Positions 1-33,250 of a stretch of DNA of 33,250 nt are shown piece by piece. This DNA is from Dehalococcoidia bacterium. Lineage in GTDB: Bacteria > Chloroflexota > Dehalococcoidia > Tepidiformales > Tepidiformaceae. The stretch spans positions 1 through 33,250 of the forward strand of contig SKSF01000060.1 in the NCBI GenBank assembly GCA_007118095.1. Direction: 5' to 3'. Below the pieces are notes generated by a model. That model was not told the DNA's origin. It worked only from the letters and a program-made list of their open reading frames with translations, and made no database searches. The number at the start of each line of letters is the position of its first letter. Position 1 is the stretch's first letter. The position numbers and the translations under genes are program-made.

Positions 1-713
1 GACGGCCAGTCGTGCTCCAGGTACTCCAGGAAGTGTTCCCGCGTCCCCGGGCGAAGGTGGAGGACATTGCACCATGCGCCGGATGCGCCTGCCTGGCGGG
101 CTGCCAGCATCACCTGTGTCAGTGACCCTACCCCGTCGGACAGCCCGGGGATGACCGGCGCGATGCCAACGCTCACATCGATGCCGGCCTCCGAAAGCTC
201 GCGGACTGCCCGCAGGCGCTGGCGCGGCGGCGCCGTCGCCGGTTCGGTCGTGCGCCATACCTCCGGGTCGAGCGTCGGGATCGAAATCGACACACTCACT
301 CGCGCCCGCGCTGATGCGTCCCGCAGGACATCGATGTCCCGGATGATCATGGGTCCGCGGGTGATGATGTTGAATGGATTTCGCGCGCGGGAGAGGGTTT
401 CAAGGCAGCCCCGCGTGAGGCGGTACGTTCCCTCGGCCGGTTGGTATGGGTCCGTCGCGGCGCCAATGGCCACGTTCTCGCGCTGCCACCCCGGCCGCGA
501 AACCTCAGCCCGCAGCACCTCCACCACGTTTGTTTTCACCCGGATGGAGCGCCCGTACCGCTCGTCCGACGGACGGTCGGCACGACGCTCGAACGCGCGC
601 ACATAGCAGAACGTGCAGCGGTGGACGCAGCCCATATACGGGTTCAGCGACCACCTGAAGCCCATCCCCTTCACCGGGTTGAGCGCGGTTTTGCAGGGCT
701 CTTCGCGGTACAT
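1..713 (-). CDS. SPL/Rv2578c-type radical SAM protein (3' end cut by window edge)
   Basis: Reading the minus strand from 713 gives about 237 residues, open to the left edge, so the C-terminus is missing. A radical SAM cluster motif CVHRCTFC (C29, C33, C36, spacing C-x3-C-x2-C) follows NPYMG. Further on are GAATDPYQPAEGTYRLTR and NPFNIITRGPMIIRD, typical of the spore-photoproduct-lyase-like / Rv2578c family. Such proteins bind a [4Fe-4S] cluster that cleaves S-adenosylmethionine; the substrate of this subgroup is unknown. Start choice: ATG at 713 has GGTGGAG about 11 bases upstream. In-frame GTG at 722 and ATG at 737 are alternatives, but the ATG at 737 has no visible Shine-Dalgarno. The gene lies downstream of the MaoC pair but behind a hairpin terminator, so it is probably transcribed separately. 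Confidence 0.85.
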   Translation of the reverse strand, partial: MYREEPCKTALNPVKGMGFRWSLNPYMGCVHRCTFCYVRAFERRADRPSDERYGRSIRVKTNVVEVLRAEVSRPGWQRENVAIGAATDPYQPAEGTYRLTRGCLETLSRARNPFNIITRGPMIIRDIDVLRDASARARVSVSISIPTLDPEVWRTTEPATAPPRQRLRAVRELSEAGIDVSVGIAPVIPGLSDGVGSLTQVMLAARQAGASGAWCNVLHLRPGTREHFLEYLEHDWP

Positions 714-755
714 GACGCTCACGGCTCCACCGTGCATCCAGGCGGAGCGTACGAA

Positions 756-781
756 AAAGGCCCGGCTGTCACCGGGCCTTT
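756..781 (-). terminator. Rho-independent terminator after the MaoC pair
   Basis: A perfect 10-bp stem (756-765 with 772-781) closes a 6-base loop. On the minus strand the stem is followed by a short T-run. It lies 21 bases beyond the stop of the MaoC gene and just before the radical SAM gene. Confidence 0.85.
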
Positions 782-802
782 GCAGTTTAACCCGCGCGAG
801 CG

Positions 803-1198
803 TCAGTCAGTCTTTGCTTTTGCTTCGCCTTCGACCACGGATTCGCCGTCCTGGTTCACCGTCACCACCTTGATGGTGGCGATGCCGTCCTGGACGTCGG
901 TGACTTCCGCCCTGGACGTGAGCGTGTCGCCTGGCCAGACCTGCTTCGTGAAGCGCACGCCGAAATTGGTGAGGGCAGTTGGGCCCAGCCAGTCGGTCAA
1001 CATGCGGCCCGTAAGGCCCATCGAGTACATGCCGTGTGCGAACACGCCCGGGTAGCCCGCCATGTTCTTCGCGGCCTCGTCGTCGTGATGCAGCGGGTTG
1101 AAATCGCCGCTTGCGCCTGCGTACTTCACGATGTGCGTGCGCGTGATGTTCTCCACCATCACCGCTTCGTGAGTATCGCCAACTTTCAGTTCTGCCAT
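803..1198 (-). CDS. MaoC-family (R)-hydratase, HadB-like catalytic subunit
   Basis: A 131-residue single hotdog domain. The hydratase-2 signature is at residues 26-37 (YAGASGDFNPLH), with the catalytic pair D32 and H37; VFAHGMYSMGL follows. Proteins of this family hydrate trans-2-enoyl-thioesters to (R)-3-hydroxyacyl-thioesters (or the reverse) in the cytosol. The adjacent upstream gene (stop 10 bases away) encodes a MaoC_dehydrat_N protein. This two-gene order is that of HadA/HadB-type heterodimers, in which one subunit carries the active site and the other completes the acyl tunnel. I infer the same here. Whether the substrate is CoA- or ACP-bound cannot be read, but the thiolase and DUF35 genes upstream favour acyl-CoA metabolism. 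Confidence 0.88.
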   Translation of the reverse strand: MAELKVGDTHEAVMVENITRTHIVKYAGASGDFNPLHHDDEAAKNMAGYPGVFAHGMYSMGLTGRMLTDWLGPTALTNFGVRFTKQVWPGDTLTSRAEVTDVQDGIATIKVVTVNQDGESVVEGEAKAKTD

Positions 1199-1208
1199 CG
1201 TCCTCCTC

Positions 1209-1691
1209 CTATCCCTGGTCCACCGCGCGCTCGGTCTGCACGCCGATTGAACGCGCTGTCACGCAGAGCACATCGTCCTGGTTCCGGTACTCTGTGATGG
1301 TCGCGCTGAACAGCAGCTTGCCACCACGCCGGCCCTGCTTCTCCCAGCGCTCCCCGGGACGCGTGGTCACCGTCAGGGTGTCGCCGGCATAGATGGGGTG
1401 GTGGTATTCGTAATGCTGTTCGGCGTGCAGGCCGCGGCCGAGTCCGCTACCGCCGCCTTCGCCCTCACGTTGTTTCGGCGCATCGTCTTTGCGCGGCCGA
1501 GTCAGGTCGAGCGGGTAGTTGGGCTGCCAGTGCGCGCTCGACTGCACAAACGTCGGCGGGGTAACGACGCCGCCGATTGCCTTCGCTTCGGGGGAGTCAG
1601 GGTCCGAATACTCGGGCCGGATGTCGCCGAGCGACCGTGCGAACAGCATGATCGACGAAAGGTCGACCGGGAACTTAAACGGTTCTGCCAT
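1209..1691 (-). CDS. MaoC N-terminal-type (FAS1-like) dehydratase subunit, HadA-like
   Basis: A 160-residue protein of the MaoC_dehydrat_N type. Visible blocks are FARSLGDIRPEYSDP near the start, GGVVTPPTFVQSSAHW in the middle, HAEQHYEYHHPIYAGDTLTV and a C-terminal hotdog strand region. An acidic/glycine loop (about residues 70-87) is inserted between the halves. No D-x4-H active-site motif like that of its neighbour is seen, which fits a non-catalytic, substrate-tunnel subunit. It precedes the catalytic MaoC gene by 10 bases, so the two are surely co-transcribed. A TAGACT -10-like box lies 33 bases upstream of the ATG, in the gap after coaE, so the pair may have its own promoter. Confidence 0.85.
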   Translation of the reverse strand: MAEPFKFPVDLSSIMLFARSLGDIRPEYSDPDSPEAKAIGGVVTPPTFVQSSAHWQPNYPLDLTRPRKDDAPKQREGEGGGSGLGRGLHAEQHYEYHHPIYAGDTLTVTTRPGERWEKQGRRGGKLLFSATITEYRNQDDVLCVTARSIGVQTERAVDQG

Positions 1692-1724
1692 GTTCCTTCC
1701 TCTTTGGTTCCTGGATACGGCAGA

Positions 1725-1730
1725 AGTCTA
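1725..1730 (-). promoter_or_regulatory. Candidate -10 box (TAGACT) upstream of the MaoC pair
   Basis: TAGACT on the minus strand fits the high-GC -10 pattern TAnnnT and sits 33 bases before the start at 1691. No convincing -35 hexamer is seen at 16-18 bases. The same hexamer occurs before three other transcription units in the window (12402, 5375 and 17846). Confidence 0.4.
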
Positions 1731-1763
1731 CGTGTTCCCGGTGCTTCGTCGTAGGGACAGTCG

Positions 1764-2477
1764 TTACACTTCGTCGGCGAGTTCTACCCCGGCAGCCTTC
1801 ATCCGGTTCCGGTTCTCGCGCATCAGCTCCTGCCACCATGCCTCGAAGCGCGAGTGCGGGAGCTGCCCTTCCTGGTGCAGGGCCAGGATGCGCCGGAACT
1901 CCTCGTCCACAGCCTCTTCAAGGTCTTCGAGCGTCCCATCGTTCTTGTAGATCCAGTCAGCGCCAGGGGCCCGCCGCTCAAACGGCACCATCGACTTCAG
2001 CCGCTGGTTCGCTTCCTCTTCGGACATCCGGCGGGTCTGCATGAGCCGCTGGCGGGCGATCGCGTCGTCGACGCCAATAAGCCACACCTGGTCGCACCAG
2101 CGCGCGTAGCCGGGCTCCATCAAGTTCACCGCTTCGATGACGCCGACCCCGTCTTCCGGCAGTTCCCGGCGCCATGTCTCGACCTGGTCCTTGAACGCTT
2201 TGGTGATCGAGCCCATCGCCGTCGTGAGCTTGTCCATCTCCTCGGGACGGCCGAACACTTTTTCTCCGAGCTTCTTCCGGTCGATGGTGCCGTCCGCTGC
2301 GACAACGTCTTCGCCAAATGCTGCGACGACCCGGTCGAAGCCCGGCGTGCCCGGGTCATACAGGCGGTGGACCAGCTTGTCGCCATCGCAGTGCACCGCG
2401 CCTCGCGCAACGAGCAGTTCCCCAACGGTGGACTTGCCCGATGCGATGGTGCCCGCGAGTCCGATGATTAATGCCAT
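1764..2477 (-). CDS. coaE: Dephospho-CoA kinase (divergent, C-terminally extended)
   Basis: A 237-residue P-loop kinase. Residues 9-17 (GTIASGKST) form the Walker A motif, followed by an aspartate site (DGDKLV, D31/D33), PGTPGFDRVVAAFG, DGTIDRKKLGEKVFG and a lid rich in arginine (ARQRLMQTRRMS). This order matches dephospho-CoA kinase, the last step of coenzyme A synthesis (ATP-dependent 3'-phosphorylation). It is about 30 residues longer than usual (near 200), with a C-terminal helical tail. The usual GGIGSGKS is GTIASGKS and the conserved HP motif is not evident, so it is a divergent member. Start ATG with AGGA 9-10 bases upstream. It sits between the thiolase and the MaoC pair, an apt place for a CoA-supply gene. 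Confidence 0.82.
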   Translation of the reverse strand: MALIIGLAGTIASGKSTVGELLVARGAVHCDGDKLVHRLYDPGTPGFDRVVAAFGEDVVAADGTIDRKKLGEKVFGRPEEMDKLTTAMGSITKAFKDQVETWRRELPEDGVGVIEAVNLMEPGYARWCDQVWLIGVDDAIARQRLMQTRRMSEEEANQRLKSMVPFERRAPGADWIYKNDGTLEDLEEAVDEEFRRILALHQEGQLPHSRFEAWWQELMRENRNRMKAAGVELADEV

Positions 2478-2733
2478 AGGTGCTGGTCCTCAGCTCAAGT
2501 TTCGTCGTTTTGCCCGCCTCGCGCGAGGCCATATGCCCGGTGTGGCCGCGCAACGGAGGATGCCCCGCCGCAGTGACAGGTGTGTCTCACAATGGATCAC
2601 GCAAACATCCATCGTACGTCGGATGCGTTTCTGTCGCCATGCCCCGGCAAGTCTGCGGAGCACGCCGCGCAAAGGGAACATGGCGGAGGGCCACACGTGG
2701 CTCCGCTATGTTCCCCGCTGGTTCGAAGCGTGT

Positions 2734-3876
2734 CTACGGCGCCTCGTTCGACATAATAATCGTGCCGCTCGCCGCAAACATTCCGCCAACCCCGTGTGAC
2801 ACGCTGATCTGCGCGTCCGGCACCTGGGCGGGCGCCGTGCCCCGCATCTGCCGCACGCTCTCCTGGAGCGCGTACATCCCGTACATGCCCGAATGCATGT
2901 AGCTTAGCCCGCCGCCGTTCGTGTTCAGCGGCAGCTTTCCGCCGGGCCGGGTATTGCCCTCCGCGATGAACGGCCCACCTTCGCCGCGCTTCACGAACCC
3001 GAGGTCTTCGAGCCCGTAGATGGGCAAGTGGGCGAACGCGTCGTAGATCATCAGGTGGTCCACGTCAGCGTGCGTGATGCCGGCCTCGTCGAACGCCTTC
3101 TTGCCGGATACCCGGAACGCCTTCGAACTGGTGAAGTCCTCCATCTGGCTGACCATCGGCGTTTCGACGCTTTCGCCGGTGCCGAGGACGTACACGGGCT
3201 TCTGCGGAAAGTCCTTCGCGCGCTCCTGCGATACCAGGATCAGCGCTCCACCCCCGTCCGTCACAAGGCAGCATTCCAGCAGGTGGAAAGGATACGCGAT
3301 CATCCGCGAATTCAGGACATCATCGACTGTGATCGGGTCACGGAAGCTGGCCCGGGGGTTGTACCCGGCCCATTCGCGCTGCACCACGGCCACCATCGCG
3401 AGCTGCTCCTCCGTCAGGCCGTATTCTTCCATGTAGCGGAGCACGGGGACGGTGAACATCGTTGGCGGGCCGGCGGGCCCGTAGGGGCTTTCGAATTGGC
3501 CCTGGAGGCTCGCCGGCGCCGGGGCGAACCGGCTGCGGCCGACCATCGAACGGCCGCTCTCGCCGTGGGTAATCAGGACCGTCGAGCAGAGCCCTTCATT
3601 GATCGCCGCGGCCGCATGGCGCACGTGCAGCATGAACGAGCACCCGCCGACCGCTGTCCCGTCGACCCACGTTGGCGTGATGCCCAGGTAATGGGCGATC
3701 GCTACCGGTGACTCACCGGCCGTGGCGACGCCATCGATGTCCGAAGGCTTGAGCCCGGAGTCTCGCATCGCATTGATGGCTGCGTCGCCATGCAACTGGA
3801 TCTGTGATGTTTCCGGGATGACGCCCAGCTCCGTCGTTTCGGCCGCGCCGACAATGGCAACACTCTTCTGCTTCAT
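2734..3876 (-). CDS. SCP-x type thiolase / acetyl-CoA acetyltransferase-like protein
   Basis: A 380-residue thiolase-fold protein of the SCP-x/lipid-transfer subgroup. The nucleophile-like cysteine is C79 (GGCSFMLH). Later motifs are MIYDAFAHLP (around 276-285), NTNGGGLSYMHSGMYGM (318-334, H328) and HGVGG (361-365). Thiolases of this type cleave 3-ketoacyl-CoA; close relatives (Ltp2) are retro-aldolases that work with a DUF35 partner, and the DUF35 gene lies 5 bases upstream. Presence of C79 favours thiolase chemistry, but this cannot be settled from sequence. Start: ATG 3876 with GGGAGG about 9 bases upstream. The reading frame is open further 5', but only across the DUF35 gene, so longer starts were rejected. 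Confidence 0.88.
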   Translation of the reverse strand: MKQKSVAIVGAAETTELGVIPETSQIQLHGDAAINAMRDSGLKPSDIDGVATAGESPVAIAHYLGITPTWVDGTAVGGCSFMLHVRHAAAAINEGLCSTVLITHGESGRSMVGRSRFAPAPASLQGQFESPYGPAGPPTMFTVPVLRYMEEYGLTEEQLAMVAVVQREWAGYNPRASFRDPITVDDVLNSRMIAYPFHLLECCLVTDGGGALILVSQERAKDFPQKPVYVLGTGESVETPMVSQMEDFTSSKAFRVSGKKAFDEAGITHADVDHLMIYDAFAHLPIYGLEDLGFVKRGEGGPFIAEGNTRPGGKLPLNTNGGGLSYMHSGMYGMYALQESVRQMRGTAPAQVPDAQISVSHGVGGMFAASGTIIMSNEAP

Positions 3877-3881
3877 CCCGT

Positions 3882-4319
3882 TTAGCCTCCCACCGGCCGG
3901 AATTTCGGAAGGCTGATCTCGTCCGTTGCCTTCTCGAATGTAACTTCGACCTTCATGCCCAGCTTCAGCGCTTCCGGCGTCTGCTCGCATTCCACAATGT
4001 TTGTCATCATGCGCGGGCCCTCGTCGAGTTCCACGACGGCGATCGCATAGGGCGCGTCGTCTTCGAACCCGGGCGGCGGCCGGTGGTTGATGACATAGCT
4101 GTGGAGCGTTCCGTTCCCGCTCGCCGTGAACCATTCGACCTCTTGTTCGGGGTCACCGGGGAAGAACGGCCGCGGTGGAAAATACGCCTTGCCGGTCTGC
4201 TTGCTGCGCTGCAGCCGCAGTTCGCCTCGCTTGCAGCCGTCCCAGAACTCCTGGGTCTCGGGTGTGGGTTTTGGTAATGGTTTGCGGTATTCCGCCAACG
4301 TGGTCTCCTGCCCTTTCAT
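3882..4319 (-). CDS. DUF35 OB-fold acyl-CoA-associated protein lacking zinc cysteines
   Basis: About 145 residues. The N-terminal helix-turn YRKPLPKPTPETQEFWDG followed by GELRLQRS and YFPPRPF is the DUF35 rubredoxin-like segment. WFTASGNGTLHSYV and PYAIAVVELDEGPRMM belong to the OB fold. DUF35 proteins are partners of SCP-x thiolases, Ltp2 aldolases and MaoC hydratases, where they help position the acyl-CoA. Normally a zinc ribbon of four cysteines is present; here the first knuckle reads R-S-K-Q-T-G (S39, T42) and the second FPGDPEQ, so no zinc site is evident. Start uncertain: ATG 4319 has only a weak AGGA. TTG at 4298, preceded by GCAGGAG, would give the family-typical beginning (M)AEYRKPLP. 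The next gene downstream is the thiolase. Confidence 0.85.
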   Translation of the reverse strand: MKGQETTLAEYRKPLPKPTPETQEFWDGCKRGELRLQRSKQTGKAYFPPRPFFPGDPEQEVEWFTASGNGTLHSYVINHRPPPGFEDDAPYAIAVVELDEGPRMMTNIVECEQTPEALKLGMKVEVTFEKATDEISLPKFRPVGG

Positions 4320-4364
4320 GTGGAGTCCGGGTCCTGAGAGGCTTCCCGGCTCGAGTCGATTCAA

Positions 4365-4393
4365 TATCTACCGTCTACGTGAAGGTGGAGCAA
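4365..4393 (-). promoter_or_regulatory. Weak promoter candidate for the DUF35-thiolase unit
   Basis: On the minus strand TTGCTC (4393-4388) and TAGATA (4370-4365) are separated by 17 bases, about 45 bases before the ATG at 4319. A TAGACG box lies inside the spacer at 4377-4372. Matches to consensus are partial, so this is only a candidate for the start of the lipid gene block. Confidence 0.3.
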
Positions 4394-4446
4394 GTTTTGC
4401 CCCGGCGGCGATGACCGTGTGGTACGTTTCGCAGCGGAGGCAAGGC

Positions 4447-4794
4447 GTGCTCCCGGCTGACCTTTCGATGCTGATTCCCGGTGTGGCTGTATTGTGGGTC
4501 GCTGGCCTTGGCATCGCACTGGCGCCTGCCGCACTGGGCCGAAGCCAGCTTGCCATCACCCTCTTCGCGGTCGTTGCGTTCTTGCCGCCGTTCCTCGTCG
4601 TCTTCGCGCTGGCCGGGTCCCATGCCGAAGGGTGGGCACGAGGGGAAGCCGTTGCCGCGGCCTGGATGGCCGGAGTGGTCCTTGCGGTCACGATGGCGCT
4701 CGTGGCGCTCATGCTCAGTGCCACCCGGGCCATCGACCACGACGGGCAGTTCCACGGCGATATGCGACGGGCGCCGCGCCGGCGTGACAGGTGA
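4447..4794 (+). CDS. Small three-helix membrane protein, function unknown
   Basis: 115 residues, read from GTG 4447, which has GGAGG at 4436-4440 with a 6-base spacer. The frame is open further upstream, but no start there is as well placed. Three hydrophobic helices are visible: about residues 7-30 (LIPGVAVLWVAGLGIALAP), 34-57 (LAITLFAVVAFLPPFLVVFA) and 68-92 (VAAAWMAGVVLAVTMALVAL). A short hydrophilic tail ends in an arginine-rich RRAPRRRDR, consistent with a cytoplasmic C-terminus. No family is recognised. It is the only plus-strand gene among minus-strand neighbours in this part and faces the CMD gene tail to tail (10 bases apart). Confidence 0.6.
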   Translation: MLPADLSMLIPGVAVLWVAGLGIALAPAALGRSQLAITLFAVVAFLPPFLVVFALAGSHAEGWARGEAVAAAWMAGVVLAVTMALVALMLSATRAIDHDGQFHGDMRRAPRRRDR

Positions 4795-4804
4795 CCGGGC
4801 CAGC

Positions 4805-5347
4805 TCAGAGCGTCCAGCCGACGAAGTCCTCCTCGGGTTGGACATCCATCGCGGCAAGGAACTTCGCGGTCATTTCGTAGAACGGCACCAGGACGCTGAC
4901 GCCTACCGCTGTCTGCCGCCCCCATGCCCCGACCAGCCGGTCGAGCGCTTCGGCAGAGGGCGGCTCGTCCCGGTTTAGCTCGTCGACATACGCCAGGAGC
5001 ACCTTTTCCTTCTCATCGAACTGGTCGCTCTCCTGCCACCGGTGCAGCGCGTTGATCCGTTCGTCGCTGAGCCCGGCATCGCGGCCGATGCGGACATGCT
5101 GGTGCCACTCGTACCGGCTCTGCTTGTTCAGCGCGGACCGCAGGATCACGAGTTCGCGCGTCTGAACGTCGAGACCACTGTGCGCCCACAGGCCGTTCCC
5201 GAGCCGCAGGTAGGACCGGAGGATGTGCGGGTTGTTCCCCAACATTTTGAAGATGTCCGGCGGTTCGCGCCCATCCGCGACAGCGTCCCAGACATACTGC
5301 AGCTCTTCAGCAAAATCGCCGCGGGTAGCGGCGGGAAGTCGTGGCAT
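4805..5347 (-). CDS. Carboxymuconolactone decarboxylase family protein
   Basis: 180 residues of the all-helical CMD/AhpD-like fold: LGNNPHILRSYLRLGNGLW, then RELVILRSALNKQSRYEWHQHVRIGRDAGLSDERI (about 64-98), then EKEKVLLAYVDEL and VPFYEMTAKFLAAM. The E80-W81-x2-H84 cluster takes the place of the C-x2-C redox pair of AhpD, so it is not a peroxidase-type member. Members of this branch act as decarboxylases, hydrolases or have unknown roles; substrate not assignable. Start: ATG 5347 with GGAGGGG five bases upstream, a strong site. A TAGACT box sits 27 bases before the ATG. Confidence 0.82.
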   Translation of the reverse strand: MPRLPAATRGDFAEELQYVWDAVADGREPPDIFKMLGNNPHILRSYLRLGNGLWAHSGLDVQTRELVILRSALNKQSRYEWHQHVRIGRDAGLSDERINALHRWQESDQFDEKEKVLLAYVDELNRDEPPSAEALDRLVGAWGRQTAVGVSVLVPFYEMTAKFLAAMDVQPEEDFVGWTL

Positions 5348-5374
5348 CGAGCCCCTCCAATGGTGATGGGCTGT

Positions 5375-5380
5375 AGTCTA
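5375..5380 (-). promoter_or_regulatory. Candidate -10 box (TAGACT) of the CMD-family gene
   Basis: The minus strand reads CACGTAGACT, ending 27 bases before the ATG at 5347. It lies in the 62-base gap behind the signalling gene. No clear -35 is present. It shares ACGTAGACT with the box before the MaoC pair. Confidence 0.4.
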
Positions 5381-5409
5381 CGTGCCGTGGGTACACTGTG
5401 CCGCCCGCC

Positions 5410-6948
5410 TCAGGCGGCTTCGATGCCCCAGGAGCGCCGTTGCTCCTCCACCGTCTTTACGAAGAGTGCTGCGATGTCGGGGTCGAACTGGGTGCCCGCG
5501 TTGTTGACGATCTCTTCCACCGCGTGTTCGTAGGTCAGTCCGCGACGGTACGGCCGATCGGTCGTCATGGCGCTATACGCGTCCGCGATGGTGAACAGGC
5601 GCGTCGTCAGCGGGATGTCTTCGCCCTTCAACCGCCCGGGGTATCCCTCACCGTCGAATCGCTCATGGTGATGCCGCACCAGGTTCACCACGGTGTCATA
5701 ATCGGTGACCGCTGCCGTGATCGCTGCTCCCACGACCGGGTGTTCCTGCATTTGCCGGCGCTCGTCGGCATCGAGCGCTCCCGGTTTCCGCAGGATTTCG
5801 TCCGGGACCACGATTTTGCCCAGGTCATGAATCGGCCCCCCGATCATGACTGCGTTGGTCTCTTCCTCTGTGATGTCTATCTGTTTCGCAACGAGCAACG
5901 CGAGCTGGGTCGCATGGTCGCTGTGGTACCGCGTGTAGCTGTCCCGCCGGTCGATCGCCTTCACGAGACTGCGCAGTGCCTTCAGGTTACTCACTTTCGC
6001 GAGCGCATCCGAGCGAGAGGTCGGCTCATGGATCTCACTGAATTGCACCGGCGAGAGCGACTTGTCGAAGTACATGGCGTCTTCGGCGCTGGCGACCAGG
6101 TCTCGCGGCGTCTGCGTGCCCGTGAAGACGGAGATACCCGTGCTGATACGGGTGGGCAGCGTATATTCCTGTTCCCCTCCCAGGTCGAAGCGCTCCACGC
6201 GCGCCCGCAGCCGGTCGATTACCAGTCGCGCATGGTGCTCGTCGCCGCCGGGGAACACCAAAACGAATTCGTCGCCGCCGAACCGGCCAAACGTGTCCGG
6301 CCTTTCGACAACCGCCGAGAGTGCGCCGCTAAGCGACCGGAGCACCGCGTCGCCCTGCTCGTGCCCTACCACATCGTTCAGCAGCTTGAAGTTGTCGATG
6401 TCGACATATGCCACCGTCAGTGGCGTGGCATACCGCTGTGCGTTCGCCACGGCATCGTCCAGGAACTCGTCGATGAACCGCCGGTTCGGGCAACCGGTGA
6501 GCGCGTCAGTGTACGCGAGCTGCCGGTAGGCCTCGGCCTGGCTCGCCTCGATGCGCTGTTTCCGGTTGTCCAATGCCCTGTTGAGCACGTGCCAGAGAAT
6601 CTCCGGTTCGAACGGCTTCGCGACGAAATCGTCCGCTCCCGCTTTCATGGACTGAACCGCGATATCCACATCCACCATGCCCGTCACCGCGACGATCCCG
6701 GCTTTCGGGTGGCTGGCGCGGATCGTTTCGATCACGGCAAGCCCGGACATGTCGGGGAGGCTGATGTCACATGCAACCGCATCGAAGCCATGGCTGCTTC
6801 GCTCGATTGCCTCCCGGCCGGTCTCGACGAGTTCCACCGTCTCGCTGAACTGGCGGAGGATCATTGCGATAAGCGAACCAAGCGTGGGGTCGTCTTCCAC
6901 GACGAGCACACGAAGGCTGCCCGGCTGGCTGGACGAATCGATGGCCAT
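5410..6948 (-). CDS. REC-GGDEF-HD-GYP cyclic-di-GMP signalling protein
   Basis: 512 residues with three domains. Receiver, about 11-128: acidic E18/D19/D20, phosphoacceptor D61 (ACDISLPD), T89 and K111. GGDEF, about 145-300: TDALTGCPNRRF, DIDNFKLLND, GRFGGDEFVL (224-228). HD-GYP, about 325-510: HD at 374-375 (GPIHDLGKI), HHHERFDGEGYPGRLKG with GYP at 435-437, and TIADAYSAMTTDRPYR. Both a diguanylate cyclase and a cyclic-di-GMP phosphodiesterase signature are intact, so it may make and degrade the messenger under control of a phosphorelay. The inhibitory RxxD site reads ERPD, so product inhibition may be absent. No transmembrane segment; cytosolic. No histidine kinase lies next to it; the DtxR regulator gene is 57 bases upstream in the same orientation. 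Confidence 0.93.
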   Translation of the reverse strand: MAIDSSSQPGSLRVLVVEDDPTLGSLIAMILRQFSETVELVETGREAIERSSHGFDAVACDISLPDMSGLAVIETIRASHPKAGIVAVTGMVDVDIAVQSMKAGADDFVAKPFEPEILWHVLNRALDNRKQRIEASQAEAYRQLAYTDALTGCPNRRFIDEFLDDAVANAQRYATPLTVAYVDIDNFKLLNDVVGHEQGDAVLRSLSGALSAVVERPDTFGRFGGDEFVLVFPGGDEHHARLVIDRLRARVERFDLGGEQEYTLPTRISTGISVFTGTQTPRDLVASAEDAMYFDKSLSPVQFSEIHEPTSRSDALAKVSNLKALRSLVKAIDRRDSYTRYHSDHATQLALLVAKQIDITEEETNAVMIGGPIHDLGKIVVPDEILRKPGALDADERRQMQEHPVVGAAITAAVTDYDTVVNLVRHHHERFDGEGYPGRLKGEDIPLTTRLFTIADAYSAMTTDRPYRRGLTYEHAVEEIVNNAGTQFDPDIAALFVKTVEEQRRSWGIEAA

Positions 6949-7005
6949 TGCCCTGATTGTCGGCGGGAACAGCCGCTCTCTGAGCCCCTTCCGTCCCCGG
7001 TTTTG

Positions 7006-7710
7006 CTACGTTTCCTCGCCCTTGCCGCCACAGTGGGCCCGGCCTGGTGGTGGCTTTACCCAGATACGTTGTGCGACCTGCGTACCCATGACAACCGAAC
7101 GTTCCCCGAGCAGTGCCGTGACCGTGCCGCGGTAGGGCGCCACGCTTTCGAGCGTCACCGGCTTCCCCGGCAGGATGCCCTCTTCCCAGAAGAAGCGGAG
7201 GAGCTGCTCGTCTTCTTCGAACACGCGGTCAATGATCGTCGTCTCCCCTTCCTCAAGGTCGGCGAGCGTCACCATCGAAAGCTCTTCGTCGCGGCCCGAG
7301 CCCGGGATGGGGTAGCCAAACGGGCTGCGTTTGGGGTGTTTCAGTGTTTCGAAGAGGTGCGGTTCGGTGATGTCCGAGATGCCGTGTTCGAGGAGATGCG
7401 CCTCGTCATATGCACGCCACCACTCGATTTTCAGCACGTCCGTGAGCAAACACTCCGCGAGCCGGTGCCGCCGCACCATTTGTTCGGCCCGGCGCAGCCC
7501 TTCGGGGGTGAGCTTGATCACCTTGCGACTGTCCTGCGTGACAAGCCCGTCCCGGATGAGACGCTTCAACATGCCAGCGACCGATGGGGGGGTGATGTCC
7601 AGCCGGTCCGCCAACCGGACCGCGATGACATCCTGCCCCTCGTCGTGACTGAGGCGATATATCGCCGACAGATAGTCGTCGCTCGCGACGTTCGACACTT
7701 GCTTAGGCAT
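7006..7710 (-). CDS. DtxR/MntR-family metal-dependent repressor
   Basis: 234 residues. An N-terminal winged helix (about 10-70: DDYLSAIYRL, VRLADRLDITPPSVAGMLKRL) is followed by the dimerisation and metal-binding domain (RRHRLAEC, YDEAHLLEHGISD, SPFGYPIPG) and a C-terminal FeoA/SH3-like domain (about 145-220). By alignment in my head, D12 corresponds to MntR D8, H82 to H77, E108 and H109 to E102/H103. The residue equal to DtxR C102 or MntR E99 is H105, which is unusual. These proteins bind Mn(II) or Fe(II) and then repress metal-uptake genes. No metal transporter is next to it, so the regulon is elsewhere. ATG 7710 is preceded by GAGG. Confidence 0.9.
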   Translation of the reverse strand: MPKQVSNVASDDYLSAIYRLSHDEGQDVIAVRLADRLDITPPSVAGMLKRLIRDGLVTQDSRKVIKLTPEGLRRAEQMVRRHRLAECLLTDVLKIEWWRAYDEAHLLEHGISDITEPHLFETLKHPKRSPFGYPIPGSGRDEELSMVTLADLEEGETTIIDRVFEEDEQLLRFFWEEGILPGKPVTLESVAPYRGTVTALLGERSVVMGTQVAQRIWVKPPPGRAHCGGKGEET

Positions 7711-7909
7711 GCAGCCTCATCGTGCCACGACCGGAGCCGAGAGGGTACTCCCGGTGCCACGGCAGCCCGGCCGAGTCTGCCCCGGGTAGCCACCGCGAGG
7801 GGGTAGCTTCACGCTCAATGGCGATAGTGCATGATGATGCCAGTCATCGATTGCGCCCCGTGACCCGCCACGTACAGCCGGGAACACTACAGGGTGTCGA
7901 TGGGTAACG

Positions 7910-8170
7910 CTATTCCGAGCTGTCCTTAAACGGGTTGCTTCCATCCGTAGGGAGAGCCGCGAGCGGCGAGGCGTCCAGGCCGAGCAGTCGTTCCCGCGCC
8001 TTGTCATATGCGGCCTTTTTCCGTGCTTCGCGGTTGAGCAGTCCCTTGAGCTGGTCCGGCCGGATCGCCTCATCCTCGAAGAACACGCGGTGAAGGTGCT
8101 CCACCTGCTTCATCCACTCGTCCCACGCTTTCCGATAGGCCGCCGCTGTTTCCTCGTCCACAAACGCCAT
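7910..8170 (-). CDS. Small charged helical protein of unknown function
   Basis: 86 residues from ATG 8170, with GAGGG about 10 bases upstream. The frame runs further 5' but without a better start. The sequence is mostly charged amphipathic helix (EETAAAYRKAWDEWMKQVEH, then REARKKAAYDKARERLLGL), followed by a short proline/glycine tail. No signal peptide, membrane helix or metal motif. I do not recognise a family. It sits between the DtxR-type regulator (199 bases away) and a tRNA-Glu gene. Confidence 0.6.
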   Translation of the reverse strand: MAFVDEETAAAYRKAWDEWMKQVEHLHRVFFEDEAIRPDQLKGLLNREARKKAAYDKARERLLGLDASPLAALPTDGSNPFKDSSE

Positions 8171-8343
8171 GGTGTGCTGGCCCTCAAACAACGTCCGGCT
8201 TCGGCCTCGCGGCCGGGTAGCGCATCGGAGATCGCCGCGCCGCGCCGTGCAGGCTGCCGCGCAGCCTATCACAGCGCGTGTGCGTATTCGCAAGGCACTC
8301 GTCCCTTGTAGCCTGTGCCCTGCACGTGCCCGCACCCAAAAGC

Positions 8344-8372
8344 GAAGGCCCCTCCACGCTGGAGGGGCCTTC
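8344..8372 (-). terminator. Terminator of tRNA-Glu(CTC)
   Basis: A perfect 13-bp stem (8344-8356 with 8360-8372) closes a 3-base loop, 14 bases beyond the CCA end of the tRNA. The minus strand continues with CGCTTTTGG. The stem core GAAGGCCCCTC is shared with the hairpin after the other tRNA-Glu. Confidence 0.85.
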
Positions 8373-8386
8373 GTCGAATCCGGGGT

Positions 8387-8463
8387 TGGTAGCGCATGGG
8401 GGATTCGAACCCCCGATCTCCGCCTTGAGAGGGCGGTGTCCTAGGCCTCTAGACGAATGCGCC
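8387..8463 (-). tRNA. tRNA-Glu, anticodon CTC
   Basis: A full cloverleaf is visible on the minus strand: acceptor GGCGCAT pairing with ATGCGCT (one G-T pair), anticodon stem CCGCC/GGCGG with loop CTCTCAA (anticodon CTC, codon GAG) and T-loop GGTTCGAAT. The discriminator is A, and CCA is encoded in the DNA. It decodes glutamate GAG codons. Confidence 0.95.
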
Positions 8464-8473
8464 ACACGCTTCA

Positions 8474-8503
8474 AGGTTACCGCAGCCCCGGATTGGCTCG
8501 CAA
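8474..8503 (-). promoter_or_regulatory. Promoter of tRNA-Glu(CTC)
   Basis: On the minus strand TTGCGA (8503-8498), an 18-base spacer and TAACCT (8479-8474) precede the tRNA 5' end by 10 bases, the usual distance for a start site at or just before the gene. TTGCGA matches four of six consensus bases; TAACCT is weaker. Confidence 0.45.
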
Positions 8504-8608
8504 GGAAGCGCCGTCCGGTCCCTCACCCGCCGGGGCCCGTGCGTGAGCCTTGTGGGCATGCCGCTCGCGCCGTATCGTCTGAAGATAGCCTCGACGAGGA
8601 GCAGTGGG

Positions 8609-9202
8609 ATGGCAACTGAGAGCGCCAGCGCGTACCCGAAGGTCCATCGTGCCGGTGGCAGCGAGGTCACAATCCGCCTCATGACGCCGGATGACCGCGG
8701 CCGCGTGCTCGCGTTCGCCCGCGCGCTTCCCCAGCACGACCTCATGTTCCTCCGCCGCGACATCACGCAGGAGGACGCGCTCGACGCCTGGATCACCGAG
8801 ATCGATATTGGCGAAGCCACCACCGTGCTTGCGGTCGAGGGCGACGACGTGCTTGGCTATGCCACCGTGCACCGCTCGCTCATTCCCTGGTCCACACACG
8901 TCGCCGAGCTCCGCGTCCTCGTCGCCGAACGCGCACGCGGCATGGGCCTTGGCCGCGTGCTCACGCAGGAAGCCTTCAACCTCGCCCTGGGCGAAGGGCT
9001 GGAGAAGATGATCGCGCAGATGACGCTCGACCAGAAAGGCGCGATTTCCACGTTCGAAAGCCTCGGCTTCCGGCCCGAGGCGCTCCTCCGCGACCACGTC
9101 AAAGACCGCAACGGCAACCGGCACGATTTGCTCATCCTGAGCCACGAAGTCCAGCGGTTCCAGGCCGAGCACGCCGAGGCGCCCGCCCCCGCCGGGCACT
9201 GA
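8609..9202 (+). CDS. GNAT-family N-acetyltransferase
   Basis: 197 residues from ATG 8609, which has AGGAG with a 7-base spacer; the longer in-frame start at 8543 has none. One GNAT domain spans about 20-180. TIRLMTPDDRGRVLAFA is the first strand-helix and VLAVEGDDVLGYATVHRS carries strands 2-4. AELRVLVAERARGMGLGRVL is acetyl-CoA binding motif A, with R110-G-M-G-L-G115. FESLGFRPEALLRDHV ends the fold. It transfers an acetyl group from acetyl-CoA to an amine; the acceptor is unknown. It lies between two divergently oriented tRNA-Glu genes, without other protein genes alongside. Confidence 0.88.
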   Translation: MATESASAYPKVHRAGGSEVTIRLMTPDDRGRVLAFARALPQHDLMFLRRDITQEDALDAWITEIDIGEATTVLAVEGDDVLGYATVHRSLIPWSTHVAELRVLVAERARGMGLGRVLTQEAFNLALGEGLEKMIAQMTLDQKGAISTFESLGFRPEALLRDHVKDRNGNRHDLLILSHEVQRFQAEHAEAPAPAGH

Positions 9203-9275
9203 ACCGCCCGCCGGCGCAGCGCGACGGCGAATGCGGCCTTTCGCACACATCGCACGGCCGCCGGGCGCCGCGCGC

Positions 9276-9305
9276 GTGACCTCCAGTGATATACCGTGCT
9301 ACAGT
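9276..9305 (+). promoter_or_regulatory. Promoter of tRNA-Glu(TTC)
   Basis: GTGACC (9276-9281), an 18-base spacer and TACAGT (9300-9305), preceded by TGC, give four of six matches in each box. The -10 ends ten bases before the tRNA. Confidence 0.45.
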
Positions 9306-9315
9306 CAGACGGCAC

Positions 9316-9392
9316 GGCGCGTTCGTCTAGTGGCCTAGGACGCCGCCCTTTCAAGGCGGAGATCACGGGTTCGAGTCCCGTACGCGCCACCA
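9316..9392 (+). tRNA. tRNA-Glu, anticodon TTC
   Basis: Acceptor GGCGCGT pairs with ACGCGCC. The anticodon stem is CGCC/GGCG with loop CTTTCAA (anticodon TTC, codons GAA and GAG), the T-loop is GGTTCGAGT, and the discriminator A is followed by an encoded CCA. It is closely similar to the CTC tRNA 850 bases away on the other strand. Confidence 0.96.
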
Positions 9393-9407
9393 CTCCTGAA
9401 TTCAGCG

Positions 9408-9433
9408 AAGGCCCCTCCATTGAGAGGGGCCTT
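9408..9433 (+). terminator. Terminator of tRNA-Glu(TTC)
   Basis: A 10-bp stem (9408-9417 with 9424-9433) and 6-base loop, followed by TT. It lies 16 bases after the CCA end. The stem AAGGCCCCTC is almost the same as after tRNA-Glu(CTC). Confidence 0.88.
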
Positions 9434-9518
9434 TTCAATGGGGATCGTGGCCCCGTAACCGGGATTTTCCCGGGGCGGCGTGCGCGCAAGGACGCCGCCG
9501 TTTTTGTACGATGGTTTC

Positions 9519-9537
9519 CACAGTAATAACCCCTGTG
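9519..9537. promoter_or_regulatory. Inverted repeat (possible operator) before the ATP-grasp gene
   Basis: CACAG (9519-9523) and CTGTG (9533-9537) are separated by nine A/T-rich bases. GGTT and AACC flank the arms, giving further, slightly offset symmetry. It overlaps the -35 region of the TATACT promoter, the usual place for a repressor. No T-run follows, so it is not a terminator. Confidence 0.3.
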
Positions 9538-9556
9538 AACCTGGGGATGCGTCACA

Positions 9557-9562
9557 TATACT
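9557..9562 (+). promoter_or_regulatory. -10 box (TATACT) for the ATP-grasp gene
   Basis: TATACT matches five of six consensus bases in a GC-rich region. A partial -35 (GTGAAC, 9535-9540) lies 16 bases upstream and overlaps the inverted repeat at 9519-9537. It points to the gene starting at 9701. Confidence 0.45.
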
Positions 9563-9700
9563 GATGACGGGTCCCGTCTGACATGCTGGCTGCGCATCCC
9601 AGGTGATGCCGCCGCCGGCTGCACCAGCCCCCCCGTATTCCCATTGGTCCATGTTGCTGAGCCCGGTCACAAGGCCGCGGCTCACAGATTTGAGTGTGCG

Positions 9701-11008
9701 ATGAAGAAGAACATCTTCGTGGTGGGTCTTGATGACTTCAACCTGCAGCTAATGCAGGCCGTGCGGGGTGCGGAGAACTATGCCTTCCACACCCTCCTTC
9801 CCCGGGCAGAGATCGCGTCGCCGCGGAGCTATCCGATGGGCGAGCTGCTGGAGCGCGCGCGGGCAGAGCTGCGGCGATTCCCGGGCAGCGTGCACGCCAT
9901 CATCGGCCACTGGGACTTTCCGACGACGACCCTCGTGCAGATGCTCCGCGAGGAGTGGGGGCTGCCCACGCCATCGCTGGAAGCCGTCTTGCGGTGCGAG
10001 CATAAGTACTGGAGCCGGCTCCTGCAGCAGGAGATCATGCCAGCACATACGCCGCGCTTTGCCGCCTTCGACCCGTTCGCGCTCGACCCGCTCCGCCAGA
10101 TCGGGCTTGACTTCCCCTTCTGGGTGAAGCCGGTGAAGGCGCACTCCTCGAACCTGGGCTTTCGTATTGACGATGAACAGGACTTCGAGCGTGCGCTGCG
10201 CCAAGTCCGCGCTGGCATCGGCCGCTTTGCCGAGCCCTTCAACTATGTGCTGAACCAGGCGGACCTTCCGTCCTCGGTACGGCCGGTTGACGGGTACTAC
10301 TGTCTCGCCGAGGAGATCACTGCCGGGAGGCAGTTGACGCTCGAGGGCTACATGGTCGAGGGTGAGGGCATCGTCTATGGGGCGGTGGATTCGTTCCGGG
10401 CAGAGGGCTGCTCGAGCTTCAATCGTTACCAGTATCCGTCCACGCTGCCGGAGTGGTTGCTGCGTTATATGGCCGATGCGTCATCGCGTCTGATGGAGCG
10501 GATTGGGCTCGACAACGCGCCCTTCAACATCGAATGGTTCTACGACGAGGAGCGCGAACAGGCATGGGTCCTGGAAGTGAACCCGCGCATCTCGAAGTCG
10601 CATGCACCGCTGTTCGAACTGGTGGATTCGGCTTCCCATCACGAGGTCGCCATCGACCTTGCGTTGAAGCAGCGTCCCTCGTTCCCGCGTCACTCGGGCA
10701 GGTATAGCTGCGCGGCCAAGTTCATGCTCCGCGAGCGGCGTGACGGGGTCGCAGTGCGGACGCCGACGGCCGCCGAGATCGCGGCCATCGAGCGGGAGGT
10801 TCCAGGCACACGTATCCAGCTCTCGGTAGAGGATGGAATGCGCCTGTCCGACCTCCAGAACCAGGACAGCTACAGCTACGAAGTCGCCGTCATCTTCATC
10901 GGCGGCCATGATGAGGCGGAGCTCCTCCAGAAGTACCAGCGCTGCGTGGACGCACTCCCGTTCGAATACGCGTATACGGACGCGGACCAGGAGACAGTCA
11001 TCGGGTGA
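9701..11008 (+). CDS. ATP-grasp ligase of unknown substrate
   Basis: 435 residues from ATG 9701. The N-terminal part (1-95) looks like a pre-ATP-grasp domain (KKNIFVVGLDDFN). ATP-grasp core: HKYWSRLLQ (101-109), FPFWVKPVKAHSSNLGFRI (138-156, nucleotide lysine K143), the adenine-binding segment GYYCLAEEITAG (198-209), PFNIEWFY (274-281, E278) and LEVNPRIS (291-298, E292 and N294), the metal-binding pair. The C-terminal 110 residues resemble the extra domain of carboxylase-like members. Such enzymes make an acyl-phosphate and couple it to an amine or thiol; the substrate is not readable. No recognised pathway gene adjoins it. The nearest downstream gene is an MDR oxidoreductase after about 300 bases. 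The Shine-Dalgarno is weak. Confidence 0.85.
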   Translation: MKKNIFVVGLDDFNLQLMQAVRGAENYAFHTLLPRAEIASPRSYPMGELLERARAELRRFPGSVHAIIGHWDFPTTTLVQMLREEWGLPTPSLEAVLRCEHKYWSRLLQQEIMPAHTPRFAAFDPFALDPLRQIGLDFPFWVKPVKAHSSNLGFRIDDEQDFERALRQVRAGIGRFAEPFNYVLNQADLPSSVRPVDGYYCLAEEITAGRQLTLEGYMVEGEGIVYGAVDSFRAEGCSSFNRYQYPSTLPEWLLRYMADASSRLMERIGLDNAPFNIEWFYDEEREQAWVLEVNPRISKSHAPLFELVDSASHHEVAIDLALKQRPSFPRHSGRYSCAAKFMLRERRDGVAVRTPTAAEIAAIEREVPGTRIQLSVEDGMRLSDLQNQDSYSYEVAVIFIGGHDEAELLQKYQRCVDALPFEYAYTDADQETVIG

Positions 11009-11311
11009 GGAGCGGGCCCGGTCACCGGCGGCAGGCCAGCGCTTCATTGAGACCGGGGGCCGTGCGGCCTCGAGCGTGATATCAAGCCCGTGGACATAGC
11101 GCGCTGTGCCTCCGTGCTCCCCGGCGCCTGCCTGGCCTGTTCATCGAACACACGAACGAGCAGGACATCATCGGCTCATGTATTTTCCCCGTGCAGGAAC
11201 ACGGGCATCGCCTCGAACTTGCCGACGACCGGAACGGCACTGGCGGGCCGTCGTGAGGAGGTGGGCCGCAAGGGCATCCCGGTGCCGGAGACGACTCAGG
11301 GGGAATTGACT
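11009..11311. other. Gene-free stretch with a coding-like remnant
   Basis: No complete gene is visible. A plus-strand frame is open from 11080 to a TGA at 11254-11256. Its last 38 codons, from 11140, have C/G-rich third positions and a protein-like composition (FIEHTNEQDIIGSCIFPVQE and on), but no ATG, GTG or TTG start. A short inverted repeat CCCGTG/CACGGG (11188-11205) lies inside. It may be a decayed gene end or chance. Confidence 0.4.
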
Positions 11312-12310
11312 ATGACCGCGAACAGACAGGTGCTGATTGCCTCGCTGCCTTCGGGAAATATGCAGGCATCTGACTTTGAAGTGCAGACGGCGGAACTTGC
11401 TCCCCCGGCTGATGGACAGGTGCTTTGCAAAACGATCGCGATCACCATCGGGGCGGGCCAGCGAGCCGGGCTCCAGGGGAGCGCGAGCTATGCCGGTGCA
11501 CCCATCGCCGGGCGTCTCATGAGTGGGACCGGGCTCGCAACTGTTGAGGAATCACAGAGTCCGCAATTGCGACCGGGGGACCTGGTGGTGGGCCAGACCG
11601 GCTGGCAGGAGTACTCGGTGCACGATGCTTCGGAACTCCGGCAGGTTGATGGCCCGGCAGACCCGGGCCTCCACCTTGGTGCGCTGGGCACCAACGGTCT
11701 TACTGCTTACTTCGGGCTTCTTGAGGTGGGGAGGCCGAACGCGGGCGATACGGTGGTTGTTTCGGCCGCCGCGGGATCAGTGGGACACATGGTCGGGCAG
11801 ATGGCACGCTTGCATGGCTGTCACGTGGTTGGGGTTGCTGGCTCGGAAGCCAAGTGCCGGATGCTGGTCGAGGAACTCGGTTTCCACGCGGCAGTGAACT
11901 ACAAGGATTCCGACTTCCGGTCGGCGTTTCGAGCGGCGACGCCTGACCGCATCGACATCTACTTCGACAACACGGGTGGTGATGTACTGGGGAGCGCGCT
12001 GTTTCGTATGAATACGCGCGGCCGGATTGTGTGCTGCGGTGTCGTGAGCCAGTACGACACGGCGAATCCCGAGCCCGGCCCTCGCGGCGTCCCCGGCTTG
12101 CTGGTGAACAACCGGGTCCGGATGGAAGGATTCCTCGTGTTCGACTATGAGGAGCAGTACGAGAGTGCGCGACGTGAGCTCTCCAGCTGGGTGGAATCAG
12201 GATCACTCAAGCCGCGCGTCACAGAGTTTGAGGGCCTGGAATCCGCGCCAGACGCCTTCGTGGCTCTGCTGTCGGGACAGACCGTCGGGACTACCATCGT
12301 GCGCCTCTAG
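11312..12310 (+). CDS. MDR-family NAD(P)H-dependent oxidoreductase (zinc-free)
   Basis: 332 residues, ATG 11312 with AGGGGGA upstream. The frame is open 5' to 11090 without a better start. A GroES-like N-terminal domain (1-120, ending in RPGDLVVGQTGWQEYSV) is followed by a Rossmann domain with VVVSAAAGSVGHMVGQMARL (148-167) and VAGSEAKCRMLVEELG. IYFDNTGGDVLGSAL and RIVCCGVVSQYD are the usual later blocks of the leukotriene-B4-dehydrogenase/CurA-like branch. These reduce alpha,beta-unsaturated ketones or enoyl groups with NADPH. No zinc-binding cysteines are present. A CoA-transferase follows 139 bases downstream, suggesting shared acyl or enone metabolism. Confidence 0.9.
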   Translation: MTANRQVLIASLPSGNMQASDFEVQTAELAPPADGQVLCKTIAITIGAGQRAGLQGSASYAGAPIAGRLMSGTGLATVEESQSPQLRPGDLVVGQTGWQEYSVHDASELRQVDGPADPGLHLGALGTNGLTAYFGLLEVGRPNAGDTVVVSAAAGSVGHMVGQMARLHGCHVVGVAGSEAKCRMLVEELGFHAAVNYKDSDFRSAFRAATPDRIDIYFDNTGGDVLGSALFRMNTRGRIVCCGVVSQYDTANPEPGPRGVPGLLVNNRVRMEGFLVFDYEEQYESARRELSSWVESGSLKPRVTEFEGLESAPDAFVALLSGQTVGTTIVRL

Positions 12311-12401
12311 CGTTGATGGCCTGCGGGAGGCGCCGGCGTGATTGGGGCGAGCAAGCTCATCGAAGCAGGTCGCTCGCTCGGCAGCGGTGTGTCCCATGGC
12401 C

Positions 12402-12407
12402 TAGACT
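12402..12407 (+). promoter_or_regulatory. Candidate -10 box (TAGACT) of the CoA-transferase
   Basis: TAGACT in plus orientation, 42 bases before the ATG at 12450. It shares the hexamer found before three minus-strand units. No clear -35. Confidence 0.38.
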
Positions 12408-12449
12408 CGCTCCGCAGGTTGTGGCAAACGCCCAGGAGGAGTCCGGTCC

Positions 12450-13714
12450 ATGAACGACGTCAGCCCGTTTTCAGGCATTCGCGTGGTCGAGTTCGGCCAG
12501 TTCGTCTCGGTTCCATTTTGTTCCCAGCTGCTCGCCCAGGGCGGGGCAGACGTCGTCAAGGTCGAGCCCCTCGAGGGTGACGCGGTCCGCCAGCTCGGGC
12601 AGCTGGCGGAAGGTGAGACGCGCATCTTCCTCTCCAGGAACCGCGGCAAGCACTCCCTGCCACTGGCGCTGCGCCACCCGGCGGCCATGGAAATCGTTGG
12701 GCGCCTCCTCGAGGGCGCAGACGTCGCGCTACTGAACTTCCGGCCGGGATTGGGGGAGCAGTTCGGGCTGGATGGGCCGACCTTGCGTCAGAAGTACCCG
12801 CGGCTTGTCATCGGCAATGTCACGCCCTTCGGCGAGCGAGGGCCAGACGCGCTGAAGGCGGGCATGGACATCGTCGTGCAAGCCCGGAGCGGTCTGATGG
12901 TAGCGAACGGGCGGGACGAAAATGGGCGGCCCGTCCCGGGTGATCCCGTGAGCGCCGACCACATGTGCGCCATGACCCTGGCCTTTGGCATCGCTGCGGC
13001 ACTCCTTCGCAGAGAGACAACCGGCGAGGGCGGCGAGGTGCACACGTCCCTGCTCCAGGCTGCGCTCACGCTGAACAACAGTCAGATGCTTCGCGTCGAC
13101 TCGGTCGATGGCCAGGCGCATGCGGATGCCATCCAGGACCTGAATGAGAACGAGCTGCCGGGGCCAGCTATGACGAGCTCCGGGATTCGACGCCCAACAC
13201 CAGGGCGAACTCCATGCGGAGCGTCTACTTCCGCACCTATGCCACCAGGGATGGCTGGCTGGCGGTCGCGTGCGGGAGTCCGAGCCTGCGGAGGCGCTTC
13301 GCGACGGCGGTTGGCTTCGACGACCCGCACCATGGCGCTGACTTCGACGGAGACGAAGGACACTACGAGCGCGTGGAGCAGGTCGCCGAGGAGCTGTTCG
13401 CTGCGAAGACGACGGCGGAATGGGAGGCCATCCTCGAGGGCGCCGGTGTCCCGGTCTCTGACGTGAAGTTCCCGATGGAGCTCCTCGACGACCCCCAGGT
13501 GGAGGCGAATGGCATGCTCGTCGACATCGACCATCCCGAGCTTGGCCGCATACGGGCGATGGCGCCCCCGCTCTCCCTTGACGCCGATGGGTTCCAGGTC
13601 GTGGGGACGACACCCCGATTCGCATCCGAGACTCGCTCAATCCTCCTTGGGCTCGGCTACGATGACGCAGCCATCGACGCGTTTGTAGCGGAAGGTGTGA
13701 CGCGTGAGGCATAG
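12450..13714 (+). pseudogene. Class III (CaiB/BaiF) CoA-transferase with a one-base frameshift
   Basis: The first frame (12450 to about 13148) has the family N-terminus: FSGIRVVEFGQFVSVPFCSQ, GGADVVKVEPLEGD, LSRNRGKHSL, then ADHMCAMTLAFG with catalytic D170. After LNE (13140-13148) this frame turns to nonsense, while another frame, two bases on, resumes at 13151 with RAAGASYDELRDS and NSMRSVYFRTYATRDGWLAVACG and runs to a normal C-terminus at 13714. The joint reads GAGAACGA; one missing A (GAGAAACGA) restores a single protein of about 421 residues, the family length. The enzyme moves CoA between acyl acids in the cytosol. ATG 12450 has GGAGGA upstream. Either a real recent lesion or a base missed in sequencing; both halves look unchanged, so decay is recent if real. 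Confidence 0.88.
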
Positions 13715-13784
13715 CGCGCGGTGCCCTCACTCTGACGGGAGCCGCCAGGTGACTGCGAGGTTCCTCGACTCGACAGCTCCGGGG

Positions 13785-14381
13785 TCAACGATCGCCTGTG
13801 CTCAGGATGCGAGACACTTTCGCGCCGCAAACGTCACACACCCCGCCAACGGCTGGACGACCGTTCTGCATCGTGATTTGCTTCCCATCCTGGATGAGCT
13901 GCTTGTTTTGACAGCGCATGCAATACGCGCGCAGCTCTCCGGTGGTCTTCGAGGCAGGAATGGCTCGCGGGCGCGGCCATTCGGCGAATTGCGAGGGGAT
14001 CTCGACCGGGCCATTGACCATTGCACCGTGTTCGATCACGAGAGAGCCGGCTCTCACCGTGGCGGTCACCTCTGCGGTTGAGCCAAGCCAGAGGCGTCCC
14101 TCGCAGGCGATATCGCCATGCATGGTCCCGTGGACCACAACCGAACGGGCGTCGATGCGTGCCTCGCTGATTGCAGGCTCTTCGATAGTCAGCAGGCCCC
14201 AACAAACGATCTCGCCGCTGATAGACCCACGGACACGGAGATCATTTCGCGTCTCGAAATGGCCGTCGAAGCTCGTATCGGCATCGATGACGCTTTCCCT
14301 CGGCCCGGACGAAGACGCCCCAGACGTGTCTGCCTGGGGTTCGCGAGCCTGCTTCTCTGGGGTGGCGTCCGTCGGTTCCAT
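13785..14381 (-). CDS. Bactofilin with C-terminal DUF5679-like zinc ribbon
   Basis: 198 residues. A disordered N-terminus (1-30) is followed by the bactofilin beta-helix (about 30-128: VIDADTSFDGHFETRNDLRV, RGSISGEIVCWG, ARIDARSVVVHGTMHGDIAC, SLVIEHGAMVNGPVEI). A linker then leads to a four-cysteine module, C154-x2-C157 and C182-x2-C185, with KQITMQNGRPAVGG between, typical of DUF5679. Bactofilins polymerise without nucleotide into filaments at the inner face of the membrane and scaffold cell-wall or polarity factors. The zinc ribbon may bind nucleic acid or a partner. It faces the CoA-transferase tail to tail. ATG 14381 is preceded by GGGAGGG. Confidence 0.85.
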   Translation of the reverse strand: MEPTDATPEKQAREPQADTSGASSSGPRESVIDADTSFDGHFETRNDLRVRGSISGEIVCWGLLTIEEPAISEARIDARSVVVHGTMHGDIACEGRLWLGSTAEVTATVRAGSLVIEHGAMVNGPVEIPSQFAEWPRPRAIPASKTTGELRAYCMRCQNKQLIQDGKQITMQNGRPAVGGVCDVCGAKVSRILSTGDR

Positions 14382-14860
14382 CCATCCCTCCCTCGGCGAT
14401 AGCTTAAGCGTACGGTGAAGAACGTGTCTTGACGACGGACGTTATGCGAAGGGGTACCAGGAGGCCAGAAGACGGGCCAGAGTGTGGAAAGGTACCGTGC
14501 CCACCGCCTCCGAAGCATGTGTACCACTGCCTGGTAACGCGGTGTCGAGTCCCGGCGGGACCGATCGAGGGGTCGTTGTGCCCTGTTACCAGCCTGTCAC
14601 CTGAATTTGCAGCCCGTTTACATGGGCACATTCATTGCTTAACTGCGGCTCCCTACGCTGTGTATCACGACAGCGGGATGAAGCTTCACGCCGAAGTGGA
14701 AGACCGCAGTGCCGGAGACATCCCACGCGACTGCTGGCCCGGTCCCTGGGATGCCACAGATACAGGCTTCTTCCTACCTCTCCCCCCAATCCCTGGTCAG
14801 AAGCCTGAAAAAGCCCGCCGAAAGGCGGGCTTCTTCGTGTTCTGCGCTTCGGTCCGTGCG
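14382..14860. other. Gene-free stretch between bactofilin and NuoG genes
   Basis: About 480 bases, likely holding the bactofilin promoter at the left end and the nuoG terminator (14811-14832) at the right. Frames open here on either strand lack family resemblance and good start sites. I saw no structured RNA. Confidence 0.5.
14811..14832 (-). terminator. Terminator of the NuoI-NuoG unit
   Basis: A 9-bp perfect stem (14811-14819 with 14824-14832) and tetraloop. On the minus strand it is followed by TTT and C. It lies 28 bases past the NuoG stop codon. Confidence 0.88.
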
Positions 14861-17317
14861 TCAGGCGGGTGTCAGTGCACCTGCCCGGACCCGCGGAAGG
14901 TTTCCATCGGCGTCGAGGAACTCGCTTACGATGCCACCCTGGAGCAGACTCGAGACGAAGACCGTCCCTTCCTTCACGCGCTCCGTAACGGTCGCCGGTG
15001 CTCGCACCACGGTAGTGCCGTCGGAAATTTCGATCTCGTCCTCGTCGTTGATGCCCAGCCGTTCGGCGTCTTCCTCGCTCACCTGGATGCGGTCGTAGCG
15101 GTGCAGCTTTTCCGCCTCCGGGTGGCGCAGCGCCGCGGCGTCGGCCGCGGTGTACAGATCGCGGCCTGTCACGATCTGCAGACCATCTCCGGTGCGGGCT
15201 GCCGCGGATACGGGCACCATCTTCGCCGTCCCGCTGCCCGGCACTTCGAGCCGCACGCCTTCGCCAACGAGCATGTCCCAGGCGGGCATGTACGCAGGGT
15301 TGGCTTTCGCAATCACCCCGAGCGCCGCATCAGGGTCGTCCGGTACTTGCAGGTCGAGGGCGCCCGCCAGCGCCTTGAGCGCGCCGAACAACGGCACCGC
15401 ATCGCCTTCTGGGAGAGTGGCCGGCGTTAGCACCTGGACGCGGAAGTCGCCCTGCGTGTACGTGCCGGCCGAAGCATAGGCACGCCCTTCTGCAATCGTC
15501 ACCGTCGCGGCCTTCGCTGTTTCGCTCAGGACGTTGTCGATGACGACAAGCGCGTTGAGGCGCTCCAGCGCCTCCGCCGCGCCCGGGATGTGCATTGTTG
15601 GATCTTCACGGATGACGAGGAGCCCGGACAGGTCGCTCAGCGCATTTGCCGTGGAGCTGTCGAGCAGCCCCGCATCGAGCAGACCGTAGGTGTTCACCTG
15701 CGGCGGCAGCACGATGAGGTGCTCTGACGCCTCCTGCCCGAAGAGCGCCGTCGCAACGTTTGCGGCGCCGCCCGCCATATCGGCCGACACGCGCGGGCTG
15801 ACCGGGTTCGGTGCGCACACGACAAAGGTCTCTTCGCGGGTGACACCATTGAGCTGTTCAACCGCCTGCTGGATGTCCGGGTCGTCGACGTTCTCCCCGT
15901 TCAGTGCGCGGGCCAGCAGATCCGCCGCCTGACCTTCCTCGCCGCCAGCCGGCCGGATCCACGTCGTCGCGAAGTCGACGAGTTCGCTGCGCAGGCTGCT
16001 GATGACGATGACCTGTGCATGCTGGTGTACTGCCGCATCCTTGATGCGGACGCTCATCACGTTGTGACTCTCTTCGATGTCGTCCTGCACGACCACGATG
16101 CCCTTGGCGGTTGGAATATTCGTCGCGTCCGTCGCCATCCGCCAGGTTCCAAGCCGCTCTTCCAGTGCCTCTTTCGCAGCCCGGACCACCGGCCCTTGCG
16201 ACGAGTCGGCCTTCGTGCCGAGCGCGTCGGCCGCAATCGTCTTCGCCAGGAGCGCTTCTTCGTTCGTGACGGTCTGGCCAACCAGCACGCCGACGGGCCC
16301 CTTCTGGGCCGCCGCCTTGAGTGCGGAGGCTGCCTGGGAGACGGCTTCGTCGATCGTTGCCGGGACCTGGATCGGCCCGCGCCTCACCTGGTGCTGCTGG
16401 AGCCGCTCGCGTGGCTTCAGCGAGTCGTAGTGATAGCGGCCGCGCACACAGATCTGGTCGCCACTGAAGGCGTTGCCGTCGCCGGGCCGCACGATGACGC
16501 CGCGGCCCTCGCGCGAGCCGAGCATGATGCTGCAGCCGACAGCGCAGGAATCGCACGTGGTGGATGTCCACTCGTCCGGCTTGGCCACCCACTTGTTGGG
16601 GTGCTCCATCAATGCGGCCGTGGGGCACACGTCGATGCAGGCACCGCTAAAGTCGCAGTTGCTCTCGTCGATTGCCCCGCCTGCGCCAAAGGCAATGCGT
16701 GTGTCCCAGCCTTTACCGCTTAGCGTGATGGCGCCCGTGTGCCGCTTCTCCTCGCATGCCCGCTGGCAGCGGGTGCAAATGATGCACATCTGCGGGTCGA
16801 ACTCCATGAACGGGTTCGCCCGGTCTGCCGGTGGATGCGGCATCGTATACCAGGAGCGTGTTTCGCCGACCCACGGTTCGTAGCCAGACATACCCACCAT
16901 TTCGCAGGTCGCCTGCAGCTCGCACCGGTAGTTCTTCGAACAGGTAAGGCACCGGTGCGTGACCACGTCGTCGCGGAGGCAGATATCCCCGGGGTGGCAA
17001 TGCTCGCGGCGATGGCACGTGAGGCAGCGGTCGCTGTGCGTCGCAAGGATCACGGAAAGGACGGCGCGCCGGGCTTCCTTCACCTCTTCCGTTGAGGTCT
17101 GGACCGACATGCCGTCCTGCACGACCGCGGTGCAGCTCAACTGCAGCCCGGGCGGCCCTTCGATATCCACAAGACAGGTCCGGCAGCCCGCGTAAGGCTT
17201 GAGACCATCGATGTAACAGAGGCTGGAGATGTAGAAACCGTTGTTCTTCAGCACCTCGACGAGAGGCGCGCCTTCCGGCGCCTCAATTGTCTGGCCATCT
17301 ACCGTTAGTGTTGCCAT
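14861..17317 (-). CDS. nuoG: NuoG-like NADH-quinone oxidoreductase subunit with tandem iron-sulfur module
   Basis: 818 residues. Ferredoxin-type [2Fe-2S] domain with C34, C45, C48 and C62. A cysteine-rich part follows, with two copies of RCLTC-x5-C-x5-C (97-113 and 122-138), the first preceded by H94 and the second by H121. One such site is the normal histidine-ligated cluster (N5). Next is a ferredoxin domain: C178, C181, C184, C188, then C221, S224, C227, C231. A cluster N7-like set follows at C255, C258, C262 and C290. The rest is the molybdopterin-oxidoreductase fold without an obvious metal ligand, as in NuoG. It passes electrons from NADH or ferredoxin towards quinone in complex I. Seven bases separate it from nuoI. 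Other complex I genes are not in the window. Confidence 0.88.
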   Translation of the reverse strand: MATLTVDGQTIEAPEGAPLVEVLKNNGFYISSLCYIDGLKPYAGCRTCLVDIEGPPGLQLSCTAVVQDGMSVQTSTEEVKEARRAVLSVILATHSDRCLTCHRREHCHPGDICLRDDVVTHRCLTCSKNYRCELQATCEMVGMSGYEPWVGETRSWYTMPHPPADRANPFMEFDPQMCIICTRCQRACEEKRHTGAITLSGKGWDTRIAFGAGGAIDESNCDFSGACIDVCPTAALMEHPNKWVAKPDEWTSTTCDSCAVGCSIMLGSREGRGVIVRPGDGNAFSGDQICVRGRYHYDSLKPRERLQQHQVRRGPIQVPATIDEAVSQAASALKAAAQKGPVGVLVGQTVTNEEALLAKTIAADALGTKADSSQGPVVRAAKEALEERLGTWRMATDATNIPTAKGIVVVQDDIEESHNVMSVRIKDAAVHQHAQVIVISSLRSELVDFATTWIRPAGGEEGQAADLLARALNGENVDDPDIQQAVEQLNGVTREETFVVCAPNPVSPRVSADMAGGAANVATALFGQEASEHLIVLPPQVNTYGLLDAGLLDSSTANALSDLSGLLVIREDPTMHIPGAAEALERLNALVVIDNVLSETAKAATVTIAEGRAYASAGTYTQGDFRVQVLTPATLPEGDAVPLFGALKALAGALDLQVPDDPDAALGVIAKANPAYMPAWDMLVGEGVRLEVPGSGTAKMVPVSAAARTGDGLQIVTGRDLYTAADAAALRHPEAEKLHRYDRIQVSEEDAERLGINDEDEIEISDGTTVVRAPATVTERVKEGTVFVSSLLQGGIVSEFLDADGNLPRVRAGALTPA

Positions 17318-17324
17318 GCCATTC

Positions 17325-17798
17325 CTAGAGTCGATGGAAATCTGCGTCCGGGTCGGGCGCCTTCATCCCGTTCGGGTAAGTGTTGTCGTTCTTCTCGAGG
17401 AACTTCTTCGCTTCCTCGGTCAGCTTGTGTTTATCGCGGTACATCTCGTCGAAGACGTACACGGCGTCGTCCATCGGGCCACCCGGCTGAATGGCCTCGT
17501 ACGGGCAGGCTTCGGTACAGAGCCCACAATACATGCACACACGGAAGTCGATCTCGTAGCGGTCGACGTTCCGGCGGCCTTCGCCGTCCTGGCTGGTGGC
17601 GACCAGGATGCAACCGTCGGGGCACGCCTGCGCGCAGGTGCTGCAGCCGGTGCAGCGCTCTTCGAACCAGAGCAGGTTGGTCCGCGCGTTCACTTTGATC
17701 GGCCGCGTCTGCTCGGGATACTCAAACGTGGCGACAGGGCGAAACATCTGGCGGAGCGTGAGCCCCATCCCTTTCGCGATGCCCTTGCCGTAAGCCAT
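17325..17798 (-). CDS. nuoI: NuoI-like ferredoxin subunit of complex I
   Basis: 157 residues. Two canonical 4Fe-4S motifs, C49-x2-C52-x2-C55-x3-C59-P and C88-x2-C91-x2-C94-x3-C98-P, with the NuoI-type start (GLTLRQMFRPVATFEYPEQ) and end. It carries clusters N6a and N6b on the peripheral arm between NuoG and the quinone site. The next gene is nuoG, so the two are one unit. No membrane subunit gene is near. A TAGACT box lies 47 bases upstream of the ATG. The N-terminus is plausible and length is near that of the family (150-180). Confidence 0.9.
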   Translation of the reverse strand: MAYGKGIAKGMGLTLRQMFRPVATFEYPEQTRPIKVNARTNLLWFEERCTGCSTCAQACPDGCILVATSQDGEGRRNVDRYEIDFRVCMYCGLCTEACPYEAIQPGGPMDDAVYVFDEMYRDKHKLTEEAKKFLEKNDNTYPNGMKAPDPDADFHRL

Positions 17799-17845
17799 AA
17801 AAACGCCCCTTTATCGCGAAAATCCCCGCGTCGCGTTGTGTGTCC

Positions 17846-17851
17846 AGTCTA
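17846..17851 (-). promoter_or_regulatory. Candidate -10 box (TAGACT) of the nuoI-nuoG unit
   Basis: TAGACT on the minus strand, 47 bases before the nuoI ATG, in the 87-base gap after the MFS gene. A TTGGCG lies 19 bases upstream, slightly too far for a typical spacer. Confidence 0.42.
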
Positions 17852-17885
17852 CCAAAGCGGGAGATCGTGACGCCAATCACGAATG

Positions 17886-19124
17886 TTACGCCACCGGGCT
17901 TGCCTCCGCCTCCGAGGGCTGTTCCTCTCGCAGTCGTGATTCGTCCACAAACAGCGCGTAGGCAAGGATGGATGCCGCCGCCAGTATCGCTGCCGCGGGC
18001 CCGAGCCCCGTATAGCCCCACACCGTCAGCACGAGCCCGCCAAGGGCCGACCCGGCTACGATGCCAAACTGCTGGCACGACGCGTTCAGCGCCATCACGG
18101 TCCCCCGGAAGCGTGGCGACATTTCCGTCATGATGGCCTGTTGCGTCGTGAAGCGTGCGCCGCCAGCGCTCGCAAACAGCAACAACATGCCGGTTGCGAT
18201 CGGCAATGTCCCCACGACGGTCGTTTCGAGCGCCATGAGTCCCCCGCACATCGCCGTCGACGCAAGGATGATGGGCCGCTTCCCCGTCCGGTCGCTCAAC
18301 CGCCCTCCAAAGTTGCTGCCTGCCAAGACCCCAACCCCCATGACCATCGTCACGCCACCGAGTGCCCACGTTGCCAGCCCGTAGACTTCGTGGAAGTACG
18401 CTCCCATATACGTGATGAACACGAACCAGTACGTGGTCGCCAGGAAGTTTGAGGCCAGCGCCGCGAGTGTCGGCACGTTCGATACCACCGAGCGGATGGC
18501 TCCTAGGCCGCCGACCGCGGGGGTCTCGCGCTCCGGGTCCGGCGGGAGGCGCCGGAAGAGCAGCCAGGTAAACACCAGGCAGAGCAGGCCGATGAAGACA
18601 AACGTCAACCGCCAGCTCAGCACGCCGCTCAGGAATGCGCCGACCGGGACGCCCAGGATGCTCGCGCCCGTGTTCGCTGTCACCACCCACGACATCGCGC
18701 GTCCGCGTTCGTGGTAGGCGAAGTAGTCGCCGACAGCCGCAAAGACCGCCGGTATCAGGCAGGCGACGCCAAGGCCGGCCAGCACCCTGCTCGCCATGAG
18801 CGTGTAATAGTCGGGCGCCACCGCGGACAGCATGGTGGCGCCCGTGAGCAGCGCCATGCCCCATGTCACGATCGGCTTGCGCCCGATGCGGTCGATGAGC
18901 GGGCCCGAGAAGATGGCCGCTAACCCGCCGGCGACCGCATAGGCGGTGACCAGGAGCCCGCCAACTGCCACGCGCACGCCGAGGTCCTCCGAAATGTCCG
19001 GCAGGATCGGCGAGATGATCAGGTTGTTGAAGACGACGGCGAACGAGGCGACGCAGAGCAGCGCAAGAACCAGGGTACGCTGTGACGTTTGCAGTCCCGT
19101 CACCGGCACTGCCTCGTTATACAT
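17886..19124 (-). CDS. MFS transporter (DHA1-like efflux pump)
   Basis: 412 residues with a twelve-helix hydrophobic pattern. MFS motif A is present between helices 2 and 3 (GPLIDRIGRKPIVTWG). The RVLAGLGVACLIPAVFAAVGDYF segment forms helix 4, and GGRLSDRTGKRPIILAS is the repeat in the second half. A soluble loop separates the halves (RRLPPDPERETPAVGG). It would export small molecules by proton antiport; the substrate is unknown. It follows a small basic protein by 30 bases and is probably co-transcribed with it. The C-terminal tail is glutamate-rich. Nothing links it to the complex I genes next door besides position. Confidence 0.9.
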   Translation of the reverse strand: MYNEAVPVTGLQTSQRTLVLALLCVASFAVVFNNLIISPILPDISEDLGVRVAVGGLLVTAYAVAGGLAAIFSGPLIDRIGRKPIVTWGMALLTGATMLSAVAPDYYTLMASRVLAGLGVACLIPAVFAAVGDYFAYHERGRAMSWVVTANTGASILGVPVGAFLSGVLSWRLTFVFIGLLCLVFTWLLFRRLPPDPERETPAVGGLGAIRSVVSNVPTLAALASNFLATTYWFVFITYMGAYFHEVYGLATWALGGVTMVMGVGVLAGSNFGGRLSDRTGKRPIILASTAMCGGLMALETTVVGTLPIATGMLLLFASAGGARFTTQQAIMTEMSPRFRGTVMALNASCQQFGIVAGSALGGLVLTVWGYTGLGPAAAILAAASILAYALFVDESRLREEQPSEAEASPVA

Positions 19125-19154
19125 CCTTGCCCGGGTCGTGCGGCGCTCACCTGG

Positions 19155-19598
19155 TCAGTCGCGGGCCTTCCGCTTCCACACGCGGCGCACGATCAACGTT
19201 TCGCTGATCATCTCGCCTTCATCCACGGCCGGGTCGCTATCCTGCTTCGACTTCCGCTTTAGCTTGTGCTTCTCTTTTTCCTTGCTTTTCCGGGACGAAG
19301 CAGCCCGCACGGCCTGCGTCCCGATGCCTTCCGCGGCCGACTTGCCCGCCCGGTAGGCCAGGTAGCGGCTTGCGAGCCCGATGCCCATCTGGATAGCGGC
19401 GCCCGCGGCAACGGCCACGGCGGCCTTTGTCACAGGCGCGGGGAGCCCCGGGCGCCGACGTTCCTGCAACTGGCCTGGCTGTTCGCGGGTCGCGGGAGAT
19501 GTCTCATGGATGATGATGACATGCTGGTCCGCAGGTTCGTCAGCATGGTCGTCGTGGGAGCGGTTGGGGTCGTCGGGGTGTGCGGCCTCATTTGCCAT
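19155..19598 (-). CDS. Small basic protein with central alanine/glycine-rich segment
   Basis: 147 residues from ATG 19598. An acidic, histidine-rich start (EAAHPDDPNRSHDDHADEPA) and a proline-rich stretch precede a weakly hydrophobic segment (about 58-80: KAAVAVAAGAAIQMGIGLAS). Then comes a very lysine-rich tail (SRKSKEKEKHKLKRKSKQ) and ETLIVRRVWKRK. It could be a single-pass membrane-associated or nucleic-acid-binding protein; no family is recognised. A TATACT -10 box ends seven bases before the ATG, so the message may be leaderless; GTG 19604 is the alternative start. The MFS gene follows after 30 bases. Confidence 0.55.
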   Translation of the reverse strand: MANEAAHPDDPNRSHDDHADEPADQHVIIIHETSPATREQPGQLQERRRPGLPAPVTKAAVAVAAGAAIQMGIGLASRYLAYRAGKSAAEGIGTQAVRAASSRKSKEKEKHKLKRKSKQDSDPAVDEGEMISETLIVRRVWKRKARD

Positions 19599-19604
19599 TC
19601 GCAC

Positions 19605-19610
19605 AGTATA
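19605..19610 (-). promoter_or_regulatory. -10 box (TATACT) just before a start codon
   Basis: TATACT, five of six consensus bases, ends seven bases before ATG 19598. A normal start site would fall on or next to the A of this ATG. No good -35 is evident. Confidence 0.42.
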
Positions 19611-19632
19611 GGCGCCTTGACAACTGCGGGCC

Positions 19633-20415
19633 TCAACGAGGTTTGGCCCCGGTTACCGCGGACTCGACCTCGTCTGTGAGGTCGAGCGGCCCGGGCGGCG
19701 GGACATTGAGCCTCCCCTCGGCGATCGCCCGTAGCGTCTCCACCAGGAACGGCCGTTCCCGCGCGACGCCACGGGCCCGGATATCCGCGTACAGGGGCGA
19801 CTGTTCATCGCCGGGCGTCTCTGCATATCGCTCCCACAATTCCGCGTTCGCTTCGTCGCGGATCGCATACCGGCAGAAGCTCACGACCGGGCCTCGGTCC
19901 ACTTCGCCCGTTACCAGGTTCACCATGCAGCCCGACTCGGTGGCGCGCCTCTCAATGAGCTGCGCGATGACCTGCTGGTAGGTTCCTACTGGCCCGTCTG
20001 GCAACGCCGGGTGGTCGTTAAGGAACGGGAAGCGTTCGAACAGCGCCGGGGTCGCGATCAGCATGTAGCCGAACATCACACCCAGCGAAAAATCGTAAGC
20101 GGCGAGCTGCTCGGCAGCGAGGTTGTCATAGTCATGGCGCCACTGCGGGAGCGGGTCCCCTGGCCGTGAGCGCTGTCCCCCAACCGATTTCCGGTATCGC
20201 ACTGATGAGAACGCCTCGACCGGGACCCCGCGGCCCCGCGCCAGCGCGATGAGCTGGTCCGTCGCCTCTGATTCACCTTCGTCCCGGTTGACGAACACGA
20301 CCGCCGGTTCGACCGGCAGTCCCGCATCTATTGCCTGGAACAGGTACTCGAGCGCCCCATAGGAGCCCGGGCCGCGGCCCGTCGTGAGCCACGCGATACG
20401 CAACGGCTCAGGCAT
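19633..20415 (-). CDS. Formyltransferase-family protein (PurN/Fmt-like fold)
   Basis: 260 residues from ATG 20415, which overlaps the end of xseB by 8 bases (ATGCCTGA). N133 and H135 (FLNDHPALPDG) and D173 (VTGEVDRGP) match the Asn-His-Asp triad of glycinamide-ribonucleotide and methionyl-tRNA formyltransferases, with spacing like PurN. The N-terminal part has a nucleotide-fold start (LRIAWLTTGRGPGSYGALEYL). Length and the C-terminus differ from both PurN (about 200) and Fmt (about 310), so I do not assign a substrate. It would transfer a formyl group from 10-formyl-tetrahydrofolate. It is the last gene of the operon. Confidence 0.78.
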   Translation of the reverse strand: MPEPLRIAWLTTGRGPGSYGALEYLFQAIDAGLPVEPAVVFVNRDEGESEATDQLIALARGRGVPVEAFSSVRYRKSVGGQRSRPGDPLPQWRHDYDNLAAEQLAAYDFSLGVMFGYMLIATPALFERFPFLNDHPALPDGPVGTYQQVIAQLIERRATESGCMVNLVTGEVDRGPVVSFCRYAIRDEANAELWERYAETPGDEQSPLYADIRARGVARERPFLVETLRAIAEGRLNVPPPGPLDLTDEVESAVTGAKPR

Positions 20416-20692
20416 CGTCGTCGTATGCCGTGCCTTCGAATTCGGGGTCGTAGAGGGCCTGTTCTTCTTCCACGGCCGGTTCACGCTCGCCCAGCTTCGT
20501 GTCGAGTTCGCGCACCCGGAGCTCGGCCTTGTCCAGTAGCGCGCGCAGTTTGAGCGCGATGTCGGCGCCTTCTTCGTAGGTCTTCACCGACTCTTCAAGC
20601 GTGAGCCCGCCCTCTTCGAGCTGGCGCGCCTTTTCTTCGAGCGTCGCGTAGAGCACCTCAAAACTCTCCCCGTTCTCGGCCTTCTCTCCCAT
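20408..20692 (-). CDS. xseB: Exodeoxyribonuclease VII small subunit
   Basis: 94 residues: SFEVLYATLEEKARQLEEGG (11-30), LTLEESVKTYEEGADIALKL and then a coiled-coil-like helix, typical of XseB. It binds XseA to form the exonuclease VII complex that degrades single-stranded DNA. The start overlaps the xseA stop by one base (TGATG). The acidic tail (about 72-94) is longer than in many members. Confidence 0.92.
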   Translation of the reverse strand: MGEKAENGESFEVLYATLEEKARQLEEGGLTLEESVKTYEEGADIALKLRALLDKAELRVRELDTKLGEREPAVEEEQALYDPEFEGTAYDDDA

Positions 20693-21870
20693 CAGCTCAC
20701 CTCGGTTGTGAAGGCGCCGTCTTTCACCGCGACCATCAGCCGCATGCCAGCCTTCACCTGCTTTGTACTCTGCACGACCTTGCGCCGCTCGGCTTCCTGG
20801 ACGATGGCGTACCCACGGTCGAGCGTGGCGAAGGGGCTTAGCGCCCGCAGCCGGTTTTCCATGTTCTCCACGCCGGTGGCGTTGCGTTCGACTTTTGTCT
20901 TCAGCGCCTGTCGCATCGTCCGAACCATGCGCTCGGTGTCTTCAGCGAGGTGTCGGGGGTCGGGAAGGTGCCGGCGCATGTGCGTCATCCGCGCGTCCAC
21001 GTCTTCCCGCCACTCCCGGACGACGCGGCGTGTCCCCAGGGTCATCGCCCGCTCGCAGCGCCCGATGTTCACCAGGATGTCGCGCAGGTTCGGCGTCGCC
21101 CGCTCTGCAGCTGCGCTGGGTGTCGGCGCGTGCACGTCTGCGACATAATCTGCAATGGACACGTCCGTATCGTGTCCTACCCCGCTGATGACCGGCGTCG
21201 GGAAGGCGAAAACAGCCCGCGCAACGGCCTCGTCGTTGAACGCCGCCAGGTCCTCGGCGCTGCCGCCTCCGCGCCCGACGATCAGCACGTCCAGGTCCGG
21301 CTCGCGGCCGATCGCTTCGATGGCCTTCACGATACTGGCTGGCGCCTGGTCTCCCTGCACAATCGTCGGCGCTAACACCAGCTCGGCGAGCGGCCAGCGG
21401 TGCGTGAGCACGTTGCGAATATCCTGGAGCGCGGCGCCAGTAGGCGATGTCACGACGCCGATCTTGCGCGGGTACGGGGGCAGTGGCCGCTTCCGCCCGA
21501 TGTCGAACAGGCCCTCTTTTTCGAGCCGCTCCCGGAGCTCCTCGAACTGCGCCGCCATGATGCCGACACCTTCGGGCCGCACGAAGTCACAGATGAACTG
21601 CAGCTCCCCGCGCGGTTCGTAGATCGACACGCGCCCGTGCACAAAAATACGGTCGCCGTTGTTGATTTCGACGCCCCGGTCGTCGCCGCGGAACAGCACC
21701 ATCCGGAGTCCCGCGCGGTCGTCCCGCAACGTGAAGTACTGGTGCCCCGCCGACGAACGGCTGTAGTTGGAGACCTCGCCAACTGCCCAGACGTTGGACA
21801 GCGCTTCGCTCGCCTCCACCCATTCACGGATGACGCGAACAAGGACACCAACCGGGATGAGATCGTTCAT
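20692..21870 (-). CDS. xseA: Exodeoxyribonuclease VII large subunit
   Basis: 392 residues, shorter than the E. coli protein (about 456), mostly in the C-terminal coiled coil. An N-terminal OB fold (1-100: WAVGEVSNYSRSSAGHQYFT) precedes the catalytic region with PRKIGVVTSPTGAALQDI, VGRGGGSAEDLAAFNDE and SGVGHDTDVSIADYVAD followed by APTPSAAAE. It cuts single-stranded DNA from both ends to short oligonucleotides in repair and recombination. It directly precedes xseB; efp lies 43 bases upstream. Confidence 0.95.
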   Translation of the reverse strand: MNDLIPVGVLVRVIREWVEASEALSNVWAVGEVSNYSRSSAGHQYFTLRDDRAGLRMVLFRGDDRGVEINNGDRIFVHGRVSIYEPRGELQFICDFVRPEGVGIMAAQFEELRERLEKEGLFDIGRKRPLPPYPRKIGVVTSPTGAALQDIRNVLTHRWPLAELVLAPTIVQGDQAPASIVKAIEAIGREPDLDVLIVGRGGGSAEDLAAFNDEAVARAVFAFPTPVISGVGHDTDVSIADYVADVHAPTPSAAAERATPNLRDILVNIGRCERAMTLGTRRVVREWREDVDARMTHMRRHLPDPRHLAEDTERMVRTMRQALKTKVERNATGVENMENRLRALSPFATLDRGYAIVQEAERRKVVQSTKQVKAGMRLMVAVKDGAFTTEVS

Positions 21871-21913
21871 CGGCTGCTGCCGCCTCGTTGTGGTGCGGGC
21901 CGGGCCGGCCGCA

Positions 21914-22474
21914 CTAGCTCACGCGTTCGGTGTATTGCCCGCTGTCCGTGTTCACGCGGATGACGGAACCTTCTTCGATGAACAGCGGCACGTTCACCAC
22001 GAGTCCCGTTTCGAGCGTGGCGGGCTTCGTGCCGCCCTGGGCCGTGTCGCCCTTGAAGCCCGGATCCGTCTGCGTAACCTGCAGCTCGACCGTGATGGGC
22101 AATTCAACGCCGATGACTTCGTCCCCGTAGAGGATCAGCTCGCAGACCTCGTTCTCCTTCAGGAACTTCTCGCCATCGCCCACGGTCTCCGCCGGCACCG
22201 GGATCTGGTCGAAGGTCTCCGTGTTCATGAAGGTCAGGAACTGGTCGTCCCGGTACAGGTACTGCATTGGCCGGCGTTCAACGCGCGCCCGGTTGAACTT
22301 CGTGCCCGCCTGGAACGTCTGCTCGGTTATGGCGCCGGTGCGCACGTCGCGGAACTTGATGCGTACCTGCGCCGAGCCGCGTCCCACCTTGATGTGGCTG
22401 TAGTCCATGACGGAGAGCAGCTTGCCATCCTGCTCAATCGTCGCGCCTTTCTTCAGGTCACCCGTCGAAATCAC
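21914..22474 (-). CDS. efp: Translation elongation factor P
   Basis: 186 residues, GTG start. KOW/EF-P N-terminal domain (1-63) followed by two OB-like domains; the C-terminal signature GGTKPATLETGLVVNVPLFI is clear. EF-P relieves ribosome stalling at proline runs. The tip loop reads HIKVGRGSAQVR, so the residue at the usual modified lysine is Arg-32. In bacteria with Arg the modification is rhamnosylation by EarP, but no earP gene is in the window. It overlaps the end of pepP by a GTGA join, and xseA follows. Confidence 0.95.
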   Translation of the reverse strand: MISTGDLKKGATIEQDGKLLSVMDYSHIKVGRGSAQVRIKFRDVRTGAITEQTFQAGTKFNRARVERRPMQYLYRDDQFLTFMNTETFDQIPVPAETVGDGEKFLKENEVCELILYGDEVIGVELPITVELQVTQTDPGFKGDTAQGGTKPATLETGLVVNVPLFIEEGSVIRVNTDSGQYTERVS

Positions 22475-23604
22475 GGTGTTTCTCCTCTCAGCTCTGGCTT
22501 CGGGGCGTGGCTCAATACCCGCGCTTTCCCGTTTTCCAACACAACAACGTCTTCGATGCGGACGCCACCGCGCCCGGGCAGGTAGATGCCCGGTTCAATG
22601 GTAAACACCATACCGTCCTCGAGCGTATCCTCCGAGGTCCTTCCGAGATATGGCGTCTCGTGCACGTCCAGTCCTATTCCATGGCCCAGCCCGTGCCCGA
22701 AGTTGTTCTCGTAGCCCGCATCTGCGATGACGGAAGCTGCCAGCTCGTGAGCATCCTTTCCGCTCATGCCTGCTTCCACCCGCTCGATTGCCGTCTGCTG
22801 CGCCGTGAAGACTACCTCGTAGATCTCGCGAAAGGCTGAAGGAAAGGCCCCCGCAGCGACCGTCCGCGTCAGGTCGCTGCAATACCCGTTGAGCCGCGCA
22901 CCCATGTCGATCACCACGGGCTGCGCGTCACCGATGCGTGCATCGGTCGGCGAGGCATGCGGCAAGGCACCGCGCGGCCCGGCCGCGACGATGCTTTCGA
23001 ACGACACGCCCTCACCTCCGAGCTCGAGGATCGTTGCCAGGATGGCCCGCGACACCTCCCGTTCGGTCATGCCGGCGTCGAGAGTGCCCGTGACGCGCTG
23101 CATCGTCTGGTCGCCCATATCGATAACGCACTGGAGCATCTCGAGCTCAGCCGGGTCCTTCACGGCCCGCAGTTTCTCGACGATCGGAGGCGCCGGGACC
23201 AGTTCCGGTGCCTCGCCCGCCGGCATCTCCGCGACTTTGTCCGAGAGGCGCGTGTAGAGGCCCAGTGTGGTGTCCGCGCGCGATAGCCCGATGCGTTTGC
23301 CCCCGAGTCCCAGTTCCCCGGTAAGCGTCGCCCACCAGTCCGTGAACGCTCCTTCCGTTTTCCACACCTCGATGCCGCCAGGAGCGCATTCCGCTTCCGC
23401 CTGCTCCACGTAGCGGAAATCGACGGCCAGGACTGCCCGGTCCCGCGTGACGAACACATAGCCAGTTGAGCCCGAAAAGCCGGTGAGATAGCGCCGGTTT
23501 GCGGAATGCGTGCCGAAGACGTCGTCCACGGCGCACCCGACAAACAACGCGTCGAGTCCGGTCTCGTCCATCGCGGCGCGGACACGGTCGAGCCGTGACG
23601 TCAT
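22471..23604 (-). CDS. pepP: Xaa-Pro aminopeptidase (M24 family)
   Basis: 377 residues. A creatinase-type N-terminal domain (1-140) precedes the pita-bread peptidase domain. Metal ligands are visible: D233 (VIDMGA), D244 (YCSDLTRT), H308 (HGLGHGIGLDVHE), E337 (FTIEPG) and E351 (RIEDVV). It removes N-terminal residues ahead of proline using two metal ions (Mn or similar). It could be PepP or PepQ (Xaa-Pro dipeptidase); the length fits either. The gene is paired with efp, an order common in bacteria. Confidence 0.92.
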   Translation of the reverse strand: MTSRLDRVRAAMDETGLDALFVGCAVDDVFGTHSANRRYLTGFSGSTGYVFVTRDRAVLAVDFRYVEQAEAECAPGGIEVWKTEGAFTDWWATLTGELGLGGKRIGLSRADTTLGLYTRLSDKVAEMPAGEAPELVPAPPIVEKLRAVKDPAELEMLQCVIDMGDQTMQRVTGTLDAGMTEREVSRAILATILELGGEGVSFESIVAAGPRGALPHASPTDARIGDAQPVVIDMGARLNGYCSDLTRTVAAGAFPSAFREIYEVVFTAQQTAIERVEAGMSGKDAHELAASVIADAGYENNFGHGLGHGIGLDVHETPYLGRTSEDTLEDGMVFTIEPGIYLPGRGGVRIEDVVVLENGKARVLSHAPKPELRGETP

Positions 23605-23631
23605 GGTGGCACCTGTCGAGGGGGCTGCTCG

Positions 23632-24096
23632 CTACGCGGGCCGCTGTCCGATTGTATCAAGCAGCAGATTCGTGGCCGCAGTGTAGCCCTCCCGGCCGAG
23701 GCCGGTCACCTGCCCGGTGCAGACTGCCGCGATGAGCGACGTGTGCCGGAACTTCTCCCGCGCGTGCGTGTTCGAAATGTGCACTTCGACGCAGGGCAGT
23801 TCGACCGCTTCGATCGCGTCGCGCAGAGCAACGGACGTATGCGTCCACGCGCCAGCGTTGATGACCACGCCCGACGCAACCTTCCGGTGTTCGTGCAGGA
23901 AGTCAATGACCGCGCCTTCGCTATTGCTCTGGAAGCACAGCACGGCGGCCCCGCGCTCATTTGCCGCCGCCGCGACGTCGCCCTCGATGTCGAGCAGCGT
24001 CGTCCGCCCGTACACGTCCGGGTTCCGCTCGCCCAGCATGTTCAGGTTCGGCCCGTGGACCAGGAGGATGGTGACTGGCCCGCTTTCGTCGCTCAT
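23632..24096 (-). CDS. aroQ: Type II 3-dehydroquinate dehydratase
   Basis: 154 residues with the whole family signature: HGPNLNMLGERNPDVYG (14-30, catalytic Y29), FQSNSEGAVIDFLHEH (55-70), NAGAWTHTSVALRDA (80-94) and VEVHISNTHAREKFRHTS (103-120, H106 and R113). It dehydrates 3-dehydroquinate to 3-dehydroshikimate in the shikimate pathway, forming dodecamers. It overlaps the stop of the recombinase gene (ATGA), 27 bases before pepP. Confidence 0.96.
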   Translation of the reverse strand: MSDESGPVTILLVHGPNLNMLGERNPDVYGRTTLLDIEGDVAAAANERGAAVLCFQSNSEGAVIDFLHEHRKVASGVVINAGAWTHTSVALRDAIEAVELPCVEVHISNTHAREKFRHTSLIAAVCTGQVTGLGREGYTAATNLLLDTIGQRPA

Positions 24097-25040
24097 GCGC
24101 GCTCCCGCTTCTTTCGCTTGTTGAGGATCTGGTCTGCGACGTCTGCAAACGCGCTCATCGTGAGCTGCGCCTGCCGCGCCTGGCTGACGTGCGTGTAGAT
24201 CTGTGTCGTTTGGGGCGAACTATGCCCCAGCAGCTCCTGGACGACGCGTAACTCGGCCCCCCCGTCGAGCAAATGGGTTGCGAACGAATGCCGCAGAAGG
24301 TGAGGATGCACGTCGGCCTCGATTCCCGCTGCCAGGGCATGCTTCTTGATCATCGACTGCACAGAACGCGCGGTCAGTGGCCCGCCAAACCGGTTGAGCC
24401 AGAGTGCGTCGCAGGCGCCCCTGGCCAGGGCTGGCCGACCCGCTGACAGGTAGCGCTGGAGCGCCGCCATTGCGGGCCGGCCAAAGAACACCACGCGTTC
24501 CTTCGAGCCCTTGCCCCGGACGATGGCTGCGCCATGTTCAGTCTCGACGTCCCCGGGCGTGAGAGCCACGAGCTCGGAGATGCGCAGCCCGCCGCCGTAC
24601 AGCAGTTCGAGGATTGCCCGGTCCCGGAGCCCTCCCGGCGTGGATGTGTCCGGGACATCGAGGAGCCGGTCGATGTCCCCGGTCTGGAGCACGTGCGGGA
24701 GCCTCTTGCCCTTCTTCGGCATCGCGGTCCCGTACAACAGATCGCGGTTGGTAACTCCCTCGCGATGCAGGTACTTGTAGAAGCCGTGGACGGTGCTTGT
24801 CCGGCGCGAGAGCGAGGCCGGCGCCATGCCTGCTTCCTTCAGTGTCGCAAGGTACGAGCGGAACTGCTGGCGCGTGACGGCGAACGGATCGACACCCTCG
24901 TCATCGCAGTACCGCAGGAAGTGCCCGATGTCGTTCCGGTAATTCCGGATGGTATGCGGCGACCGGTTCGCCACCGCTTCCAGCTCGCGCAGGTACGCGT
25001 CCAGGTAGGCTTCGGGCGTTTTATGCGCCGCTCTCGTCAT
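24093..25040 (-). CDS. xerD: Tyrosine recombinase of the XerC/XerD family
   Basis: 315 residues, about the size of XerC/XerD. The N-terminal SAM-like core-binding domain (10-100: YLRELEAVANRSPHTIRNY) precedes the catalytic domain. Catalytic residues are R153 (GLRISELV), K177 (GKGSKER), H247-x2-R250 (HLLRHSF), H273 (LGHSS) and Y282 (TQIYTHV). It resolves chromosome dimers by strand exchange at dif, or acts as a single Xer. The gene heads the operon; no att site, phage or element is adjacent, which favours the housekeeping role over an integrase. Whether it is C or D is not decidable here. Confidence 0.88.
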   Translation of the reverse strand: MTRAAHKTPEAYLDAYLRELEAVANRSPHTIRNYRNDIGHFLRYCDDEGVDPFAVTRQQFRSYLATLKEAGMAPASLSRRTSTVHGFYKYLHREGVTNRDLLYGTAMPKKGKRLPHVLQTGDIDRLLDVPDTSTPGGLRDRAILELLYGGGLRISELVALTPGDVETEHGAAIVRGKGSKERVVFFGRPAMAALQRYLSAGRPALARGACDALWLNRFGGPLTARSVQSMIKKHALAAGIEADVHPHLLRHSFATHLLDGGAELRVVQELLGHSSPQTTQIYTHVSQARQAQLTMSAFADVADQILNKRKKRERA

Positions 25041-25112
25041 AAGCCCGAGGATACATTAAGCATGGCTGGGCTCCACCGCCGGCCCGCCTCGCCGCCGGTC
25101 AGCAATATGAAG

Positions 25113-25141
25113 GAAGGCCCTGTCCATCGGACAGGGCCTTC
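25113..25141 (-). terminator. Terminator of the glmU-corC-dprA-topA unit
   Basis: A perfect 13-bp stem (25113-25125 with 25129-25141) with a 3-base loop, 33 bases past the topA stop. The minus strand continues CTTCATATT. The GAAGGCCC stem start resembles the tRNA terminators. Confidence 0.85.
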
Positions 25142-25173
25142 GTCGTGAGCATGAGTGTGCCGGGCTCGCGGGG

Positions 25174-27657
25174 CTAGCTGGCGGCCTGGTTTCGTTGCGC
25201 CTGCTGGTTCGCGCGCCGCTTCGCATAGGCCCGCTTCCCGCGCTCACTGCGCTCCTTGAGCTTGCGGTTCGCTTCGTCACGCTCGTCCTTCGGACGTACG
25301 CGCGACAGTTTCTCGGGCTCCAGGCTCTGCGTGGTGTAGGAGCAGTCCGGATAGTTCCAGCAGCCGTAGAACGTCCCGCGGCGCGTCTTCTTTTCGACGA
25401 GCTCCCCATGGAGTGGCCCGTACTTCTCGCACTCGGGGCACGCGACGCCGACCGGTGCGCTTGCGCGGAACGTGCACTCCTCGCTGTCGCGCTTCACGCA
25501 GTCGACGTACGGGCCGTACGGCCCCGTCTTCCGGATGAGCTTGTTCCCACAGAGCGGGCAGGGGATGTCGATTTCCTCCGGAGTGGCGCGCTCCATCGGC
25601 TGCCCTTCTTCGGTCATCGGCATGGCGTTCTTGCATTCCGGGTACCGGGGACAGCCGAGGAATTTCGTCCCGCCGGGGCCCCAGCGAATGACCATGTTCG
25701 CCTGCTCGCAGACGTTGCAGCGGATGTCGGTTTCCTGCGTCTGCTTTGGCGCGGTGGCTTTTGCCTCTTCGATGTCCTTTTCGAAGCGGCCCCAGAAGTC
25801 GCGGACGGTCGGCAAGTACTCCGCCTTGCCTTCCGCAATCTCATCGAGCTGGTCTTCGAGCTTGCTGGTGAAGTCAGGCGTCACGTATTCGTCGAGGTGG
25901 TCCACCAGCAGGTCGTTCACGACGAAGCCAAGCTCCTGTGGCACCAGCGCGCGGCCCTCTTTGCGCACGTAGTCGCGCTTCTGCACCGTCTGGACGATCG
26001 TCGCGTAGGTACTCGGCCGCCCGATGCCCAGCTCTTCGAGCGCCTTCACCAGTGATGCTTCCGTGTAACGTGGGGGCGGCTCGGTGAAGTGCTGCTTGCC
26101 TTCGACGTTCCGCCGATCGAGCTCCTGGCCTTCGGTCAGCTCGGGGAGCTTTCCTTCCTGCTCGTCCTCATCGTCGTTCGGAGAAGCATCCTTCTCCGAC
26201 TCGTGAGCGCCATAGACGCGGAGGTGACCGGCGAACGCCAGTTCCCGTGCGCTCGCGCGGAACGTCCCGCGCTGCTCGCCGTTTTCCTTTGCGTCGATAT
26301 CAATCTGCAGCGTGTTGTACCGCGCGTCGGCGAGCTGGCTCGCCATGAAGCGCTCCCAGATAAGCCGGTACAGCCGGAGCTGCTGGGGCTGGAGCACATT
26401 CTTCAGGCTGTCCGGTGTCCGGACGGCCGAGGTTGGGCGGACTGCCTCGTGTGCCTCCTGGGCGCCCTTCGACCGCGTCCGGTAGACACGCTCCTTTTCG
26501 GGAAGGTAGTCCTTGCCCCAGGTGCGCTCGGCGTAGTTTCTCGCCTCGTTACGGGCGGCAGGCGCGATGTTCAGCGAGTCCGTCCGCATATACGTGATGA
26601 GGCCGACAGGCCCCTCGCCCGGGATCTCTACGCCTTCGTAGAGCTGCTGGGCGATGTTCATCGTCTGCGATGCGCCCATATTCAGCCGGTTGTTGGCGGC
26701 CTGCTGGAGCGTGCTCGTGGTAAACGGCGGCGCCGGCGACTGTTTCCGCTCGCCGTGTTTCACGCGGCTCACGGTGAACGTCGAGCGGTTGAAGGCATCG
26801 ATCAGGCGCTGGGCGGTGTCGCCGTCGGCGATGTTCGGTTTGCCCTTCTCGCCAGGCAGCCGCGCCAGGTTGGCTTCGAACTGCGCCGCCTCCCGCGGTC
26901 CCGCCTGCTGCGCTGCGAGCAACGCATGGATGGTCCAGTACTCCTGTGGCACGAAGTCCTGGATTTCGCGCTCGCGGTTCACCACCAGCCGCAGGGCCAC
27001 GCTCTGGACGCGGCCTGCGCTCGCACTCTTCGTCACCTTGTTCTGGACGAACCAGGTCAGCGGATAGCCGATCAGCCGGTCGAGCACGCGCCGGGTCTGC
27101 TGCGCGTCGATCAGGTCGCGGTTCAGCTTCCCGGGGTGTTCGAAGGCTTCCTCGATGGCCGGCTTGGTGATCTCGTGGAAGACGACTCGGCTCGTCTTCT
27201 CTTCCGGGATGCCAGCGGCTTCCTGGATATGCCACGCGATGGCTTCGCCTTCGCGGTCGGGGTCTGTCGAAAGGTAGATCACGTCGGCTTGCTTCGCGGC
27301 TTCCGCAATCTCCGAAATGATTTCGGACTTGTCGACGCCCCTGCCCTTGTCCTTCACAACCACGTACTTGGGCTTGAACTCCTGGAAGTCCTCCAGCCCG
27401 TAGCCGTAGCTGTGCAGGTCACGCACATGGCCCACCGAGGCGATGACACGGTACTCATCGCCCAGGATGTTCGACACCGTGCGCGCTTTTGCCGGTGACT
27501 CGACAATAACCAGCTTCTTCCCGCGACCGTCTGGAGAGGCGCCATTACCGTTGGCCTGGCTGCTGCTCTGCTTCTTCGTCGCCTGGGATTTCTTGCGTGT
27601 GCTGGTGCCTCGTTTTGTTTTTGCGGTTTTTGCTTCTGATTCTGTCGCTGTGGTCAC
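25174..27657 (-). CDS. topA: DNA topoisomerase I
   Basis: 827 residues from GTG 27657, which has AGGG with a seven-base spacer. The frame is open to 27738 with weaker starts. A basic serine/lysine-rich tail (1-50) precedes the Toprim domain (KKLVIVESPAKARTVSNILG, STDPDREGEAIAWH). The catalytic tyrosine lies in GLITYMRTDSLNI. Three C-terminal zinc ribbons follow: CNVCEQ with CPRYPEC, CPLCGNK with a cysteine pair about 25 residues on, and CPECEKYG with CWNYPDC. It relaxes negative supercoils, cutting one strand with a 5'-phosphotyrosine bond. dprA lies just upstream. The C-terminal lysine/arginine-rich tail may bind DNA. Length is close to the family norm. Confidence 0.95.
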   Translation of the reverse strand: MTTATESEAKTAKTKRGTSTRKKSQATKKQSSSQANGNGASPDGRGKKLVIVESPAKARTVSNILGDEYRVIASVGHVRDLHSYGYGLEDFQEFKPKYVVVKDKGRGVDKSEIISEIAEAAKQADVIYLSTDPDREGEAIAWHIQEAAGIPEEKTSRVVFHEITKPAIEEAFEHPGKLNRDLIDAQQTRRVLDRLIGYPLTWFVQNKVTKSASAGRVQSVALRLVVNREREIQDFVPQEYWTIHALLAAQQAGPREAAQFEANLARLPGEKGKPNIADGDTAQRLIDAFNRSTFTVSRVKHGERKQSPAPPFTTSTLQQAANNRLNMGASQTMNIAQQLYEGVEIPGEGPVGLITYMRTDSLNIAPAARNEARNYAERTWGKDYLPEKERVYRTRSKGAQEAHEAVRPTSAVRTPDSLKNVLQPQQLRLYRLIWERFMASQLADARYNTLQIDIDAKENGEQRGTFRASARELAFAGHLRVYGAHESEKDASPNDDEDEQEGKLPELTEGQELDRRNVEGKQHFTEPPPRYTEASLVKALEELGIGRPSTYATIVQTVQKRDYVRKEGRALVPQELGFVVNDLLVDHLDEYVTPDFTSKLEDQLDEIAEGKAEYLPTVRDFWGRFEKDIEEAKATAPKQTQETDIRCNVCEQANMVIRWGPGGTKFLGCPRYPECKNAMPMTEEGQPMERATPEEIDIPCPLCGNKLIRKTGPYGPYVDCVKRDSEECTFRASAPVGVACPECEKYGPLHGELVEKKTRRGTFYGCWNYPDCSYTTQSLEPEKLSRVRPKDERDEANRKLKERSERGKRAYAKRRANQQAQRNQAAS

Positions 27658-27750
27658 AGCGGTACCCTGCCGTTTCACCCGGTGTTCCGGGGGTCGTTGT
27701 CCGAGCCTAGTTGGCCCGTTGTGCATTTGTCGACCCATCCGTAAGGGGCA

Positions 27751-28875
27751 TCACCCCTGCGCCTTTGCAAAGCTCATTGGCGATGTCTGGGTCACCAGCC
27801 CCTGCAACTCCAGCACTTGCAGTGTGCTGCTCGCGACGTGGACGGGTATCGACGCAGCCCGGGCGAGCTCGTCGATATGCTGTCCTGTGCCTGAAAGGTG
27901 CTCCAGGAGCTGCTCTTCCGCGCTGCCCGGCTCGGCCATCGCCGCCGGTGGCGGTTTGGGCTCATTCTCTGGCAGGGGAAACTGCCGTGTCGCGGTGAGG
28001 ACGTTAAGTTCCTCACAGAGTTGTTCCGGTGTTGCAACCAGCCGTGCCGTGTTTTCGCGGATGAGCTGGTTCGTCCCCTGGCTCTGCTTCGAAAAGACGC
28101 TGCCCGGTACGGCGAACACATCCCTTCCCTGTTCGAATGCCCAGTTCGCTGTATGCAGCGCACCGCTACCTTCGCCGGCTTCCACGATCAGCGTTGCGCG
28201 GGCGAGCCCGGACAGGATGCGGTTCCGGCGCGGAAAGTAGTCGGGTCGCGCCGGGATCCCCGGTGGATACTCGCTCACGATGCAGCCCGCTTCCTGGATG
28301 CGTTCCGAGAGCCCGCTGTTCTCCCGCGGGTATACCTTGTCAATGCCGCCGGCGAGCACTGCGACGGTCGGCGCGCCGCGCTCCAGCGCCACACGATGCG
28401 CAATTGCGTCCACCCCTCGGGCCAGGCCACTGATGACCGCCACCCCGGCGTCCGCCGCCATCGAAACGAATGCCTCCGTCGCCTGGCGGCCGTACGCGGT
28501 GACATTGCGCGTCCCCACCACGGCGAGTGCGGGGTCGAACGCGGGGCCTTGTGTCCCGCGCACGAAGAGCACGGGCGGTGCCTGTGGTACATCCCGCAGC
28601 GCCGATGGATAGTCACCGTCGAGCCAGGTGAGCACACGGGCGCCGGCGTCGTGGGCAACGCGAAGCTCCGATTCGGGGTCGAACCGGCTGCGCGCTTTCA
28701 CCATCGCGCGTGCATAGCGTGGGTCGACGCCAGCCGCCGCGATGTCCTCCAGGTCTGCCTCCCACGCCGCGCTCATGGTCCCGAAGCGCGCCAGCAAGAG
28801 CGCGAAGTTCGTGCTTCCCAGGCCGGCGCGGCGAAGCGCCAACCAGTACGGCAGCTCGGAATCCGCTCCACTCAC
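27751..28875 (-). CDS. dprA: DNA-processing protein DprA
   Basis: 374 residues, GTG start that overlaps the CBS-protein stop (GTGA). An N-terminal SAM/HhH region (1-70) is followed by the Rossmann-type domain: VVGTRNVTAYGRQATEAFV, VISGLARGVDAIAHRVALE, GGIDKVYPREN, FPRRNRILSGLARATLIVEA and GSGALHTANWAFEQGRDVFAVPG. A C-terminal winged-helix domain (about 320-370: IDELARAASIPVHVASSTLQ) is present. It loads RecA on incoming single-stranded DNA in natural transformation and is also widespread in non-competent species. topA comes next, a common order. Confidence 0.95.
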   Translation of the reverse strand: MSGADSELPYWLALRRAGLGSTNFALLLARFGTMSAAWEADLEDIAAAGVDPRYARAMVKARSRFDPESELRVAHDAGARVLTWLDGDYPSALRDVPQAPPVLFVRGTQGPAFDPALAVVGTRNVTAYGRQATEAFVSMAADAGVAVISGLARGVDAIAHRVALERGAPTVAVLAGGIDKVYPRENSGLSERIQEAGCIVSEYPPGIPARPDYFPRRNRILSGLARATLIVEAGEGSGALHTANWAFEQGRDVFAVPGSVFSKQSQGTNQLIRENTARLVATPEQLCEELNVLTATRQFPLPENEPKPPPAAMAEPGSAEEQLLEHLSGTGQHIDELARAASIPVHVASSTLQVLELQGLVTQTSPMSFAKAQG

Positions 28876-30137
28876 TTGGCCGCCGCGCTCTCCACCGGGA
28901 CTGCCTCATGACGTTCGACGCGGACCCGGCGGATGCGCCGGCCAGACATGCTCAAGACGCGCAGCGTGAGCTCGCCGACGGTCACCTCGTCACCCACCGA
29001 GGGCAGGCGCCCGAGTTCGTGGATCACCAGGCCGCCCACGGTGTCGTAATCTTCCGAGCTTACGTCCACGCCAAACACGTCCTGCAGCGTCGATGTCGCC
29101 GCGCCCGCATCGAGGACAACTTCATTCTCCGAAAGAACCTCCATCGGCACGCGGGCGGTATCGTACTCGTCTTCGATGTCCCCGACGATCTCTTCGAGCA
29201 GGTCCTCGATGGTCGCCAGCCCGGCGGTACCACCATATTCGTCCACCACGATGGCAATGTGCGTCCGGGACGAACGCATTTCAGTCAGGAGCTGGTCGAG
29301 GCGCTTCGATTCGGGGATGAACACGGGCTCCCGCACGAGCTCACTGAGCTTCCGCTCGCGCCCGCCATTCGCGACCATCCGCAGCAGGTCCTTCGCATAC
29401 ACGATGCCCATGATGTCGTCGATGCTGTCGCGGTAGACGGGTACCCGGCTGAATCCCCGGTCGATGATGAGCGCTGCGACGTCTTCGACGCTGTCATCGA
29501 TACTCGCCGCGCCGATGTCGATGCGCGGCACCATGATTTCCCGTGCGGTCTTGTCTTCGAGGTTGATGATGCCCCGGATCATCCGGCGCTCCTCTTCCTC
29601 CACCCCCCCGGCGGCCTCTTCGCGCTCCACCAGCGCGAGCAGGTCGTCCGGCTCCGGCGCCACTGCGCGGATGGTCCGTGCCACGACTCGTGCCGGGAGC
29701 CCAAGGAGCAAGGACGGCCCGCCGAAGACCAGGCTGCTCCAGCGGATGAACCAGCTCAACTGCAGCGCCGAGACCTCGGGCTGCCGGGCAACGACGAGGC
29801 CGACAGTCATCTGGATGAGCGCGGTTGCCACGATGCCGATAGCGCCGAACCCCACGACACCCCCGGTCACGCCGTACGCCTGGATGCCCAGGTACACCGC
29901 CGCGAGCACGACCAGTGCGGCGAACAGGATGCGGCCAGTCGTCAGCGGGTCCAGCGCACGCGCGATGCGTTCGGCGCTCTCCGCGATCTGCTGCGCGCGT
30001 GTATCGCCTTTTGTTCCCAGGGCCTGGATGCGGGCGCGGTTTGCGCGTTCGAGCGCGGTCTCGGCCGCCGCGAATGCGGCTAACAGGACGGCCGAAACGG
30101 CCAACACGGCAACCGCGATAATACTGTCAGCTTCCAC
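28872..30137 (-). CDS. CorC/HlyC-type membrane protein with CBS domains (DUF21 family)
   Basis: 421 residues from GTG 30137, which overlaps the end of glmU by 11 bases; longer starts would run deeper into glmU. DUF21-type transmembrane region with about four helices in the first 150 residues. A CBS pair follows (REIMVPRIDIGAAS to IAIVVDEYGGTAGLATIEDL), then a CorC_HlyC domain at the end (EDYDTVGGLVIHELGRLPSVG). The EYGGTAGL motif is a hallmark of the family. Such proteins are linked to magnesium/cobalt efflux or membrane stress; the old haemolysin label is unproven. No export signal beyond the first helix. Confidence 0.9.
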   Translation of the reverse strand: MEADSIIAVAVLAVSAVLLAAFAAAETALERANRARIQALGTKGDTRAQQIAESAERIARALDPLTTGRILFAALVVLAAVYLGIQAYGVTGGVVGFGAIGIVATALIQMTVGLVVARQPEVSALQLSWFIRWSSLVFGGPSLLLGLPARVVARTIRAVAPEPDDLLALVEREEAAGGVEEEERRMIRGIINLEDKTAREIMVPRIDIGAASIDDSVEDVAALIIDRGFSRVPVYRDSIDDIMGIVYAKDLLRMVANGGRERKLSELVREPVFIPESKRLDQLLTEMRSSRTHIAIVVDEYGGTAGLATIEDLLEEIVGDIEDEYDTARVPMEVLSENEVVLDAGAATSTLQDVFGVDVSSEDYDTVGGLVIHELGRLPSVGDEVTVGELTLRVLSMSGRRIRRVRVERHEAVPVESAAAK

Positions 30138-31491
30138 CGGGATTCTCGGGAGGCCTCCGCGTGGCCATGGCGCGTGCGGGCACACCAACCACCCGCCCGC
30201 CGGCCGGAACATCTTTCGTCACCACGGACCCTGCGCCCGTGGACGCGTTGTCGCCAATCGTGACCGGGGCGACCAGCATCGTGTCGCTCCCCAGTAATAC
30301 ATTCCGTCCGATCACCGTCTTATGCTTTGCCTCTCCGTCGAAGTTACAGGTGATGATGCCTGCGGCGATGTTCGACCCGTCGCCGACCTCGGCATCGCCC
30401 ACGTAGCTGAAGTGGTGCATATTCACATCCCGCCCGATTCGCGACCGGTTCACTTCCGCATAGTTCCCAAGGTGGCAATCCTCCGCGATCGTGCTCTGTC
30501 CGCGGACGTGCGCATACGGGCCCGCATGTACACGGTCACTCAGCGTCGATTCCTCAATAACCGATTGCGTCACGGTGCATTCCTCGCCCAGTCGGCTGTT
30601 CCGCACCGTTGTCCCCGGGCCGACAAGGCTCCCGGTGCGCACGTGGGTCGTCCCCGACAGGGTCGAATTCGGGAGGATGGTCACATCGCTTTCGATTGTC
30701 ACGCTCGCATCGATGTAGGTGGTTGCGGGGTCCACGATCGTCACGCCGTCCAGCATGTGCCGTTCCAGGATGCGCTGGCGCATGATCCGCTCGGCCTCTG
30801 CCAGCACCACCCGGTTGTCGATACCCAGCACGTCTTCCTCTGCCACCGTGACCGCTTTCGCCGGGCTCCCCGCGTCGTATGCGAACCGCGGCAGCACAGT
30901 GAGGTAATACTCACCCTTGTCGCTCAGCTCGATCTTCGGAAGCTGCTCCCAGAGCCACGCTGCATCGAAGCCATACTGGCCGGCGTTCCGTTCAGTCGTG
31001 CCGCCCGGCCCATCCGCGCGTTCGACGATGCCGCGTACGCGTCCCTGCTCATCGCGGTCCACGCGGCCGAACCCGCCGCGGTCTTCCGCGGGGTGCGTCC
31101 CGAACGCCATTGGGGCTTCCCCACGTGCTTCGGTCAGCGCTTGCAGCATCTCGGGCTGTACCAGCGGCGAATCCCCGTTCAATACGACGATGTCGCGGCA
31201 GCCTGCCAGCGCGTCCTGGCACCGGCGAACCGCATCGGCAGTACCGAGCAGTTCGGGTTGCTCCACGAACGTCACGCGGCTGCTGGTGACGGCTGCCTGG
31301 ACCTCTTCGGCGCCATGGCCGACGACTACCGCGATGCGGTCGGGCCGCAACCGCTCGGCCGCAGCGATGACGTGGCCGATCATTGGGACACCACAAACGG
31401 GATGCAGCACCTTGGGCAGCCGGGACTTCATGCGCGTGCCTTTCCCGGCTGCGAGCACGATGACGCCGGTACCGGTCGCTTCGTTGCTCAT
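30127..31491 (-). CDS. glmU: Bifunctional N-acetylglucosamine-1-phosphate uridyltransferase / glucosamine-1-phosphate acetyltransferase
   Basis: 454 residues from ATG 31491, matching the family (456 in E. coli); a GTG at 31539 would add 16 residues. The uridyltransferase domain has VIVLAAGKGTRMKSRLPKVL and LNGDSPLV. The left-handed beta-helix acetyltransferase domain ends with MHHFSYVGDAEVGDGSNIAAG, ITCNFDGEAKHKTVIG, LVAPVTIG and GAGSVVTKDVPAGG. The catalytic-histidine segment HHFSYVGDAE is present. It makes UDP-GlcNAc for peptidoglycan and glycan synthesis. The first gene of its operon, divergent from alaS (195 bases apart). Confidence 0.95.
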   Translation of the reverse strand: MSNEATGTGVIVLAAGKGTRMKSRLPKVLHPVCGVPMIGHVIAAAERLRPDRIAVVVGHGAEEVQAAVTSSRVTFVEQPELLGTADAVRRCQDALAGCRDIVVLNGDSPLVQPEMLQALTEARGEAPMAFGTHPAEDRGGFGRVDRDEQGRVRGIVERADGPGGTTERNAGQYGFDAAWLWEQLPKIELSDKGEYYLTVLPRFAYDAGSPAKAVTVAEEDVLGIDNRVVLAEAERIMRQRILERHMLDGVTIVDPATTYIDASVTIESDVTILPNSTLSGTTHVRTGSLVGPGTTVRNSRLGEECTVTQSVIEESTLSDRVHAGPYAHVRGQSTIAEDCHLGNYAEVNRSRIGRDVNMHHFSYVGDAEVGDGSNIAAGIITCNFDGEAKHKTVIGRNVLLGSDTMLVAPVTIGDNASTGAGSVVTKDVPAGGRVVGVPARAMATRRPPENPGGS

Positions 31492-31539
31492 GAGCGGTGG
31501 CGCGGCGCCCGCTTGGGGGCGCTGTGGCGGGAGTGACAC

Positions 31540-31686
31540 GTTCGCTGTTTCGGTGATTCTGGGTCAGTACGCATAATGGACGACACCCGCGTCCGCAATC
31601 ATGCTAGGGAGCGCCAAATCAGGCTGTCAAGAACGATTCTGGCACCATGGGTTCAAGCATCACTACCGACCAACCGGGAGCGCCGA
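31540..31686. promoter_or_regulatory. Divergent control region between glmU and alaS
   Basis: 147 bases (195 between the two chosen start codons). CATAAT (31572-31577) could be a -10 for alaS; its complement CATTAT could serve glmU. No good -35 is present on either side. No T-box motif (a GGTGG...ACCGCG bulge) was found, so alaS does not appear T-box controlled. Confidence 0.4.
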
Positions 31687-33250
31687 ATGTCCACACCTCC
31701 GACCACATCTGACGAGATCCGGCAGGCCTTCGTCGACTTCTTCGTCCAGAAGGGCCACCGGGCTCTGCCGCCCTGGCCGCTGGTGCCGATTGGCGACCCG
31801 ACCTCCCTCTTCACGAGCGCCGGCATGCAACAGTTCCGCCCCGTGTTTACCGGCGAACAGGAGGCGCCGGCGCCGCGCGTCACCACGGTTCAGCCCTGCT
31901 TCCGTACCACGGACATCGAAGAGGTCGGCGACCTCTCGCACCTCACCGCCTTCGAGATGCTGGGGAACTTCTCCTTCGGTGACTACTTCAAGAAAGAAGC
32001 CATAGCCTGGGCCTGGGAGCTCCTCACCGGCTGGTACCAGATCCCGCCGGACCGCCTGCACATCACGATCTTTCTCGACGACGAAGACGCCTATACCTAC
32101 TGGCGCGAAATTGGCGTGCCCCGCGAGCGCATCCACCGTTGCGACGAGGACAAGAACTACTGGTTCAGCTTCCCGAAGGACCAGCCCGGCGCCAGCGGCC
32201 CGTGCGGCCCCTGCAGCGAGATCTACTACGATTACTTCCCCGAGCGCGGCCTCGAGGGTGCGTCGCCCGCGTACGACGATGACCGCTTCCTCGAAATCTG
32301 GAACCTGGTGTTCATGCAGCTCTATCAGCGGCCCGATGGGGTCCGCGAAGAGTTGCCGTCCCAGAACATCGATACAGGGAGCGGACTCGAACGGGTTGCT
32401 GCTGTCCAGCAGGGCAAACGTTCGGTTTTCGAAACCGATATCTTCCTGCCCATCCTCGAAGAATCTGCCGCCGCGGCCGGCAAGGACTACCTGGGCGGCC
32501 AGGTAACTGACGAAGAGGCCTACGCCATCCGCGCCATGGCCGAGCACTGCCGCGCCGCCACCATGCTCATCGGCGATGGCGTCGTCCCCTCCAACGAAGG
32601 GCGCGGCTACGTCCTCCGGCGCATCATTCGGCGCGGGATCTACTTCGCCCGGAAGGTCGGCGTGCGCGAGCCGTTCACGGAGCGGGTTTCCGCCGCCGCT
32701 ATCGACAAGCTCAAGGGTGGCTACCCGCAGCTCGAGGAGAAGCGCGACTTCATCCAGCGGGCCCTGCGCACCGAAGAGGACCGCTTCATCCGCACCATTT
32801 CCGCTGGCACGCAGCGCGTCGATGCCCTGCTGGACCAGCTTCGCGGGCAGGGTGTCTCGGTCGTCCCCGGCGATGAGGTGTTCATGCTCTACGACACCTA
32901 TGGCCTGCCACTCGAGCTCACGCGCGAGATCGCGGGTACGGCCGGATTCGAGCTCGATGAAGAAGGGTTCGAGCGCGCGCTCGAAGCCCAGCGGCTACGG
33001 GCTCGCCAGGCCGGCCGCTTCCTGAAGGGTGAACCGTCCGAAGCAATCCAGCAGCTCGGCGCAGACCACTCCGCATTCGTCGGCTATACCCATGTCGATA
33101 CCGACGCGCGCATCGTCGCGCTGCTCAAGGGCGGCCAGCTCGTCGACCTCGCCACACCGGGCGACGAATATGAGCTCATTCTTGATACGACGCCCTTCTA
33201 TCCCGAAGGGGGTGGCCAGGTCGGCGACCAGGGCACCATCCGCACGCCAA
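31687..33250 (+). CDS. alaS: Alanyl-tRNA synthetase (5' part, cut by window edge)
   Basis: At least 521 residues with no stop before 33250; full enzymes have about 880. ATG 31687 has CGGGAG with a six-base spacer. N-terminal class II core: SDEIRQAFVDFFVQKGHRAL, GDPTSLFTSAGMQQF, TTVQPCFRTTDIEEVGD, TAFEMLGNFSFGDYFKKEA, GPCGPCSEIYYDY and NIDTGSGLERVAAVQQG. The tRNA-recognition region follows (SNEGRGYVLRRIIRRG, then GDEVFMLYDTYGLPLEL). The fragment ends in the start of the editing-associated domain (TTPFYPEGGGQVGDQG). It charges tRNA-Ala. Codon use is like that of its neighbours. Confidence 0.96.
   Translation, partial: MSTPPTTSDEIRQAFVDFFVQKGHRALPPWPLVPIGDPTSLFTSAGMQQFRPVFTGEQEAPAPRVTTVQPCFRTTDIEEVGDLSHLTAFEMLGNFSFGDYFKKEAIAWAWELLTGWYQIPPDRLHITIFLDDEDAYTYWREIGVPRERIHRCDEDKNYWFSFPKDQPGASGPCGPCSEIYYDYFPERGLEGASPAYDDDRFLEIWNLVFMQLYQRPDGVREELPSQNIDTGSGLERVAAVQQGKRSVFETDIFLPILEESAAAAGKDYLGGQVTDEEAYAIRAMAEHCRAATMLIGDGVVPSNEGRGYVLRRIIRRGIYFARKVGVREPFTERVSAAAIDKLKGGYPQLEEKRDFIQRALRTEEDRFIRTISAGTQRVDALLDQLRGQGVSVVPGDEVFMLYDTYGLPLELTREIAGTAGFELDEEGFERALEAQRLRARQAGRFLKGEPSEAIQQLGADHSAFVGYTHVDTDARIVALLKGGQLVDLATPGDEYELILDTTPFYPEGGGQVGDQGTIRTP

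Follow-up and report, generated by a model that had tools for sequence, protein, structure and literature searches.

The NuoI-NuoG gene pair and its domain organization

The window analysed here, the whole 33,250-nucleotide stretch of Dehalococcoidia DNA, encodes on its reverse strand an 818-residue NuoG-like protein (14861..17317). Seven base pairs upstream, on the same strand, lies the gene for a 157-residue NuoI-like ferredoxin subunit of the 2x[4Fe-4S] type (17325..17798). Among the 30 relatives with upstream DNA, nuoI likewise precedes nuoG in the same orientation in 29, with a gap of 20 bp or less in 22 of these 29; L021 is without nuoI, and the sequence of L014 is cut off at this point. 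None of the other readable genes of the window, named by eye (xer-, topA-, efp- and xseA-like among others), is a nuo gene, and no nuo membrane gene was found near nuoI-nuoG, either here or in those close relatives that were examined.

The NuoG-like protein matches models for Fer2, NADH-G iron-sulfur, ferredoxin, molybdopterin Fe4S4, molybdopterin and dinucleotide-binding domains. Its parts are ordered as Fer2, N5 module, extra module, two-cluster-type ferredoxin, and molybdopterin-type Fe4S4 and catalytic-fold domains. Fer2 (PF13510) scores above its cut-off, and the NADH-G iron-sulfur model reaches 26.1 bits, slightly below its cut-off of 27. The ligands of an N1b-type [2Fe-2S] cluster (C34, C45, C48 and C62; 17132..17218, reverse strand) are present in 30/30 family members, and an N7-type [4Fe-4S] site (C255, C258, C262 and C290; 16448..16555, reverse strand) was recognized by PF04879 and by alignment. 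TIGR01973, the NCBIfam NuoG equivalog model, gave 208.3 bits and did not reach its cut-off of 470.05. Within the molybdopterin domain, the region aligned with the active-site Cys/Sec of formate dehydrogenases (FDH) contains no cysteine; some relatives, L057 and L062 among them, retain the FDH catalytic cysteine region.

The ferredoxin domain (16625..16786, reverse strand) carries the sets C178/C181/C184/C188 and C221/S224/C227/C231, one cysteine having been exchanged for serine. Residue 224 (16646-16648) is serine in 26 of 30 close sequences, the window protein included, and all eight cluster cysteines are kept in 28/30 of the wider family. Because of this serine, the window lineage may have lost or modified one ferredoxin cluster; the second cluster may be Ser-ligated, of the 3Fe type or absent.

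Five close relatives (L006, L012, L017, L019 and L021) have about 150 extra C-terminal NuoG residues, looking like a helix-rich add-on domain. In the complete genome of Tepidiforma flava, nuoG (L030, 9001-11767) is split over two frames by a frameshift or a sequencing error.

Two cysteine modules with unequal ligand sets

The pattern C-x2-C-x5-C-x5-C occurs twice in the NuoG-like protein at an offset of 25 residues. By translation the first module is RCLTCHRREHCHPGDIC (residues 97-113, preceded by H94) and the second is RCLTCSKNYRCELQATC (residues 122-138, preceded by H121), in exact agreement with the original prediction of two modules of the same layout. In 20,000 shuffles of the whole protein, two copies of C-x2-C-x5-C appeared once and the seven-cysteine spacing never.

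As a correction to that prediction, the two modules are not equivalent. The H-x3-C spacing of canonical N5 is present in the first module only (H94-x3-C98-x2-C101-x5-C107; 16997..17038, reverse strand; 30/30). In the second, H121 (16955..16957, reverse strand) stands one residue from C123, and the position equivalent to the N5 histidine is V119, a valine in 30/30, so that histidine is missing from the second copy. Neither H121, which is histidine in 14/30, nor C138 (16904..16906, reverse strand), which is cysteine in 10/30, is a conserved ligand. On this conservation pattern, the second histidine-ligated site that had been proposed was rejected as unsupported.

Eight positions are each conserved in 30/30 family members: H94, C98, C101, C107, C113, C123, C126 and C132, with H94 to C132 spanning 16922-17038. 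The simplest grouping would assign H94/C98/C101/C107 to N5 and C113/C123/C126/C132 to a new site (C113-x9-C123-x2-C126-x5-C132; 16922..16981, reverse strand; 30/30), predicted to be a four-Cys [4Fe-4S] site.

Conservation of the extra site

A whole-protein search of 400 Chloroflexota genomes gave matches at E <= 1e-20 in 257. The family comprises the window protein and 29 loci from the whole-protein search, in which the motif was not used as a seed; its members range down to ∼30% identity and come from many families of Chloroflexota. Both modules are present in 29/29 of the non-self loci returned as best-scoring matches. They are likewise present in 31/31 loci of a six-peptide search, a set biased towards the module because one of the six seed peptides falls inside it. 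In 30 close sequences, consisting of the window protein and 29 of these 31 loci (L030 and L031, broken or partial, were excluded), mean column identity is 98.7% over residues 94-138 versus 78.2% elsewhere, and 39/45 columns are invariant versus 167/773 elsewhere. The first cysteine set, whose lack of conservation in close relatives had been named as a reason to abandon the original prediction, is conserved in them.

The invariance of the eight ligand positions in 30/30 members is best explained by an extra cluster site. Of the two forms in which the prediction had been cast, an extra [4Fe-4S] cluster is likely, and a relocated one is not supported. Sequence data give good support to the extra four-Cys site, and its most likely occupant is a [4Fe-4S] cluster.

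AlphaFold2 models were built for the full protein (30 sequences), where pLDDT was below 50 over residues 85-245, and for residues 1-320 (23 sequences), where mean pLDDT was 39.9; with such low values neither model locates the clusters. A Foldseek search with the full model returned FDH and complex I NuoG folds, which confirms the FDH/NuoG fold only.

Relation to known NuoG-like proteins

In the PDB, the sequences that match the window protein best belong to FdsA-type formate dehydrogenases; other NuoG-like and molybdopterin-type proteins come next. FdsA, the alpha subunit of NAD-dependent formate dehydrogenase (PDB 6tg9, 9wxb), has the same domain order but a single N5-type module, and the window protein lacks its active-site Cys/Sec region. 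With NuoG/Nqo3/NDUFS1 of complex I (PDB 4hea_3, 7nz1_G) the window protein shares Fer2, N5, ferredoxin and the molybdopterin-type fold, ligands of the N1b, N5 and N7 types, and the lack of a catalytic cysteine. It differs from them in a 25-residue insert with four invariant cysteines after N5, in a fuller cysteine set in the ferredoxin domain, and in a TIGR01973 score below cut-off.

A NuoG-like iron-sulfur input domain is likewise described for BfuA, HydA and StnC of electron-bifurcating enzymes in the available excerpts of PMC9304861 and PMC10482914; these excerpts make no mention of a doubled N5 site. In the Bfu family the partner of the NuoG-like BfuA, BfuB, bears extra clusters B2-B5, as far as the accessible text goes (PMC9304861). 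The partner NuoF in the window's genome (G000:C155), unlike that of Bfu enzymes, has no recognizable extra iron-sulfur domains: it contains only 51-kDa, SLBB and N3-type domains, no Fer4 or thioredoxin-type match was found in it at E <= 0.001, and its terminal cysteine sets appear incomplete by eye. This composition speaks against bifurcation as outlined in the accessible part of PMC9304861, and against membership of the Bfu electron-bifurcating family with a NuoG-like BfuA.

A profile of the double module retrieved 66 distinct PDB sequences at E <= 0.1. Among the 60 of these matches that were listed, none reached C-x2-C-x5-C of the second module, the best stretch ending at or before profile position 52, and no solved structure with both modules was found among them. 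Nor was a description of a doubled N5 site found in the accessible portions of the literature searched, which was mostly open-access.

Origin of the extra module

Twenty weaker matches were fetched, of which 10 have a single module and three the double module; the long frames of the remaining seven loci contain no match to a loose form of the motif. In the 10 single-module NuoGs, which come from the same phylum (an example from Chloroflexota is HPLDCPVCDKGGECPLQ), H-x3-C-x2-C-x5-C is followed immediately by xLQ. The stretch that runs from H94 to the ELQ-like tail measures 39 residues in the window protein and 14 in the single form. As the single form runs the N5 motif straight into xLQ, the double form represents a 25-residue insertion, which separates the ELQ tail from the last N5 cysteine. 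Within each family member, the two copies agree at 4 to 8 of 20 residues. The extra site probably arose when the N5 loop was duplicated in tandem as a 25-residue unit, the histidine ligand of the second copy being replaced by C113, which closes the first copy.

A tree of 43 rows, computed with the module cut out and leaving out the seven weaker loci without a loose-motif match, requires a minimum of two switches between the single and the double form, its rooting being uncertain. With this number of changes, one gain followed by one loss and two separate events both fit.

Distribution of the double module

A strict DNA pattern spanning H94 to C132 was found in 35 of 400 Chloroflexota genomes, with zero matches to the reversed-pattern control in all rows listed. 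The match in G124, counted among the 35, is spurious, being a low-complexity TGT repeat. The pattern is present in 26/54 genomes of the same class, the window's own included, and in 9/346 genomes of other classes, the spurious one included; it fixes the spacing, so that variants spaced otherwise escape it. As the original prediction had allowed, the double module is no peculiarity of one genome but a variant that occurs across part of the Chloroflexota. None of 31 pattern matches in viral contigs resembled the window protein, all being of low complexity or having internal stops. A 62-residue double-module query had no match among 72,556 plasmid records; with the whole protein as query, 337 plasmid records matched, all at below 60% identity and counted irrespective of module content.

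Three kinds of protein carry the double module: NuoG-like proteins with NuoI, FDH-like or NuoG-like proteins behind NuoE-F, and an Nfn-like protein. The second kind is represented by seven loci (L077, L079-L084) in which E-F-G with the double module stands without nuo membrane genes in the DNA fetched. The Nfn-like protein (L185) contains Fer2, ferredoxin and FAD/NADPH domains. Its double-module input domain is joined to a GltD/Nfn-like FAD domain, and L184 appears, by eye, to be a fusion of Nfn-like and FDH-like parts with a double-module input domain.

The seven E-F-G loci and L185 show that complex I is not the only setting of the site. No NuoI was found near the soluble-type E-F-G and Nfn-like carriers, so the site must have another role there, for example as an added exit or side cluster. 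The extra [4Fe-4S] cluster of the window protein might lie off the main electron path, in a side pocket or exit inherited from soluble NuoE-F-G or formate-dehydrogenase-like ancestors, a reading to which we attach serious weight, if somewhat short of an even chance. The catalytic cysteine region retained by some relatives would fit such an ancestry, and complex I itself has known off-path clusters, N7 and N1a, according to the accessible parts of PMC8357420 and PMC10212512. Against it, residues adjacent to N5 in sequence are likely also to be its spatial neighbours, on that side of the chain which faces NuoI.

Complex I gene complement of the genome

The window's genome, estimated to be 98% complete, was found to encode one NuoG-like protein, one NuoF with NuoE beside it, two NuoD and two NuoB; subunits were named by eye from translations, with Pfam support for NuoB, NuoD, NuoE and NuoF. 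One gene cluster (contig C111) reads A-B-C-D-H-I-J-K-L-M-N and is without E, F and G. A second (C208), which ends at the contig end, reads A-C-D-H-J and is without B or I. In 5/5 related genomes this second cluster reads A-C-D-H-J-K-(small protein)-L-M-N, and tblastn detected no B or I in it in any of the five. The second nuoB is an orphan, and the nuoE-nuoF pair lies elsewhere, apart from both clusters.

The NuoG-like gene complements a nuo set without B and I, but stands outside that cluster. A second cluster lacking B and I, together with an orphan nuoB and a lone nuoE-F, indicates that the protein is probably the NuoG of a dispersed complex I, and the gene sets are best accommodated by a dispersed 14-subunit complex with its I-G pair in the window. 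The assignment to complex I in the original prediction thus gains support from the gene complement of the genome, but none from a nuo operon around the gene. In three intermediate relatives (L073, L074 and L076) nuoB is located near nuoI-nuoG, and in L078 the double-module NuoG is part of the run E-F-G-A-B-C-D-H-I-J-K-L. That the NuoI-NuoG pair is instead a stand-alone dehydrogenase or ferredoxin-linked enzyme outside complex I appears unlikely to us: the lack of nearby nuo membrane genes in the window and the close relatives examined would suit it, but both the second complex I cluster without B and I and the proximity of B to I-G in the intermediate relatives argue the other way.

A comparable situation is described, in the available excerpts of PMC3150298, for Chloroflexus aurantiacus, which also has two complex I gene sets, one of them dispersed, loose and without a local nuoG; no extra cluster is described there. 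In the accessible text of PMC5736913, a deep-sea Chloroflexi genome has an 11-subunit Nuo and a separate nuoEFG operon.

Two further features of these gene sets were observed. A conserved protein of about 60-65 residues is encoded between K and L of the second cluster (L187-L191; L067, 12931-16727). The NuoI of complex I number 1 (L068, 15079-16596) has 505 residues, including an extended C-terminal tail made up of near-identical repeats (LTDAEGNPLSERKIRAKRMRAEKQAKEA...).

Nature of the extra site and its possible place in the electron path

Four-Cys sites can bind zinc, and the additional cysteines are compatible with zinc or another structural metal that takes no part in electron transfer. 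We consider this improbable, as the unit copies an iron-sulfur loop, keeps the C-x2-C-x5-C spacing, lies inside an all-iron-sulfur domain and still shares residues with the first copy in each member. That only a single cluster is formed, the other module being a vestige or an alternative ligand set, would accord with the N5-like character of both modules and with PF10588, whose best match is the second, but is very improbable given eight ligands invariant in 30/30 proteins from many families, where a vestige would decay.

On balance, we regard it as moderately probable that the window protein is the NuoG of the N-module of a second, dispersed complex I, with N5 and an extra cluster site derived by duplication of the N5 loop. 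In this NuoG, electrons from NADH would pass along FMN-N3-N1b-N4-N5 and then to the extra cluster, which would be either en route to N6a in the NuoI of the same gene pair or a side branch. In known complex I, N6a resides in NuoI (available text of PMC10212512), and the chain of seven main-path clusters is described as conserved (accessible parts of PMC10212512 and PMC8357420). The step from N5 to N6a is its longest, at 14.1 Å edge to edge; in the accessible text of PMC5511282 and PMC5938582 it is discussed as possibly rate limiting, with the histidine ligand of N5 proposed as a means of easing it. Judging from its place in the sequence, an additional cluster directly following N5 could occupy this gap and shorten the jump, although soluble-type relatives near which no NuoI was found have the site as well. 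It is conceivable, though on present evidence rather doubtful, that complex I has here gained a [4Fe-4S] cluster between N5 and N6a that bridges the longest, possibly rate-limiting jump, by way of a cassette shared with soluble NADH- and formate-type dehydrogenases.

The NuoG input domain appears here to have altered its cluster number through tandem duplication. If the proposal is true, a natural complex I with an extra cluster near N5 would offer a test of whether the N5-N6a gap limits the rate, and the same complex would also test why N5 carries a histidine.
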